Shown in pieces: positions 1 through 64,000 of a stretch of 64,000 nt of DNA. Under the pieces are notes generated by a model. It did not search any database and was not told where the DNA came from. It saw only the letters and a list, made by a program, of their open reading frames with translations. The DNA comes from Microbispora sp. NBC_01189 (GTDB taxonomy: Bacteria; Actinomycetota; Actinomycetes; Streptosporangiales; Streptosporangiaceae). The stretch lies in assembly GCF_036010665.1 (NCBI RefSeq), contig NZ_CP108581.1, forward strand, positions 2,895,501 to 2,959,500, written 5' to 3'. A program made the translations under genes and the position numbers. Position 1 is the stretch's first letter; each line of letters begins with the position of its first letter.

Positions 1-569
1 CCCGCCACCTCGGCGGCGATCCCCACGCGTTCAGCGAGATCGTCCGGCGGCACCGCGACCGGATGTGGGCGGTCGCCCTGCGTACGCTGGGCGATCCCGA
101 CGAGGCCGCCGACGCGGTGCAGGACGCGTTCGTCTCGGCGTACCGGAAGGCGGACAGCTTCCGCGGCGAGGCGGCGGTCACGACGTGGCTGCACCGCATC
201 GTGGTGAACGCCTGCCTCGACCGCATGCGCCGCAAGTCGGTGCGGCCCGTCGCCGACGACGAACTCATCGAGGCCGCCGAGCGGGAGGCTCCGGCCACCG
301 ACCAGTCGAGCGAGCGGGAGGTCGCCCTGGAGGTGACGGCGGCGCTCAAGCTGCTGCCGCCCGACCAGCGGGCCGCGCTCGTGCTCGTCGACATGATGGG
401 CTACGCGGTGGACGACGCCGCCGCGGTGCTGGGCGTCCCGCCCGGAACGGTGAAAAGCCGCTGCGCGCGGGGCCGCGCCAAACTCGCCCCGATTCTTTCT
501 CATCTACGGAACCGATCAGACCTCACTCGCGTCTCATCCGGGAAGGGAGCAGAACTTCGTGACGGGTGA
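1..569 (+). CDS. sigM: ECF RNA polymerase sigma factor, SigM-like (5' end outside window)
   Basis: The reading frame is already open at base 3 and continues through the ATG at 63, so the gene is cut by the window edge rather than starting there. The visible part carries sigma region 2 (a GDPHAFSEIVRRHRD stretch, then DEAADAVQDAFVSAYRK and a WLHRIVVNACLDRMRR segment for -10 recognition) and region 4.2 near the end (LPPDQRAALVLVDMMGY then a VPPGTVKSRCARGRAKL helix-turn-helix). Its stop overlaps the next gene, a zinc anti-sigma factor, by 11 bp. The order sigma - anti-sigma - trxB - trxA beside parAB is the one around mycobacterial sigM, which is why SigM is proposed. Target promoters cannot be inferred here. 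Confidence 0.9.
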   Translation, partial: RHLGGDPHAFSEIVRRHRDRMWAVALRTLGDPDEAADAVQDAFVSAYRKADSFRGEAAVTTWLHRIVVNACLDRMRRKSVRPVADDELIEAAEREAPATDQSSEREVALEVTAALKLLPPDQRAALVLVDMMGYAVDDAAAVLGVPPGTVKSRCARGRAKLAPILSHLRNRSDLTRVSSGKGAELRDG

Positions 570-1533
570 CACGCACTACGACCTGGAGATTCTCGCCGAA
601 CTTGCGGAGGGTCTCCTCGACGAAACCACGGCACGGCTGGTCCGCGAACACCTCGCGGTCTGCGACCCCTGCGGGGAGCGCCTCGCCGACCTGGCCGCGG
701 TCCGCGAGGTCCTGGCGGCGGTGCCGGTGCCGGCGATGCCTCTGGGCGTCGCCAAGCGCATCGACCAGGCGCTGGCCGCCGCGGCCCCGGACTGGGACCG
801 CGTCATGCGAGACTCCCCCTGGGAGAACGCGCCGTGGGAGACCGTCGAGACTCCGGTCGAATCCATCGTCCCTTCCGGGGCGCCACAGCCGGGGCTCGTA
901 CCCGAGCCGGAGCCGGAGCCTGCGCCGGAGCGCGAGCTCGCGCCGGTCGCCGCGGCGACCGGTCCGCTGGGCGTCGTGTCCGGCGACGGGACGATCACGC
1001 CGATCGGGCGCCGCACGCGTGCGGGGGGCCGTAGGTCCACCAGGCGGCGCGCGTGGGCGATGCCCGCGGTGGCCGCCGCCGCCGCCGCGGCGGCGGTCGT
1101 CGTGGTCGGGGGCGGGGTCGCCGCCACCGGCCTGCTCTGGTCCGGCGGCCCGCGGCCGCAGTCCGCGCTCAGCCAGGGCGACGCGAGCCAGACCCCGGAG
1201 AAGACCCGCGCGCAGGCGCTGACCTACTCGACGTACGCCAGCGGCCACAACTACACCAGCCGGGAGCTGCGCGGGCCGCTGCTGGGCTACTTCGGCGTCG
1301 GTCCCGGCGTGGACGGCGCGTCCACGAACGACGATGGTCTCGACAGCTGCGTCAAGCAGTTCTCCACCGAGCTCGACCGCACGCCGATCGGGGTCGACAA
1401 GGCCCTGTACAACGGCAACGAGGCCACGATCATGGCGTTCTGGGAGGACAAGAACATCAACGCCGTACGCGTGGTCGTCGTGGACTCCGAGTGCCGCCGC
1501 CTGCGGCCGGAGGGCCTGGCCAGCTGGAGGTGA
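559..1533 (+). CDS. Membrane-anchored zinc-binding anti-sigma factor (ZAS/zf-HC2), cognate to SigM
   Basis: GTG start overlapping the sigma-factor stop, so translation is coupled. The N-terminal domain has the anti-sigma zinc motif H31-x3-C35-x2-C38 (REHLAVCDPCGE), expected to hold the sigma factor at the membrane. Residues about 100-165 are a Pro/Glu-rich and basic linker (repeated PEPEPE-type runs). One membrane segment lies at about residues 168-193 (Ala/Val rich, ending GLLW). The extracellular part of about 130 residues contains two cysteines (in DSCVKQ and DSECRR) that could form a disulfide. The partner is inferred from overlap. The extracytoplasmic part has no family I recognise. Confidence 0.85.
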   Translation: MTGDTHYDLEILAELAEGLLDETTARLVREHLAVCDPCGERLADLAAVREVLAAVPVPAMPLGVAKRIDQALAAAAPDWDRVMRDSPWENAPWETVETPVESIVPSGAPQPGLVPEPEPEPAPERELAPVAAATGPLGVVSGDGTITPIGRRTRAGGRRSTRRRAWAMPAVAAAAAAAAVVVVGGGVAATGLLWSGGPRPQSALSQGDASQTPEKTRAQALTYSTYASGHNYTSRELRGPLLGYFGVGPGVDGASTNDDGLDSCVKQFSTELDRTPIGVDKALYNGNEATIMAFWEDKNINAVRVVVVDSECRRLRPEGLASWR

Positions 1534-1592
1534 CCCGGCGCCGCTCCCGGCGGCACACGGCGTACGGCGCGAGCCGTACCATCGGCAGTGAC

Positions 1593-1621
1593 GAAGCCCC
1601 CCGCGACCTCCGGGGGGCTTC
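1593..1621 (+). terminator. Factor-independent hairpin after sigM/anti-sigma
   Basis: Perfect 10-bp inverted repeat GAAGCCCCCC / GGGGGGCTTC with a 9-nt loop, lying 60 bp after the anti-sigma stop and before trxB. No clear T run, as is common in high-GC actinomycetes. It separates the sigM unit from the trxBA promoter. Confidence 0.7.
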
Positions 1622-1668
1622 GCGTATGAGGGGGCTCCCGGTGCTCCGCGTGCCGGGGGTCGGCAGCG

Positions 1669-1694
1669 GGAATCGCCGGGCCCTAGGATCTGTT
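1669..1694 (+). promoter_or_regulatory. SigR-type (thiol stress) promoter of trxBA
   Basis: GGAAT at 1669-1673 and GTT at 1692-1694 are separated by exactly 18 bp. This matches the GGAAT-N18-GTT consensus of the Streptomyces SigR disulfide-stress sigma factor, known to drive trxBA. Transcription would begin near 1701, about 35 bp upstream of the TTG start of trxB. The match is seen in the sequence; SigR control is inferred from it. Confidence 0.75.
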
Positions 1695-1735
1695 GACGCG
1701 ATTGCACATCACACCGGGATCGGAAGGCTAGTCCG

Positions 1736-2665
1736 TTGAGCGACGTCCGTAACGTGATCATCATCGGATCGGGGCCCGCCGGCTACACGGCGGCCGTGTA
1801 CGCCGCGCGGGCGGACCTGCGGCCGCTCGTCTTCGAGGGCTCGGTCACCGCGGGTGGTGCGCTGATGAACACCACCGACGTGGAGAACTTCCCCGGGTTC
1901 CCGGACGGGATCATGGGTCCTGACCTGATGGACAACTTCCGCAAGCAGGCCGAGCGCTTTGGTGCCGAACTGGTGGCGGACGACGTCGTGGAGGTCGACC
2001 TGGAGGCCGACCCCAAGGTGGTCAAGACGTACACCGACACCTACCTGGCCAAGTCCGTGATCATCGCCACCGGCTCGCGCTACCGCGAGCTAGGCCTGGA
2101 GAACGAGAAGCGGCTGTCCGGCCGGGGCGTGTCGTGGTGTGCGACCTGTGACGGGTTCTTCTTCCGCGACCAGGAGATCGTGGTCGTCGGCGGCGGTGAC
2201 ACGGCGATGGAGGAGGCCATCTTCCTGACCCGGTTCGCCCGTACCGTCACCGTGATCCACCGCAGGGACACGCTGCGCGCCAGCAAGATCATGCAGGACC
2301 GGGCGTTCGCCAACGCGAAGATTCGCTTCGTCTGGGACAGCGAGGTCGTCGACGTGCTCGGCGAGGACCGGATCTCCGGCGTGCGCGTGCGCAACCTCAA
2401 GAGCGGTGAGGAGACCGACCTGCCGGTCGGGGGGCTGTTCATCGCCATCGGCCACGAGCCGCGCACGGAGTTGCTGAAGGGCCAGATCGATCTCGACGAC
2501 GAGGGGTACGTCCTCGTGGAGTCGCCGACGACCCGGACCAACATCGACGGTGTGTTCGCGGCGGGCGACGTCGTCGACCACATCTACCGTCAGGCGATCA
2601 CGGCCTCCGGGACCGGATGCTCCGCGGCGCTCGACGCCGAGCGCTGGCTGACGCTGAACGCCTGA
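1736..2665 (+). CDS. trxB: Thioredoxin-disulfide reductase (NADPH)
   Basis: Cytoplasmic flavoenzyme that passes electrons from NADPH through FAD to thioredoxin. The 309-residue length is normal for the low-Mr type. FAD-binding GSGPAGYTA is at about residues 11-19, the redox pair is C135-A-T-C138, NADPH-binding [10 protein letters not shown] follows, and the second FAD motif GVFAAGDV is near the C-terminus. The TTG start at 1736 is chosen because the protein then begins [13 protein letters not shown], the usual start of the family; no nearer ATG fits. The SigR-type promoter lies directly upstream and trxA follows 101 bp downstream, so the pair forms the thioredoxin system. Confidence 0.97.
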
Positions 2666-2766
2666 GACCGTTTCCGGGACGGCCGCGGGATTCCGGGCGT
2701 CCGCGGGAATGCGGTGACCGTTCGCGCGGTTGCACCCACCACACCAGACACAAGGGGAGAGTTACC

Positions 2767-3090
2767 TTGGGCGCCATCAAGAGCGTGACGGACGCGAGCT
2801 TCGAGGCCGAGGTCCTCAAGAGCGACAAGCCGGTTCTCGTCGACTTCTGGGCCGAGTGGTGCGGTCCGTGCCGCCAGGTCGGGCCCATCCTCGAGGAGAT
2901 CGCCGCCGAGAACGCGGACAAGCTGACCATCGTCAAGCTGAACATCGACGAGAACCCGGCCACGCCGCGCGACTACGGCGTGCTGCAGATCCCGACGATG
3001 AACGTCTACAAGGGCGGCGAGGTCGTCAAGCAGATCATCGGCGCCAAGCCGAAGGCCATGCTGCTGCGCGAACTGCAGGATGTCCTCTGA
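2767..3090 (+). CDS. trxA: Thioredoxin
   Basis: Small cytoplasmic dithiol protein reduced by TrxB. The active site W31-C32-G33-P34-C35 sits at the start of the second helix, and the cis-proline segment [10 protein letters not shown] follows near residue 75. The TTG start at 2767 gives 107 residues, the normal length. It has a strong ribosome site AAGGGGA 8 bp upstream, and the frame open further upstream to 2617 has no such site. Probably cotranscribed with trxB from the SigR-type promoter; a strong hairpin follows at 3113-3145. Confidence 0.96.
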
Positions 3091-3112
3091 CGCGCCCCGG
3101 ACGAAGCCGGCC

Positions 3113-3145
3113 GGAGCCCCCCGCGCAGTTCGCGTGGGGGGCTCC
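3113..3145 (+). terminator. Terminator after trxA
   Basis: GGAGCCCCCCGCG pairs with CGCGTGGGGGGCTCC around a short loop, 23 bp after the trxA stop. It closes the trxBA unit and faces the convergent GNAT gene. Confidence 0.75.
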
Positions 3146-3155
3146 GTCGTGTCCT

Positions 3156-3187
3156 GGGATCACTCGGAGTGGGGATCACTCGGAGTG
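3156..3187. repeat. Two perfect 16-bp tandem copies
   Basis: GGGATCACTCGGAGTG occurs at 3156-3171 and again, head to tail and without mismatch, at 3172-3187. Each copy contains the short palindrome CACTCGGAGTG. It lies in the convergent gap between trxA and the GNAT gene. Confidence 0.8.
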
Positions 3188-3210
3188 GCGATCGGGGGGC
3201 TGAGATCGCC

Positions 3211-3840
3211 TCAGACGGGCCGCAGCGCCCGCTCCGGGGACATCGAGCCGAGTAGGCGCTCCAGCGCCACCTCGACGTCCTCACGCCACGAGACGGCGGT
3301 CTTGAGCTCCAGACGGAGCCGGGGGAAGCGCAGATGCGGGCGGACGGTCTTGAACCCGACCGACAGCAGATAGTCCGCCGGGAGCAGGCAGCCGGGCTGC
3401 TCCCACTTGAGGTCGCCGAAGGCCTCTATCGCCCGTACGCCGCGGCGGGTGAGGTCCTTGGCGACGCCCTGCACGAGCATCCGGCCGAGCCCGCCTCCGG
3501 AGAACTCCGGCACGATGTGCGCGGTCGTCAGCAGCACCGCGTCGGAGCTGACCGGAGAGGTCGGGAACGCCACCGATCGGGGGACGTACAGCGGCGGGGC
3601 GTAGAGCACGAAACCGGCCGCCACGCCGTCGACGTAGGCGATCTTGCCGCAGCTCCCCCATTCGAGGAGGGTCGCGGAGATCCACGCCTCCTTCTCCAGG
3701 CCCGGGTCGCCCGCCTCCACCGCGCGCTCCCCACTGACGGGGTCGAGCTCCCAGAACACGCACCGCCGGCACCGGCGCGGCAGGTCATCGAGGTTGTCGA
3801 GGGTGACATTGACCAGCCGACGCGACACGTGATGCCCCAA
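3211..3840 (-). CDS. GNAT family N-acetyltransferase
   Basis: 209-residue protein with a GNAT fold: the beta4-alpha3 acetyl-CoA site is seen as TAHIVPEFSGGGLGRMLVQG (pyrophosphate loop GGGLGR). An N-terminal CRRC pair (RRCRRCVFWE) precedes the fold. The C-terminal 50 residues (PHLRFPRLRLELKTAVSW) are basic. The gene stands alone and converges on trxA. A GNAT gene between trxA and the parAB block recurs in actinomycetes, but its substrate is unknown, so none is proposed. Confidence 0.85.
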   Translation of the reverse strand: MGHHVSRRLVNVTLDNLDDLPRRCRRCVFWELDPVSGERAVEAGDPGLEKEAWISATLLEWGSCGKIAYVDGVAAGFVLYAPPLYVPRSVAFPTSPVSSDAVLLTTAHIVPEFSGGGLGRMLVQGVAKDLTRRGVRAIEAFGDLKWEQPGCLLPADYLLSVGFKTVRPHLRFPRLRLELKTAVSWREDVEVALERLLGSMSPERALRPV

Positions 3841-4086
3841 TCCCCGCTAGCGGTCCCGCCAGAAAAGCGCGCGAATACGGCGTCTACTGCACGCATCGTA
3901 ACTCAGCGGCAGGACGGGAGCGCGTACGCCACAAGAGCCACAGCTGACCGTTTACATCGCCCTCACGGTGAAACCAGTGAGACAGGAATGCAGGAAAAGG
4001 GGTCTGTGATGGTCAATACCCTGTTGTGAGCAGCGTGGCGCGTTACCGTACTCTGGATTTCTCGGCTATGTGATCGGAGGTGGACC

Positions 4087-5412
4087 GTGACGCATGAGCT
4101 TGATCACGGTCGGAAGGCCGCGGCCCACGGGTCGCGCATTGACGCCTACGTCGACAGGTACGCCGCCCGCGCCGCCGGGATGGTCGCCTCCGAGATCCGA
4201 GCTCTCTTCGCCGTCGCCTCGAGGCCCGAGGTGGTCTCGCTCGGCAGCGGCATGCCGTACATCACGGCCCTTCCCCTCGACGTGGTCGGCGATCTCGTCG
4301 CCGATCTGGTCGCCACGCGCGGTTCCGTCGCTCTGCAGTACGGCGGCGGCCAGGGCGACCCCGCTCTGCGGGAGCAGATCTGCGAGGTCATGCGCCTTGA
4401 GGGCATCGAAGCCGGTCCCGACGACATCATGGTCACCGTCGGCTCCCAGCAGGCGCTCGACCTCATCACCCGCATCTTCATCGACCCCGGTGACGTCGTG
4501 CTCGCCGAAGGGCCGTCCTACGCCGGAGCCCTCGGCACGTTCGCGGCCTACCAGGCGAAGGTCGTCCACATCGCGATGGACGACCAGGGGCTGATTCCCG
4601 AGTCGCTCGCGCAGACCATCTACGCCCTCCAGGCGGCGGGCAACCGGATCAAGTTCCTCTACACGATCCCGACCTTCCAGAATCCGGCCGGCGTGACGCT
4701 CAACGAGGTGCGCCGCCGCCAGGTGCTGGAGATCTGCCGCCGGGCCGGCGTGCTCGTCGTCGAGGACAACCCGTACGGCCTGCTCGGGTTCGATGGAGAG
4801 CCGATGCGGGCGTTGCGGGCCGACGATCCCGACGGTGTCGTCTACCTTGGCTCGTTCTCCAAGACCCTGGCCCCGGGCTTCCGCGTCGGCTGGGCCGTCG
4901 CCCCTCACGCGATCCGCGACAAGCTGGTCCTCGCCATGGAGTCGGCGGTGTTGTCGCACTCGACGTTCACCCAGCTCGCCGTGGGACAGTACCTCACGAC
5001 CCAGCCGTGGCGGGAGCAGATCAAGACGTTCCGGGAGCTGTACCGCGAGCGGCGTGACGCGATGCTGAGCGCACTCGAGGTGTTCATGCCGCCCGGGTGC
5101 ACGTGGACCCGCCCGGCCGGCGGCTTCTTCGTCTGGATGACGCTTCCAGAGGGGCTCAATTCGAAGGCTCTCCTCCCTCGCGCCATCGCCGAACGGGTCG
5201 CCTTCGTGCCCGGCACCGGGTTCTACTCCGACGGCGGCGGCACGCGGAACATGCGGCTGTCGTTCTGCTACCCGGAGCCGGACCGCATCAAGGAAGGCGT
5301 ACGCCGCCTCGCCGGGGTCATCGAGCAGGAGCTCAGGATGCGGGACACGTTCGGTACGGGTTCCATCCCGCGGCATGGGGGCGTGGACACCCCCGGCCCC
5401 GACCTCGCCTAG
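4087..5412 (+). CDS. PLP-dependent aminotransferase, class I/II (2-aminoadipate/MocR-like catalytic domain)
   Basis: Fold-type I aminotransferase of 441 residues without the N-terminal winged helix of MocR regulators. The PLP lysine is K259 in SFSKTLAPGFRVGW. The phosphate-binding GSQQALDLI, the NPYGLL segment and the C-terminal arginine segment MRLSFCYPEP are present. GTG start at 4087 with GGAGG 6 bp upstream. The family includes LysN-type 2-aminoadipate transaminases and alanine or aromatic transaminases, and the sequence does not decide among them. Location upstream of D-Ala-D-Ala ligase allows, but does not prove, a role in amino-acid supply for the cell wall. Confidence 0.88.
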   Translation: MTHELDHGRKAAAHGSRIDAYVDRYAARAAGMVASEIRALFAVASRPEVVSLGSGMPYITALPLDVVGDLVADLVATRGSVALQYGGGQGDPALREQICEVMRLEGIEAGPDDIMVTVGSQQALDLITRIFIDPGDVVLAEGPSYAGALGTFAAYQAKVVHIAMDDQGLIPESLAQTIYALQAAGNRIKFLYTIPTFQNPAGVTLNEVRRRQVLEICRRAGVLVVEDNPYGLLGFDGEPMRALRADDPDGVVYLGSFSKTLAPGFRVGWAVAPHAIRDKLVLAMESAVLSHSTFTQLAVGQYLTTQPWREQIKTFRELYRERRDAMLSALEVFMPPGCTWTRPAGGFFVWMTLPEGLNSKALLPRAIAERVAFVPGTGFYSDGGGTRNMRLSFCYPEPDRIKEGVRRLAGVIEQELRMRDTFGTGSIPRHGGVDTPGPDLA

Positions 5413-5598
5413 GAAGCGTCCGGCCTGTCTCGCTCAGGCGCGGTACGGCCCGCGCCCGAACCGGCGTAGCCTCTCCTACTGGGGTCGTCGCCTTTCGCCC
5501 CTCCTGTCGTGGCCGGGCCTGGACGACGACCGCCGGGAGGGGCACTAGCCTGTTCAGGCTGGCCGTACCGACTCCTCGACGCGAGAAAGGCCCTCTTC

Positions 5599-5802
5599 GT
5601 GAGCGAGCGAACGATGACCGCAGGATCGCCCCCCGCACATTCGCGGAGGGGAACGCGCCCCGGGCCGGGCAACGCCGATCACCGGTGGATCGGGGGTCGC
5701 GCCTCCCACAGCCGCGCGGGGTCTCCCGGTCCGCGTGTGCTGCGGGATGACCTGATCCAGTTCGGCGGCGTGTTCGTCCGCGTCGGTGGTGAGGCGGCAT
5801 GA
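5599..5802 (+). CDS. Small hypothetical protein translationally coupled to ddl
   Basis: GTG at 5599 (preceded by GAGAAAGG) opens a 67-residue frame. Its TGA (5800-5802) overlaps the ddl ATG (5799-5801) as ATGA, an arrangement typical of coupled genes. The protein is rich in Arg, Gly, Ser and Pro and ends DDLIQFGGVFVRVGGEAA. I recognise no family. The start GTGAGCGAGCGAACGATGACC resembles a repeat seen again at 24796, so the N-terminus could be repeat-derived. It may instead be an untranslated leader of ddl. Confidence 0.45.
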   Translation: MSERTMTAGSPPAHSRRGTRPGPGNADHRWIGGRASHSRAGSPGPRVLRDDLIQFGGVFVRVGGEAA

Positions 5803-6749
5803 GCGATCTGGGTCACGTGCTCGTCCTCGCCGGAGGGCTCTCCTACGAGCGTGAGGTCTCCCTGCGCTCCGGTCGCCGGGTGGCGGAGGTACTGCGGGCG
5901 GCCGGTGTGGACGTGGAGACGCGCGACACCGACGCCACCCTCGTACCCGCCGTGTTGTCGGACCCGCCGGACGCGGTGTTCGTCACCCTGCACGGCGGCG
6001 CCGGGGAGGACGGGGCCATCCGGTCCGTCCTGGAACTGCTCGACGTGCCCTACGTCGGCGCGACGCCGGACGCCTGCCGGGTCGCCTTCGACAAGCCCAC
6101 CGCCAAGGCGGTCGTCCGATCCTGGGGGCTCAACACCCCCGACTCGGTGGCGCTGCCCAAGGAGACGTTCCACGACCTCGGCGCGACCGCAGTGCTCGCC
6201 CGCATCGTCGACCGCCTCGGACTGCCGCTGTTCGTGAAGCCCTCACGTGGAGGGTCCGCGCTCGGCGCGTCGATCGTCCGCAGCGCCGAGGAGTTGCCCG
6301 CCGCGATGGTCGGCTGCTTCGCCTACGGGGACACCGCGTTGATCGAGCAGTACGTGCAAGGCGTGGAGGTCGCCGTATCCGTGGTGGATCTCGGCGACGG
6401 CCCGGTCGCCCTGCCTCCGGTGGAGATCGTGCCCGACCGCGGCGTCTACGACTACGCCGCCCGTTACACGGCCGGCCAGACGGAGTTCTTCGCGCCTGCC
6501 CGGCTCTCTCCCGAGGCCACCGAGGCGTGTGCGGGGATGGCCGTGGCCGCGCACACGGCGCTGGGCCTGCGCGACGTCTCCCGTACCGACATCATCGTCG
6601 ACGCCACCGGCAAGCCGTTCTTCCTTGAGGTGAACGTCGCCCCGGGCATGACGGAGACCTCCCTGCTTCCGATGGCCGCCGAAGCGGCTCACCGCGATCT
6701 GGGAACCCTCTGCAGGGGACTCCTGGAGCTTGCCGCGGCTCGCCGCTGA
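5799..6749 (+). CDS. ddl: D-alanine--D-alanine ligase
   Basis: ATP-grasp enzyme joining two D-alanines for peptidoglycan precursors in the cytoplasm. 316 residues. N-terminal fold with LAGGLSYEREVSLRSG (family glycine loop with serine), ATP-grasp lysine region LPLFVKPSRGGSALGAS, and the metal-binding C-terminal segment FFLEVNVAPGMTETSLLP. The ligands E and N in EVNVAPG are conserved. The ATG at 5799 overlaps the stop of a small upstream frame. A perfect parS site begins five bases after the stop. This gene lies where many mycobacteria carry cwlM. Confidence 0.93.
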   Translation: MSDLGHVLVLAGGLSYEREVSLRSGRRVAEVLRAAGVDVETRDTDATLVPAVLSDPPDAVFVTLHGGAGEDGAIRSVLELLDVPYVGATPDACRVAFDKPTAKAVVRSWGLNTPDSVALPKETFHDLGATAVLARIVDRLGLPLFVKPSRGGSALGASIVRSAEELPAAMVGCFAYGDTALIEQYVQGVEVAVSVVDLGDGPVALPPVEIVPDRGVYDYAARYTAGQTEFFAPARLSPEATEACAGMAVAAHTALGLRDVSRTDIIVDATGKPFFLEVNVAPGMTETSLLPMAAEAAHRDLGTLCRGLLELAAARR

Positions 6750-6753
6750 GCCT

Positions 6754-6769
6754 TGTTTCACGTGAAACA
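6754..6769. promoter_or_regulatory. parS: parS centromere site 1 (perfect)
   Basis: TGTTTCACGTGAAACA, a perfect 16-bp palindrome identical to the bacterial parS consensus bound by ParB. It sits immediately after ddl and 0.9 kb from parB. Two further copies are at 7599 and 9740. Confidence 0.97.
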
Positions 6770-6772
6770 CGC

Positions 6773-6810
6773 GCCGCCGCATGCGTGCCTATGGGCACGC
6801 ATGCGGCGGC
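6773..6810. terminator. Bidirectional hairpin between ddl and the VOC gene
   Basis: A 17-bp perfect inverted repeat (GCCGCCGCATGCGTGCC / GGCACGCATGCGGCGGC) with a 4-nt loop. It lies between the convergent ddl and VOC genes, directly abutting parS, and can serve both strands. Confidence 0.8.
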
Positions 6811-6823
6811 CGAAGCGACAGGG

Positions 6824-7279
6824 TCAGCCGAACCAGCTGTCGTAAGCGCTACCCAAACTGTCATGGGGCGGATCGGGAAGCACCTGGAAGAACTTCCATG
6901 CGTACCCATATGGATCGACGACCTCGGCGTACCGCTCTCCCCACGGGGCATCCACGGGGTCGGTGGCGATCTCACAAACGGCCGATCGGCAGTAGTCCAC
7001 CGCCGCCTCCACGTCGTCCATCGCGACGCCGATGACCACGCCCAAGCCTCGGGGACCGGCCAGGGTGCCTCGTTCACGCTCGCTGCCGGGAAACGGCATG
7101 CCCGTCAGGGCGTCGACGAGCAGTTGGAGATCGCCGCGTCGCAGGATCGCCATGATTATCCGGCCGTCGGGGCTGGACAGCGTCCCGGTCCGCTCGAACC
7201 CCAGACCCTCATAGAACGCGGCCGCCGCACTCACGTCCTCAACCCGAAGCCCTATCCGGAAGGGAGCCTCGTCGTTCAT
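6824..7279 (-). CDS. VOC (glyoxalase/bleomycin-resistance-like) superfamily protein
   Basis: 151 residues with two beta-alpha-beta-beta-beta units: the first begins FRIGLRVEDVSAAAAFYEGLGF and the second GVVIGVAMDDVEAAVDYC, ending in the usual EVVDPYGYAWKFFQ strand. Possible metal or ligand residues include the E of AEVVDP. Stand-alone gene converging on ddl. Substrate unknown; the family spans isomerases, dioxygenases and antibiotic-binding proteins. Confidence 0.8.
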   Translation of the reverse strand: MNDEAPFRIGLRVEDVSAAAAFYEGLGFERTGTLSSPDGRIIMAILRRGDLQLLVDALTGMPFPGSERERGTLAGPRGLGVVIGVAMDDVEAAVDYCRSAVCEIATDPVDAPWGERYAEVVDPYGYAWKFFQVLPDPPHDSLGSAYDSWFG

Positions 7280-7618
7280 CGCGCCTCCCCGGTTCGGCGT
7301 CGCCTGTGCCTGAGCACGTCGCCATCCTGAGCACGATTGGTGAGAAGCCGCGCCCAGTGTGATGGGCTCTCACGAGGATGTCCCGGTCCGCATGGGACCC
7401 AACTCATCGAAGGCGAGGCCCGGGTTCACGGGACGCGGCGAGTGACGACGTTGCCGGCCCGGCCTGCGCGGCTCCGAACACGGCCGGCGGAGCGGGGCTC
7501 AGAGAACTCCTGCCGCCCCTGCGGATTTCACCCGGCGTTCTCTCGCCTGCTGCGGCCACTTGGACGATCGAGGGCGGTTCATGCGCCGGCAGTGGCGCTG
7601 TTTCACGTGAAACAGCGG
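7280..7618. other. Non-coding gap between VOC gene and parB
   Basis: About 340 bp with no convincing gene. It holds the promoter side of the leftward VOC gene and the second parS site at its end. Open frames here lack a ribosome site and third-position G/C bias. Confidence 0.6.
7599..7614. promoter_or_regulatory. parS: parS centromere site 2 (perfect)
   Basis: TGTTTCACGTGAAACA, perfect palindrome, ending 5 bp before the parB stop codon (leftward gene), that is, at its 3' end. Confidence 0.97.
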
Positions 7619-8653
7619 CTACTCGGTGACCGCCCCCGCGCCGCGCATGGCGTTGGCGGCCTCTGGAGCCATCGTGTCGATGATGCGCTCCAGGTCGTCG
7701 ATGGTGGAGAACTCGACCACGATGCGGCCCTTCCGGCTGCCGAGATCGACCTTCACCTTCGTCTCGAAGTGGTCGGAGAGCCGGTCGGCCAGATCCCGCA
7801 GCGCCGGAGCCGTCGGCTTCTTCGCCCGCGGCTTGCGGGGAGCCGGACCCGCGGTCGCCTCCCCCAGCGCCACGATCTCCTCGACGGTCCGGACCGACAG
7901 TCCTTCCGCCACGATTCGGCTCGCCAGGCGCTCCTGGGCGGCCGGGTCGCTGAGCGTCAGCAGCGCACGCGCGTGCCCGGCGCTGATGACCCCCGCCGCC
8001 AGTCTGCGCTGCACCTCCGGCGGGAGGTTCAGCAGTCGCAGGGTGTTGCTGATGTGCGAGCGGGACCGCCCCACCTTCCTGGCGAGCACCTCATGGGTGG
8101 CGCCAAAGTCGTCCAGAAGCTGCTGGTAGGCCGCCGCCTCCTCCAGCGCGTTCAGTTGCTCGCGCTGGAGGTTCTCGATGAGCGCCTCGCGGAGCATCTC
8201 GTCGTCCTGCGTACTGCGGACGATCGCGGGGATGTGGTCGAGGCCGGCGAGCTGGGACGCGCGCCACCTCCGCTCCCCCATGATGAGCTCGAAGCGGCCG
8301 TCCGGCAGCGCCCGTACGACGACCGGCTGCAGCAGGCCGACCTCCTTGATGGAGGCGGACAGTTCGTCGAGACGATCCTCGTCGAACACCTCTCGCGGCT
8401 GGCGAGGGTTGGGAGAGATCGATCCGACCTCTATCTCCTGGAAGTACGCGCCCTCCACCGGCCGCAGGCCCGTTCCACTGCCATCCGCCTCGCTGCCATC
8501 CGTCATCGCACCGTTTGTCACGCCGCCACCCAATACGGGTGACGGCAGACCGGCAGTGGACGGCACGCTCGCCACAGGCGACGGATCGACGATCGGTCCC
8601 GTGGGGATCAGAGCCCCAAGACCCTTGCCAAGTCCCCGACGCTGCTGGCTCAC
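7619..8653 (-). CDS. parB: Chromosome partitioning protein ParB (CTPase, parS-binding)
   Basis: Binds parS and spreads as a CTP-dependent clamp to segregate origins. 344 residues: N-terminal tail SQQRRGLGKGLGALIP (ParA-contacting), Ser/Thr/Pro linker, ParB/Srx domain with the CTP-binding GERRWRAS motif, then a helix-turn-helix (LARKVGRSRSHISNTLRLLNLP), then a C-terminal dimerisation domain ending in a Lys/Arg region and a hydrophobic helix. GTG start at 8653. Three parS sites lie within 2.2 kb. A hairpin at 8688-8720 separates it from parA, so it may have its own transcript. Confidence 0.97.
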   Translation of the reverse strand: MSQQRRGLGKGLGALIPTGPIVDPSPVASVPSTAGLPSPVLGGGVTNGAMTDGSEADGSGTGLRPVEGAYFQEIEVGSISPNPRQPREVFDEDRLDELSASIKEVGLLQPVVVRALPDGRFELIMGERRWRASQLAGLDHIPAIVRSTQDDEMLREALIENLQREQLNALEEAAAYQQLLDDFGATHEVLARKVGRSRSHISNTLRLLNLPPEVQRRLAAGVISAGHARALLTLSDPAAQERLASRIVAEGLSVRTVEEIVALGEATAGPAPRKPRAKKPTAPALRDLADRLSDHFETKVKVDLGSRKGRIVVEFSTIDDLERIIDTMAPEAANAMRGAGAVTE

Positions 8654-8687
8654 CGCTGCTCCTTCATACCCACACCCGCACAGAAGG

Positions 8688-8720
8688 CGGTGCCCAGCGA
8701 CTCGGGGTCACTGGGCACCG
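8688..8720 (-). terminator. Hairpin between parA and parB
   Basis: CGGTGCCCAG / CTGGGCACCG, a 10-bp perfect stem with a 13-nt loop, in the 225-bp gap between parA and parB. It may terminate or attenuate the leftward transcript. The gap shows no gene. Confidence 0.55.
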
Positions 8721-8878
8721 GCACGCACACACCAGGAGAGAGTACCGCTGCGGCGCCTCCGCACGAGTCCTCAGACATGGAGCTGTGCATAACCCGGGAT
8801 CGAGCCGCCGCCCATGCCCCGGAAAGAGACCGGCGGACGCCGGATGTCCTCTCAGCCCGGACTCTCTGATATCGGCTG

Positions 8879-9976
8879 TCAGGCGTCGGCGAGGGCCGCC
8901 GCACGATAGGCGATCTCCTTGGCGGCCCCCATGTACGCGAGCGCGCCGCTGGATCCCGGGTCGTACGTCATGACCGACTGGCCATAGCTGGGCGCCTCGG
9001 AGACGCGGACGCTCCTGGGGATGACCGCGTCGAGCACCGTGTCGCCGAAGTGTGACCGCACCTCTTCCGCGACCTGAGACGCCAGGCGGGTACGGCCGTC
9101 GTACATGGTGAGAAGGATGGTCGAGACCGCGAGCGTCTGGTTCAGGTGCGCACGCACCAGCTCGACGTTCTGCATGAGCTGGGTGAGACCCTCCAGGGCG
9201 TAGTACTCGCACTGGATGGGGATCAGCACCTCCTGGGCCGCCGCCATGGCGTTCACCGTCAGCAGGCCCAGCGACGGCGGGCAGTCGATGAGGATGTAGT
9301 CGAACTCCATGGCGTCGAAGGCCGCCAGCGCCCTCCGCAGGCGGGTCTCACGGCCGACCATGGGGACAAGCTCGATCTCCGCGCCCGCGAGGTCGAGGGT
9401 GGCGGGGGCGCAGTAGAGGTTCGGCATGTCGGGCACAGGGTTCACGATCTGCGACAGCGGCATGTCGTCCACCAGGACCTGGTAAACCGACGGCATCCCC
9501 GACCGGTGCTCGGTCGCGAGGGCGGTCGACGCGTTTCCCTGCGGGTCCAGGTCGACAACGAGAACGCGCTGATCGTGCATGGACAGTGCCGCCGCCAGGT
9601 TGACTGCCGTGGTGGTCTTGCCCACGCCACCCTTCTGGTTGGACACCGTCATCACCCGGCAGCGAGGAGGCCGGGGCCAGCTCCCCTCGTCACGCGTCGA
9701 ATAACCGACGGAAGGCGCAGCCGCCTGCGGGGGCGCGGCTGTTTCACGTGAAACCACAGAACTCAGTGCCTCTCGTACCAGCGGCGAATCGCCAGGGCTA
9801 AGGGGGGTCGGGGACACGGTCGTCGTCCTTTCGACCGGCGAAGCAGGGGGACGAGGCCAGCCAACCCCGGAGGACCGGCCTGCTGCCGCGATCTCCCAGC
9901 GTAGGGGGAGCCGGGTCTCCGGCCAACCCAGTCCCGCATTCACATCGCCTGATCCGGCGTCCGCCACGCGGCTCAC
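8879..9976 (-). CDS. parA: Chromosome partitioning ATPase ParA (Soj-like)
   Basis: Walker-type ATPase that moves ParB-parS complexes. 365 residues including a long N-terminal extension of about 105 residues rich in Pro, Ser and Arg. The deviant Walker A is KGGVGKTTT (after VMTVSNQ), followed by VDLDPQGNAST and IDCPPSLGLLT. The ATG at 9976 overlaps the rsmG stop (ATGA), supporting this start and coupled translation. A parS core lies inside the extension and is read as V-S-R-E-T, so this stretch of protein is dictated by the DNA site. Confidence 0.95.
   Translation of the reverse strand: MSRVADAGSGDVNAGLGWPETRLPLRWEIAAAGRSSGVGWPRPPASPVERTTTVSPTPLSPGDSPLVREALSSVVSRETAAPPQAAAPSVGYSTRDEGSWPRPPRCRVMTVSNQKGGVGKTTTAVNLAAALSMHDQRVLVVDLDPQGNASTALATEHRSGMPSVYQVLVDDMPLSQIVNPVPDMPNLYCAPATLDLAGAEIELVPMVGRETRLRRALAAFDAMEFDYILIDCPPSLGLLTVNAMAAAQEVLIPIQCEYYALEGLTQLMQNVELVRAHLNQTLAVSTILLTMYDGRTRLASQVAEEVRSHFGDTVLDAVIPRSVRVSEAPSYGQSVMTYDPGSSGALAYMGAAKEIAYRAAALADA
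9740..9755. promoter_or_regulatory. parS: parS centromere site 3, inside parA coding sequence
   Basis: TGTTTCACGTGAAACC: the 14-bp core GTTTCACGTGAAAC is perfect and only the last outer base differs. It lies in the codons for the ParA N-terminal extension. Confidence 0.9.
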
Positions 9977-10656
9977 CTCTTCCGTCGCCTCCGCGTGTCC
10001 GCTCGCAGGGGTCGTCCTGCGACGACGCGAACAAGGGTCGCGGGCGGCTCGACCCTACCCTGCCCCACTGTCACGAGTTCGACGTGCCTCACTCCGTACG
10101 ACTGGAGGCAGGGACGGGCGGCCTCCAGTTCCTCCTGAGCTCGCTCCCCCTTCATCGCCAGCAGTTCGCCGTCTTCCCGGAGCAGCGGCATCGACCATGA
10201 GAGCAGGCGGTCGAGCGGCGCCACCGCCCGTGCGGTCGCGACATCGAAGATCCTCTTGTGTGCGATCTCCTCTGCGCGTCCGCGCAGCACCTCCACGTTG
10301 TCAAGCTTGAGCGCCTCGACGCATTCGGAGAGGAAGACCGTACGGCGGAGCAGCGGTTCCAGCAGCGTCACCGTCACGTCGGGCCGGACGATCGCGAGCA
10401 CCAGGCCGGGCAGGCCGGCGCCGGAGCCGATGTCGACGACAGTCGAGTCAGGCGGGACCGCCTCCTCGACCACGGCACAGTTGAGCAGATGGCGGTCCCA
10501 GATCCGGGGCACCTCTCTCGGCCCCAGCAGCCCTCGCACCACTCCGGGACCGGCGAGTAACTCGGCGAACACCCGGGCCCGCTCAAGCGCCTCACCGGTG
10601 AAGATCTCACGCGCCACCGGGGGCGCCTCGGGCAGGTCGTTGCTCTCCGTCATCAC
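9973..10656 (-). CDS. rsmG: 16S rRNA (guanine527-N7)-methyltransferase RsmG (GidB)
   Basis: Methylates G527 of 16S rRNA with S-adenosylmethionine; loss gives low-level streptomycin resistance in other actinomycetes. 227 residues. The substrate-recognition segment is PREVPRIWDRHLLNCA, SAM motif I is VVDIGSGAGLPGLVLA, acidic motif II TLLEPLLRR, and then VLRGRAEE and ARAVAPL. The C-terminus is strongly basic. It starts the rsmG-parA coupled pair. Confidence 0.95.
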   Translation of the reverse strand: MMTESNDLPEAPPVAREIFTGEALERARVFAELLAGPGVVRGLLGPREVPRIWDRHLLNCAVVEEAVPPDSTVVDIGSGAGLPGLVLAIVRPDVTVTLLEPLLRRTVFLSECVEALKLDNVEVLRGRAEEIAHKRIFDVATARAVAPLDRLLSWSMPLLREDGELLAMKGERAQEELEAARPCLQSYGVRHVELVTVGQGRVEPPATLVRVVAGRPLRADTRRRRKR

Positions 10657-10958
10657 TCACTCATCCAGGAACGCTCTGTGGGCCAAGGGTAGTCGTCATT
10701 CCCCGGCCGGGGATGGTCAGCCGCGGATACGGCGGCGGGTCCGCCCGCCCCCGGACGTACAGGGTGGCGAGCCACTTCATCCGCGACGTGGCAGGACGCC
10801 AGGACGGGAAAAGCCGCCGGCCCCGAAGATCGGGACCGACGGCTTCCCACGTCGGAGCTTGCGAACCGTACGGTCCGGAACCGTGCGGACTCGGCCGCCG
10901 TACAGACTTGGGACCGTGCGGGACCGGAGTCGTGCGGACTCGGAACCGGAAGGAACGG
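10657..10958. other. Gap between jag and rsmG with terminator and imperfect repeats
   Basis: 302 bp without a gene. It holds the rsmG promoter side (including the palindrome CCCCGGCCGGGG near 10700), the jag terminator at 10811-10845, and two imperfect copies of CGTGCGGACTCGG around 10882 and 10932 amid GGAACCG-type repeats. Confidence 0.6.
10811..10845 (-). terminator. Terminator downstream of the rpmH-rnpA-yidD-yidC-jag unit
   Basis: AAGCCGCCGGCCCCG / CGGGACCGACGGCTT forms a 15-bp stem with two mismatched pairs and a 5-nt loop, about 115 bp downstream of the jag stop on the leftward strand. Confidence 0.65.
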
Positions 10959-11453
10959 TCAGGCGGGCAGGACAACCACGAAACGGCGGGGCTCCTCGCC
11001 CTCCGACTCGCTGCGCAGGCCCGCCGCCGCGACGGCGTCGTGCACGATCTTCCGCTCGAAGGGCGTCATCGGGGTGAGCGCCTTCGGCTCGCCCGTGCGC
11101 TTGACGTCCTCGGCCGCCGAGGTGCCCACCTTCGTCAGCTCGGCGCGGCGCCGTTCCCGGTAGCCGCCCACGTCGAGCATCAGCCGGGAACGCTCCCCCG
11201 TCTGGCGGTGCACGGCGAGCCGCGTCAGCTCCTGCAGCGCCTCCAGCACCTCCCCGCCGGAGCCCACGAGATCGTCGCCCTTGATCCCGACGATCGATAC
11301 CAAGGCGCGGTCCCCCTCCACGTCCATATCGATGTCGCCGTCCAGGTCGGCGATGTCGAGCAGGCCCTCCAGGTAGTCCGCCGCGATCTCACCCTCCTGT
11401 TCCAGGGCGTCGGCGTCGGGAGCAGGCTTGAGGGTCTCCCCAGCTTCGGTCAC
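10959..11453 (-). CDS. jag: Jag/KhpB family RNA-binding protein (KH + R3H)
   Basis: 164 residues. A KH domain (VSIVGIKGDDLVGSGGEVLEAL, with the binding loop near GDDLVG) is followed by an R3H domain (RRAELTKVG...ALTPMTPFERKIVHDAVA). The acidic N-terminus is short, without the full Jag_N domain of firmicutes. Downstream of yidC as in most bacteria, where it is thought to bind RNA and affect cell-wall and membrane-protein synthesis. It closes the leftward rpmH operon. Confidence 0.92.
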   Translation of the reverse strand: MTEAGETLKPAPDADALEQEGEIAADYLEGLLDIADLDGDIDMDVEGDRALVSIVGIKGDDLVGSGGEVLEALQELTRLAVHRQTGERSRLMLDVGGYRERRRAELTKVGTSAAEDVKRTGEPKALTPMTPFERKIVHDAVAAAGLRSESEGEEPRRFVVVLPA

Positions 11454-11471
11454 GTCAGGACTCTCCTTCTC

Positions 11472-12425
11472 CTACGACTTCTTGCTGCCGGTGCGCTTGC
11501 TGCGGGGCTGGCGTGCCGGCTGCTGACGGACGATCTTGGGGGCGGGCTCGGGCTCGATCTCGGGGGCTGTGGTCTTGGGCTTGCCCACCAGCTTCGTGAA
11601 GACGCCGTTGCTCGGCTCGGGGGTGGTGACGTTGCCCTTCTCGTCCACGACCGGCATGGGGTGCCGACTGTAGAACCAGTGCTGCTGGCCGAGTGTCCAC
11701 AGGTTGGTGGTCACCCAGTAGAGGATCAGGCCGAGCTGGAAGTTCAGGCTGAAGATGGCGAACAGCGGCGAGATGTACATCAGGATCTTCTGCTGCTGCG
11801 CCATGGGGTTGTCCGGCATCTGCGCCACCGAGCGCCTGACGCTCTGCCGGACGGTGAGGAAGGTGGTGCACGAGCTGACCGCGACGAAGCAGCCGAGCAC
11901 GATCTTCGTCAGCACCGGTTCGGCGCCGAGGCCCCTGATGACCTCCGCGCTGTCGAAGAACTTCGCCGTCAGCGGCGCGGCGATGACGTGCGCGGCACGC
12001 GCGCTGTTCACCAGTTCCTTCGTCATGCCGAAGGAAGGACGGTCCTCGGCGATGGCCCGCAGCACGGTGAACATCGAGATGAAGATCGGGAACTGCGCGA
12101 CGATCGGGAGGCAGCCACCCAGGGGGTTGGTGCCCGCCTCCTGGTACAGCTTCATGACCTCCTGGTTCATGCGCTGCTTGTCGTTCTTGTACTTCTTGCG
12201 CAGCTCCTGCACCTTGGGCGCGAGTTCCTGCATCTTCCGCGACGAGCGCATCTGCTTCATGAAGAGCGGGAAGATCAGCAGACGCATCAGCACGGTCAGG
12301 GTGATGATGGTCAGCGCCCAGTTGAGACCGCTACTGGCGGGGATAAAGGTGCTGTAACCGCCGTGGATCCAGGTGATCACCTGGGCCACCGCCGTATACA
12401 GCCAATTCAGGAATGGCAGCTCCAC
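11472..12425 (-). CDS. yidC: Membrane protein insertase YidC
   Basis: Inserts and folds inner-membrane proteins alone or with SecYEG. 317 residues from the GTG at 12425, chosen because GGGAG lies 8 bp upstream and the start is 5 bp after the yidD stop; the frame open further upstream would overlap yidD. It is the Gram-positive type without a large periplasmic domain: five hydrophobic segments, the positively charged hairpin (MKQMRSSRKMQELAPKVQELRKKYKND), the GGCLPIVAQFPIFISMF segment, and a long basic tail (RQQPARQPRSKRTGSKKS) that may touch the ribosome. Confidence 0.95.
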   Translation of the reverse strand: MELPFLNWLYTAVAQVITWIHGGYSTFIPASSGLNWALTIITLTVLMRLLIFPLFMKQMRSSRKMQELAPKVQELRKKYKNDKQRMNQEVMKLYQEAGTNPLGGCLPIVAQFPIFISMFTVLRAIAEDRPSFGMTKELVNSARAAHVIAAPLTAKFFDSAEVIRGLGAEPVLTKIVLGCFVAVSSCTTFLTVRQSVRRSVAQMPDNPMAQQQKILMYISPLFAIFSLNFQLGLILYWVTTNLWTLGQQHWFYSRHPMPVVDEKGNVTTPEPSNGVFTKLVGKPKTTAPEIEPEPAPKIVRQQPARQPRSKRTGSKKS

Positions 12426-12429
12426 CGAG

Positions 12430-12744
12430 CTAGCTCCCTTGCGTATCGTCGTGAGACCGGACTCGGCGTGGGGGCACCGGGTCGAAACCTCCAGGATGGA
12501 ACGGATGGCACCGTCCAATACGCCTGACGGTCAGCCATACCCCGCGCGCCGCTCCATGAACGGCGACGGCCTCGAGACCATAGGCACTACAGGACGGCTC
12601 GAACCGGCACCTCGGCCCCAGCAGCGGGCTGATGAATGCGCGGTAGAACCGGATGAGCGCGAGCAGCAAGCGGGCGACCAGCCCGCCTCCGGGCAGGTCG
12701 GCCTCCCCAGGCACCTCGGCCGGGGTCGGATGCTGCGCTGTCAT
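12430..12744 (-). CDS. yidD: Membrane protein insertion efficiency factor YidD
   Basis: 104 residues with the family core [31 protein letters not shown] and [10 protein letters not shown]. The conserved cysteines are in [13 protein letters not shown]. An amphipathic N-terminal segment suggests membrane association. Its ATG overlaps the rnpA stop by 4 bp and yidC follows 5 bp later, the universal rpmH-rnpA-yidD-yidC order. Confidence 0.95.
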
Positions 12745-13118
12745 GACCGTCCATCCGTCGGGGTCCGGGCCTCGGACCCGCGCCGCCGGAGTAAACGACT
12801 CAGCGCGACGTCGAGTTCGGCGGCCAGGTGCTCGCTACGCGCGGACGCGGCCGGTGGATTGGCGCGTACCACCAAGAGGCTACCTCTCGGCAGCATCGGC
12901 AGGCGGCTCCGCATGAGGTGTCTCAACCTGCGCCTGACCTGGTTCCGCACCACGGCGCCGCCGACCGCCCTGCTCACGACGAAGCCGACCAGCGGTGGCT
13001 CGTCGGCGTCGCGCAGATTCAGATGTGCGACCAGGGCGGGACGCCCGGCGCGTCGCCCACGGCGGATCGCGTCGGCGAACTCGTCACCCCGACGCATGCG
13101 GGACGCGGACGGAAGCAC
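12741..13118 (-). CDS. rnpA: Ribonuclease P protein component
   Basis: Protein cofactor of RNase P for tRNA 5' processing. From the GTG at 13118 it is 125 residues beginning [21 protein letters not shown], the family start; GAGGAAGG lies just upstream. An ATG further upstream at 13172 would add 18 residues not seen in the family. The RNR motif region is [19 protein letters not shown]. The gene follows rpmH by 81 bp. Confidence 0.94.
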
Positions 13119-13199
13119 CGGGCCTTCCTCGACGTACGGCCGCCCGCTCGTGCCCGGCGCCGCGAGGGGCACCGGGCACGAGCGGGCGGCGACTGGTCG

Positions 13200-13337
13200 T
13201 CAGACCGTCAGCTCGGCGCGGCCCTTGCGGCGGCGCGCGGCCAGGATGGCGCGACCGGCCCGGGTGCGCATGCGCAGCCGGAAGCCGTGGGTCTTCGCGC
13301 GGCGACGGTTGTTCGGCTGGTAAGTACGCTTGCTCAC
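13200..13337 (-). CDS. rpmH: 50S ribosomal protein L34
   Basis: 45 residues, [19 protein letters not shown] and then [19 protein letters not shown], the standard L34 sequence. GTG start at 13337. First gene of the leftward ribosome/secretion operon, divergent from dnaA. Confidence 0.97.
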
Positions 13338-13770
13338 GAGTGGGCTCCAGGCTTCAGGTACGTCCGCGGGCTGCGGACGCGGCACAATCCAATGTCACGC
13401 GGCTCGTCATATGCGCGGGCATGCGAAATAGCCGTCGCGTGATTAGCCGACCGGGACACGTTACGGGGCCACCCTACGTCAGGTCAAACCGACGCCCGTG
13501 CCGCCAACCGAGTACGGCGGGCGACCATGGCCCACTAGGCTGTGGACAACGCCTTGAACGCGGGTGTGCACACCGCTACTGTCGGCCGTCCGGCCCTTCC
13601 CCTCATCAGCGTTGATGTGCCCGGGAAAAATACGCGGCCTGTGCACAGCGTGTGGATCACGTGTGGATCAGGCATCTGGAAGAGGGCCGGCGCCGTGCGG
13701 CGTACCGGACGGAACACGGCACGGATCGCGGCGGCGGACGGGGCCGCGCAAAGGGAGGAGGGGCCGAGCC
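13338..13770. promoter_or_regulatory. Divergent rpmH / dnaA promoter region with DnaA boxes
   Basis: 433 bp without a gene. TGTGGACAA at 13541-13549 is a perfect DnaA box (TTGTCCACA on the other strand). Weaker matches lie at 13640-13670 (GTGTGGATCA twice). This suggests DnaA autoregulation of dnaA, as known in many bacteria. The dnaA ribosome site AAGGGAGGAG is at 13751-13760. Confidence 0.7.
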
Positions 13771-15495
13771 ATGGAAGGCGTCGATCTCAACGCTGTATGG
13801 GCTCGGGCGCTCAGCACCCTCCTCGACGAGGGCGTCTCCGGGCAGCAGCGTGCGTTCCTCCAGATGACCCAGCCCTCCGGCCTCATCAACGACACCATCC
13901 TCCTGGCCGCCCCGAACGACTTCGCCAAAGAGGTCATCGAGGTGCGGCTGCGCCCGCTGATCGTGCACGCGCTGTCGCAGGAGCTCGGCAGGCCGGTGCG
14001 GATCGCGGTGATGGTGGATCCCGGCGCGGGACTTCAGGCCGCTCCCGACCCTGTGGGCCAGGCGCCGGCCGACCGTCATCCACAGCAGTCGTCCACAGAT
14101 TATCCACAGCCCAATTCCCAGGCTCCGCGCTTCCCCTTAGGCGAGGGCGGGCCGTCCCGGCGCGAGCCCGAGCCGCACGCCCCGCCGAGTATCCACAGCC
14201 CCGCCCATGGTCCGGCATACGGTCCCGCCCATGGACGCCCCCAGGAGTCGCAGCAGATCCACGGCGGGCCGCGGTACCCACACGACCAGCAGTATCGACA
14301 GGACCAGCAGTATCCACAGCCCGGCCAGCAGGTCTCCCCGCCGGACCGCCCGCAGCGGCCGGGCGGCTACTCGCCCGAGCCGCCTCCCGCACCCAAGCCG
14401 GAGCCCCTGCCGGCGCAGAACCGCTGGGACGCGCGGGGCGGCCGCCCAAGTGGAGAGTCGGCCCGGCTGAACGCCAAGTACACCTTCGAGACGTTCGTCA
14501 TCGGCGCGAGCAACCGCTTCGCCCACGCCGCCGCGGTCGCGGTCGCCGAGGCCCCCGCCAAGGCGTACAACCCGCTGTTCATCTACGGCGACTCCGGGCT
14601 GGGGAAGACGCACCTGCTGCACGCGATCGGCCACTACGCGCAGAGCCTCTACGACGGTGCCCGGGTGCGGTACGTGAGCTCCGAGGAGTTCACCAACGAC
14701 TTCATCAACTCCATCCGCGACCACAAGGCGGACGGGTTCCGGGCCCGCTACCGCGCGGTCGACATCCTCCTTGTGGACGACATCCAGTTCCTGGAGGGCA
14801 AGGAGCAGACGCAGGAGGAGTTCTTCCACACCTTCAACACCCTCCACAACGCCAGCAAGCAGATCGTCATCTCCAGCGACCGCGCCCCCAAGCAGCTCGT
14901 CACGCTGGAGGACCGGCTGCGCAACCGCTTCGAGTGGGGACTGATCACCGACGTCCAGCCGCCGGAGCTGGAGACCCGCATCGCGATCCTGCGGAAGAAG
15001 GCGATCCAGGAGGGCCTGGCCGCGCCGCCCGACGTCCTCGAGTACATCGCCAGCCGCATCGCCACCAACATCCGCGAGCTGGAGGGGGCGCTGATCCGGG
15101 TCACCGCGTTCGCCAGCCTCAACCGCCAGTCCGTGGACCTCCAGCTCGCCGAGATCGTCCTCAAGGACCTGATCAGCGAGGACGCGAGCCCGGAGATCAC
15201 CATCTCCCTCATCATGTCCACAACCGCGGAGTACTTCGGCGTCTCGCTCGACGACCTGTGCGGAAGCTCCCGGTCGCGGGCGCTGGTCACCGCCCGGCAG
15301 ATCGCGATGTATCTGGCCCGCGAGCTGACCGACCTGTCGCTGCCGAAGATCGGCCAGCAGTTCGGCGGCCGTGACCACACCACCGTCATGCATGCGGAGC
15401 GTAAGATCCGCTCGCTCATGGCCGAGCGGCACTCGATGTACAACCAGGTCAACGAGCTGACCACCCGGATCAAGCAGCGCGCACGCAACGCTTAG
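13771..15495 (+). CDS. dnaA: Chromosomal replication initiator protein DnaA
   Basis: AAA+ initiator that binds oriC. 574 residues from the ATG at 13771. Domain I: residues 1-90. Domain II is an unusually long Pro/Gln/His-rich linker (about residues 95-230). Domain III starts [15 protein letters not shown], with Walker [16 protein letters not shown], Walker [14 protein letters not shown] and sensor segments. Domain IV ends with the DnaA-box-recognition signature [15 protein letters not shown]. The codons for the linker contain several DnaA boxes. Long domain II is typical of filamentous actinomycetes. Confidence 0.98.
14076..14318 (+). repeat. DnaA boxes embedded in the domain II codons of dnaA
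   Basis: Same-direction boxes at 14076 (TCATCCACA), 14089 (TCGTCCACA), 14100 (TTATCCACA, perfect), 14189 (GTATCCACA) and 14310 (GTATCCACA). All fall in the flexible Pro/Gln-rich linker, where amino-acid constraint is weak. They could titrate DnaA or extend the origin. Confidence 0.7.
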
Positions 15496-15598
15496 TACAC
15501 AGGCTGTGGATAACTCTGTGGATCAGGGATGCCGCCTTGTCGCGGCCCGAATCGCGTTACCCCCACCCTCTCCGGCCCGCCGGCAGGCCGTCCGCGCT

Positions 15599-15674
15599 TG
15601 GGGACAACTTTGGGGAAAAGCTGGGGACAGCTTGGGGAATACCTGTGGGCAGGCTGGGGACGCCCTGTGCGTAC
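15599..15674 (-). repeat. Helically phased array 1 of DnaA-box-like motifs in oriC
   Basis: TGGGGACAA (15599), TGGGGAAAA (15611), TGGGGACAG (15622), TGGGGAATA (15633), TGTGGGCAG (15644), TGGGGACGC (15655) and a weak TGTGCGTAC (15666). Start-to-start spacing is 12 and then 11, 11, 11, 11, 11 bp, one per helical turn. Confidence 0.8.
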
Positions 15675-15707
15675 TCGTCACAGGCACATCGGCTGTCCCT
15701 TTTACCC

Positions 15708-15749
15708 CGTGGACAACCGGTGGAAACATGGTGGATTACTCGTGGACAG
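15708..15749 (-). repeat. Helically phased array 2 of DnaA-box-like motifs in oriC
   Basis: CGTGGACAA (15708), GGTGGAAAC (15719), GGTGGATTA (15730) and CGTGGACAG (15741), each exactly 11 bp after the previous one. A further TGGGGACGG at 15763 keeps the phase after one skipped turn. Confidence 0.75.
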
Positions 15750-16018
15750 AGGGGCCCGAACCTGGGGACGGGCTGTGGGGACAGCACGGTCACCCACAAT
15801 CCACAGGGGGTCCGTCCACCGTTCCCCCACAGCCCCGGTGGATGAAGCATCTCCACTGAGCTGCGAAAATGCTCCTCATCCACATATCCACACTCCCTAA
15901 TGCGATGACTTGTATCTCTCTCTAAGGAACTCAAGAACCATAGAAGGGGTTCTGGAGGCACACAGGTGCGGGAGAGTGAAGACTTGACGATGCAGCGACA
16001 CCCAGGAGGCTGATCCAC

Positions 16019-17158
16019 GTGATGTTCCGGATCGATCGCGATGTTCTCGCCGAGGCCGTGGCGTGGACGGCACGGAGCCTTCCGGCCCGTCCCTCGGTGC
16101 CGGTGCTCGCCGGCATGCGGCTTGAGGTGACCGACGACCAGCGGCTGAAGCTCTCCGGCTTCGACTACGAGGTCTCCGCCGAGGTGACCCTCGACCTGCA
16201 GACCGGGGAGGCGGGCGTGGTGCTCGTCTCGGGCAAGCTGCTGGCCGAGATCACCCGTGCCCTCCCCGCACAGCCGGTCGAACTGGTCGTGGACGGGGCG
16301 AAGGCCGTGGTCACCTGTGGGAGCGCGCGGTTCACCCTGCTCACCATGCCTGTGGAGGACTACCCCTCCCTGCCGGCGATGCCGCCCGCCGCCGGACGGG
16401 TCGGCAGCGACGTGTTCGCCTCCGCCGTCGGCCAGGTGGCCGTGGCCGCGGGCAAGGACGACACGCTCCCGATGCTGACCGGCGTCCGGATGGAGATCGA
16501 CGGCGACACGGTGACCCTCGCCGCCACTGACCGCTACCGGCTCGCCGTACGCGAACTGAAGTGGCAGCCGGAGCAGCCCGGCTTCCAGGCCGTGGCGATG
16601 ATTCCCGGCCGTACGCTCGCCGACACGGCCAAGGCGCTCGGCGGCAGCGGTGCGGAGGTCGAGATCGCGCTCAGCTCCGCCGGCGGCACCGGCGAGGGCA
16701 TGATCGGGTTCTCCAGCTCCGGGCGGCGGACGACGACCCGGCTGCTCGACCCCGAGTTCCCCAAGTACCGCTCGCTGCTGCCCACCGAGTTCTCCGCCCG
16801 GGCCGATCTGTCCACAGGCTCCTTCGTCGAGGCCGTCAAGCGCGTCGCTCTCGTCGCCGAGCGCAACACCCCCGTACGGCTGGCCTTCCGCGGCGGCGAG
16901 GTCGTCCTGGAGGCCGGCAGCGGCGACGAGGCCCAGGCGGTGGAGGCGCTTCCGGTCGACTTCGACGGCGACGAGATCAACATCGCGTTCAACCACCAGT
17001 TCCTGCTGGAGGGCCTGGGGGCGATCGACTCCGACATCGCCCGGCTGCAGTTCACCACGCCGACCAAGCCGGCCATCCTCACCGCGGGCAAGCCTGTGGA
17101 CGAAGGCGCGAACGAGGACTACCGCTACCTCATCATGCCCATCCGCCTGTCCAGCTGA
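16019..17158 (+). CDS. dnaN: DNA polymerase III beta subunit (sliding clamp)
   Basis: Ring-shaped processivity clamp. 379 residues with three clamp domains; FRIDRDVLAEAVAWTARSLPARPSVPVLAG opens domain 1 and the C-terminus YRYLIMPIRLSS is the family ending that forms part of the partner-binding pocket. GTG at 16019 is directly followed by ATG at 16022; AGGAGG at 16004 is spaced 9 bp from the first, so GTG is preferred, but the choice changes only one residue. First gene right of oriC. Confidence 0.96.
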   Translation: MMFRIDRDVLAEAVAWTARSLPARPSVPVLAGMRLEVTDDQRLKLSGFDYEVSAEVTLDLQTGEAGVVLVSGKLLAEITRALPAQPVELVVDGAKAVVTCGSARFTLLTMPVEDYPSLPAMPPAAGRVGSDVFASAVGQVAVAAGKDDTLPMLTGVRMEIDGDTVTLAATDRYRLAVRELKWQPEQPGFQAVAMIPGRTLADTAKALGGSGAEVEIALSSAGGTGEGMIGFSSSGRRTTTRLLDPEFPKYRSLLPTEFSARADLSTGSFVEAVKRVALVAERNTPVRLAFRGGEVVLEAGSGDEAQAVEALPVDFDGDEINIAFNHQFLLEGLGAIDSDIARLQFTTPTKPAILTAGKPVDEGANEDYRYLIMPIRLSS

Positions 17159-17263
17159 TCTCGCCGTGACGCCCTGGGCGTACTCTTTGGCGGTGGCATG
17201 GACCCTAGATTGCACGGGTACGCGTGCCTCGGTGGACGACGCGGACGTCAGGGGGTGGCTCAG

Positions 17264-18208
17264 ATGCAGATCGGCATGATCGGGCTCGGCAGGATGGGCG
17301 GCAACATGGCCGAGCGGTTGCGGCGCGCCGGCCATGAGGTCGTCGGCTACGACCGCGATCCTTCAGTCAGTGACGTCGGCAGCCTGAAGGACCTCGTCGA
17401 GAGGCTTCAGGCGCCGCGCGCGGTCTGGGTGATGGTCCCCGCCGGAGCGCCGACCCGTGCCACCGTCGAGCAGCTGCGCGACCTGCTGTCGGAGGGCGAC
17501 GTCGTGATCGACGGCGGCAACTCCCACTATCTGGACGACCAGCGGCACGCGGCGGATCTCGGCACCCGCGGCATCGGCTTCGTCGACGTGGGCGTCAGCG
17601 GCGGTGTGTGGGGCCTGCAGAACGGCTACGCGCTGATGGTCGGCGGCGAGGACGAGCACGTCGGGCGGCTCATGCCCGTCTTCGACACGCTCAAGCCCGA
17701 GGGCGAGGACGGCTTCGTGCACGCGGGCAGCGTCGGTGCGGGCCACTTCGCGAAGATGGTCCACAACGGCATCGAGTACGGCATGATGCAGTCCTTCGCC
17801 GAGGGCTGGGAACTGCTCGAGGCCAGCGACGTCGTCACCAACGTCCCCGACACGTTCCGGAGCTGGCGGCACGGCACGGTCATCCAGTCCTGGCTGCTCG
17901 ACCTGCTGGTGCGGGCCCTGCGGGAGGACCCCGACCTCGACGAGCTGAAGGGGTACGCGGAGGACTCCGGCGAGGGCCGGTGGACCGTGCAGGCCGCCGT
18001 CGACCACGCCGTGCCCCTGCCGGCCATCACGGCCGCGCTGTACGCCAGGTTCGCCTCGCGCCAGACCGACTCCCCGGCGATGAAGATGGTCGCGGCGCTG
18101 CGCAACCAGTTCGGCGGCCACGCGGTCGAGTCGGCCGAGGGCCAGACCGGCAGGGGCGCCGACTCCCCCGGCGCCGACGTGGCTCCGCCCCCCGAAGCCG
18201 ACCGGTGA
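17264..18208 (+). CDS. gnd: 6-phosphogluconate dehydrogenase, short decarboxylating (GndA/YqeC) type
   Basis: Oxidises and decarboxylates 6-phosphogluconate to ribulose 5-phosphate, pentose phosphate pathway. 314 residues. Rossmann motif MIGLGRMGGNMAERLRRAGH is followed by YDRD, which favours NAD over NADP by family rule. Substrate motif DVGVSGGVWGLQNGYALMVGG and catalytic GHFAKMVHNGIEYGMMQ are present. ATG at 17264 is chosen over 17198 because the protein then starts at the Rossmann strand and AGGGGG precedes it. The last 30 residues are disordered. Its place between dnaN and recF is common to actinomycetes. Confidence 0.93.
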   Translation: MQIGMIGLGRMGGNMAERLRRAGHEVVGYDRDPSVSDVGSLKDLVERLQAPRAVWVMVPAGAPTRATVEQLRDLLSEGDVVIDGGNSHYLDDQRHAADLGTRGIGFVDVGVSGGVWGLQNGYALMVGGEDEHVGRLMPVFDTLKPEGEDGFVHAGSVGAGHFAKMVHNGIEYGMMQSFAEGWELLEASDVVTNVPDTFRSWRHGTVIQSWLLDLLVRALREDPDLDELKGYAEDSGEGRWTVQAAVDHAVPLPAITAALYARFASRQTDSPAMKMVAALRNQFGGHAVESAEGQTGRGADSPGADVAPPPEADR

Positions 18209-18247
18209 GCACCCCCGGAACGCGAGCAGACGGCTAGCCTTGCGGGC

Positions 18248-19435
18248 GTGCACGTGGCGAGCCTGTCCCTCACCGACTTCCGGTCCTATCCGGAGGTCGA
18301 GCTGACGCTCGAACCGGGCGCGACGGCCTTCGTGGGGCCGAACGGGCAGGGCAAGACCAACCTCGTCGAGGCGCTCGGCTACGTCGCGACCCATTCGAGC
18401 CACCGGGTGGCGACCGACGCGCCGCTCGTACGGCACGGCGCCCAGCGGGCGGTCGTGCGGGCCGTGGTCGTCAGGGACGACCGCCGCGCCCTCGTCGAGG
18501 TGGAGATCAACCCGGGCCGGGCCAACCGCGCCCGGGTGAACCGCTCACCGGTCCCGCGGCCGCGCGACGCGCTCGGCCTGCTGCGCACCGTCCTTTTCGC
18601 CCCCGAGGACCTCGCGCTCGTCAAGGGCGACCCGTCCGAGCGCCGCCGGTTCATGGACGAGCTGCTCGTCGCCCGCGCCCCCAGGTTCGCGGCCGTACGC
18701 GCCGACTACGAGCGCGTGCTCAAGCAGCGCAACACCCTCCTGCGTACGGCCGCGGCGAGCCGGGCGGGGCGGCGGCGCGCCCCCCGCAGGCAGGACGACG
18801 ACGCGGCGTTCGCCGCCGCCGGCGCCGGGGACGTGCTGAGCACGCTGGAGATCTGGGACACCCACCTGGTGCGGTTCGGCGCCGAACTGCTGGCGGCCCG
18901 GCTGCACCTGGTGGATCTGCTGCGCCCGCTCGCCGCCAAGGCGTACGCGACGCTCGCACCGTCGTCCGGGCTCGCCGATCTGGAGTACCGGGCGTCGGGG
19001 TTATCCACAGATATCCCCACCCTGGGGACAAACCGGGAACTTCTCGCCGAAGCCATGCGGGCGGGCCTCGCCGAGGCGCGTCAGGCCGAGCTCGAACGCG
19101 GCGTGACCCTCGTCGGCCCGCACCGCGACGACCTGCTGCTGCGGCTGGGCGAGCTGCCCGCCCGCGGCTACGCGAGCCACGGTGAGTCGTGGTCGTTCGC
19201 GCTCGCGCTGCGGCTCGCGGCCTACGACCTGCTGAGAACCGACGGGGGCGACCCCGTGCTGATCCTCGACGACGTCTTCGCCGAGCTGGACGGGCAGCGG
19301 CGCAGGCGGCTCACCGAGATCGTCGCCCCGGCCGAGCAGGTGCTCATCACCGCCGCGGTGCCGGACGACGTGCCGTCCGAGCTGACCGGTGCCCGGTTCG
19401 ACGTGACCGAAGGGAGCGTGACCCGTGTCCGATGA
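18248..19435 (+). CDS. recF: DNA replication and repair protein RecF
   Basis: SMC-like ATPase that helps load RecA at gaps. 395 residues: Walker [17 protein letters not shown] near residue 35, an arm insertion rich in Arg, signature [15 protein letters not shown], and Walker [22 protein letters not shown] start at 18248, 40 bp after gnd. The stop overlaps dciA. A perfect DnaA box lies in the coding sequence at 19001. Confidence 0.95.
19001..19030. repeat. DnaA boxes inside recF
   Basis: TTATCCACA at 19001-19009 (perfect) and TGGGGACAA at 19022-19030 in the opposite direction. A further pair, TATCCACAG at 19439 and GGTGGACAA at 19449, lies in the first codons of dciA. Confidence 0.65.
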
Positions 19436-19958
19436 GATATCCACAGGCGGTGGACAATCCCCGAAGGGCTCGGCCGCGCGGGGCGCCGCGCTGGCGCGGG
19501 AGAAGCTGGTGCAGGCCAAGTCCGACGCGCGGAAGCGAGGACAGCTGCCGCGCAGCGAGCCCCGCCGCCGATCCGGCTCGGGCGGCCCGCGGCGTGACTC
19601 CGGAGACCCGCTGCCGTTCGGCCGGGCGATCCGCGACCTGCTCGCCGCCCGGGGATGGGAGCAGCCGGTCGCGGTCGGCGGGGTGTTCGGCCGCTGGCCG
19701 GAGATCGTCGGGCCCGACCTCGCCGCCCATACCCGGCCGGAGAGCTTCGAGGACGGCGAGGTGCTGGTCGCCGCCGACTCGACCGCCTGGGCGACCCAGG
19801 TGCGCCTGCTCGCCGCCACGCTGGTCAAGCGGCTGAACGAGGAGCTCGGAGACGGCACGGTGACCAGGGTGAAGGTGCGCGGCCCCGGCGCGGGACCGCG
19901 GCCGGAGGGCGGCCTCCGGGTGCGCGGCAGCAGGGGCCCGGGCGACACCTACGGGTGA
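19425..19958 (+). CDS. dciA: DUF721 protein, DciA-type replicative helicase operator
   Basis: 177 residues. Basic, disordered N-terminus (residues 1-60) followed by the DUF721 domain: [46 protein letters not shown], then [42 protein letters not shown]. DciA proteins load or assist DnaB and are ancestral to the phage-derived DnaC/DnaI loaders; the recF-dciA-gyrB order matches mycobacteria. GTG start overlaps recF by 11 bp with AGGGAG 8 bp upstream. Confidence 0.88.
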
Positions 19959-22241
<2,283 letters not shown>

Positions 22242-22269
22242 GCGGCGCGGATAACCAGAAGGACTTTTC

Positions 22270-24795
<2,526 letters not shown>

Positions 24796-24798
<3 letters not shown>

Positions 24799-24850
24799 GC
24801 GAGCGCAGCGAGCGAATCGATGAGCACAGTGCGATTCGCGAATGCGGACT
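24796..24850. repeat. Actinomycete-type GAGCGAGCGCAGCGAGCGA repeat element
   Basis: ATGAGCGAGCGCAGCGAGCG followed by an inverted repeat CGAATCG...CGATTCG. The motif is near-palindromic and resembles the start of the small frame at 5599 (GTGAGCGAGCGAACG). It fills most of the gyrA-DUF3566 gap. Confidence 0.5.
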
Positions 24851-24874
24851 CGAGCCGTCAGGCGAGGGTGTGGC

Positions 24875-25756
24875 ATGAGCGACAGCGGCGGGGCACCGAC
24901 CCCCGGCAGCGCCAGGCAGAAACCGGCGGGCGCCCGTCCGGCGGCGGCGTCCTCCAGCGGCGTTACCGCGCGGGCACAGGATGGCGGTAGCGTCCCCAGG
25001 GTGGCTTCCGAAGGAGATGACGTGACCGCCGCCGACAAGGCGAAGGCCGAAGACACCATGCGCATCCGGACCACGGCCGCCGACCAGCCGTGGAAGCGGC
25101 CGGCGACCGCGGCCGGGGCCACCGAGAACGGCAGGCCCGAGAAGGGCAGGCCCGGCAGCGGCGGACCCGACGGCGGCGCCACGGCGCAGTATCCCCGGCC
25201 CGCCGGGGTGGCCGCGGCCGCCCCCGTTGTGGACGGCGCCCGGGCGCCTGTGGACAACGGCGCCAAGATGGACGGCGGGTCCGTACGCGGGCTCACCTTC
25301 GGCCCCGACGGCGGGGACCGCGCCGAGGCCGCCAAGGGCAAGGACAAGAAGCCCGGAGCCGGTGTCCGCGCGCCGCGCAAGGCCCACCTGGTGCTGCGCC
25401 GGGTCGAGCCGTGGTCGGCGATGAAGTTCAGCTTCGTCGTCTCGCTGGTGTGTTTCGTCGTGCTGTTCGTGGCCGTCGCGGTGCTGTACGGCGTGCTCTC
25501 AGCGCTGGGCGTGTTCACCTCGATCACCGACACCGTCATGCAGCTCACCACGAGCGGCGGCGTGGCGGGCAAGGGCGTCGGCACCATCGACATCCGCGGC
25601 TGGTTCGAGCCGGTCCGCATCCTCGGGTACGCGGCCCTGCTCGGCGCGCTGAACGTCGTCCTCATCACCGCGCTGTCCACCCTCGGCGCCGTGATCTACA
25701 ACATCTCCGCGGACCTCGTCGGGGGCGTCGAGGTCACCTTCAGCGAAGCGGAGTGA
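24875..25756 (+). CDS. DUF3566 membrane protein
   Basis: 293 residues. The N-terminal 170 residues are a disordered Gly/Ala/Pro/Lys-rich cytoplasmic region. The conserved DUF3566 module follows (KAHLVLRRVEPWSAMKFSF) with two membrane segments (FVVSLVCFVVLFVAVAVLYGVL and LGYAALLGALNVVLITALSTLGAVIY). The C-terminus GGVEVTFSE is conserved. It sits after gyrA throughout actinobacteria, and the mycobacterial homologue (CwsA-region neighbourhood) is linked to cell shape, but the function is not established. A DnaA-box match TGTGGACAA lies at 25249. ATG 24875 is chosen over 24842, which lies in the repeat. Confidence 0.85.
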   Translation: MSDSGGAPTPGSARQKPAGARPAAASSSGVTARAQDGGSVPRVASEGDDVTAADKAKAEDTMRIRTTAADQPWKRPATAAGATENGRPEKGRPGSGGPDGGATAQYPRPAGVAAAAPVVDGARAPVDNGAKMDGGSVRGLTFGPDGGDRAEAAKGKDKKPGAGVRAPRKAHLVLRRVEPWSAMKFSFVVSLVCFVVLFVAVAVLYGVLSALGVFTSITDTVMQLTTSGGVAGKGVGTIDIRGWFEPVRILGYAALLGALNVVLITALSTLGAVIYNISADLVGGVEVTFSEAE

Positions 25757-25759
25757 TCC

Positions 25760-25800
25760 CCTCGTACGGCGGGCCGCCCTGAGCGGCCGGCCGTACGAGG
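25760..25800 (+). terminator. Terminator after DUF3566
   Basis: CCTCGTACGGC / GCCGTACGAGG, an 11-bp perfect outer stem, with a further GGCCGC...GCGGCC inner stem, starting 4 bp after the stop codon. Confidence 0.75.
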
Positions 25801-25911
25801 CGGCACCGCGCTTCGCGGTACGACCACCGGGCCGTACACGGTAAGCTTTTCCTCGTCCGGAAGCGGATTCGCAACCGGAAACCGGATGCGGTAACGTTCG
25901 TTGCGCATCGC

Positions 25912-25988
25912 GGGGCTATAGCTCAGACGGTTAGAGCGCTTCCCTGATAAGGAAGAGGTCCCAGGTTCAAGTCCTGGTAGCCCCACCA
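25912..25988 (+). tRNA. tRNA-Ile (anticodon GAT)
   Basis: Acceptor stem GGGGCTA / TAGCCCC, D-arm AGCTCAGACGGTTAGAGC, anticodon loop CTGATAA (anticodon GAT) on a CTTCC/GGAAG stem, T-arm CCAGGTTCAAGTCCTGG, and an encoded 3' CCA. All four arms pair. A tRNA-Ile after gyrA is usual in actinomycetes; the tRNA-Ala that usually follows is not found nearby. Confidence 0.98.
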
Positions 25989-26004
25989 CGAAGTACCAGC
26001 TCAG

Positions 26005-26038
26005 AGGCCAGTTCCCAAGATCCGGGACCTGGCCTTTT
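26005..26038 (+). terminator. Intrinsic terminator after tRNA-Ile
   Basis: AGGCCAGTTCCC / GGGACCTGGCCT, a 12-bp stem with one mismatch and a 7-nt loop, followed directly by TTTT. Starts 17 bp after the CCA end. Confidence 0.85.
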
Positions 26039-26091
26039 GATCGTTTGACCGTCAATCGTTAGTGCGACCGGCCCCGACCAGGTGACAGAGA

Positions 26092-26273
26092 TCAGTCTGC
26101 ATCGACAGCACCCAGGTTCTTCGCGCACACGAGCGCGTCGACGCGGTCGGCCAGGTACGCGTCGCGCCGGCTCGCGCTCATCGCGTCCCAGTCGGCCCGT
26201 GGAACCGGATCTCCTCGCTGACGACGAGGTGCCTGCACTGGAAGAACAGCTCGACCGTCACCATGTCGCCCAT
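26092..26273 (-). pseudogene. Frameshifted remnant of a small protein gene
   Basis: Reading leftward from ATG at 26273 or 26264, the frame gives MGDMVTVELFFQCRHLVVSE and EIRFHGPTGTR then stops. One frame over, the sequence continues ADWDAMSASRRDAYLADRV and DALVCAKNLGAVDAD and then stops. Both halves have coding-like codon use and join without gap if one base is lost near 26195. I do not recognise the family. It sits directly downstream of the stress operon. Confidence 0.45.
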
Positions 26274-26291
26274 GTCCTCTGCCGGCCTCGC

Positions 26292-26759
26292 TCAGTCCTC
26301 CGCCCGCCGCTCACGCGGCGACAGCTGCTCGTCGAAGACGAGGCACCCGCCGAGCTGGGTGTAGAGCTCCAGCTGGTCGAAGTACATCCGGTGACTGATG
26401 ATCTTGCCGTTGCCCACCGAACAGGTACTGGTGCCCCGGACGGCGACATGGCGGCCGGTTCGTTCCAGCACCTGGCCCCCGGGCAGCAGGAAGGGGCCGG
26501 TGTGGGTGCCGGTGAGCAGCCATTCGGTCACCGCCGGATCGGTGCACAGGACGGTGTGCCAGACCGTCATGCGCATGTCGGGGAAGCCCCTGAACAGATC
26601 CTCGTAGTAGGAGGCGATCTGCTCGTGCCCCTCCGCGACGCCCGCCGGGGTCACCAGGACCGCGTCCTCACTGTGACACTGGATCACCTCGTCCAGATCG
26701 TGCCTGTTGAAGGCGTCGTGCAGCCTTTGCTTGAGCCAGCGGGCGTCCGGCATGCACAT
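26292..26759 (-). CDS. SnoaL/NTF2-like fold protein (ester cyclase type)
   Basis: 155 residues with the NTF2-like cone fold: WLKQRLHDAFNRHDLDEVIQ helix, then SEDAVLVTPAGVAEGHEQIASYYEDLFRGFPDMRM, typical of the SnoaL polyketide-cyclase-like group, and a core ending GKIISHRMYFDQLELYTQLG. Its ligand is unknown and such proteins are often not cyclases. Last intact gene of the leftward stress run, 59 bp after fdhA. Confidence 0.75.
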   Translation of the reverse strand: MCMPDARWLKQRLHDAFNRHDLDEVIQCHSEDAVLVTPAGVAEGHEQIASYYEDLFRGFPDMRMTVWHTVLCTDPAVTEWLLTGTHTGPFLLPGGQVLERTGRHVAVRGTSTCSVGNGKIISHRMYFDQLELYTQLGGCLVFDEQLSPRERRAED

Positions 26760-26818
26760 GGCGCGTCCCCCTCACTGCCGGCGGTCGGACCGCGGGGCCC
26801 GCGGCCGCCACGGGAGGG

Positions 26819-27970
26819 TCAGCCGGTGCCGGCGGGATGCAGGACGACCTTGGTCCAGCCGGGATCCCTCCGGTCGAAGTGCTCGTAGCCGCCGGGCGCG
26901 TCGTCCAGATCCAGCTCGTGTGAGACGACCCACGACGGCCGGGCCTTCCCCTCGTGGATGAGGGTGCAGAGCTGCCGGTTGTAGTTCTTGACGTTGCACT
27001 GACCGTTGCCCATGGTCTGGCCCTTGAACCAGAACATCCCGTAGTCGAAGGCGATCTCGCCCTGCTTGTAGAGGTCGTCGGGGCTGCCGGGATCCGTGGG
27101 GATGAACACGCCCACGACCCCGATCGTCCCGGCGAATCTCACCGACTTGACCAGATTGTTCAGCGTCATGTTGGGATGCTCGTGCCCCTGGGGGTCGTGC
27201 GCCTGGTAGCCCACGCACTCGCAGCCCCGGTCGGCGCCCCTGCCGTGCGTGAGCTCCATGACCTGGTCGACCGGCGACGTCTTGGAGTCGTCGATCGGGA
27301 TCGCCCCGATCTCCTCGGCCTTGGCCAGCCGGTCCGGGTGGCGGTCCACGACCATCACCATGCCCGCGCTCTTGAACGTCGCGGAGTAGGCGGCCATCAG
27401 GCCGACCGGCCCCGCCCCGTAGATCACGACCGAGTCGCCGGCCTGCACACAGGCGAGCTGGGTCGCGTGCCAGCCAGTGGGCCAGATGTCGGCCAGCATG
27501 ACGTAGTCGCTCTGCCTCTCCCGCGCGTCCTCAGGCAGGACCAGGCAGTTGAAGTCGCCGAACGGCACGCGCAGCAGCTCGGCCTGGCCGCCGTTGTACG
27601 GGCCCATGTCCGCGAAGCCGTAAGCGGCCCCGTCCACCCCCGGCTCCGGGTTGGTGGTGAGGCAGAAGGCGGTCAGGCCTCTCTCGCAGTTGGCGCAGAA
27701 GCCGCACGCGACGTTGAACGGCACGCAGACCATGTCGCCGACGCGGACGCGTACTACTCCCGGCCCCACCTCGACCACCTCGCCGAGGTTCTCGTGGCCG
27801 AGGACACGGCCCGGCTCCAGGTCGGTCCGGCCTTCGTACATGTGCAGGTCCGACCCGCAGATGTTGGTCGTGGTGACACGGACCAGGACGTCGGTGGGCA
27901 TCTCTATCCGCGCGTCCGGCACGTTCTTGACGCCGACCTGCCGGGGTCCTTCGTATACGACTGCCTTCAT
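26819..27970 (-). CDS. fdhA: Glutathione-independent formaldehyde dehydrogenase, zinc type
   Basis: 383-residue medium-chain dehydrogenase. Catalytic zinc ligands C38 and H59-E60 (GHE), structural zinc cysteines C89, C92, C95 and C103. Rossmann motif GAGPVGLMAA. The long insertion VGYQAHDPQGHEHPNMTLNNLV is the mark of the Pseudomonas putida formaldehyde dehydrogenase class, which keeps NAD bound and oxidises formaldehyde to formate or dismutates aldehydes. DUF1931 lies 13 bp upstream in the same run. Such dehydrogenases recur in actinobacterial dormancy and stress clusters. Confidence 0.88.
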   Translation of the reverse strand: MKAVVYEGPRQVGVKNVPDARIEMPTDVLVRVTTTNICGSDLHMYEGRTDLEPGRVLGHENLGEVVEVGPGVVRVRVGDMVCVPFNVACGFCANCERGLTAFCLTTNPEPGVDGAAYGFADMGPYNGGQAELLRVPFGDFNCLVLPEDARERQSDYVMLADIWPTGWHATQLACVQAGDSVVIYGAGPVGLMAAYSATFKSAGMVMVVDRHPDRLAKAEEIGAIPIDDSKTSPVDQVMELTHGRGADRGCECVGYQAHDPQGHEHPNMTLNNLVKSVRFAGTIGVVGVFIPTDPGSPDDLYKQGEIAFDYGMFWFKGQTMGNGQCNVKNYNRQLCTLIHEGKARPSWVVSHELDLDDAPGGYEHFDRRDPGWTKVVLHPAGTG

Positions 27971-27983
27971 GATGTCCTCGTTT

Positions 27984-28436
27984 CTAGAGCAGCAGCTCGA
28001 AGACGCGGATCACGCGTTCCCACTGCTCGGTTCTCGGATTCTTCAGGCCGGGATCGAGGATGGTGAACGTGCGCGCCAGCGCCAGCGACAGCCCGCCGAC
28101 GATCTCGGGCAGCCGCTCCCTCACCTCCTCGCCGATGGACAGGTCGAGCGGAGGCAACGCCGCGAGCTGCTCCAGGATGGGCTTCAGCTCGATGTCCTCG
28201 TCGAGGTCGCGGAACCGGTGGATGCTCTCCTGGAGGCCCTTGGTGATGGGCAGGTCCCAGGTCTCGACGATGTCCCGGACGTTCGCCTTCGCGTGGGCCT
28301 GGCCGATCACCAGCAGGTCGTACAGCTTCTGGTTCACGAAGTCGCTGTAGCGCCGGAGATCCTCCTTGTCGACGTCGAGGCTCGCCGCCGTCCTGAAGAA
28401 CCGCTCGAACCTCGGCACCGCCATCACTTCTGCCAT
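27984..28436 (-). CDS. DUF1931 protein, double histone-fold (Aq_328-like)
   Basis: 150 residues matching the DUF1931 family: PRFERFFRTAASLDVDKEDLRRYSDFVNQKLYDLL and AKANVRDIVETWDLPITKGLQESI, then a second half with LPEIVGGLSLALARTFTIL. The solved Aquifex member (Aq_328) has two histone folds in one chain. All-helical, no cysteine, no signal peptide. Each half reads as helix-long helix-helix. DNA binding is not shown for this family member and I see no strong basic patch, so chromatin function is only a hypothesis. Encoded between a broken flavoprotein and formaldehyde dehydrogenase. Confidence 0.8.
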   Translation of the reverse strand: MAEVMAVPRFERFFRTAASLDVDKEDLRRYSDFVNQKLYDLLVIGQAHAKANVRDIVETWDLPITKGLQESIHRFRDLDEDIELKPILEQLAALPPLDLSIGEEVRERLPEIVGGLSLALARTFTILDPGLKNPRTEQWERVIRVFELLL

Positions 28437-28467
28437 CGCCAGTCCCCTTCCTCCCCGCGTGGGCGGC

Positions 28468-28881
28468 TCAGCCCCTCAGCTGAAGGTGTTCGTGCACGAG
28501 GCGCACGGCCATCGCGCCCTCGCCGACGGCCGACGCGACCCGTTTGATCGATCCGTTCCGCACGTCACCGACCGCGAACACATCCGCTCTGCTGGTCTCC
28601 AGCGGGAACGGCCGACCGGTGGAGTCCGGCACGCCCTTCCTGCCGGAACGAGCGGCGTCCAGCCCGGTCAGGACGAATCCCCGGGAGTCGAGCGCGACCT
28701 CGTCGGCCAGCCACCGGGTGTACGGCTCCGCACCGATGAAGACGAACATCGCGCGGGCCTCGACGGTGAACCGCTCCCCGGTGACGTTGTGCTCGACGAC
28801 GACCGCTTCGAGCGTCTCCCGCCCGACCAGCCGCCGGTGCGGCCACCGGACGACGCTCGACTCCACGACCTTCGGCGGCAT
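28468..28881 (-). pseudogene. C-terminal remnant of a thioredoxin-reductase-like flavoprotein
   Basis: 137 residues equal to the last third of a TrxR-type flavoenzyme: a trace of the NADPH domain, then AMFVFIGAEPYTRWLADEVALD, then the second FAD motif ADVFAVGDVRNGSIKRVASAVGEGAMAV. The N-terminal FAD motif, the CxxC pair and most of the NADPH domain are missing. The ATG is 3 bp after the clpB stop and has GGAGG 9 bp upstream, so the fragment may still be translated. Full-length relatives are known as stand-alone or cNMP-domain-fused reductases. Listed as pseudogene because the active site is gone. Confidence 0.7.
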
Positions 28882-28884
28882 CGG

Positions 28885-31493
<2,609 letters not shown>

Positions 31494-31503
<10 letters not shown>

Positions 31504-31820
31504 GATCTGCCTCCGGTCCATCTCGAATGGGTGCGCAGAGCCGCCTCCAGCTCCGCGATGCGGTCCAGGAGGTCCGTCACGAGGCCGAGCGAGGCGTAGT
31601 TGACGGCGAGCCCCGCGTGCAGGCGCTGAAGGCGCCCCACGGCGGCGACCTGGGCGGGCGGGAAGCACAGGCCGCCCGAGAAGCCGGTCCAGGCGTCGAT
31701 CAGCCCGAGCGCCACGAGGCGACGAACCAGTTCCGGGTGCAGTCCCGTGGCCCGGGAGAAGCCCTCCAGGTCCAGGTGCCCAACGTCCACCTGGGCGAAC
31801 CGGACGAGCGGATAGGTCAT
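31494..31820 (-). CDS. cbpM: Chaperone modulator CbpM (MerR-like, MerR_2)
   Basis: 108 residues with a MerR-like winged helix ([29 protein letters not shown]) and a helical tail ([19 protein letters not shown]). It directly follows the CbpA-type DnaJ gene with an ATGA overlap, the same pairing as cbpA-cbpM of E. coli, where CbpM binds the J-domain. It could instead be taken for HspR, but the C-terminal motif of HspR and its HAIR operator (CTTGAGT-N7-ACTCAAG) are absent from this window. Confidence 0.75.
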
Positions 31821-32800
31821 GACGGGCTCCTCGGGTTGAACGCCGAGATCCTGGCCAGTTGCTCGTACAGACGGCGCTCCTCGTCGTCGAGCGTGGGCGG
31901 CACCATGATCCGGGCCTCGGCCAGCAGGTCTCCGGGCCGGCCGCGCGGGTTCGGCATGCCCTGTCCGCGCAGGCGCAGGCGGCGCCCGGACGAGGTGCCC
32001 GGCGGCACCTTGACCTTCGCCTCCCCGCCGGGCGTGTCGACCGCGACGGTCGTCCCCAGCGCGGCCTCCGACGGCGTCAGCGGGAGGCGGACGTGGATGT
32101 CTCGCCCCTCCAGGTGGTAGCGGGGGTGGTCGGCGATCCGCGCGATCAGGTAGAGGTCGCCCGTCCTGGCGCCGTCGCTGCCCGCGCCGCCCTGGCCCGC
32201 GAGCCGGATCCGCTGGCCGTCGGTCACCCCGGGGGGAATGTTCACCTGGAGGGTCCGCCCGCCTCCCGGGCCGGGGATCGTGATGGTCCGCCGGCCGCCG
32301 CGGTAGGCCTCCTCGACCGTGAGCGGCAGTTCGGCCTCCTGGTCGGCGCCGGGCACCGGGCCCCAGCCGCGGCCGGTCGCGCCGCGCCTGCGCCTGCCGA
32401 AGACGCCGCCGAGCAGGTCTTCGAGGTCGATGCCCTCGAAGCCCTCGCCGGTGGTGAAGTGGATCTCCTCCCCGCCCGGTCCGCGCGCCCAGCCGGGCCC
32501 CTGCCCCGCCCAGCCCGGCCCCGCTCCGGCTCCCGCTCCGGCGCGGGCGTACGTCGCCGGGTCGACGCCTTCGGGTACGCGGCGGAAGTCCGGCCCGAAC
32601 GCGTCGTACCGCCGCCGCGTCCCGGGGTCCGACAACACCTCGTACGCCTCCGAGACCTCTTTGAAGCGGTCCTCGGCGTCGGGGGACTTGTTGACGTCGG
32701 GATGGTAGGTGCGGGCCAGCTTCCGGTAGGCCCGCTGGATCTCGTCCTGGTCCGCCGTTCTCGGCACGCCCAGGATCTCGTAGAAGTCGCGATCCGCCAT
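31817..32800 (-). CDS. cbpA: CbpA-type DnaJ co-chaperone (no zinc finger)
   Basis: 327 residues. J-domain [22 protein letters not shown] with the HPD triad in YHPDVNK, then a Gly/Ala/Trp-rich G/F-like linker (about 85-115), then two DnaJ C-terminal beta domains ([23 protein letters not shown] and [16 protein letters not shown]). No CXXCXGXG repeats, so it belongs to the CbpA (type II-like) class. The start overlaps the grpE stop by one base. Confidence 0.92.
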
Positions 32801-33294
32801 CACTCGTCGGCTTTCGTGGAGACGACGACGGAGGCCGGGCGTAGTTGCAGTGCGCCGTCGCCGTAGCCGGGCCGTACGACCTCGACGACGGTGCCGGGGT
32901 CGGCGTCCGGGACGGCGACCGTGCTGACCGCCTCGTGCCTGGCGGGGTCGAACCGCGTACCCGCGTCGTCCCTGCGCGGGAAGCCGAGGCGTGCGAGCAC
33001 GCCGACCGCCTGGTCGCGGACGGCCCGGACCCCCTCGATCACCGCGTCGGCGTCGGCGCCCGCGTGCTTGAGCGCGAGTTCGAGGTTGTCGATCACCGGC
33101 AGCCACTCCGCCGCGACGCGCGTTCGCTCGTCGATCCGCTGCCGGTCCAAGTCGCGCGCGGCACGCTTGCGGAGGTTGTCGAGCTCGGCGACGGCCCGCA
33201 GCCACCGGTCCTCCAGCTCGGCGAGCTTCTCCGCAACGGGTTCTTCGACGGCCTGCCGGGGCTCCGGAGGTGGTGTCTCATTCCGCTCGGTCAT
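32800..33294 (-). CDS. grpE: Nucleotide exchange factor GrpE
   Basis: 164 residues: a long coiled helix ([28 protein letters not shown]), then the four-helix segment ([16 protein letters not shown]), then the C-terminal beta-wing ([44 protein letters not shown]). Slightly short, lacking a long N-terminal acidic tail. Follows dnaK by 8 bp and overlaps cbpA. Confidence 0.94.
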
Positions 33295-33302
33295 GTCACG
33301 GG

Positions 33303-35201
33303 CTATTCGGAGCTGGTGAACTCGGCGTCGATGACGTCCTCGTCCGAGGGGCCGGCGGCGGCCTGGCCGGGCCCGGCCTGAGTCGGCCCCTGGGCCTGGG
33401 CCTGGGCGGCGGACGCCGCCACGCCGAGGCCGTGGTAGACCTGCTGCAGCTCCGCGGTCAGGCCGCGCAGCCGGTCGACGGGCGCCTCCTCCTTGATCGC
33501 CTGACGCGCGTCCATGATCAGCTGCTCGGCCCGCGCCTTCTCGTGCACCGGGACGGCCTCGCCCAGCTCCGACAGCCGGCGTTCCACCTGGTGGGCGACC
33601 GAGTCCAGCTCGTTGCGCGCGTCGATCGTGGCGCGAAGCTGCGCGTCCTCGGTGCGGTGCCGCTCCGCGTCGGCGATCATCCGGTCGATCTCGCTCTTGT
33701 CCAGGTTGGAGCTCTCGCTGATCGTGATGCGCTGCTCGGCGCCGGTGTCCTTGTCCTTGGCGGAGACGTTCAGGATGCCGTTGGCGTCGATGTCGCTCGT
33801 GACCTCGATCTGCGGCGCCCCGCGCGGCGCGGGCCGGATGTTCTCCAGCCGGAACCGGCCGAGCACCCGGTTGTCGGCGGCCCGCTCGCGCTCGCCCTGC
33901 AGGATGACCACGTCCACGGCCGACTGGTTGTCGTCCGCCGTGCTGAACGTCTCCGTGCGGCGGGCCGGGATCGTGGTGTTCCTGTCAATGATCTTCGTCA
34001 TCACGCCGCCGAGCGTCTCGACGCCGAGCGACAGAGGAGTGACGTCGAGCAGCACGACGTCCTTCAGCTCGCCCTTGATGATGGCGGCCTGGACGGCCGC
34101 GCCGACGGACACGACCTCGTCCGGGTTGACCGTCATGTTCGGTTCCTTGCCCGCCAGCCGCCGCACGAGTTGCTGCACGGCCGGCATGCGGGTGGAGCCG
34201 CCGACGAGGATCACCTCGTCGAGGTCGTTCGTCGTCAGCTTCGCGTCGGCCATGGCCTGCTCCACCGGGCCCCGGCAGCGTTCGAGCAGGTCGTGGGTGA
34301 TCTGCTCGAAGGTCGAGCGCATGAGTGTCGTGTTCAGGTGCTTGGGGCCGGTCGCGTCGGCCGTGATGAACGGCAGGCTGACCTGCGTCTGGGCGACCGC
34401 CGACAGCTCCACCTTGGCCTTCTCCGCGGCCTCGAACAGCCGTTGGAGGGCCTGCGGATCGCGCCGCAGGTCGATGCCCTGCTGCTGGTGGAACTCGTCG
34501 GCCAGGTGGTCGACGATGCGCCGGTCGAAGTCGTCGCCGCCCAGGTGAGTGTCGCCCGAGGTGGCGCGGACCTCGATGACGCCCTCGCCGATGTCGAGGA
34601 TGCTGACGTCGAACGTGCCCCCGCCCAGGTCGAACACGAGAACGGTCTCGTTGCCCTTCTTGTCCAGGCCGTATGCCAGGGCCGCCGCGGTCGGCTCGTT
34701 GATGATCCGCAGGACCTCCAGGCCGGCGATCTTGCCTGCGTCCTTGGTGGCCTGCCGCTGGGCGTCGTTGAAGTAGGCGGGTACCGTGATGACGGCCTCG
34801 TTGACCTTCTCCCCCAGGAACTTCCCGGCGTCCGAGGCCAGTTTGCGCAGCACGAAGGCGGAGATCTCCTCCGGCGCGTACAGCTTGTCGCGCACCTTGA
34901 ACCGCACGGCGCCGTCCGGGCCAGGCACGACGTCGAACGAGACCGCCTTGATCTCGCTCTGCACCTCGTCGAACTTGCGCCCGATGAAGCGCTTGGCCGA
35001 GTAGATCGTGCCCTTCGGGTTGAGGATCGCCTGGCGTCTGGCCATCTGACCCACCAGCACCTCGCCCTGATCCGTGAAGGCCACCACCGAGGGAGTCGTG
35101 CGCGCCCCCTCGGCGTTCGGGACGACCGTCGGATGCGCGTCCTCGGTGGTCGCGATGACCGAGTTCGTCGTGCCGAGGTCGATGCCCACCGCCTTGGCCA
35201 T
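33303..35201 (-). CDS. dnaK: Chaperone DnaK (Hsp70)
   Basis: 632 residues from ATG 35201 (AGGAGGGGGATGAGGAC just upstream), starting [20 protein letters not shown]. ATPase-domain motifs [17 protein letters not shown] and [16 protein letters not shown]; linker and substrate domain [22 protein letters not shown]. The C-terminus [13 protein letters not shown] is a short form of the family EEVD-like end. The sequence is clearly DnaK but diverges from the usual actinobacterial housekeeping copy (for example [19 protein letters not shown] is normal while the linker is short), so a second DnaK in the genome is likely. Confidence 0.96.
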
Positions 35202-35223
35202 GTCCTCATCCCCCTCCTGGCGC

Positions 35224-35691
35224 TCACCTGAGCGCAGCGGCCTCACGAGCGTCGATGAGCACTCGCCGGGCCTCGTCGGCGAATTCGGGGTCCACGAGGA
35301 TGTCGTAGTGGTCGGCGACGACCGCAGGCATCGAGGCGAACGCCCGGTGCTGCACCACGTGGCTGATCGCACCCCAGACGAGGCCGAAGATCAGCCCGAG
35401 CACGATCGAGGAGCCGATGGCCCATCCGGCCCACGGGCTGAAGATCGCGAATATCAAGCCGATGAGAAGACCGATCCAGCCGCCGGTACCCGCGCCGGTG
35501 ACGAGCGCCCTGCCGAGGCCCCATCGCCCGAGTACCTTCTCCTCCCACCGCAGATCGCAGCCCACGATGGTGACGTGTGCGACCGGGAAGTCGTGGCGGG
35601 CCAGGACGTCCACCGCGTGCTGGGCCGCGTCGTAGCCGCTGTAGGTGGCCAGCACCGCCTTGTGGGGCTTTTCTGTTCTCGGGACGCTCAC
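35224..35691 (-). CDS. YflT / general stress protein 17M-like membrane protein
   Basis: 155 residues. N-terminal YflT-type alpha/beta domain ([37 protein letters not shown]), then a glycine-zipper hydrophobic hairpin ([19 protein letters not shown] and [18 protein letters not shown]) and a short C-terminal tail. Related proteins in Bacillus are heat and general stress induced. GTG start at 35691 with GAGGGG 8 bp upstream. First gene of the stress run, 22 bp before dnaK. Confidence 0.82.
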
Positions 35692-36291
35692 GGGACCAAC
35701 CCCTCGGCTATTCCAGCTCGTGAAGAGAACTCGTTCCGGCGCCGGTGCGCATCGGCCCGAGCGGGAGAACCGGAAAGCACGCCACCTCCGACGTTGGCGG
35801 TGTCGGGTTCTACCAGCGAGAACAATCCCTGTGACGCGTGCTCCCTCGTCGGCTTGTGGAACACCTCGACGGAATTTTCGTCTCCCTCATGCCAGCATCC
35901 CGCCTGCCGTTCCCTCGCACCACCCTTCCTGTCCCTCATCTGCGTCGCATGAGCAGTGGCAAGTCGCCCAGGGGGAGCGCCAGGTGCGAAGCAACTCCGT
36001 ACTTACTCGGTCAGGCATCATGTGGCTCCCCGAAATTCGAGAGATCACCGCCGGAGCGAGGCGGGGACAGTCGGGACTGCTCTCGACCAGCGCTTGCGCC
36101 TATGCTTCACCTGCGATTCGCCTATCGACATGGCGACCCTGCAGGGCATCGAGAACCACCTCATCCCCGAGGGGCCACCGCACCGGCGAACGCCGCATGA
36201 GGAGTGCGTCACCCCACCCACCTGCCGGCCCCTTCCCTATCGCAGGTTCTCCGGGGCCATGCCTACCCGATACCTTTGGCTTGGAGCTCTG
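35692..36291. promoter_or_regulatory. Divergent upstream region of the stress operon and the alpha-galactosidase gene
   Basis: 600 bp without a gene I can support. It must contain the leftward promoter of the YflT-dnaK run. No HAIR, CIRCE or perfect DosR-type palindrome is visible; GGGAC occurs twice as direct repeats at 35681 and 35692. A coding-like stretch on the plus strand at about 36100-36205 (CFTCDSPIDMATLQGIENHL) lies in frame with the galactosidase but has no start signal. Confidence 0.5.
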
Positions 36292-38346
36292 GTGATCGCT
36301 TTGTCCGCGGACGGCGTCGGTGTCGTCCTCGACCTCGCCGGCCCGCGCCCGCCGCGGGTGGCGTACTGGGGTGTCTGCCCGGGACCGCTCACCGGGCTTC
36401 CACCGGCGCCTGGCCAGGATGTGGTGCCCAGCCAGGGCGACGGCTGGTTCGGCCGACCGGTGCTGTCCGGGCGTCACGACAGCGGTTGGCGTCCGTCCCG
36501 GTTCACCTTGGCCGAGGCCGTCACCGTGACCGGAAGCCGGGTCGAGGCGCTTGCCCAGGACCCTGACTGTGGCCTGGACCTGATCACTGAGATCGAGCTG
36601 ACGCCTCAGGGTGTGCTACGGATGCGGCACACGCTCGTCAACACCGCCACCTCGCCGTACACGCTGGACCGCCTGGCCTGCCTGATGCCGCTGCCCGCGC
36701 AGGCCGGCGAGGTGCTCGACTTCGCCGGCCGCTGGGCCAGGGAGCGGTCCCCGCAGCGGGCGCCGCTGCGCCAGGGCACCTGGTCACGAGAGAACCGCCG
36801 TGGCCGGACCTGGTTCGACGCCGGCCCGCTCGTCGTCGGCACACCGGGCTTCGGGTTTCGGACCGGCGAGGTGTGGGGGGTGCACATCGCCTGGAGCGGC
36901 AACCACGTCCAATACGTCGAGCGGCTCCCGGAGGGGGACAGCGTGCTCGCCGCCGGCGAGCTGCTCGAACCCGGCGAGGTACGGCTCGGCCGGGGGGAGT
37001 CGTACAGTACGCCGTGGGTGTACTTCGCGGCCTCCGACGCCGGTCTGGACGGGTTGAGCCGCCGGTTCCACGCCATGCTGCGCGCCCGGGCGACTCATCC
37101 GGGATCGGCGCGCCCGGTGACGATGAACACCTGGGAGGCGGTCTACTTCGACCACCGCGAGGACCGCCTGCTCGCGCTCGCCGACGCCGCGGCGGAGGTG
37201 GGGGCCGAGCGGTTCGTCGTCGACGACGGCTGGTTCCGCCACCGCAGGAGCGACGACGCGGGCCTGGGCGACTGGTACGTGGACGAGACCGTCTGGCCCG
37301 ACGGCCTGCACAAACTGGTCCGGCGGGTGCGCGAGCACGGCATGCAGTTCGGGCTGTGGTTCGAACCCGAGATGGCCAACGTCGACTCCGATCTGGTCCG
37401 TGCCCATCCGGACTGGCTGCTGGCCGACCCGCGGCGGTGGCCGCTCCCCCGGCGCAGCCAGCACACTCTGGACCTGGCGCATCCCGAGGTGTACGCCTAC
37501 CTGCTGGAACGGATCAGCAGCACGGTGGCCGAGTACGGCATCGACTACATCAAGTGGGATCACAACCGTGACCTGGCCGAGCCCGTGCACGAAGGCGTGC
37601 CCGGGACTCATGCGCAGACCGAGGCCGTCTACCGGCTGCTGGACGAGCTGCGCGCCCGGTTCCCCACCCTGGAAATCGAGTCGTGCTCCTCCGGCGGCGC
37701 CCGGGCCGATCTCGGCATTCTGGAGCGCACCGACCGTGTCTGGGGCTCGGACAACATCGACCCCATCGAACGCCAGCACATCCAGCGCTGGACCAGCCTG
37801 CTGCTGCCGTACGAGCTGATCGGCTCACACGTCGGCTCCTCCCCATCCCACCTCACAGGGCGCGTCACCACGCTCGGTTTCCGGGCTGCCACCGCTTTGT
37901 TCGGACATGCCGGGATCGAGGCCGACATCACCGCATGGGCCCCGCCCGAGCGGGCCGCGCTGGCCGAATGGATCGCCCTGTACAAGGAACTGCGCCCGCT
38001 GCTGCATACCGGCGAGGTGGTGCGGGCCGACCACCCCGACCCCGCCGCGTGGGTCCACGGCATCGTGGCCCTCGACCGGAGCCGGGCCGTGTACGCCTAT
38101 GTGCAGCTGGAGACCGGCGTCGTGGAGCGGACGGCGCCGATGCGACTGCCCGGGCTCGACCCCGACGCCGAGTACGTCGTCGAGGCCATCCCCGGCGAGG
38201 TGTCCGGACCACTCGACCGTCATCCCGACTGGGCGTCGAGCCAGGTGCGGCTCACCGGCCGCGCCCTCGCCGCCATCGGCCTTCCCGCCCCACGGTTCGC
38301 CGACAGACCAGGCACCGCCTTCCTGTTTCATTGCCTCCGGGTCTGA
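36292..38346 (+). CDS. Alpha-galactosidase, GH36
   Basis: 684 residues from the GTG at 36292 (GGAG 5 bp upstream), starting VIALSADGVGVVLDLAGPRPP as GH36 enzymes do; an ATG at 36259 is the alternative. N-terminal beta-sandwich, (beta/alpha)8 barrel with DDGWFRHR, FGLWFEPEM, the nucleophile D423 in YIKWDHNRD, and the acid/base D487 in WGSDNID. C-terminal beta domain. No signal peptide, so intracellular use of raffinose-type or galactosyl sugars is expected. No transporter or regulator is adjacent. Confidence 0.92.
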   Translation: MIALSADGVGVVLDLAGPRPPRVAYWGVCPGPLTGLPPAPGQDVVPSQGDGWFGRPVLSGRHDSGWRPSRFTLAEAVTVTGSRVEALAQDPDCGLDLITEIELTPQGVLRMRHTLVNTATSPYTLDRLACLMPLPAQAGEVLDFAGRWARERSPQRAPLRQGTWSRENRRGRTWFDAGPLVVGTPGFGFRTGEVWGVHIAWSGNHVQYVERLPEGDSVLAAGELLEPGEVRLGRGESYSTPWVYFAASDAGLDGLSRRFHAMLRARATHPGSARPVTMNTWEAVYFDHREDRLLALADAAAEVGAERFVVDDGWFRHRRSDDAGLGDWYVDETVWPDGLHKLVRRVREHGMQFGLWFEPEMANVDSDLVRAHPDWLLADPRRWPLPRRSQHTLDLAHPEVYAYLLERISSTVAEYGIDYIKWDHNRDLAEPVHEGVPGTHAQTEAVYRLLDELRARFPTLEIESCSSGGARADLGILERTDRVWGSDNIDPIERQHIQRWTSLLLPYELIGSHVGSSPSHLTGRVTTLGFRAATALFGHAGIEADITAWAPPERAALAEWIALYKELRPLLHTGEVVRADHPDPAAWVHGIVALDRSRAVYAYVQLETGVVERTAPMRLPGLDPDAEYVVEAIPGEVSGPLDRHPDWASSQVRLTGRALAAIGLPAPRFADRPGTAFLFHCLRV

Positions 38347-38506
38347 GCGCAGAAGCGCAGTTCGGAACCCTCGGATATCGCCCGGCGCTCCCCGGGAGGT
38401 CTCGCCCGATCGAGAGTCCAGCCTGTGGGACGTTGTGGGTTTCGCCGGCTGTGTGAGATATCCCTCTTGCGTCGTCGTGGCGCTGGCCGTCTGGGGAGAT
38501 GACCAT

Positions 38507-39406
38507 GTGGTGATGACCTCCTCGCCCCGCCCGCCGCACGTCGGTGGCCGACCGGATCCGACAGGCGGGACCACCCCGCTCGGTGGAGAGCCCGCTCCCG
38601 CCCGCGGGTACCTGCTGGACAACGCGCGCGCCGAGGCGGGCGAGCGATTCGTCTGGCTGGCCGAGCTGTTCGACGGTGTGACGCGGGGACACTTCGATCG
38701 GCTGGGGGTCGGGGCCGGCTCGCGCTGCTGGGAGGTGGGGGCCGGTGGCCGCAGTATCCCGGAGGCGCTCGCGGCGGCCGTCGGTCCGACCGGGTACGTG
38801 CTGGCCACGGACATCGACCCGTCGTGGCTGAAGGCGGGCGACGGTTACGAGGTGCGCCGGCACGACGTCGCCGCTGATCCGCCCCCGGAGCCGGGGACGT
38901 TCGATCTGGTGCACGCCCGGCTCGTGCTGGTCCACGTACCCGACCGGGCCCGGGCGTTGGCCACGATGGCGGCGGCGCTGCGGCCCGGCGGCTGGCTGCT
39001 GGTCGAGGACGCCGATACGGCTCTGCAGCCACTGGCATGCCTGGACGACAGCGGCCCGGCGCAGCGGCGGGCCAACCGGCTGCGCGACGCGGTCCGGGAG
39101 CTGCTGGCGCGCCGCGGCGCGGACCTGCGCTACGGCCGGACACTGCCGCGGGCACTGCGTGAGGCCGGCTTGGTGGACGTCGCCGCGGCGGGCTCTTTCC
39201 CGGTCGGCGGGCCGGCCTGCGACCGGCTGGAGGCGGCGACCATCCGGCACGTGCGCGGCGAGCTGCTCGCGGCCGGCCTGGCCGACGACGCCGAGATCGA
39301 CGCGCACCTGGCCGCCATCCACGCGGGCGAGCTCGACCTGACACTCGCGCCGCTGATCTCGGCCTGGGGGCGCCGTCCAGCCGAGCACTCGCCGGCACTC
39401 GGTTAG
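38507..39406 (+). CDS. SAM-dependent methyltransferase (class I)
   Basis: 299 residues. SAM motif I is CWEVGAGGRSIPEALA, motif II VLATDIDPSWL, then VRRHDVAADPP and FDLVHARLVLVHVPDRARAL, a typical small-molecule methyltransferase core. GTG 38507 is chosen because GGGGAGA lies 7 bp upstream; GTG 38510 or ATG 38513 are possible. Substrate unknown. Isolated between the galactosidase and the copper cluster. Confidence 0.8.
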   Translation: MVMTSSPRPPHVGGRPDPTGGTTPLGGEPAPARGYLLDNARAEAGERFVWLAELFDGVTRGHFDRLGVGAGSRCWEVGAGGRSIPEALAAAVGPTGYVLATDIDPSWLKAGDGYEVRRHDVAADPPPEPGTFDLVHARLVLVHVPDRARALATMAAALRPGGWLLVEDADTALQPLACLDDSGPAQRRANRLRDAVRELLARRGADLRYGRTLPRALREAGLVDVAAAGSFPVGGPACDRLEAATIRHVRGELLAAGLADDAEIDAHLAAIHAGELDLTLAPLISAWGRRPAEHSPALG

Positions 39407-39420
39407 GCGCGGGTCCAGGC

Positions 39421-39573
39421 GTTGTCGCCGAGACCTTCGCCGACCCGGAGGAGGCTGATTGCCGATTCAACCCCGGCACGGAGATCAGCAAGGCGGACTG
39501 GGACCGCTACACCGTCGGTGCGGACTGGTCGGACTACAACCGAGAGGACACCCTGAAGCCATTGTCGTCTGCC
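39421..39573 (+). pseudogene. Possible gene fragment (NPGTEISKADWDRYTVGADW)
   Basis: A run of about 50 codons with strong third-position G/C bias reads VVAETFADPEEADCRFNPGT and on through YTVGADWSDYNREDTLKP. It has no start codon or ribosome site, and the bias is lost before the frame meets the CopC gene end. I recognise no family. Confidence 0.3.
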
Positions 39574-39646
39574 ACATCAGGCCGGGCTCCGTGCAACGCC
39601 CCGCTGAGCCGCGGCGGGACGCCACGTCCGAAGAAGCCCAGGCGGC

Positions 39647-40258
39647 TCAGGACGAGGTGACCCTGTCAGCGGGTTTCCTCCTCCGCCACATCAGCAGTGC
39701 CCCGGCCCCGGCGAGTGCCGGTCCTGCCAGAACCGCCCATGTCCAGCCGGGGAGGCCGCCCTGCTCGTCCGTCCCGCCCATCGCGCGAACGGGCGTACGC
39801 GACGGCACCGGAGCGCTGGACACCGGAGCGCTGGACACCGGAGCGCTGGTCACGGGAGCGCTGGTCACGGGAGCGCTCGGCGGCGGAGCCGACGAGGAAC
39901 GCACGGTGAAGGGGATCTCCCCTTCGATGGGGCTGCCATCGGCGGCGACGACGCGCCATACGACGGTGTAGCTTCCCGAGGGAAGCGGCTCGTCGACGTC
40001 CACGGTCACTTTGGCGCCCCGGACTCGGGGTGTGCCGGACGGAAGGCGCTGCCCGGCCGCGTCGTGCAGGAGCACGACGGGATAACGCACGTGGCTGTTG
40101 AACTCCAGCTCGATGAGATCGAGGCCGGAGACCACAGCGTCGCTGACGGGTGTGCTCGATCGCAGGGTGTCGTGCGCCAGCGCCGGTGCGGCGAACACTC
40201 CAAGGACGGCGCACAGCAGGCCGAGGAGCAGAAGCGCACTGGCTGTTTTCCCTTTCAC
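39647..40258 (-). CDS. copC: CopC-domain copper-resistance protein, copy 1
   Basis: 203 residues: signal peptide (GLLCAVLGVFAAPALA), mature N-terminal His (HDTLRSSTP), CopC beta-barrel (residues 30-125, LIELEFNSHVRYPVVLLHDAAG), a Ser/Ala/Pro linker of five pentapeptide repeats, one C-terminal membrane helix (WAVLAGPALAGAGALLMWRR) and a basic tail. Exported copper carrier tethered to the membrane. Where copy 2 has DGHPIQGEIPF this copy has DGSPIEGEIPF, so one possible copper-ligand histidine is lost. ATG overlaps the copy 2 stop by 4 bp. Confidence 0.85.
   Translation of the reverse strand: MKGKTASALLLLGLLCAVLGVFAAPALAHDTLRSSTPVSDAVVSGLDLIELEFNSHVRYPVVLLHDAAGQRLPSGTPRVRGAKVTVDVDEPLPSGSYTVVWRVVAADGSPIEGEIPFTVRSSSAPPPSAPVTSAPVTSAPVSSAPVSSAPVPSRTPVRAMGGTDEQGGLPGWTWAVLAGPALAGAGALLMWRRRKPADRVTSS
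39806..39880 (-). repeat. Five 15-bp tandem repeats in copC copy 1
   Basis: Units of CACCGGAGCGCTGGA/T at 39806, 39821 and 39836, then CACGGGAGCGCTGGT at 39851 and CACGGGAGCGCTCGG at 39866. They encode the pentapeptide SAPVT/S repeated in the linker between the CopC domain and the membrane helix. Confidence 0.85.
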
Positions 40259-40845
40259 TCGCCCTCACCGTTCTCGTGGCCCGATGGGCGGTCCTCCGAG
40301 TTGTCCGGGAGCGTCGCCGGTTTCCTGCCCCGCGCCACCAGGACGGCGGCTGCTCCGAGAACCGCGACCGCGGCCGCGACCGCCCAGATCCAGCCCGGTG
40401 TGCCGGTCTCCCGATCCGGGCGGTCCGCTCCGGCCACCGGGGTGGCGGCCGGCGCCGCACCTCCGGCCGATGCCGCCGACGATGATCCGACGACGAACGG
40501 AATCTCCCCCTGGATGGGGTGGCCGTCGGAGGAGACGACCCGCCAGGCGATGGTGTAGCCGCCCGGGGGAAGCGGGCCCGCGACCGCTTCCGTCACCATG
40601 GAGTCGCTGACGCGTGGAGTCCCCGACTCGAAGCGGCGTCCGGTCGCGTCATGAAGGACGACCACGGGAAAACTGACATGCGCGCTGAACTCCAGCTCGA
40701 TCTCGTCGAGGCCGGAGACGACGGAGTTCGCGGCGGGTGTGCTCTTCTTCAGGCTGTCGTGCGCGGACGCGGGGGCAGCGAGCACCACCGCGAAGAGGCA
40801 CGAGATGCCGAACAGGAAAACCACTCGGAGCGAGGGACGCTTCAC
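40255..40845 (-). CDS. copC: CopC-domain copper-resistance protein, copy 2
   Basis: 196 residues, tandem paralogue of copy 1: signal peptide (FLFGISCLFAVVLAAPASA), mature start HDSLKKSTP, CopC domain with IELEFSAHVSFPVVVLHDATG and SSDGHPIQGEIPFVV, an Ala/Gly/Pro linker, one C-terminal membrane helix and a charged tail. It keeps the N-terminal and loop histidines expected for Cu(II) binding. It precedes copy 1 in a coupled pair. Confidence 0.86.
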   Translation of the reverse strand: MKRPSLRVVFLFGISCLFAVVLAAPASAHDSLKKSTPAANSVVSGLDEIELEFSAHVSFPVVVLHDATGRRFESGTPRVSDSMVTEAVAGPLPPGGYTIAWRVVSSDGHPIQGEIPFVVGSSSAASAGGAAPAATPVAGADRPDRETGTPGWIWAVAAAVAVLGAAAVLVARGRKPATLPDNSEDRPSGHENGEGE

Positions 40846-41068
40846 GACAGGCTCCAGGCATGCGGGGAGGCCGTGGCCCGGCGTGTGACGGCGGACAGCG
40901 GTGTCATCGGGGATCTCCAGTCGTCGTGGGTGAACACCTGCGAGCGCGCGGGCCGTACGGACCGGCGTGAGCGGTCCGCGGTCGTCGAGGCGAGCCGCTT
41001 CCGCGGGCAGGCGTGACGTCCGAGCGGGCAGGCCGCGCGAAGGAACCCTCAGGAGGGCTCTGAGAGAA

Positions 41069-41638
41069 TCACAGGAACACGAGAACCGGCGGTCCGCGCC
41101 GGATGACGGCGTGTCGCAGGACGGCCTCGCGCCGAGGCTCGCGGCTCAGGTCGTACGACGCGAGCCGGGGGCGGGGGCGTAGGCGGGCGAAGACGTGGCA
41201 CACCGCGAGCACGGCCCGGAGCCAGTGGATCGCGCCCGTGCCGATCCCGCGCAGGATCGACCACAGCGCCGCCTCGCCCCGCGACAGCCACCACCCCGTG
41301 ACCACCGCCGCGGTGACATGCGCGGTGAGCATCCCGGCGCTCACTCCCAGCCGATGCGAGTGCGCCACGGCCGTCGTCTCCATCGACGGCGAGCGCGCCC
41401 CGAGGAGTTCGTGCAGGAAGACCTGGGCTGACAGGAGCAGGCCGATGACGACCCACGGTGACCTCTCCCGGCCCGCCATCGCCGTGGCGGTGGTCATGAC
41501 GACCGCTCCGCCCGCGAGAAGGGCGGGGAGAGTCGGGGCGCCCCCGCCGGCGAACCAGTGCGCGCCTACGGCGAGGAGTACGCAGACGACCGTGAAGGCG
41601 GCCGACCGCGCGAGTCGCAGGGGTAGGGCGGCGCGCAT
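41069..41638 (-). CDS. His-containing polytopic membrane protein A of the copper cluster
   Basis: 189 residues from ATG 41638, chosen by alignment with its divergent paralogue (MRAALPLRLARSAAF against MTATLPFRAVRAAAF). The frame upstream contains an ATA codon and no ribosome site. About four to five membrane segments; a loop with VAHSHRLG followed by the helix MLTAHVTAAVVTGWWLSRGEAALW. The three histidines around the third and fourth helices suggest metal contact. A basic, Arg-rich C-terminus lies in the cytoplasm. Family not recognised. Upstream of copC copy 2 by 223 bp on the same strand. Confidence 0.65.
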   Translation of the reverse strand: MRAALPLRLARSAAFTVVCVLLAVGAHWFAGGGAPTLPALLAGGAVVMTTATAMAGRERSPWVVIGLLLSAQVFLHELLGARSPSMETTAVAHSHRLGVSAGMLTAHVTAAVVTGWWLSRGEAALWSILRGIGTGAIHWLRAVLAVCHVFARLRPRPRLASYDLSREPRREAVLRHAVIRRGPPVLVFL

Positions 41639-41860
41639 GATGAAAACGACTATCGCACAAAGGCTGGTCAGCCCCAATACCGCCGCCATCGGTCGTTCAG
41701 GACGGGCTCGGGCCACCGCACGAAGGCGAGAACCGGTGCCGGGCGACAGGGTGCGCGCGCCGGTTCCTTCGTTCTCATCGACCGCTCGCGCTCCTTCACG
41801 AGGCATTCGACCCAATTATTACGATTTGCGCCGCATGTACTGGGGAGGAGGCGGTGTGCG

Positions 41861-41878
41861 ATGATTGCGGCGCCATGA
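41861..41878 (+). other. Possible five-codon leader (MIAAP) coupled to membrane protein B
   Basis: ATG at 41861 sits 9 bp after a perfect AGGAGG (41846-41851) and opens only five codons. Its TGA overlaps the ATG of membrane protein B (41875) as ATGA. The ribosome site is too far (23 bp) from ATG 41875 to serve it directly. An alternative is GTG 41854 in frame with protein B, but it lies 2 bp from AGGAGG. Confidence 0.35.
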
Positions 41879-42447
41879 CAGCCACCCTGCCCTTCCGTGC
41901 CGTACGGGCCGCCGCGTTCGCCGCGGTCTCGGTGGCGCTCGGCGTCGGGGCGCACGCTGTCGGCGGCGGGTCGGTCTCCGCGCTCGCCGTTCTCGTGGCC
42001 CTGTTCGTCGCCTTCCTGCCCGCGCACGCCCTCGCACGGCGGGAGCGGACGCTGGCCGTGATCCTCCCGGCCCTGGTGGCCTCGCAGGCGGCGCTCCACC
42101 TGCTGTTCTCGTTCGCGCACACCCTGGAACCGGTCACCGACGACTCCGCGATGAGCGGCGTCCATGTCCACTCCGGGCTGGTGCCCGGCCTGGGCATGCT
42201 GATCATGCACGGCTGGGCGGTCGCGCTGACCGCGGTCTGGCTGGCACGTGGCGAGGCCCTGCTCTGGGCCCTGCTGCGCCGGCTGGCGATCCGGCTGCGC
42301 ATCGCGTTCGCCGCCTTCCCGGCCCCCGCGTACGGCGCGGTCGTCGTCCCGGTGATCGAGCACCGGGTGGTCGCGCGGTCGGTCCTGCTCGGCCATTCGG
42401 TGGGCCGGCGCGGCCCTCCTGGCACCGTTCGCACTGTTTCCGCCTGA
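41875..42447 (+). CDS. His-containing polytopic membrane protein B, paralogue of A
   Basis: 190 residues. Same layout as protein A: MTATLPFRAVRAAAFAAVSVALGVGAH start, then a loop SGVHVHSGL followed by LIMHGWAVALTAVWLARGEALLWALLRRL. The shared pattern is a His-x-His loop, one His in the next helix, and the block W-L-x-R-G-E-A-x-L-W. Transcribed away from A, with pcuC downstream after 142 bp. No family name can be given. The position between CopC and PCu(A)C genes points to copper handling. Confidence 0.7.
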   Translation: MTATLPFRAVRAAAFAAVSVALGVGAHAVGGGSVSALAVLVALFVAFLPAHALARRERTLAVILPALVASQAALHLLFSFAHTLEPVTDDSAMSGVHVHSGLVPGLGMLIMHGWAVALTAVWLARGEALLWALLRRLAIRLRIAFAAFPAPAYGAVVVPVIEHRVVARSVLLGHSVGRRGPPGTVRTVSA

Positions 42448-42589
42448 CCGTCACCTGGTCGGCGGGCTCTTTCCGATGTGACCGGCACCCCCGGTAGTGG
42501 CGGGGTGCGTCCGGCGTGCGCTGGCGTACGCCGAATTCGTTCAGTGCAACGGTACCGACCACCGGCTCAGCCGGGGTGAAGGGATCTTC

Positions 42590-43141
42590 ATGTTCTCCCG
42601 TGTCATGCTCGTCGTTCTCAGCCTGGGCGCAGTGACGGCCACGGCGGCCTGCGGTTCCGAGGGGACGTCCTCCGTCTCATCGGCAGCGCCGTCGGCGGTG
42701 GCGGTGGCGGCCTCTCCGTCATCCTCCGCAGTCGCTCTCAGCATCACCGACCCGTGGGTCAAGACCACCAAGAAGGGGATGACCGCCGCCTTCGGCACGC
42801 TGGTCAACAACTCCGATTCGGACGTCACCGTCATCGCCGGCAGCACTCCCGCGGCACCCATGGTGGAGTTGCACGAGGTCGTGGAGTCCAAGGGGAAGAT
42901 GGTGATGCGGCCGAAGGAGGGCGGTTTCGTGGTCCCCGCCCACGGCTCCCACGTCCTGCAGCCCGGCGGCGACCACATCATGGTCATGGACGTGCCCTCC
43001 GAGATCAAACCGGGGTCCGAAGTGCCGTTCACGCTGGAGCTGCAGGGGGGCGGCACCTACACCTTCACGGCTCTGGGCAAGGACTTCGCCGGAGCCAAGG
43101 AGAACTACCAGCCGGGCGCCGACATGGACGGCATGGGATGA
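42590..43141 (+). CDS. PCu(A)C-type periplasmic copper chaperone, lipoprotein
   Basis: 183 residues from ATG 42590. Lipoprotein signal ends in ATAAC (lipid-bearing Cys at about residue 20). A Ser/Ala/Val linker is followed by the PCu(A)C domain (DPWVKTTKKGMTAAFGTLVN) with the Cu(I) ligand pattern MVELHEVVESKGKMVMRPKE, then HGSHVLQPGGDHIMVMD. C-terminal GADMDGMG may add methionine ligands. The last codons overlap the DyP start (ATGA). Related chaperones deliver copper to cytochrome oxidase or, in Streptomyces, work beside the DyP peroxidase DtpA. Confidence 0.9.
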   Translation: MFSRVMLVVLSLGAVTATAACGSEGTSSVSSAAPSAVAVAASPSSSAVALSITDPWVKTTKKGMTAAFGTLVNNSDSDVTVIAGSTPAAPMVELHEVVESKGKMVMRPKEGGFVVPAHGSHVLQPGGDHIMVMDVPSEIKPGSEVPFTLELQGGGTYTFTALGKDFAGAKENYQPGADMDGMG

Positions 43142-44400
43142 GTGAGCCGCGCATTGGGACGGAGGACGGCTCCCGCCCGCGCCTGAGCCGCAGGGCGCTG
43201 CTGTCCGGCGGCGCCGTGGTGGCCGCCGCCGCGACGAGTGGGGCCGTCGTGGCACGGGCGGGCGCCGACGCCGACGACACGCGTACGGCGGGCCGTACCA
43301 CCGGCTCGGACGTGAACTCGCCCCAGGCGACGGCGGTGGAGCCGTTCTACGGAGCCCACCAGGCCGGTGTCGCGACGGCTCCGCAGGCGCACGCCGCGTT
43401 CGTGGCGTTCGACCTGCGGGCGGGCTCGGACCGGGAGAGTGTGGCGCGGCTGATGCGCGTGCTCACCGACGATGCCCGGCGCATCACCCAGGGACAGCCC
43501 GCGCTCGCCGACACCGAGCCCCATCTGGCCGTGCTGCCCGCCCGGCTGACCGTCACCTTCGGCTTCGGACCGGGTCTGTTCGCGGCCACCAAGACGTCCG
43601 ATCAGCGGCCGGAGTCCGTCGCTCCCCTCCCCGCCTTCCGCATCGACCGGCTGAAGGAGCGGTGGACGGGCGGCGACCTGCTCGTCCAGATCTGCGCGGA
43701 CGACCCGCTCACCGTCACCCACGCGCTGCGGGTGCTCGTCAAGGACGCCCGGTCGTTCGCGAAGGTCCGCTGGACCCAGCGGGGCTTCCGGCGGGCCGCG
43801 CACTCCCAGCAGCCCCACACCACCCAGCGCAACGTGATGGGGCAGCTCGACGGGACCGTCAACCCCGTCGCCGGCACACCCGACTTCGACCGGGCGGTCT
43901 GGTTCGCCGGGGAGCAGGAGTGGCTGCGCGGCGGGACCACCCTGGTTCTGCGGCGCATCCGCGCGGAGATGGAGACCTGGGACGCCGCCGACACCGGCGC
44001 CAAGGAGTTCACGATCGGCCGGCGCCTGGCCGACGGCGCCCCGCTCACCGGCGCCCGCGAGCACGACGAACCGGACCTCGCGCGCCTCACCCCCGCCGGA
44101 CTGCCGGTCATCTCCGAGTTCGCCCACATCCGCCGGGCGCATGTCGCCGACCCGGGCGCGCACATCCTCCGTCGTGTCTACAACTACGACGAGGGCGTCT
44201 CCTCCGACGGCACCGCCGACACCGGGCTGCTGTTCGCCTCCTACCAGGCCGACGTCGCCCGGCAGTTCATCCCGATCCAGGAGCGGCTGGCCGAGGCGGA
44301 CCTGCTGAACGAGTGGACGACGCCGATCGGCTCCGCCGTCTTCGCCGTCCCTCCCGGCTGTGAGCCCAAGGGGTGGGTCGGCGAAACCCTGCTGGCCTGA
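43138..44400 (+). CDS. Tat-exported Dyp-type haem peroxidase
   Basis: 420 residues. Twin-arginine signal SRRALLSGGAVVAAAATSGAV. Mature domain with the GQLDGTVNP motif (GxxDG, distal Asp) and FAHIRRAHVADP bearing the proximal haem His region, then an Arg-containing segment NYDEGVSSDGTADTGLLFASYQ. Type A/EfeB-like. ATGA overlap with pcuC shows one transcript. In Streptomyces lividans a DyP (DtpA) and a PCu(A)C chaperone share an operon for copper trafficking; here no Sco or radical copper oxidase is adjacent. Confidence 0.92.
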   Translation: MSEPRIGTEDGSRPRLSRRALLSGGAVVAAAATSGAVVARAGADADDTRTAGRTTGSDVNSPQATAVEPFYGAHQAGVATAPQAHAAFVAFDLRAGSDRESVARLMRVLTDDARRITQGQPALADTEPHLAVLPARLTVTFGFGPGLFAATKTSDQRPESVAPLPAFRIDRLKERWTGGDLLVQICADDPLTVTHALRVLVKDARSFAKVRWTQRGFRRAAHSQQPHTTQRNVMGQLDGTVNPVAGTPDFDRAVWFAGEQEWLRGGTTLVLRRIRAEMETWDAADTGAKEFTIGRRLADGAPLTGAREHDEPDLARLTPAGLPVISEFAHIRRAHVADPGAHILRRVYNYDEGVSSDGTADTGLLFASYQADVARQFIPIQERLAEADLLNEWTTPIGSAVFAVPPGCEPKGWVGETLLA

Positions 44401-44406
44401 CGCGGC

Positions 44407-44438
44407 GCCCCTCCGGCGCCCGGATGCCGCCGGAGGGC
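44407..44438. terminator. Convergent terminator between dyp and modC
   Basis: GCCCCTCCGGC / GCCGGAGGGC hairpin with one bulged base, 7 bp after the dyp stop and 5 bp before the modC stop on the other strand. Confidence 0.7.
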
Positions 44439-44442
44439 CCGC

Positions 44443-45483
44443 TCAGGCCGGGTAGGCGTGGGTCTCGGTGGCCTTGACCGAGGCCCAGACCTGCTCACCC
44501 GGGCTCAGATCGAGGTCGGCCAGGGCGGCGGGGGTGATGTCGGCGAAGGCGCTGACCGGGCCGTCGAGGTGGACGCGGACGTTGTCGCCGTGCCGTTCGA
44601 TGCCGTCGATCCTGGCCCGCCAGAGGTTGCGCGGGCTGCCGTCGGGGCGGGTGCGGTAGAGGGCCACGGCGGTGGGTGAGAAGGCCACGAAGGCGGGCCC
44701 GTCGAGCTGTTCGGAGGTGTGCAGCAGCAGTTCGCCGACCTTCGCCCCGGCGCCGTCACCGAGCCCGCGGTAGAGGTTGAGCCCGACGAGGCGGGCGACG
44801 TAGTCGGTGCGCGGGCGGCGGGCGACCTCGGCGGGGGCGCCCTGCTGGACGACGGCGCCGGCCTCGACGACGACCAGCCGGTCGGCCAGCACCATCGCGT
44901 CGAGCGGGTCGTGGGTGACGAGTACGGTGGCGCCGTCGAAGTCGGTCAGATGGCGGCGCAGCTGGGAGCGGATCTCCAGCCGGGTGTGCGCGTCCAGCGC
45001 GGCCAGCGGCTCGTCCAGCAGCATCAGCCTCGGTCGTACGGCCAGGGCCCGGGCGAGGGCGACGCGCTGCGCCTGCCCGCCGGACAGCTGACGAGGCTTG
45101 GCCGCCGCCCGGTCGGCCAGGCCGACGCGCTCCAGCAGGGCGGCGGCGGCGCGGCGCGCCTCGGCCTTGGCGACGCCCTGGCAGCGCGGCCCGAAGGCGA
45201 CGTTGTCGAGCGCGGACAGGTGCGGGAAGAGCAGGTAGTCCTGGAAGACCATGCCGATCGGGCGGCGCTCGGGGGCCAGGGTGTGCAGCGGCCGGCCGTC
45301 CAGGGTGATGTGCCCGCCGGACAGGGGGGTCAGCCCGGCCAGGGCGCGCAGCGCGGTGGTCTTGCCCGCGCCGTTCGGCCCGAGCAGCGCGACGACCTCG
45401 CCCGGTGCGACGTCGAGCGTGATGTCCAGGGTGAAAGCGGGCCGGTGGACGACCAGGGCCGATCGCAGACCGTCAACGCTCAC
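44443..45483 (-). CDS. modC: Molybdate ABC transporter ATP-binding protein with TOBE domain
   Basis: 346 residues from GTG 45483, overlapping the modB stop. Walker A GPNGAGKTTALRAL, Q-loop VFQDYLLFPHLS, signature LSGGQAQRVALARAL, Walker B LMLLDEPLAALDAHTR, H-loop VLVTHDPLDA. C-terminal TOBE/Mop-like domain (RNLWRARIDGIERHGDNVRVHLDG) that senses oxyanion. Energises import through ModB. Confidence 0.93.
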   Translation of the reverse strand: MSVDGLRSALVVHRPAFTLDITLDVAPGEVVALLGPNGAGKTTALRALAGLTPLSGGHITLDGRPLHTLAPERRPIGMVFQDYLLFPHLSALDNVAFGPRCQGVAKAEARRAAAALLERVGLADRAAAKPRQLSGGQAQRVALARALAVRPRLMLLDEPLAALDAHTRLEIRSQLRRHLTDFDGATVLVTHDPLDAMVLADRLVVVEAGAVVQQGAPAEVARRPRTDYVARLVGLNLYRGLGDGAGAKVGELLLHTSEQLDGPAFVAFSPTAVALYRTRPDGSPRNLWRARIDGIERHGDNVRVHLDGPVSAFADITPAALADLDLSPGEQVWASVKATETHAYPA

Positions 45484-46319
45484 GGGCTGTTCACCCACCG
45501 ATCGCGCAGGCAGGCCAGGATGACCACGGAGACGGTGAGCAGGACCAGGCTGAGCACGACGGCCGCCTCCGGCTCGGTCTCCAGCGCCAGGTAGACCGCG
45601 AGCGGCATCGTCCGGGTGGTGCCGGGGAAGTTGCCCGCGAAGGTGATGGTGGCGCCGAACTCCCCGAGCGCCCGCGCCCAGCACAGCACGGCTCCGGCCA
45701 CGACGCCCGGCATGACGAGCGGCAGGGTGACCCGCCGGAAGACGGTCCAGCGGGAGGCGCCCAGTGTGGCGGCGGCCTCCTCGAACCGCCGGTCCGCGCC
45801 GCGCAGCGCCCCCTCCACGCTGATCACCAGGAACGGCATGGCCACGAACGCCTCGGCGACGACCACTCCGGCGGTCGTGAAGGGCAGCGTGATCCCGAAG
45901 GCGGACTCCAGCCACTGTCCGGCCAGCCCGCGCCGGCCCAGCACCAGCAGCAGCGCCACGCCGCCCACGACCGGCGGCAGCACCAGCGGCACGGTCACCA
46001 GAGCCCGCGCCACCCGTCGGCCCGGGAACTCCACCCGGGCCAGCAGCCAGGCCAGCGGCACCCCCAGCAGCACGCAGACGGCCGTGGCGGCGGTGGCGCA
46101 CAGCAGCGACAGGCGTAACGCCTCCAGCACCTGTGGCTCGGCGAGCCGCTGGAGCAGCGTGGACCACGGCGCCCGGACCAGCAGCCCGGCCAGCGGCAGC
46201 ACGAGGAAGGCCAGCCCCGCCACAGCCGGGAGCACCAGCATCCACGGCGGACGGCCCGCGACTCCACGTCCGGCGGCCGCCCCGGCGCCGGACGTGTCCG
46301 GGTCGTTCGAGGAGCTCAT
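45480..46319 (-). CDS. modB: Molybdate ABC transporter permease
   Basis: 279 residues with about six membrane segments. The ABC-coupling EAA loop is EEAAATLGASRWTVFRRVTLPLVMPGVVAG, and ARALGEFGATITFAGNFPGTTRTMPLAVY is the molybdate/sulfate permease signature. Extended hydrophilic N-terminus of about 25 residues. Lies between modA (5 bp upstream) and modC. Confidence 0.94.
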   Translation of the reverse strand: MSSSNDPDTSGAGAAAGRGVAGRPPWMLVLPAVAGLAFLVLPLAGLLVRAPWSTLLQRLAEPQVLEALRLSLLCATAATAVCVLLGVPLAWLLARVEFPGRRVARALVTVPLVLPPVVGGVALLLVLGRRGLAGQWLESAFGITLPFTTAGVVVAEAFVAMPFLVISVEGALRGADRRFEEAAATLGASRWTVFRRVTLPLVMPGVVAGAVLCWARALGEFGATITFAGNFPGTTRTMPLAVYLALETEPEAAVVLSLVLLTVSVVILACLRDRWVNSP

Positions 46320-46324
46320 CGGGG

Positions 46325-47119
46325 TCAGGGCGACTGGAAGCCGGCCCTGGTCAGCACGTCCTGGCCCTGCTGGGACAGCACGAGATCGGCGAACTGCTTG
46401 GCGAGGTCACCGGCGGGAGCCTTCGACAGGGTCGCGATCGGGTAGTCGTTGATCGCTTTGTCCGCCTCGGGGAAGTCGATCCCCTGCACCTTACCCGCCG
46501 AGGCGATCACGTCGGTCGCGTAGACGAGGGCGGCGTCCACCTCGCCAAGCTCGACCTTGGTCAGCGTGGCCTTGACGTCCTGCTCCAGGGTGACCGGGGT
46601 GACCTTCAGCCCGGCCGCCTCCAGCGCCTTGACGGCCGCCGCCCCGCACGGCACCTGCTCGGCGCACAGCGCCACCTTCACCTTGGGATCGGTCAGGTCC
46701 TTCAGCTCATCCACCTTGGCTGGGTTGTCCTTCGGTACGGCGATCTCCAGCTTGTTCCGCACGAAGGTGGTCGGCCCGCTCGCCGGCGACGCGTCGGTGA
46801 CGGTCTTCATCGTGGCCGGACTGGCCGCGGCGAACACGTCGGCCGGAGCCCCCTGGACGATCTGCTGGGCCAGCGTGGCGCTGGAACCGAAGTTGAACTT
46901 CACCGTCGTGCCCGGGTGGGCGGTCTCGAAGGTCCTGCCGAGTTCGGTGAAGGTCTCGGTCAGCGACGCGGCCGCGAAGACGTTCACCTCCTTCGCCGCG
47001 GCGGCCGCCGATGTCGAAGCCGAGGACGTGGCCGGTTCGCCCGAGCCGCAACCGGACAGCCCGGCGATCACCAGCGCGACGGGCGCGGCGACCGCCCATC
47101 GCGAAAGGCGCCTGAACAC
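46325..47119 (-). CDS. modA: Molybdate-binding lipoprotein
   Basis: 264 residues from GTG 47119 (GGAG 8 bp upstream; a TTG one codon earlier is possible). Lipoprotein signal ending LSGC. Periplasmic-binding fold: EVNVFAAASLTETFTELGRTFE (oxyanion-binding Ser in AASLT), FGSSATLAQQIVQGAPADVFAAAS, then VYATDVIAS. The ligands Ser and Tyr are typical of ModA for molybdate/tungstate. Confidence 0.93.
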   Translation of the reverse strand: MFRRLSRWAVAAPVALVIAGLSGCGSGEPATSSASTSAAAAAKEVNVFAAASLTETFTELGRTFETAHPGTTVKFNFGSSATLAQQIVQGAPADVFAAASPATMKTVTDASPASGPTTFVRNKLEIAVPKDNPAKVDELKDLTDPKVKVALCAEQVPCGAAAVKALEAAGLKVTPVTLEQDVKATLTKVELGEVDAALVYATDVIASAGKVQGIDFPEADKAINDYPIATLSKAPAGDLAKQFADLVLSQQGQDVLTRAGFQSP

Positions 47120-47131
47120 CAAGGGAGCTCC

Positions 47132-47545
47132 TTATGGGGTTGTGACCACGCGCTCGTGGCCGGGGATCTCGACGACGACGTTGGTGGACTTGATCACGGC
47201 GACCGCCACCACTCCGGCTTCCAGGCCCAGCTCGTCTGCGGCCTGCCGGCTCATCAGCGACACCACCCGGAACGGCCCGGCGGCGATCTCCACCTGGGCC
47301 ATCACCGAGTCCCTGACGACCTCGGTGACGATCCCGCGGAAACGGTTACGCGCCGAGGACCGCCTGCCGTCGCCGGTCGTCTCGACCTGCGATCGGGCGA
47401 AGGCGGCCAGGTCGGCCCCGCTGATCTGCCGGTGGCCGTGCTCGTCCCGTACGGCGGCCAGCCGGCCCGCGTCCACCCACCGGCGGACGGTGTCGGAGCT
47501 GACCCCGAGCAATGCGGCGGCCTCACTGATCCGGAACGTCGTCAC
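47132..47545 (-). CDS. Molybdate-responsive regulator: excisionase/MerR-like HTH fused to Mop domain
   Basis: 137 residues. Helix-turn-helix (FRISEAAALLGVSSDTVRRWVDAGRL, wing DEHGHRQISGADLAAF) joined to one Mop/TOBE domain (NRFRGIVTEVVRDSVMAQVEIAAGPFRVVSLMSRQAADELGLEAG, then VIKSTNVVVEIPG). Mop domains bind molybdate. First gene of the mod operon, 12 bp before modA, so it very likely represses or controls its own operon in response to molybdate. Gene order regulator-modA-modB-modC. Confidence 0.88.
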   Translation of the reverse strand: MTTFRISEAAALLGVSSDTVRRWVDAGRLAAVRDEHGHRQISGADLAAFARSQVETTGDGRRSSARNRFRGIVTEVVRDSVMAQVEIAAGPFRVVSLMSRQAADELGLEAGVVAVAVIKSTNVVVEIPGHERVVTTP

Positions 47546-47807
47546 AGACCCTCACCTTACCCTTCGCAGATTCCAACCTGAAGACTCACTGACCATCGCA
47601 GCAGCGACACGATCTACGTCTTTCTCCTAGCATTTCCGAGATACAGGAGTCAACCGCCGCGTTCTCCGGCCGCGGGCGCCTGTCCCCCGAGCGAGCTACC
47701 CGCGAGTGTCCACTGTGCGGGGACGATTCCCGGCCGTCGAATCCCTAGCGTTTCCAGTCGTAGCGGCGGCGCCCCGTCGCGGAGTCCCCCCACTCAAGGG
47801 AGTCGTC

Positions 47808-48629
47808 ATGCGGTTGTTGAAACAACTCGTGCCCGTCGTGCTGGTCGCCTTCGCCGGCGCCGCGATCGTGGGCGCGGTGCAGGGGAGCCCGCTCCTCACC
47901 CTGGTTCTCGGTGTCGCGACCGCCGCGCTCGCCGTGTTCGTGTACGCCCGGGTGGTGCGGTGGTCCGAGCGCCGCGCGCCGGTGGAGGTGGCCGGGAGAG
48001 GGGCCGTCGCCGCGGTCGGCCGAGGGCTGCTGATCGGTGCCGGGATGTTCGCGGCGGTCATCGCGAACATCGCCTTCCTGGGGGGCTACCGGGTCGACGG
48101 CCTCGGCTCGGTGACGGGCGCGGCCGGGCTGTTCGGCTTCATGGCCGCCGCCGCCGTGACGGAGGAGCTGATGTTCCGCGGCATCCTGTTCCGGATCGTC
48201 GAGGAACGGACCGGCACGTGGATCGCGCTGGTGCTGACCGGTCTGGTGTTCGGCCTGATGCACCTGGGCAACCAGCACGCCAGCCTGTGGGGTGCGATCG
48301 CCATCGCGGTCGAGGCGGGCGGCATGCTCGCCGCCGCCTACGCCGCCACCCGAACCCTGTGGGTGCCGATCGGTGTGCACTTCGGCTGGAACTTCGCCGC
48401 GGCCGGCGTCTTCGGCACCGAGGTCTCGGGCAACGGCGCGACGCAGGGGCTGTTGCACGGCGTGACGTCGGGCCCCGCTGTGCTCACGGGCGGCGACTTC
48501 GGGCCGGAGGCGAGCCCGTACGCGGTGGTGTTCGGCCTGCTGCTGACGGTCGTGTTCATGTGGCTGGCCCGCCGGCGCGGCAACGTGGTCCCGCTCCGGC
48601 GCGGCGCGACCGCTACGCTCGCTCAGTGA
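47808..48629 (+). CDS. CPBP family intramembrane metalloprotease (Abi-like)
   Basis: 273 residues with about seven membrane segments. Motif 1 EELMFRGILFR (EExxxR), motif 2 FGLMHLGNQH (FxxxH), motif 3 VHFGWNF. ATG 47808 with AAGGGA upstream. The stop overlaps the histidine-kinase start, suggesting it is part of the same transcript and possibly of the signalling pathway. Substrate unknown; family members process prenylated proteins or act in bacteriocin immunity. Confidence 0.88.
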   Translation: MRLLKQLVPVVLVAFAGAAIVGAVQGSPLLTLVLGVATAALAVFVYARVVRWSERRAPVEVAGRGAVAAVGRGLLIGAGMFAAVIANIAFLGGYRVDGLGSVTGAAGLFGFMAAAAVTEELMFRGILFRIVEERTGTWIALVLTGLVFGLMHLGNQHASLWGAIAIAVEAGGMLAAAYAATRTLWVPIGVHFGWNFAAAGVFGTEVSGNGATQGLLHGVTSGPAVLTGGDFGPEASPYAVVFGLLLTVVFMWLARRRGNVVPLRRGATATLAQ

Positions 48630-49777
48630 TCGATCCACGGCGGGTCACGGATCTGTGGCGGCGGTGTGACGTCGTGGTCCGGGATCTGCCGTTCGGGCTG
48701 TTGCTGGCCGTCGCGTCGCTCCTGCCGGCGCTGCACGGCAAGGGGACGCAGGTCGGCGACCTGCCGATCCGTCCCTTGGACGCACTGGCGTTCGTGGTGA
48801 TCGCTCTGGAGTGCCTTCCGCTCGCCGTGCGCCGGCGGTGGCCGGCCGTGTGCCTGGCCCTGGTGTCGCTCGGCTTCGTCCTGGACCAGATCCGCGCCTA
48901 CCACGTGCTCGCGAGCAACGCGATGCCCATCGCGCTCATCAGCGCGGGCACCCATCTGGAGCGTCACCGGCGCGTCGCCGTGGTCCTCCTCTCCGCGGCG
49001 TACGTGCCGCTGGCGCTCGCGCTCGGGCGAATCGGTGCGCCCGAGAAGGCGGAGGGATACGCGGTGTTCTACCTGGCGCTGGCCCTCGCGTGGGGCATCG
49101 GGGCCTGGCTGCGCTCCGCCCGGGCCGCGGAGGAGGAACGCCGCCGGCATGTCGCCGAGACCACCCGTGCCGCGGAGCGCACCCGGATCGCCCGCGAGCT
49201 GCACGATGTCGTGACCCACCATGTGACGGCGATGGTCGTGCAGGCCGAGGCCGCCCGTTACCTGACCGCGGCGCCCGATCGCCTCGACGCGGCCCTGAGC
49301 GCGGTCAGCGACACCGGCCGGCGGGCCATCGCCGACCTGCGGCACCTGCTCGATCTGCTCAACCCCGACCACACCGACGTCAGGATGCCGTCTGTCGGCG
49401 AGCTCCGCACGCTCGTGGAGCAGACGCGCCGGGCCGGGCAGCCGGTGGAGTTCGCCGAGGACGGGAGGCGGGCGGAATCGGCCGGCAGCGCCGAGTTCGT
49501 GGCCTACAGAGTCGTGCAGGAGTCCCTGACGAACGCCCTCAAGTACGCCCAGGGCAGCCCCACGGCGGTCCGCGTGCACTACGGCGAGGAGGAGATCGTC
49601 GTGGAGGTGAGCACCGGCGGTTCCGCCTCCCGGCCCGGCTCGCCCGGCGGAGGCGGGCGGGGCCTGGCCGGGCTCCGCGAGCGGGTCGACGCACTGGGCG
49701 GCGAGTTCAGCGCCGGGCGGCGGACGGACGGCGGCTTCGTCGTACGGGCGCGAATCCCCGCGGGGAGCCCGTCGTGA
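48626..49777 (+). CDS. Two-component sensor histidine kinase (HisKA_3, NarL partner)
   Basis: 383 residues from GTG 48626. Five to six membrane segments in the first 150 residues with little extracellular sequence, so it probably senses a membrane cue or its CPBP neighbour. Phospho-acceptor H193 in ARELHDVVTHHVTAMVVQA. HATPase segment AYRVVQESLTNALKYAQGS and GGRGLAGLRERVDALGGEF. Overlaps CPBP upstream and the response regulator downstream (GTGA). Confidence 0.92.
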   Translation: MIDPRRVTDLWRRCDVVVRDLPFGLLLAVASLLPALHGKGTQVGDLPIRPLDALAFVVIALECLPLAVRRRWPAVCLALVSLGFVLDQIRAYHVLASNAMPIALISAGTHLERHRRVAVVLLSAAYVPLALALGRIGAPEKAEGYAVFYLALALAWGIGAWLRSARAAEEERRRHVAETTRAAERTRIARELHDVVTHHVTAMVVQAEAARYLTAAPDRLDAALSAVSDTGRRAIADLRHLLDLLNPDHTDVRMPSVGELRTLVEQTRRAGQPVEFAEDGRRAESAGSAEFVAYRVVQESLTNALKYAQGSPTAVRVHYGEEEIVVEVSTGGSASRPGSPGGGGRGLAGLRERVDALGGEFSAGRRTDGGFVVRARIPAGSPS

Positions 49778-50433
49778 CCGCGCCGGTCCGGGTCCTGGTC
49801 TGCGACGACCAGGCGCTGATCCGCACCGGGTTCGCGACGATCATCGATGCCCAGCCCGACCTGGAGGTGGTGGGCGAGTGCGGCGACGGGCGCGCCGCGG
49901 TCGACCTCGCCCGCCGGCTGAGCCCGGACATCGTGGTGATGGACGTGCGGATGCCGGTGCTCGACGGCATCGGGGCGACCCGCCTGCTCGCCGGCGCCGG
50001 GGTGGCGGACCCCGTCAAGGTGCTCGTGGTGACGACGTTCAATCTGGACGAGTACGTCTACGAGGCGCTGCGCGCGGGGGCGAGCGGTTTCCTGCTCAAG
50101 GACGCCCCACCGGCGCAGCTCCTGCACGGCATCCGTACCGTCGCGGCCGGTGCCGCGCTGCTGGCGCCCGAGGTGACGCGGCAGCTCGTCGGCAGATACG
50201 CGGCGCGCATCCGTCCCGCCGCGGGCACACCGGACGACGTCGCGCTGACCCCGCGTGAGCTGGAGGTCCTGCGCCTCATCGCGGACGGCCTGTCCAACAG
50301 TGAGATCGCCGCGACACTGGTGCTCAGCCAGGAGACCGTCAAGACGTACGTGTCACGCATCCTCACCAAGCTCGACCTGCGTGACCGCGTGCAGGCGGTG
50401 GTCTACGCCTATCGCAGAGGCCTGGTGACCTGA
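49774..50433 (+). CDS. NarL/LuxR-type response regulator
   Basis: 219 residues. Receiver domain with acidic pair DDQ, phospho-acceptor D57 (VVMDVRMPVLDG), switch Thr in VVTTFN and Lys in LLKDAPP. LuxR helix-turn-helix LTPRELEVLRLIADGLSNSEIAATLVLSQETVKTYVSRIL. Cotranscribed with the kinase. Targets unknown. Confidence 0.93.
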   Translation: MTAPVRVLVCDDQALIRTGFATIIDAQPDLEVVGECGDGRAAVDLARRLSPDIVVMDVRMPVLDGIGATRLLAGAGVADPVKVLVVTTFNLDEYVYEALRAGASGFLLKDAPPAQLLHGIRTVAAGAALLAPEVTRQLVGRYAARIRPAAGTPDDVALTPRELEVLRLIADGLSNSEIAATLVLSQETVKTYVSRILTKLDLRDRVQAVVYAYRRGLVT

Positions 50434-50587
50434 GACCCACCGGACGGCGGGTGAGGCGCCGGCCGATCGCTGCCTCAGGGGGACGTGACCGGAGGAGCTA
50501 CGTACGTCGCCGTCCACAGGTGACGGACATCCCCACATTCCTGCGTACGGGGGCTGCTGCGGGGGGCCGGGCGGATGGGATCGGAGC

Positions 50588-50833
50588 ATGCCCCGATCAA
50601 CCACACGCCGTGGGCGTACCGCCGCCCTCGCCACCGCCGTGGCGACCGCACCCGCCGCCGTCTGGGTCGTCCACCCCGTGCTGAGCGCCGTCATCGCCGG
50701 GTTGGGGGCCGCCGCCGGTCTCGCCGTCGTGGTCACCGCTCTTTTCGGCTCCGATCGCTTCAGCGAGCGCGCTTTCCGCCTGCTGCGCTGGATCGCCGAC
50801 CGGCCCGAACCCTCCAAGCGCGACCGTGGGTAG
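50588..50833 (+). CDS. Small membrane protein, unknown
   Basis: 81 residues. Basic N-terminus, one or two hydrophobic segments (AALATAVATAPAAVWVV and LSAVIAGLGAAAGLAVVVTALF), then SERAFRLLRWIADRPEPSKRD. GGGA lies 8 bp upstream of the ATG. Coding-like codon use. The C-terminal RAFRLLRWIADRP pattern recurs in actinomycete small proteins but without assigned role. Confidence 0.6.
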   Translation: MPRSTTRRGRTAALATAVATAPAAVWVVHPVLSAVIAGLGAAAGLAVVVTALFGSDRFSERAFRLLRWIADRPEPSKRDRG

Positions 50834-50883
50834 ACGACGCGGCCATGCTGAGGGATGCGGCGGGTGATCGCGATCCTGGCAGG

Positions 50884-51246
50884 ATGAGCGGCATGGAACG
50901 TGTGCTTGGAATCGGCGGATACTTCCTGCGCGCCGCCGACCCGGCGGCCCTGGGTGAGTGGTACCGCGAGTGCCTCGGCCTGGACGCCGACGAGAACGGC
51001 GTGTGGCGTCAGGAGGCCGGGGTGACGGTCTTCGCGACCTTCGAGTCCGAGACAGATTACTTCGGCTCCCGGGCCCAGCGGACGATGCTCAACTTCCGGG
51101 TCCGCGACCTGGACGCGATGCTCGCGCAACTGCGCGCCAAGGGAGCCGACGTGGCCGAGGAGACCGAGGACATGGAGGGCGTCGGCCGGTTCGGCTGGGT
51201 CACCGACCCCGAGGGCAACCGCGTCGAGCTGTGGCAGCCCAGCTGA
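50884..51246 (+). CDS. VOC (glyoxalase-like) protein
   Basis: 120 residues, one VOC module pair: VLGIGGYFLRAADPAALGEWYRECLGL, LNFRVRDLDAMLAQLRAKGADV and RFGWVTDPEGNRVELWQP. The ending ELWQP with acidic ligand is common in metal-binding VOC proteins. ATG 50884; ATG 50893 is the alternative. Convergent with GH65. Confidence 0.82.
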   Translation: MSGMERVLGIGGYFLRAADPAALGEWYRECLGLDADENGVWRQEAGVTVFATFESETDYFGSRAQRTMLNFRVRDLDAMLAQLRAKGADVAEETEDMEGVGRFGWVTDPEGNRVELWQPS

Positions 51247-51269
51247 CGGTGCCTCAACGCGGCCTCCGG

Positions 51270-53648
51270 TCACCCGTCGTGCCTGCGATCCGGCAGGGGG
51301 AACGTACGGCTGTCGCCGCGCCGGAGCCGGGCGTGCTGACCGTGCACCACGAGGTCCAGGGCGGTGGGGCCGTCGTCGGCCCGGGCGATCCGTACGCGGG
51401 CCGGGTCGGCGTCGACGTCGAGTTCCGCGCCTCGGTAGCGGAGGCACAGCGACAGCGTGGTGAGCTGTTCGGGGAGCACCGGGTTCAGGTGCAGGCCGTC
51501 GGGCCGGGCCTCCAGATCGAGGTAGCAGCGCTGGACCAGGTCCAGCGTGCCGGCCATGGCGCCCAGGTGGACACCCTCGGCGGTGGTCCCTCCCTGGACG
51601 TCGGTGATGTCACCCGTCAGCGTCTCGGTGAAGAACCGCCATGAGCCGGTGCGGTCCGAGCGCGCCAGCACCCAGGCGTGCACCACGGCGCTCAGCGTCG
51701 AACCGTGGCAGGTGCGGGCGAGGTAGTAGCGGATGGTGCGGCGGGTCAGGCCCGGCGCCGCCGGATAGCCCAGCCGGTCGAGGATCTGCCGCACCTCCCG
51801 GGCCGTGAGCAGGTAGAACAGCATGAGCACGTCGGCCTGCTTCGACGCCCGGTAACGGTCGGGGCTGTCGCTGGCGGCCTCCAGCGCCCGGTCCAGCCGG
51901 CGCACGCCCCGGTAACGATCCCAGTCCAGCTCCGCCAGGTGCTCGTATCCGGTGAACTGGCTGATGACGCCGTCGTGGAAGTCCACCCGCATTCGCCGGG
52001 TGATGTCCTCCCACCGCTCGGTCTCCACGTCCGTCAGGCCGAGACGGCGGCGCAGGTCGTCCCGCGCGCGTCGCGGCATCAGGTCGAGCGCCTGACGGGC
52101 GCGCAGCAGCAGCCACACCGTCATGATGTTGGTGTACGCGTTGTTGTCCAGGCCCGGGGACGCCGCGCCGGGACAACCGTCGTGATACTCGTCCGGGCCC
52201 ATCACGCCCCGGATCTCGTAGCGGCCCGACCCGGGATGGAGCCGCGCCAGCGAGGCGAAGAAGCGGGCGATCTCGACCAGGAGATGGGCGCCCGTCCCGG
52301 CGAGGAACTCCATGTCTCCGGTGATCGCGTAGTGCTGCCAGGCGTTGTAGGCGACGGCCAGCCCGACGTGCCGCTGAAGGTGGGTGTGGTCGGGCGTCCA
52401 CCGGCCGGAGCGGGGGTTGAGGTGGAACCGCTGGGTCTCGTCGCGTCCGTCGCTGCCGCTCTGCCAGGGGAACATCGCCCCCCGCAGGCCGGCGGCGCGG
52501 GCGGCGGCCCGGGCCTCCGGCAGCCGCCGCAGGCGATAGCGCAGCGCCCCGCGGGCGATCTCGGGGAACCGCAGGGTCAGCCAGGGCAGCACGAACAGCT
52601 CGTCCCAGAACACGTGTCCCCGGTACGCCTCGCCGTGCAGGCCGCGTGCGGGCACGCCCGCGTCGAGGCCGGCGGTGTGCGGTGACAGGGTCTGCAACAC
52701 GTGGAAGGTGTTCAGGCGGATGTCCCGCTGGGTGTGCGGGCCCGTCACCTCCAGCCGGGCCCGATCCCACAGGTCACGCCAGGCGATCTCGTGCTGTTCC
52801 AGGAGTTCGCCGAACCCGGGCGCGAGCCCGGCCCGCCGCAGCGCGGACGAGGTCGCGTCGGCGACCGCGAGGTCGCGCGACGTGGTGAGCGCCACCGTCT
52901 TGACGACCGTGACGGGGTGGTCCCGGTCCAGCGGCAGCACGCGTGTCTCCATGACGTGGTCGTCGTGTCGCTCGATCTCCGCCCCGCCTCCGCCGCCGGA
53001 GACGTCGATCCGCGCGGCCAGGGCGACCTCGATGCCGGAAGAGCGGGTGCGCGCGCGGAGCCACGTCAGGGGCTCCGCGATTCCCGTCGCGTGCTCTGTC
53101 AGGTGGTCGCCCCGCAGGTCGCGATACCGCGCCACTCCCGAGTTGGCCACCCGGCCGTCGAGCCCGGAGCGTACGCGGAGAGGCCCCGACCAGTTCTCGG
53201 CCGTGAAGGTCGTCTCCAGAGCGGCCAGGTAGGGGTCGGCCATGGAGACCAGGCGGCGCTGCCGTACGGAGGTGGCGCGGCCCTCGGCGTCCCGGAACCG
53301 GATCAGCCGGTGCAGGACGGCGTGGCGCATGTCCAGGTCCTGCCGGTACCGGAGCAGGTCCGCCGTGCCGGGGGAGAACCATGGGCAGCCGGGCGTCGCG
53401 AAGGTCAGCGGCAGCCAGTTCGGCAGGTTGACCATGTCCTCGTTGGTCAGCCGATGGCCGGCGATGTCCGACGTGAGCCGGTCGTAGCATCCGGCGACGT
53501 ACGTCCCCGGGTAGTGGACGGCGCCGGCCTCGGCCTCGGGTGCCGCGCCCCGCGTGGCGAACCGGCCGTTGCCCAGCGTGCACAGCGCCTCGCGCAGTCC
53601 TTCGTGATCGGGATCGAACCCCTCGTAAGTCAGCGACCACGGATTCAA
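51270..53648 (-). CDS. Glycoside hydrolase family 65 protein (disaccharide phosphorylase type)
   Basis: 792 residues. N-terminal beta-sandwich (NPWSLTYEGFDPDHEGLREALCTLGNGRFATRG), (alpha/alpha)6 catalytic barrel with HVFWDELFVLPWL, the general-acid Glu in VMGPDEYHDG, the phosphate/substrate loop GGTTAEGVHLGAMAGTLDLVQR, and KQADVLMLFYLL. Family members phosphorolyse maltose, trehalose or kojibiose to glucose 1-phosphate. The exact sugar cannot be read. No beta-phosphoglucomutase is adjacent. An imperfect DosR-type half site (TCGGGAC) lies 85 bp upstream. Confidence 0.92.
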   Translation of the reverse strand: MNPWSLTYEGFDPDHEGLREALCTLGNGRFATRGAAPEAEAGAVHYPGTYVAGCYDRLTSDIAGHRLTNEDMVNLPNWLPLTFATPGCPWFSPGTADLLRYRQDLDMRHAVLHRLIRFRDAEGRATSVRQRRLVSMADPYLAALETTFTAENWSGPLRVRSGLDGRVANSGVARYRDLRGDHLTEHATGIAEPLTWLRARTRSSGIEVALAARIDVSGGGGGAEIERHDDHVMETRVLPLDRDHPVTVVKTVALTTSRDLAVADATSSALRRAGLAPGFGELLEQHEIAWRDLWDRARLEVTGPHTQRDIRLNTFHVLQTLSPHTAGLDAGVPARGLHGEAYRGHVFWDELFVLPWLTLRFPEIARGALRYRLRRLPEARAAARAAGLRGAMFPWQSGSDGRDETQRFHLNPRSGRWTPDHTHLQRHVGLAVAYNAWQHYAITGDMEFLAGTGAHLLVEIARFFASLARLHPGSGRYEIRGVMGPDEYHDGCPGAASPGLDNNAYTNIMTVWLLLRARQALDLMPRRARDDLRRRLGLTDVETERWEDITRRMRVDFHDGVISQFTGYEHLAELDWDRYRGVRRLDRALEAASDSPDRYRASKQADVLMLFYLLTAREVRQILDRLGYPAAPGLTRRTIRYYLARTCHGSTLSAVVHAWVLARSDRTGSWRFFTETLTGDITDVQGGTTAEGVHLGAMAGTLDLVQRCYLDLEARPDGLHLNPVLPEQLTTLSLCLRYRGAELDVDADPARVRIARADDGPTALDLVVHGQHARLRRGDSRTFPLPDRRHDG

Positions 53649-53699
53649 CGCAGCTCCTCCCGGCGCACCCGCTCCGGCAGCGCGGGCGGGTCGTTCCGC

Positions 53700-53820
53700 T
53701 CACGCAGCGCTCGATCGCCGGATCCGCGAGGGTCCCGACCGGCCGATCAGCAGCGAACGCACCGGCGGCACGAAGAAGTCCGACGTGGTGCAGACGTACG
53801 CGGCCGCGTTGTGTCCCAGC
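53700..53820 (-). pseudogene. C-terminal gene fragment (NAAAYVCTTSDFFVPPVRSL)
   Basis: Leftward frame of about 40 codons with coding-like bias, ending LLIGRSGPSRIRRSSAA and a stop. It has no start signal and begins within the 3' part of the gap after the small gene at 53833. Family not recognised. Confidence 0.35.
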
Positions 53821-53832
53821 CGAGTCCTGTGC

Positions 53833-54096
53833 TTACTCGGTCCGGGAAGGCTCTTCGATCATGCCGAGAGTGTCCTGCTCGTTGCGGTGCAGGATCACCC
53901 TGTTGATCGCCGCGACCATCTCCTGCCTGGTGTAGGCGCCCTCCGGGATCTCGTTCAGGTGCGCGAGCATGTCGGCGGTCAGGTGCAGACGCGCCGACGC
54001 CTTCGCGTAGACATCCCGGACCGCGACCGTTTCGCGTCCGCGGTACACCTCGTCGAGCACCTGCCGCATCTCGTCCTGGAAAACGTGACTGGGCAT
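53833..54096 (-). CDS. Small stress-type protein with DUF2795-like C-terminal motif
   Basis: 87 residues from ATG 54096 (GTG 54108 is the alternative; AGGGGG abuts that GTG and is better spaced for the ATG). All-helical: FQDEMRQVLDEVYRGRETVAVRDVYAKASARL, then MLAHLNEIPEGAYTRQEMVAAINRVI, which resembles the L-x2-LP-x3-Y-x6-V-x2-AI pattern of DUF2795. No known role. A DosR/OsdR-type palindrome lies 63 bp upstream. Confidence 0.6.
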   Translation of the reverse strand: MPSHVFQDEMRQVLDEVYRGRETVAVRDVYAKASARLHLTADMLAHLNEIPEGAYTRQEMVAAINRVILHRNEQDTLGMIEEPSRTE

Positions 54097-54146
54097 CTCG
54101 CGTTCCACCCCCTGGTCCCTGGCTCCGTACCCACGGACCGGTGTGA

Positions 54147-54284
54147 TCCCACTTCGACTTCGGGACGTTCGTCCGCAGGCGCATGCTCGTACGCCTGTGC
54201 CGCCTGCCCGGCAAGAAGGAACTGGAGGCGTGCATCCAACTGGAGCTCTCGCCCATCCCGCCGGAACGGGGAACCCACCCCTGA
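54147..54284 (+). pseudogene. Possible gene fragment (RRRMLVRLCRLPGKKELEAC)
   Basis: 45 codons on the plus strand from an upstream stop to TGA at 54282, reading SHFDFGTFVRRRMLVRLCRL and on to IQLELSPIPPERGTHP with good codon bias. No start signal except ATG 54183. It overlaps the DosR-like palindrome, so one of the two readings may be chance. Confidence 0.3.
54159..54178. promoter_or_regulatory. DosR/OsdR-type palindrome upstream of the small stress gene
   Basis: TTCGGGACGTTCGTCCGCAG against consensus TTSGGGACTWWAGTCCCSAA: the left half is perfect, the right half keeps GTCC. Centre about 72 bp from ATG 54096 and 60 bp from GTG 54108. Confidence 0.45.
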
Positions 54285-54307
54285 CCCCGAAGACCAGGTG
54301 GCGGTGG

Positions 54308-54682
54308 TCAAGGCGCGAGCGTCTCCAGAGCGAGAAGGTCGCGCATCGACACCATGCCGATCAGGCGCCCGTCCTGGTCCACCGGAATGTGACGGATGCC
54401 GTAGTCGAGCATGCGGCGGGCCACCTCACGCGTGTCCTCGTCCAAGGTCGCGGTCTTGATGTCCGACGACGCGCACATCCCCGCGCTCAGGGCGGCGGGG
54501 TCGGCGGATGTGGCAAGCGCCGTCACGAGGTCCCGTTCTGTGATCACTCCTGTGACCCGGTCCGCTTCGAGTACGGCGAGCGCGCCGATGTTCTTCTCCG
54601 TCATCCGGCGCGCCACCTCGGGCAGTTTCGCAGTCACCGGGCACCCGAACACCAGGGGACGGTAAACGTTGGCGATACGCAT
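54308..54682 (-). CDS. CBS-domain pair protein
   Basis: 124 residues, two CBS domains only (KLPEVARRMTEKNIGALAVLEADRVTGVITERDL and TREVARRMLDYGIRHIPVDQDGRLIGMVSMRDLL). Each ends in the I/V-S/T-x-R-D-L nucleotide-binding motif. Stand-alone CBS pairs sense adenine nucleotides and are frequent in dormancy regulons (hypoxic response protein 1 type). ATG 54682 with GAGGAGG 9-10 bp upstream. Confidence 0.88.
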   Translation of the reverse strand: MRIANVYRPLVFGCPVTAKLPEVARRMTEKNIGALAVLEADRVTGVITERDLVTALATSADPAALSAGMCASSDIKTATLDEDTREVARRMLDYGIRHIPVDQDGRLIGMVSMRDLLALETLAP

Positions 54683-54738
54683 GCGTCCTCCCCTCCTCAC
54701 CAGTACATCCAGCCAACCACACCGCCGTGGGACGCCGG

Positions 54739-55000
54739 TCAGCCGCTGGGCGTGATGAGTCCGTAGTGGCCGTCGTAGCGGTGATAGACGACGTTGCCTC
54801 GCCCGGTCCGCCTGCCGGCGAAGAACACGAAGGGCAGACCGCTCGCCGCCACTCCTGGTCGACGTCTACGGGATGTCGCCCGCGCAGGTCCTCCCAGTCC
54901 CGGGTCGTACGGCGCAGCCGGATCCGGAGCCTGTCCTCCAGGAGGCGGATGGCCTGGTTCGTGCGTGAGCGCGGTCAGGGCCGCGACGCTTTCGCGTCGT
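54739..55000 (-). pseudogene. Broken long-form ribosome hibernation promoting factor (HPF/RaiA) gene
   Basis: The last 37 codons read leftward SGLPFVFFAGRRTGRGNVVY and HRYDGHYGLITPSG, the C-terminal dimerisation domain of long HPF. Upstream but in another frame is NQAIRLLEDRLRIRLRRTTR DWEDLRG-like sequence, the end of the N-terminal ribosome-binding domain, and in a third frame RESVAALTALTHEP. At least two frame breaks (near 54842 and 54958) separate the parts, and no full frame exists. HPF stops translation in resting cells. Confidence 0.65.
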
Positions 55001-55130
55001 GGACGCCTCCTGGACGGACACCGCGCACCGCGCCGCCGCGGCGTGCCCGGCCCGGCGTGCCTCCACCCATCTCACAGCGCTGCGCTGCATCGCCCCTCCC
55101 GAGGTCACCGCCGAACGCCGCGGACGACTC

Positions 55131-55826
55131 CTACCGGTCGCGCGGGCCGGGGTCGATCCAGCCCGCCACGCCCACGCAGGCCTCGTTGCCCTCGGGGTCG
55201 GCCAGCACCCAGTGCGACGGCGCGTACGCGTCGGAGACCAGGCGGCCGCCGGCCGCGATCGCCGCCGCCATCCGCGCCTCGGCCTGGTCGTACGGCACCC
55301 AGACGTCGACGTGCACCCGGTTGCGCTGCGGGCGCGGCGCGTCCATCCGCTGGAAGTAGAACGCCGCGCCGCGACGGTGCGGGTCGATCAGGTCTTCCGG
55401 GCTGTTCGCGCGGTCCTCGTAGCCGAGCAGGGCCCGCCAGAACGCCACCACCTCGGCGCCGGCGAGGGCGTCGACGGTGACCTGCACACTCTGCACGGCC
55501 GAGGGATCGGCGGGGATGCCGAGCGTGCGGGCCACCTCCGAGATCCGCCGGGCCAGTTCGGCGTCCCGGCCGCTCAGCCCGTAGAAGTCCGCGATCGTGA
55601 TCAGCCGTACCGTGACGCCCTCGTGGCGCAGGTCGACGTCGGGGTGTCCGCTTCCCACGCCGGGCAGCTCGCTGATCGCCCGCACGAGCGCGGCCCCGGC
55701 CGCGAACGACCCGGTACGGAAGTAGGCGCACGCCCCCTCACCCAGCACCCGCCAGTCCTCCAGGCCGCCGATCTCGTGGAACTGCTGCGGCCTGATCCGG
55801 TCGGTCTTCTGCGTGGCGTCGGTCAT
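55131..55826 (-). CDS. Pterin-4a-carbinolamine dehydratase-like domain fused to VOC domain
   Basis: 231 residues. The N-terminal 105 residues match the PCD/DCoH fold (GGLEDWRVLGEGACAYFRTGSFAAGAALVRAI, HPDVDLRHEGVTVRLITIAD and GLSGRDAELARRISEVARTLG, with the family HPDV-x-H pattern). The C-terminal part is a VOC module (VQSVQVTVDALAGAEVVAFWRALLGY and NRVHVDVWVPYDQAEARMAAAI, WVLADPEGNEACV). ATG 55826. The fusion suggests linked chemistry on one substrate, but the pterin role is unproven. Confidence 0.8.
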   Translation of the reverse strand: MTDATQKTDRIRPQQFHEIGGLEDWRVLGEGACAYFRTGSFAAGAALVRAISELPGVGSGHPDVDLRHEGVTVRLITIADFYGLSGRDAELARRISEVARTLGIPADPSAVQSVQVTVDALAGAEVVAFWRALLGYEDRANSPEDLIDPHRRGAAFYFQRMDAPRPQRNRVHVDVWVPYDQAEARMAAAIAAGGRLVSDAYAPSHWVLADPEGNEACVGVAGWIDPGPRDR

Positions 55827-55899
55827 CCCGGCAGCGTAACGTCCGGACCCGACAATCCACGCGCCCCCGAAGCGGCGGCCGCGACCGCCGGAGGACGAC

Positions 55900-56715
55900 A
55901 TGACCGGCCAGTCCAGCACCCACGGCATCACGATGTCCGCCGGCGGGGTCGTCAAGACGTACGCGTCCTGGGACCGCGGTGAGCACGAGCGGGAATGGCG
56001 CGCGCTGAACCTGCTGGCGCGGTACGCGCCCGGCCTGGCTCCGCTTCCCCTGGAGGCGGACCTGCGCGCTGAGCCGCCGGTCATCGTGATGTCCAGGCTG
56101 GACGGGGATCCGCTCCGAGGGCGGGCCGTCACGCCCGGACAGATCGGCGCCATGGCTGAGGCGATCACCACCCTGCACGCGTCGGTGCCCGAGCCCGTGC
56201 TGACCGGACTGGCTCCGTCGCCGTGGAACCCCAGCGTGGCGGTGGCCAAGGCCCGGCGGCTCCGTGCGGAGCGGCCGTATCCGGGTGAGGACCCGCTGGT
56301 GCTGCGGGCCTTCGCGGCGGGCGCGGAGTGGCTCGACAGCCGTCCTCTCGACGAACTGGCCGAGGCGACGGTCACGCCGGTGTTCGGCCTGTCGGACGGC
56401 AACCTGGCCAACTACCTGTGGGACGGCGAGCGCGTGCGGCTGGTCGACTGGGAGGACTCCGGCCGCAGCGACTGTGCCTTCGAACTCGCCGAGGTCGTCG
56501 AGCACATCTCCCGGTTCGACGGGGCCTTCGATGGCTCCGCGCTGCTGGAACACTTCGATCTGACGGCGGCAGAGACGGACCGCGTCCGGGAAATCCGGCG
56601 TCTGCTCGCCTTCGTCTGGCTGCTCATGCTCGGCCCGGGCGGTCTCTTCGCCGAGCGCAACGCAGGCGACGCGCTGGAGCGACAAGGAAAGCGAGTCCTC
56701 AGCCTGTTCGCCTGA
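55900..56715 (+). CDS. Aminoglycoside phosphotransferase-family kinase-like protein
   Basis: 271 residues with APH/choline-kinase fold. Catalytic loop reads FGLSDGNLANYLWDG, where the usual His-Gly-Asp is Ser-Asp-Gly but the Asp and Asn are kept. The DFG-equivalent is VRLVDWEDSGRSD. The N-terminal nucleotide lobe is short (MSAGGVVKTYASWDRGEHEREWRALNLL, with the Lys of VVKTY). Substrate unknown, not evidence of resistance by itself. Divergent from the PCD-VOC gene. Confidence 0.8.
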   Translation: MTGQSSTHGITMSAGGVVKTYASWDRGEHEREWRALNLLARYAPGLAPLPLEADLRAEPPVIVMSRLDGDPLRGRAVTPGQIGAMAEAITTLHASVPEPVLTGLAPSPWNPSVAVAKARRLRAERPYPGEDPLVLRAFAAGAEWLDSRPLDELAEATVTPVFGLSDGNLANYLWDGERVRLVDWEDSGRSDCAFELAEVVEHISRFDGAFDGSALLEHFDLTAAETDRVREIRRLLAFVWLLMLGPGGLFAERNAGDALERQGKRVLSLFA

Positions 56716-56721
56716 GCGACC

Positions 56722-57318
56722 TCACGGCCTTCGGTCTGCCGCCAGGGCGGTTTCCACACCCGGCGCCACCACGGCGCGGAACGCCGCGTCCAACTCGGTG
56801 GGCGTGGCGGTGATCTCGCCGTCCACCCACTTCCGCAGCAGCGCCATGAACGCCCCCACGACGCAGGTCACCATCAGGTCGAGCGAGGGCGGCGGTGTGC
56901 TTCGCGGAGGGAGGGCCGCCAGCAGTTCGTCGCGTACGACCGTGGCCAGGATCTGTTCGCCGCGCGCGAGCACGGCGCTGCCTCCGCGCCGTCCGAGCAA
57001 CGCGCGCGCCAGCCGGCGCTGCTCGTGCAGGTGCTCGAACATCGGCAGGCTGAACGCGAACAGCGTGTCCGGCCCGGCCGCGGGAGCGAGACGAAGCAGG
57101 CCGGAGAGCTCGTCGAGGTTGCTGAACAGCACGTCCTGCTTGTCGGTGAAGTGCGCGTAGAAGGTCGAGCGGCCGACGTCGGCGCGGTTGATCAGTTCGG
57201 TGACCGTCACCGCCTCGTAGCCCTTCTCCAGAATCAGCTCCAGCAATGCCTGCTGAACGGCCTTCCGGGTGCGCCGTACCCGGCGGTCGGTGCTCTCCCG
57301 CCGCGGGTTTCCGAACAC
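56722..57318 (-). CDS. TetR-family transcriptional regulator
   Basis: 198 residues from GTG 57318 (AAAGGGGG just upstream). N-terminal HTH: RKAVQQALLELILEKGYEAVTVTELINRADVGRSTFYAHFTDKQDVLF. C-terminal ligand domain (FAFSLPMFEHLHEQRRLARALLGRRGG and LMVTCVVGAFMALLRKWVDGE) of the TetR_C group. Divergent from the methyltransferase, sharing a 118-bp control region with a perfect palindrome. Confidence 0.88.
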   Translation of the reverse strand: MFGNPRRESTDRRVRRTRKAVQQALLELILEKGYEAVTVTELINRADVGRSTFYAHFTDKQDVLFSNLDELSGLLRLAPAAGPDTLFAFSLPMFEHLHEQRRLARALLGRRGGSAVLARGEQILATVVRDELLAALPPRSTPPPSLDLMVTCVVGAFMALLRKWVDGEITATPTELDAAFRAVVAPGVETALAADRRP

Positions 57319-57408
57319 GTTTCCCCCTTTGTTCAGTACGGCACGGCCTGACCGATTTGCTTGTTGACCACTCCGGCCCGGCGAATCGATCATTTATAAC
57401 CGAACAGG

Positions 57409-57422
57409 TTGTTCCGGAACAA
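57409..57422. promoter_or_regulatory. Palindromic operator candidate for the TetR regulator
   Basis: TTGTTCCGGAACAA, a perfect 14-bp palindrome, 15 bp before the methyltransferase GTG and 91 bp before the tetR start. An overlapping outer copy GAACAGGTTGTTC adds a second inverted repeat. Confidence 0.6.
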
Positions 57423-57436
57423 GAAGGAGAAGCGCT

Positions 57437-58099
57437 GTGGTCAGGGGAAAGCTCATGCACCGTCACTCGGAAAACGATGACGGGGGCGGCGTGATCAATT
57501 ATCCGCGGGGTTATGAAATTCTGGCCGAAATCGGGTTCGCTGGGCGTCGCCGCAGCGTTTTCACCCGTCTGGCCGCGTTGTCCGGGGCAGGGCCGGGTGA
57601 TCGGATTCTGGACGTCGGCTGCGGCACCGGCTACCTGAGCCGGGTGCTGGCTCCTCTCGTGGGCCCCGAGGGGCGGGTGATCGGCCTCGACCCGTCGCTT
57701 CCGATGATCGAGCATGCGCGCCGGCGCTCACCCGGCAACTGCTCCTACGAGGTGGGCGAGGGGCAGGCGTTGCCCTTCCCGGACGCCTCGTTCGACATTG
57801 TGGTCTCCAGCTTCGCGGTGCATCACATGCCGGGCTCGGCCCGAGGCGCCGCCGTGCAGGAGATGTTCCGCGTCCTGCGGCCGGGCGGACGGCTGCTGAT
57901 CGCCGAGTTCCGCCCGCCGGTCAACCCCCTCGCCGCCCGCCTGGCCGAAATCGTGGCGGGTCCGGCGGTACGGCCCACCATGCCGGAACTGCTCGCCACC
58001 CTGGTGCCCGGCGCCGGTCTCCGCGTCGAGAGCACGGGCACCGTCGGCCCGGTGCTCTACTACGTGAACGCCGTCCGCCCTCCCGCCACCCGCTCCTGA
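57437..58099 (+). CDS. SAM-dependent methyltransferase (UbiE/type 11)
   Basis: 220 residues from GTG 57437 (AAGGAG 7 bp upstream). Motif I ILDVGCGTGYLSRVLAPLV, motif II VIGLDPSLPMIEHA, then YEVGEGQALPFPDASFDIVVSSFAVHHM and VLRPGGRLLIAEF. Very likely regulated by the divergent TetR. Substrate unknown. Confidence 0.86.
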   Translation: MVRGKLMHRHSENDDGGGVINYPRGYEILAEIGFAGRRRSVFTRLAALSGAGPGDRILDVGCGTGYLSRVLAPLVGPEGRVIGLDPSLPMIEHARRRSPGNCSYEVGEGQALPFPDASFDIVVSSFAVHHMPGSARGAAVQEMFRVLRPGGRLLIAEFRPPVNPLAARLAEIVAGPAVRPTMPELLATLVPGAGLRVESTGTVGPVLYYVNAVRPPATRS

Positions 58100-58173
58100 A
58101 TTCCGGAGGCCGGCCGCTCCTCTGTGCGCGAACAGGCGTGTCGCCGGAGATCCGGTCGTGTCAGACTCCAGAC

Positions 58174-58545
58174 ATGGCAGCTTCGGGCCGACCAGTGGTC
58201 GTCGACATCCGGACGCGCCGGGACGGCGAGAAGCGCGGCCCGGAGATTCCCGACGGCCCTGACCGGCTGCTGCGCACCGTGTACGGCGAGATCCTCCGCG
58301 ACGAGCGGCTGGACCAGGACCGCACGCTTGAGGACGTGGCGCGCGCGGTCGGGATGTCCAAGCAGTACCTGTCGGAGGTCGAGCGCGGCCGCAAGGAGCC
58401 GTCGTCGGAGATGCTGCATTCGGTGTGCGACGCGCTCGGACTGCCGATCGAGCACCTGCTCACCCGCGCCGTACGGCGGATCACGGCGTCGCGCCGGATC
58501 GCCGGGCGCGGCGCGTCCGGCACGACGCTGCTGCTGGCGGCGTGA
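58174..58545 (+). CDS. XRE-family regulator, ClgR/PopR-like
   Basis: 123 residues. HTH RTLEDVARAVGMSKQYLSEVERGRKEPSSEMLHSVCDALGLPIEHLL closely follows the ClgR pattern (YLSEVERG-x-KE-x-SSE-x-L). Adjacent and convergent to a clpP pair. In Streptomyces ClgR activates clpP1P2 and its paralogue PopR activates clpP3P4. Here the pair lacks clpX next to it, so PopR-like is favoured. The C-terminal tail (SRRIAGRGASGTTLLLAA) ends in small hydrophobic residues, like the Ala-rich degron by which Clp removes these regulators. Confidence 0.75.
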   Translation: MAASGRPVVVDIRTRRDGEKRGPEIPDGPDRLLRTVYGEILRDERLDQDRTLEDVARAVGMSKQYLSEVERGRKEPSSEMLHSVCDALGLPIEHLLTRAVRRITASRRIAGRGASGTTLLLAA

Positions 58546-58548
58546 GCG

Positions 58549-59139
58549 CTACGCGCGGGTGTCGATCAGCTCGTCGGCCAGGCCGTACTCGATGGCCTCG
58601 CGGGCGCTGAAGATCCGGTCCCGGTCGGTGTCCCTGCGCAGCCGCTCGACGTCCACCCCGGTGTGGCGGCTGAGGATCTCCTCGGTCTGCGTGCGCATCC
58701 GCATCACCTCGGCCGCCTGGAGTGCCAGGTCGGAGATGGTGCCCTGCCCCTGGGTGGACGGCTGGTGCAGCAGCACGCGGGAGTGGTTCAGCACGAACCG
58801 CCGTCCGGGGGCTCCGGCGGCGAAAAGCACCGCGGCCGCGGAGGCCGCCTGGCCCATGCAGTATGTCGCGACCTTCGCGCGGATGAACTGCATGGTGTCG
58901 TAGATCGCGAGCATCGCGGTCGACGACCCGCCGGGGGAGTTGATGTACAGGTTGATCTCCTGGTCCGGGCTGTCCGCCTCCAGGTGGAGCAACTGTGCCA
59001 TCACGACGTTCGCGACGCCGTCGTCGATCTCGGTGCCGAGGAAGATGATCCGCTCATTGAGCAGCCGGCTGAAGATGTCGAACGACCGCTCACCGACCGG
59101 CGTCTTCTCGATCACGTACGGAATCGTGTACTGCGTCAT
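58549..59139 (-). CDS. clpP: ClpP protease subunit (second gene of pair)
   Basis: 196 residues. Catalytic S100 in [11 protein letters not shown]125 in LLHQPS, and an Asp in [11 protein letters not shown]. The N-terminal axial loop [27 protein letters not shown] is present. ATGA overlap with the upstream clpP, so the two subunits are made together and probably form a mixed double ring. Not beside clpX, unlike the housekeeping clpP1P2. Confidence 0.93.
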
Positions 59140-59744
59140 GAGGAGAACCCCATCCGGGTGGGCGCGGCGTACGGCGCGAGGATGCGGAAGGAGCCGACGA
59201 TCTCGTCGATCATCCCGTAGTCGCGGGCCTGTTCAGGGGTGAACCAGCGGTCGCGGTCGCTGTCGGCGGAGATCTCCTCGACGCTGCGGCCCGTCTCGGC
59301 GGCGAGGATCTCCTCGGACTGCCGCTTCATGTACCTGAGGTTCTCGGACTGGATCGCGATGTCGATCGCCGTGCCGCCGATCCCGGCCGACGGCTGGTGC
59401 ATCATGATCCGGCTGTGCGCGAGGCTGATCCGCTTGCCGTGCGTGCCGGAGGCCAGCAGCACCTGCCCCATGCTCGCCGCCATCCCGAGCGCGACGGTGA
59501 CCACGTCGTTCGGGACCAGCTTCATCGTGTCGTAGATCGCGAGGCCGGCCAGCACGGACCCGCCGGGCGAGTTGATGTAGAGGATGATGTCGCGTTCGGG
59601 GTCCGCCGAGGCCAGCAGCACCATCTCGGCGCACACCCGCTCGGCCATCTCGTCGTCGACCTCTCCGGTCAACAGCAGTGTCCGTTGCTGGAACAGCTTC
59701 TCGTTCAGCCGATCCCGGTAACTCGTGCTCGATGAAACAGGCAT
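59136..59744 (-). CDS. clpP: ClpP protease subunit (first gene of pair)
   Basis: 202 residues from ATG 59744. Catalytic S91 in [16 protein letters not shown]116 in [11 protein letters not shown], Asp in [12 protein letters not shown]. The C-terminus [15 protein letters not shown] could dock a Clp ATPase through a short hydrophobic motif. Longer upstream frames to 60101 overlap the divergent promoter and are rejected as starts. Confidence 0.93.
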
Positions 59745-59869
59745 GCCGCCTTTGTATCCGCCCCACCCCCGCGAACCGCGGAGATGTCTGCCGAGGGCAG
59801 ACGACCCCCCCGCGACCGGCTCGCGCGGGCGGTCAACAGCTCTCCGTGGACTGGTGACGTCGTACGTAT

Positions 59870-59889
59870 GTGGGGACCAGGGTCCCTCC
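59870..59889. promoter_or_regulatory. DosR/OsdR-type palindrome between clpP and the GNAT/acyl-CoA synthetase gene
   Basis: GGGACCAGGGTCCC at 59873-59886, exactly GGGAC-N4-GTCCC, the core of the DosR box TTSGGGACTWWAGTCCCSAA. It ends 57 bp before the ATG at 59944 and lies 129 bp from the divergent clpP start. Confidence 0.65.
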
Positions 59890-59943
59890 TGACAGGGGAG
59901 GAAGCCCCTGGGGCCGGGCCGGGCGACGGCCGACGCTGGGACC

Positions 59944-62424
59944 ATGACCCGAAGCGTCGCCGAGGCGTGTGACGTCCTGCTGCGTGACGGTGGCATGGCG
60001 CGCATCCGCCCGTTGCGGCCGTCGGACCGCGCGGCCCTGCACGCGCTGATCGCCCGGTCGTCCCCGCGTTCGGCGTACCTGAGGTTCTTCGCCGGTGGCA
60101 CCGCCTCGGCTCACGCGCACATGGACCTGATCACCGGTCCGGATTATCGCGGGCACGCGCTGGTGGCGTTGGCCGGCGGTCTCGTGGCCGGCGTGGCCGA
60201 GTGGATCCCCGGCCCCGGCGGGGCGGAGGCCGAGGTGGGGATCCTGCTGGACGACCGGGTGCACGACCAGGGGCTCGGCACGCTTCTGCTGGAGCACGTC
60301 GCACTGGACGCGGCGGACGCGGGCGTCGAGGACCTGGTCGCCACCGTCCTGCCGGAGAACCGGGCGATTCTGCGCGTCCTGCACGATCTCGGCCTGCCGG
60401 TGGAGCAGCGCTACGAGAGGGGGCAGGTCGAGATCCGCATCGCCGCCCGGCCCACCGAGAGGCTCGTGGCCGAGATCGAGGCCCGGGCGCACGAGGCGGA
60501 GCGCGGGTCGCTGGCGCACGTGTTCACCCCGGGCTCGGTGGCCGTGATCGGGGACGTTCTCGACCCCGGCGGCCTGGGCAACCGCGTGCTGCGTGACCTG
60601 GTCGCTGGACGCTTCCCCGGCCCGATTCACCCTGTCGACCCCCGCGCGGCCCAGGCGTCCCCGGCGGCCGAGGTGTGTGGCCTGCCCGTCCGTTCCGGCG
60701 TCGCCGCGGTGCCCGGGCCGGTGGACCTGGCCGTGGTCGCCGTACCGGCCCCCGCCGTGCTCGGCGTCGCCCGCGAATGCGCCCGCCGCCGGGTGCGGGC
60801 CCTCGTCGTGCTCACCGGCGGCTTCACCGAGGCGGGGGACCGCGAGGCGGAACGTGAACTGCCGCGCGTCTGCCGCGAGGCGGGCATGCGGCTGGTCGGG
60901 CCCGGCTGCCTCGGCGTCGTGAACACGTCCGCCCGCCTACACGCCGGGCTCCTGCCCGTACGTCCCGCCGCGGGGCCGCTGGGCCTGATGGCGCAGTCGG
61001 GCACGGCTGTGGTCGCCCTGCTCGAAGGGGCCGGACGGCTCGGCCTCGGTGTCTCCTCCTTCGCCTCGGTCGGGGACAAGGCGGATGTCAGCGGCAACGA
61101 CCTGCTCGAATACTGGGAGGACGATCCCGCGACCCGGGTCATCGCCCTGCACCTCGAATCGTTCGGCAACCCGCGCAGGTTCCGCCGCATCGCCCGCAGG
61201 ATCGGCGCCCGCAAACCGATCATCGTGACGAAGGGCCGCCGCGACCTCTCAGTAGGCCACTCCCACGCCGCTGCCACGGCTCTCGGTGCGGCGAGCGAGG
61301 ACGCCGCTGTGGACGCGCTGTTGCGCGCGTGCGGTGCGATCAGGGAGGACAGCGTGCGGGGCATGCTCGACACCGCCCGGTTGCTGGCCTTCCAGCCGCT
61401 GCCGGACGGCCCTCGGGTGGCGATCGTGAGCGACTCCAGACCCGCGGCGGCGGTGACCGCCGGCGCCTGCGAGCGGGCCGGCCTGCTCGTGCCGGACCTG
61501 TGCGACGTGGGTGACCTCGCTTTCGCGATCACGACCGTCCTGGCCGACCCGGGCGTCGACGCCGTCCTCGTCGTCTCCGCCCCGCCGTCCTGGCCGGACC
61601 CGGGGGCGGCCATGCAGGCGATCACGGCGGCGACCAGGGGTGCGACGAAACCCGTGCTCGCCTGCCCGGCCGGGCGGGACGGGCTGATCGACGGCCGGAT
61701 CCCGGCGTACGCCTCCCCCGAGCGGGCCGCGCACGCTCTCGCCCAGGCGCACGGGTACGCCGCATGGCGGGCCCGGCCGGTGCCTCCGCCGGAGGAACTT
61801 CCGGGAGTCGACCCGCCGTTCGCCCGCCGCCTCGTCGCCGCGGACCTGGCCGCCCACCCCGGTGGCCGCCTGCTGGACGACCGTACGGCGGCTCGGCTGC
61901 TGGAGGCCTACGGCGTCCACGTCGCCGAGACGGTCGCCGGGCCGGTCTCCTGCGTCGAAGACGGCGGGGGCGGAGAGGGCGCCGAGATGGTCGTCAGGGG
62001 CGTCGCGTGCGAGACATTCGGCCCGCTGGTCATGGTGGGCCCCGGCGGGACGGTGTCCGGGCCGCCCGGTGGCAGTGCCGATAATCATGCCGATGACCAT
62101 GCCGATGCCCAGGCGGGCGCCCACGCGGGTGAGCACGCCTTCCGGGTGCCGCCGATCGACCGGGCCGAGGCACGGCGGATGATCGGCGAGGCGCGCCGCG
62201 CGGCGCTTCCAAACGGTCACCAGCGACTGCCGGAGGCCGGCGTCCGCGCGCTGGAGGACCAGATCGTCCGCGTCGGCCGCCTCATGGACGACCATCCCGG
62301 CATCGCGGCGATCGACCTCGATCCCGTCGTCGTGACGCCGTACGGAGTGGTGGTCGTGTGCGCGCGCGTACGGCTCGCACCGGCACCGCCGCTCCCCTCG
62401 CCCTTCCGGCGCCGGTTGCGCTGA
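59944..62424 (+). CDS. GNAT / acyl-CoA synthetase (ADP-forming type) fusion with eroded ATP-grasp
   Basis: 826 residues. GNAT domain first (residues 10-160, IRPLRPSDRAALHALIARSS and EVGILLDDRVHDQGLGTLLL with the acetyl-CoA loop). CoA-binding Rossmann domain next (SLAHVFTPGSVAVIGDVLDPGGLGN). Ligase-CoA part with GLMAQSGTAVVALLEGA and the phospho-His candidate in SVGHSHAAATALGAASEDAAVDALLRA. The C-terminal ATP-grasp is cut: YGVHVAETVAGPVS jumps to EMVVRGVACETFGPLVMVGPGG, omitting the usual nucleotide-binding Lys strand, and a His/Asp/Ala-rich insert follows (DNHADDHADAQAGAHAGEHA). The protein may work only as an acetyltransferase. Such fusions are typical dormancy-regulon members. Confidence 0.88.
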   Translation: MTRSVAEACDVLLRDGGMARIRPLRPSDRAALHALIARSSPRSAYLRFFAGGTASAHAHMDLITGPDYRGHALVALAGGLVAGVAEWIPGPGGAEAEVGILLDDRVHDQGLGTLLLEHVALDAADAGVEDLVATVLPENRAILRVLHDLGLPVEQRYERGQVEIRIAARPTERLVAEIEARAHEAERGSLAHVFTPGSVAVIGDVLDPGGLGNRVLRDLVAGRFPGPIHPVDPRAAQASPAAEVCGLPVRSGVAAVPGPVDLAVVAVPAPAVLGVARECARRRVRALVVLTGGFTEAGDREAERELPRVCREAGMRLVGPGCLGVVNTSARLHAGLLPVRPAAGPLGLMAQSGTAVVALLEGAGRLGLGVSSFASVGDKADVSGNDLLEYWEDDPATRVIALHLESFGNPRRFRRIARRIGARKPIIVTKGRRDLSVGHSHAAATALGAASEDAAVDALLRACGAIREDSVRGMLDTARLLAFQPLPDGPRVAIVSDSRPAAAVTAGACERAGLLVPDLCDVGDLAFAITTVLADPGVDAVLVVSAPPSWPDPGAAMQAITAATRGATKPVLACPAGRDGLIDGRIPAYASPERAAHALAQAHGYAAWRARPVPPPEELPGVDPPFARRLVAADLAAHPGGRLLDDRTAARLLEAYGVHVAETVAGPVSCVEDGGGGEGAEMVVRGVACETFGPLVMVGPGGTVSGPPGGSADNHADDHADAQAGAHAGEHAFRVPPIDRAEARRMIGEARRAALPNGHQRLPEAGVRALEDQIVRVGRLMDDHPGIAAIDLDPVVVTPYGVVVVCARVRLAPAPPLPSPFRRRLR

Positions 62425-62443
62425 CCGTCCGTGCCGCGCGGCG

Positions 62444-62671
62444 TCACCGGGCGGCCGGACGGGCCTCCGCCTCCCTACGGCGTTCGCGGCGGGGCTCCAC
62501 GTGGGCGTCGGGGCCGGGGAAGATGAGGGTCTCGTGCTCCTCGTCCAGCCATCTGACCACGTAGGGCGGGGACCCGTCGCTGTGGTGGAGGGCTGTGATG
62601 ACGCCCGTACGGCGAGGCCCGTCCAGGTGAAGGCTCTCGATGATCAGCCGGTCGCCGACTGCCGCTTTCAT
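62444..62671 (-). CDS. DUF1918 protein
   Basis: 75 residues: KAAVGDRLIIESLHLDGPRRTGVITALHHSDGSPPYVVRWLDEEHETLIFPGPDAHVEP, the whole DUF1918 beta-barrel (SH3-like), plus a basic tail. Function unknown; often next to universal-stress, CBS and GNAT-synthetase genes in actinobacteria. ATG 62671. Confidence 0.9.
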   Translation of the reverse strand: MKAAVGDRLIIESLHLDGPRRTGVITALHHSDGSPPYVVRWLDEEHETLIFPGPDAHVEPRRERRREAEARPAAR

Positions 62672-62734
62672 GTACGCCCCCTTCTCACCCCGTCGCTAGC
62701 TCTTCCAGCGTGGCCGGGGCCGCGCCTCCCGCTT

Positions 62735-62772
62735 AGGGCAGGAGGTCCCGTAACCGAGGGACCTCCTGCCCT
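62735..62772 (-). terminator. Terminator of the V-type ATPase operon
   Basis: AGGGCAGGAGGTCCC / GGGACCTCCTGCCCT, a perfect 15-bp stem with an 8-nt loop, 15 bp after the subunit D stop on the leftward strand. Confidence 0.85.
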
Positions 62773-62787
62773 GTCGCCGCGGGTGGA

Positions 62788-63435
62788 TCAGCCTCCGGGG
62801 TCCTGTTCGATCTCGCGGGCGGCGGCCTCGCGGGCGGCGGCGGCGCGGCGGACCCGGGCGCCGTCGGCGCGTTCCGCCTCGTCCAGGGACAGCTCGACCT
62901 CGGCCAGCGCCGCCTCCAGGCGGGGGAGGACGTGGTCGCGGAGCGCGCGGATGCGGCGGCCGGTCGCCTCCTCCTCCGCGGCCACGACGCGGGCGGCCGC
63001 CGCGGCGACCGCGTGGTCCACGGCGGCCCGCAGCGCGGCGCGGCAGGCCTCGCGGGCGGGGACGAGCGCGGCGGTGAGCGGGAGCGGCGCCGACGGCCCG
63101 GGCTCGTCCGGCGGGCGGAAGAGCGCCCGGCGGGGATAGCGCGTCCCCATGGCGTCGGTCCAGTCCACCCGCACCTCGGCGAGGCGGCCGTCGCAGGCCA
63201 GCCGGATCGCCCGCCGTCCGCCGAGCAGCGCGGCGCGCGACGCCCACGCGTCGGCGGCCCGGCAGGCTTCCTCCCACTCGCGGCCGGTGCGGGCGGCCTC
63301 GCGGGCGAGGCGGTCCCGCTCCCGCCGCAGGATCCGCAGCTTGCGGTCGAGTACGGCGAGTCCGTGGCGCAGCACGGCCAGCCGGTGCCGCAGCCACAGT
63401 CGCCCGGCCCTCCCGGGAGGGACGCGGATTCTCAA
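62788..63435 (-). CDS. V/A-type ATPase subunit D (central stalk)
   Basis: 215 residues from TTG 63435, which overlaps the subunit B stop as TTGA. The pattern is that of the D subunit: RIRVPPGRAGRLWLRHRLAVLRHGLAVLDRKLRILRRERDRL (first long coiled helix), and a second long helix AAAARVVAAEEEATGRRIRALRDHVLPRLEAALAEVELSLDEAERADGAR. More basic and divergent than archaeal D subunits. Last gene of a leftward ATPase operon. Confidence 0.85.
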   Translation of the reverse strand: MRIRVPPGRAGRLWLRHRLAVLRHGLAVLDRKLRILRRERDRLAREAARTGREWEEACRAADAWASRAALLGGRRAIRLACDGRLAEVRVDWTDAMGTRYPRRALFRPPDEPGPSAPLPLTAALVPAREACRAALRAAVDHAVAAAAARVVAAEEEATGRRIRALRDHVLPRLEAALAEVELSLDEAERADGARVRRAAAAREAAAREIEQDPGG

Positions 63436-64000
63436 CGTCTCTCCCGGTAGCCCGCGTCGAGCGCTTCCGGCGACAGCATGGTCAGGTCCCGGCGGGGGAG
63501 CACGGAGACGACCTCCCAGGCACGGCCGAAGGTGTCCGCGAGCGAGCGGGGCTCGTCGCCGCGCTGGGCGAGCAGCCGCCGCGTGAACGCCTCCGCCAGC
63601 GCGAGGTGACGGCGGTCTCCCTCGCCGAGTGCGCTCTCCCCGACGAGTTCGGCCAGTTCCCTCGCCTGCCGGGCGCGGGAGAGGGCGGCGACGATCTGCG
63701 CGGCGAGGTCGGCGTGTTCCGGCCGCGTACGGCCCGCGCCCACGCCCGCCCGCATCATCCGCGACAGGGAGGAGAGCGGGTCGATGTGCGGATAGGGGCC
63801 GACGTCCCTGGTCAGCAGGATCTGGCCCTCGGTGATGTAACCGGTGAGGTCGGGCACCGGATGCGTGATGTCCCCCGCCGGCATGGTGAGCACCGGCAGC
63901 ACGGTGAGCGAGCCGGGACGTCCCCGCACCCGTCCGCACCGCTCGTACAGGGAGGCGAGGTCGCTGTAGAGATAGCCGGGGTAGGCCCGCCGGGCGGGGA
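63432..64000 (-). CDS. V/A-type ATPase subunit B, 3' part (runs off the window)
   Basis: The frame is open to base 64000, so the N-terminus is outside. Visible residues include YPGYLYSDLASLYERCGRVRGRPGS, LTVLPVLTMPAGDITHPVPDLTGYITEGQI and DPLSSLSRMMRAGVGAGRTRPEHADLA, the non-catalytic B subunit signature of V/A-ATPases. An internal ATG at 63929 is not the start. Subunit A and the membrane sector should lie beyond the window. Confidence 0.93.
   Translation of the reverse strand, partial: PARRAYPGYLYSDLASLYERCGRVRGRPGSLTVLPVLTMPAGDITHPVPDLTGYITEGQILLTRDVGPYPHIDPLSSLSRMMRAGVGAGRTRPEHADLAAQIVAALSRARQARELAELVGESALGEGDRRHLALAEAFTRRLLAQRGDEPRSLADTFGRAWEVVSVLPRRDLTMLSPEALDAGYRERR

Follow-up and report, generated by a model that had tools for sequence, protein, structure and literature searches.

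The locus

The window analysed here is a stretch of 64,000 nucleotides from the soil bacterium Microbispora sp. NBC_01189 (contig NZ_CP108581.1, positions 2,895,501 to 2,959,500 of the forward strand), and coordinates below count from its first base. Six genes, CopC-2, CopC-1, MemA, MemB, PCu(A)C and DyP, lie at the positions given in a preliminary description of this DNA, and the divergent pair of paralogues it reported was borne out, with MemA followed by two CopC genes and MemB by PCu(A)C and DyP. The features are:

39647..40258, minus strand: CopC-2, secreted protein with a CopC domain and a hydrophobic anchor at its C-terminus (Pfam CopC, 4.4e-18)
40255..40845, minus strand: CopC-1, secreted CopC-domain protein (Pfam CopC, 5.3e-21), with a 4-base overlap with CopC-2
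40842..40907, minus strand: 21-codon mini-ORF with a Shine-Dalgarno-like GACTGGAG; its stop overlaps the GTG start of CopC-1
41069..41638, minus strand: MemA, 189 aa, putative RGPP arrest-leader paralogue, head of the CopC operon (alignment, conservation, tree)
41087..41098, minus strand: MemA RGPP codons CGC GGA CCG CCG, 5 codons before the stop
41639..41874, no strand: shared divergent intergenic (promoter) region of MemA and MemB (sequence)
41856-41865: element GTGCGATGAT, 19 bases before the MemB start (sequence)
41875..42447, plus strand: MemB, 190 aa, putative four-TM RGPP arrest-leader paralogue, head of the PCu(A)C-DyP operon (alignment, model)
42409..42420, plus strand: MemB RGPP codons CGC GGC CCT CCT, 8 codons before the stop
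42448..42589, plus strand: 142-base MemB-PCu(A)C leader with predicted hairpins (prediction on four sequences, little covariation)
42590..43141, plus strand: PCu(A)C copper chaperone lipoprotein (Pfam PCuAC, 1.1e-34)
43138..44400, plus strand: DyP-type peroxidase, DtpA/EfeB-like, with a twin-arginine-like N-terminus (Pfam Dyp_perox N 6.7e-34, C 4e-35)

The start of DyP overlaps the end of PCu(A)C (ATGA), and the Shine-Dalgarno-like GAAGGG of PCu(A)C falls within a small predicted start-codon hairpin of the MemB-PCu(A)C leader. DyP, earlier proposed to be Tat-exported, has an SRRALL-type N-terminus; its Pfam TAT_signal match (E 0.29) is below the cut-off. Identity with the iron-uptake peroxidase EfeB was rejected, since DyP scores 387.9 bits against TIGR01412, below that model's cut-off of 428, and no EfeU/EfeO-like ORF was noticed among the neighbouring ORF translations. 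The mini-ORF has counterparts at loci L067 (GTG start) and L219, and at L066 it is apparently fused to a truncated CopC-1; it may be what is left of a YcnI start that has been replaced, or else an ORF that serves coupling.

In profile searches the PCu(A)C gene was the sole match of its kind in the genome. The cluster had been described as lacking CopD, Sco and a radical copper oxidase. For two of these the absence extends to the whole genome, with no match for Sco (6 of 14 named genomes were positive in the same search, as a control) or for the GlxA-type galactose-oxidase E-set domain (no control was positive in that search; 2 of 3 other actinobacterial genomes were positive in a later one), whereas CopD is missing from the cluster only, with three matches elsewhere in the genome.

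The mirror layout is real in the window, but with such partners it was seen otherwise only at L066, L067 and L219, all of the same genus. At L146, L169, L177 and L192 family genes also stand in divergent pairs, next to different partners, and at five other Microbispora loci (L070, L074, L077, L088, L103) the MemB-PCuAC-DyP arm converges on an arm made of a MemA-type gene and YcnI. The symmetry looks like two separately headed operons that have a promoter region in common.

A family of predicted four-helix membrane proteins

MemA and MemB share 50 of 128 aligned residues (39% identity; single-pair E 2e-4) and align with two further copies in the same genome. Neither matches any Pfam family at E up to 1, CopD included, and the family as a whole has no Pfam or NCBIfam match; DUF2946 was found neither in the two proteins (Pfam, E up to 1) nor among ten relatives, and neither protein holds a CXXC or CXXXC copper motif. 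Four transmembrane (TM) helices are predicted in a structure model of MemB (residues 5-29, 36-54, 60-84 and 102-125; mean pLDDT 75), and the topology of MemA is deduced from the alignment alone. The family was present in 143 of 150 sampled genomes of the order. In a plasmid collection, relatives of MemB were limited to one record, with no annotated feature under the match, and the L148 copy had none.

The His-x-His loop that first drew attention to the pair is present in both proteins but is not the conserved feature of the family, in which one loop histidine (column 97) is kept at about 94% by weight. Near-invariant in the alignment are H27, Q71, H75, M108, H112 and a C-terminal RGPP; among 156 copies, H27 is found in 156, H75 in 154, H112 in 155 and M108 in 151. 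The two copies of the DsbA class have lost H75 and M108, kept H27 and H112, and carry a pair of cysteines 21 apart. Behind the last helix, a variable linker (residues 147-170, 1.27 bits) leads to a conserved tail end (171-182, 2.78 bits, in rows picked for having the motif, whose four columns are conserved by that selection). The distance from E127 to the motif arginine has a median of 54 residues (5-95% range 49-68, extremes 40 and 72), and a variable linker of fairly constant length is what is expected of a spacer that spans the ribosome tunnel.

A near-invariant set of histidines and methionine in predicted TM helices, together with the TM3-TM4 segments rich in Met and His that several copies of genus g41 have, would also suit a plain copper binder. 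This accords with the preliminary description, in which each paralogue was a membrane partner passing copper to or from CopC or PCu(A)C.

The C-terminal arrest motif

A feature that copper transfer leaves unexplained is the near-absolute RGPP. Of the 157 family copies in which a stop was found, 156 have R[GA]PP within the last residues, 0-17 of them separating it from the stop (5 in MemA, 8 in MemB); 149 copies have RGPP, 7 have RAPP and the single exception has HGPP. Outside this count are L123 and L132, with neither motif nor stop in the scanned stretch, and one motif-bearing copy without a stop. The last 30 residues of the partner proteins contained no R[GA]PP (225 partner-domain hits, 208 ORFs).

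RGPP has been demonstrated biochemically to be a translation-arrest motif (Fujiwara et al. 2025, PMC12992588). According to the parts of that report drawn on here, Arg-dependent arrest occurs in several four-TM proteins of S. lividans: SLIV_18480, which has a metal-related downstream gene and a predicted three-His one-Met site; SLIV_27375, encoded 5' of a thioredoxin-domain gene and carrying Cys88/Cys109; and SLIV_33595/33605, encoded 5' of ECF sigma genes. The same classes occur in the MemA/MemB family, as copies preceding YcnI, thioredoxin/DsbA-like genes (with the Cys pair) and SigC-like ECF sigma genes. By their descriptions, SLIV_18480, SLIV_27375, SLIV_33595 and SLIV_33605 would be homologues of MemA and MemB; in the same parts of the report, the S. 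lividans classes are not stated to form one homologous family.

The codons of the motif are themselves unusual. CCT or CCA occupies its third position in 91 of 143 copies, compared with 125 of 1633 proline codons in the family gene bodies, and in MemB both motif prolines are CCT, a codon used for 77 of those 1633. CCT is enriched at the stall site also in classes without good Shine-Dalgarno pairing, so the codon choice may serve stalling itself.

Position ahead of copper genes

Family copies tend to head operons, and their subfamilies follow the class of the partner gene. In a phylum sample of 27 copies, fetched blind to their neighbours, all 27 had a YcnI, CopC, PCu(A)C, SigC-like sigma or DsbA-like gene within 379 bases downstream; three of the partner classes (sigma, DsbA and Sco) were introduced once copies first scored as partnerless had been inspected, and before that a copper partner was counted for 17 of the 27. 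A recognised partner on the same strand within 575 bases downstream was found for 27/27 phylum-sample, 88/88 named-contig, 4/4 own-genome and 32/40 order-sample copies (hits under 300 bases dropped, identical proteins counted once). Among 160 copies, 5 have no recognised partner and 3 precede another family copy. On a quick tree of 125 of 159 copies, with YcnI rows thinned and a warning of long branches, the partner label changes 11 times, as against 41.3 after shuffling (0 of 200 shuffles as low), and MemA belongs to a supported group made up of 46 YcnI-class and 6 CopC-class copies. The earlier proposal that each paralogue class tends to accompany one class of extracytoplasmic copper gene is thereby upheld, and since most homologues lie in copper contexts, the opposite outcome, which the preliminary description had named as counting against it, was not what was found.

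In 67/93 YcnI-class, 9/22 PCu(A)C-class and 2/11 ECF-class copies the start is preceded, at a distance of 15-70 bases, by an element GTGNGANNAT, which may be a leaderless -10 element; it matched once in 20,670 bases further upstream. It was absent from 33 other copies (CopC 12, PepSY 10, no partner 5, family copy 3, Dsb 2, Sco 1), and was set aside as a family-wide promoter motif because it does not unite all classes.

The copper contexts and the tracking of partners by subfamilies would fit copper transfer. However, sigma-factor and DsbA-like partners, the position just 5' of the partner and the linker of constant length and variable sequence are left unexplained by it, as is the arrest seen in published assays of S. 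lividans proteins whose descriptions match (PMC12992588). The observation behind the preliminary description is real; its copper-transfer interpretation is probably wrong, and we consider it improbable that MemA and MemB are carriers.

Alternatively, the arrest leaders might respond not to copper but to membrane insertion or export capacity, as SecM and MifM do, with the exported copper proteins simply as clients. RAPP-type arrest peptides were first found 5' of protein-localization genes, as PMC12992588 recounts, and the majority of partners in this family are themselves exported or located in the membrane. Against this, the SigC-like sigma partner is not exported (SigC has been linked to copper starvation, in the portion of PMC7924339 used here), and H27, H75, M108 and H112 are near-invariant, with H75 and M108 lost jointly in the DsbA class only. 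We regard such a monitor as slightly less probable even than copper transfer.

Predicted pairing of the arrest codons with the next Shine-Dalgarno

New here, and seen chiefly in the YcnI class, is a complementarity between the arrest codons and the Shine-Dalgarno of the next gene, accompanied by covariation of the two. In the CCT register, across 26 distinct combinations, arrest codons and Shine-Dalgarno scored 0.769 for pairing, versus 0.543 +- 0.036 after permutation, with 0 of 5000 permutations as high. At eight loci the last pair is broken, CTC or CTG standing opposite an AAG that has not changed, and L153 pairs at one of four positions only. Tested against the whole intergenic region, the arrest codons gave p<=0.05 in 29/93 YcnI-class copies and in 1/55 of all other classes jointly; a sliding-window pairing test pointed the same way (mean z -2.0 for YcnI, -0.2 to -1.3 for the others). 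The energy tests, by sliding window and for stall relief, covered junctions of up to 400 bases or of 20 to 300 bases. As this whole-intergenic signal stands out in the YcnI class, a general Shine-Dalgarno lock is not claimed.

The YcnI copy of this genome gave p 0.02 against the Shine-Dalgarno and 0.76 against the whole intergenic region. For the two arms of the window no pairing test reached significance, whether by recoding against the Shine-Dalgarno (MemA and the CopC-1 start, p 0.74; MemB, whose letters are the same as in L067, 0.32) or against the whole leader (MemA and the mini-ORF start, 0.49; MemB, 0.68). Computed relief by stalling was 0.52 for PCu(A)C; for MemA it was -0.51, or 1.49 kcal/mol if the mini-ORF start is taken, a value that some controls reached. 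When the two leaders were folded by consensus over four loci, the helices were plausible but hardly covaried, with both sides changed in 3 of 64 and 0 of 52 pairs. In the YcnI class, the complementarity hints at how stalling may switch the next gene.

A probable copper switch in duplicate

MemA and MemB are, probably, paralogous copper-sensing translation-arrest leader proteins, one per operon. According to this model, the ribosome translating the first gene of each operon would make four TM helices, with H27, H75, M108 and H112 placed in the outer half of the membrane bundle, and would stall at RGPP shortly before the stop codon, some 50-55 residues beyond the end of TM4. Copper at the outward-facing site would alter the folding or pulling of the nascent chain and so decide whether the arrest holds, and the stalled ribosome would reshape the leader mRNA, setting expression of CopC-1/CopC-2 for MemA and of PCu(A)C/DyP for MemB. 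In the related YcnI operons, where the next Shine-Dalgarno is able to pair with the arrest codons, a ribosome parked on these codons should free it.

We lean, though not strongly, towards a sign in which arrest at low copper turns the carriers on. CopC is often a copper-tolerance protein, which counts for the opposite sign, with the same leaders but with copper stabilising the arrest and turning the carriers on. This is how CutF and CutO of Rhodobacter capsulatus are described in the part of the report cited here, with CutF stalling prolonged by copper and the cutO Shine-Dalgarno freed (PMC9973294). CruR of Bordetella pertussis, by the corresponding account, shows the low-copper-on sign (Roy et al. 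2022, PMC9426467), partners such as PCu(A)C and the SigC-like factors point to copper supply, and a genome without a Sco match could leave PCu(A)C as the supplier of copper to cytochrome oxidase. The opposite sign, which shares its probability with the model itself, is the less likely of the two, at somewhat over one chance in three.

The arrangement is probably a known kind of switch, here in duplicate and back to back. Closest are the S. lividans RAPP/RGPP arrest peptides, which, in the portions of PMC12992588 used here, share the four TM helices, the C-terminal motif, the position 5' of metal-related, thioredoxin-domain or ECF sigma genes, the predicted three-His one-Met copper site and, in the thioredoxin class, the Cys pair; YcnI, PCu(A)C, PepSY and DsbA genes are enriched downstream of such uORFs. 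In the window, by comparison, the operons headed are those of CopC and PCu(A)C-DyP, and the two copies are arranged back to back. CruR is likewise a copper-responsive uORF with a C-terminal RAPP motif, and its homologues head copper operons with nearly the same partners (YcnI, CopC, PCuAC, Sco, PepSY_TM); it differs, as far as its report is drawn on here (PMC9426467), in its DUF2946 domain, copper sensing by CXXC and Rho termination. CutF, a nascent exported copper sensor whose stalling-like C-terminus frees the next Shine-Dalgarno, is DUF2946-like, exported by a signal peptide and copper-on, with an intergenic stem-loop, in the cited part of its report (PMC9973294). SecM-secA, which monitors Sec export, resembles our model in regulatory arrangement: arrest at the C-terminus releases the next Shine-Dalgarno from its stem-loop (PMC10987492, in part). 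The sco-ecuC-SLI_4212-dtpA operon of S. lividans also combines a PCu(A)C-type lipoprotein with a DyP peroxidase, but SLI_4212 separates the two genes that are directly adjacent in the window (PMC4736821), and the window operon has no Sco or CopCD, in a genome without a Sco or GlxA-type match. In genus g41, an operon of similar content lies 3' of a family gene and YcnI.

More broadly, and with rather less than even confidence, one may speculate that a four-TM nascent-chain sensor has radiated across Actinobacteria, giving each type of extracytoplasmic copper operon (YcnI, CopC, PCu(A)C-DyP, Sco, PepSY), as well as the SigC-like copper-starvation sigma factor, its own copper-reading arrest leader. 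The thioredoxin branch would have exchanged part of the His/Met site for a Cys pair, the arrest codons of the YcnI branch would double as an anti-Shine-Dalgarno, holding stalling signal and lock in one stretch of mRNA, and the window would hold a copper switch with two sensors that works in both directions.

A membrane family whose copper neighbours had no explanation thus becomes one of predicted copper sensors acting via stalled ribosomes. The terms Shine-Dalgarno, stem-loop and secondary structure do not occur in the main text of PMC12992588, and to a question raised in its Discussion our results offer a concrete answer, that arrest may reach the downstream gene through complementarity between arrest codons and Shine-Dalgarno. 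They also suggest a way in which copper could act on SigC-like sigma factors through their translation.

The divergent copper cluster

The preliminary description had proposed a mirror-image copper cluster with paired paralogues, and this cluster is real: six genes lie in two divergent runs, MemA-CopC-CopC and MemB-PCu(A)C-DyP, and MemA and MemB are paralogues by sequence comparison. The features are as follows.

39647-40258, reverse strand: CopC-2
40255-40845, reverse strand: CopC-1
40842-40907, reverse strand: mini-ORF of 21 codons with a strong GACTGGAG Shine-Dalgarno of the YcnI type, overlapping the CopC-1 start
41069-41638, reverse strand: MemA
41856-41865: element GTGNGANNAT, which precedes the start codons of many family genes by about 19-22 bases and recurs at the equivalent place in YcnI-class loci
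41875-42447, forward strand: MemB
42590-43141, forward strand: PCu(A)C
43138-44400, forward strand: DyP peroxidase

The window is part of a 7.37-Mb chromosome, and MemA is 90% identical to the copy in M. triticiradicis and 89% to that in M. amethystogenes, Microbispora being nearest by this locus. For MemA and MemB a Pfam search gave no family at E up to 1, and an NCBIfam search gave no model near its cut-off. The genome holds four copies of the family formed by their homologues, one apiece in the CopC, PCu(A)C, YcnI and PepSY classes: the MemA/MemB pair, a third copy that lies directly 5' of a YcnI (DUF1775) gene and diverges from a gene for a CopD-CtaG fusion, and a fourth 5' of a PepSY_TM gene. 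The position of GTGNGANNAT is consistent with a leaderless transcript; in several YcnI-class loci, TAGCGACAAA lies further 5'. Past the DyP gene, on the reverse strand (44443-47545), is a molybdate-type ABC transport operon with ModA and ModB over cut-off, an ABC ATPase and an excisionase-HTH/Mop-domain gene.

A probable C-terminal arrest motif

The preliminary description had assigned MemA and MemB a role in copper transfer. We prefer a different mechanism, in which they are arrest leaders, nascent proteins that stall their own ribosome to control the next gene. RGPP (149 copies) or RAPP (7) stands 0-17 residues before the stop in 156 of the 157 copies for which a stop was found, the sole exception ending in HGPP, and neither motif occurs in the last 30 residues of the partner-domain proteins (0 of 225 domain matches, in 208 ORFs). 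RGPP is described as the strongest arresting tetrapeptide and the most excluded one across many phyla (Fujiwara et al. 2025, PMC12992588). The same report describes seven S. lividans proteins whose arrest, both in vitro and in a B. subtilis reporter, depends on the motif; four of these proteins have four TM segments and lie 5' of metal-related, thioredoxin-domain or ECF sigma genes. For the one before a metal-related gene a copper site made up of three His and one Met is predicted, and in the thioredoxin-class one two conserved Cys are spaced 21 residues apart (PMC12992588). Matching features occur in the MemA/MemB family: H27, H75, H112 and M108 are near-invariant in the alignment, and the two DsbA-class copies (loci L161 and L188) have lost H75 and M108 and gained a Cys pair 21 apart. 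The agreement of these descriptions, rather than of sequences, suggests that the four-TM S. lividans proteins belong to the same family.

In the structure model of MemB (mean pLDDT 75, pTM 0.52) helices span residues 5-29, 36-54, 60-84, 102-125 and 127-146. The arginines at 8, 11, 56 and 58 and after TM4 suggest an N-in/C-in topology; H27, H75, M108 and H112 would then lie on the outward side, as would the variable His/Met segment. The H75-M108 stretch ranges from 16 to 115 residues across the family and is Met/His-rich in several copies from one genus (g41, probably Streptomyces). Between E127 and the motif lies a linker whose sequence varies and whose length is fairly constant (median 54, 5-95% range 49-68), and a tunnel-filling spacer would look like this.

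Copper-responsive precedents are CruR (PMC9426467), whose partner list is nearly the same as that of the MemA/MemB family, and CutF (PMC9973294). Both are described as DUF2946 proteins with Cys motifs, whereas MemA and MemB have neither. MemA and MemB are probably two copper-operon arrest leaders set back to back.

Family spread and downstream partners

In a profile search the family was found in 143 of 150 order-sampled and 15 of 296 phylum-sampled genomes, own genome counted in each. We classified 160 distinct copies longer than 300 bases, from 80 named contigs and stretches of other genomes, by the nearest recognised same-strand gene downstream, all such genes being at most 575 bases away. 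Class representatives were checked against Pfam and NCBIfam; three of the classes (sigma, DsbA and Sco) were introduced once copies initially scored as partnerless had been inspected. This survey of the paralogue family and its neighbours, a check that the preliminary description had proposed, found mostly copper-gene partners. The 88 named-contig copies were YcnI 75, PCu(A)C 7 and CopC 6, a set that leans to YcnI because it was collected with MemA-type sequences. The phylum sample (all 27 places outside the own genome) gave YcnI 14, ECF sigma 8, CopC 2, DsbA-like 2 and PCu(A)C 1. The order sample (n=40), its regions hand-picked from the match list with neighbours unseen at choice, gave PCu(A)C 13, PepSY 9, YcnI 4, CopC 3, ECF 3, another family copy 3 and no partner 5.

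One family copy in g41 heads YcnI-Sco-PCu(A)C-CopC/CopD-DyP; the S. lividans operon sco-ecuC-SLI_4212-dtpA (PMC4736821) is described with the same content, the g41 operon having two extra genes in front. PCu(A)C is matched once in the own genome, and searches there for Sco and for a GlxA-type oxidase gave no match, despite its PCu(A)C and DtpA-like DyP. A Sco match is absent in four of five sampled congeners as well; the sole Sco-positive one (L206) has Sco directly behind a family copy, which heads Sco-PCu(A)C-DyP and, found through the Sco search, is not a blind case. At L161 and L188 the genes 3' of the family copy encode a thioredoxin/DsbA-like protein and a PhoD phosphatase (Pfam check: L188).

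Subfamilies track the partner. A quick maximum-likelihood tree was built from 125 copies, 105 of them labelled with one of four classes; on it the label changes 11 times (minimum 3; mean after shuffling 41.3; 0 of 200 shuffles as low). One supported set of 27 contains 21 of the 22 PCu(A)C copies, and a second contains 10 of the 11 PepSY copies. Six of the 12 CopC copies, MemA among them, group with 46 YcnI copies in a supported set, and MemA is therefore a member of the YcnI-type branch in which CopC replaces YcnI. The mini-ORF before CopC-1 may be a sequence scar of this replacement. In M. triticiradicis (L066) the mini-ORF is apparently fused to a truncated CopC-1 without signal peptide.

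Arrest codons and the downstream Shine-Dalgarno

At many YcnI-class junctions, the Pro-Pro codons and those that follow read as the YcnI Shine-Dalgarno in reverse complement. The register defined by a CCT codon for the first Pro and by GGAG within the Shine-Dalgarno comprises 62 loci (58 YcnI, 3 CopC, 1 PepSY); these show 26 distinct combinations with compensatory changes (CTT/AAG, CGT/ACG, CTG/CAG, CTC/GAG, GGTT/AACC, CTTT/AAAG), and all four tested positions are paired in 39, wobble allowed. Counted over distinct combinations, a fraction of 0.769 is paired, versus 0.543 ± 0.036 when permuted (0 of 5000 as high), with relatedness not fully removed. Against covariation, one combination is common to 23 of the 62 loci, and ACTC or ACTG stands opposite an unchanged AAG in 8. 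Under synonymous recoding, YcnI junctions reached p≤0.05 in 35 of 91 and p≤0.01 in 16; the other classes did so in 8 and 3 of 52.

Stall relief, the drop in predicted Shine-Dalgarno opening cost (kcal/mol) when the stall footprint is blocked
Class (junctions): relief; control blocks
YcnI (above all controls in 38 of 90): 2.13; 0.46
PepSY (7): 3.11; 0.99
PCu(A)C (16): 1.11; 0.12
CopC (11): 0.68; -0.09
ECF (9): 0.58; 0.12
Family copy (3): 1.42; -0.12
Dsb (2): 4.25; 2.48

At the single Sco junction the block increases the predicted cost by 3.02. The own-genome YcnI copy has a relief of 9.4, yet one neighbouring control block gives 8.2. The two arms of the window gave no significant signal, with a relief of 0.52 for PCu(A)C and of -0.51 for CopC-1 (1.49 with the mini-ORF start) and all p above 0.3 in the arrest-codon pairing tests. 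Their leaders are longer (142 and 223 bases) and may act through another fold or Rho, by analogy with CruR.

None of the papers listed in our literature searches was on the junctions of this family. The main text of PMC12992588 has zero occurrences of Shine-Dalgarno, stem-loop or secondary structure, and its Discussion poses whether and how arrest regulates downstream genes.

Copper supply or tolerance

SigC-like ECF sigma genes lie directly 3' of family copies in the phylum sample (L149, L150, L152, L156, L157, L160, L187, L189) and the order sample (L173, L177, L194). Three ECF partners tested against NCBIfam had SigC and a sister model as their best matches, at scores short of the cut-offs. 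SigC of M. tuberculosis has been tied to copper starvation (PMC7924339), and the placement of family copies before SigC-like genes suggests that a copper-starvation sigma factor is controlled at translation. Because of these SigC-like partners, the one PCu(A)C match and the lack of a Sco match, we lean slightly towards a sign in which low copper leads to arrest and arrest to expression. The opposite sign is somewhat less probable and has a precedent in CutF, which is described with that sign (PMC9973294).

In one genome (G062, loci L192-L197) the family is matched 13 times; several of these matches stand in tandem or back to back, and together they would be a natural choice for the study of sensor divergence. 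Beyond the known arrest leaders, this family would add two testable features: arrest codons that serve as anti-Shine-Dalgarno in the YcnI branch, and one sensor subfamily per partner.
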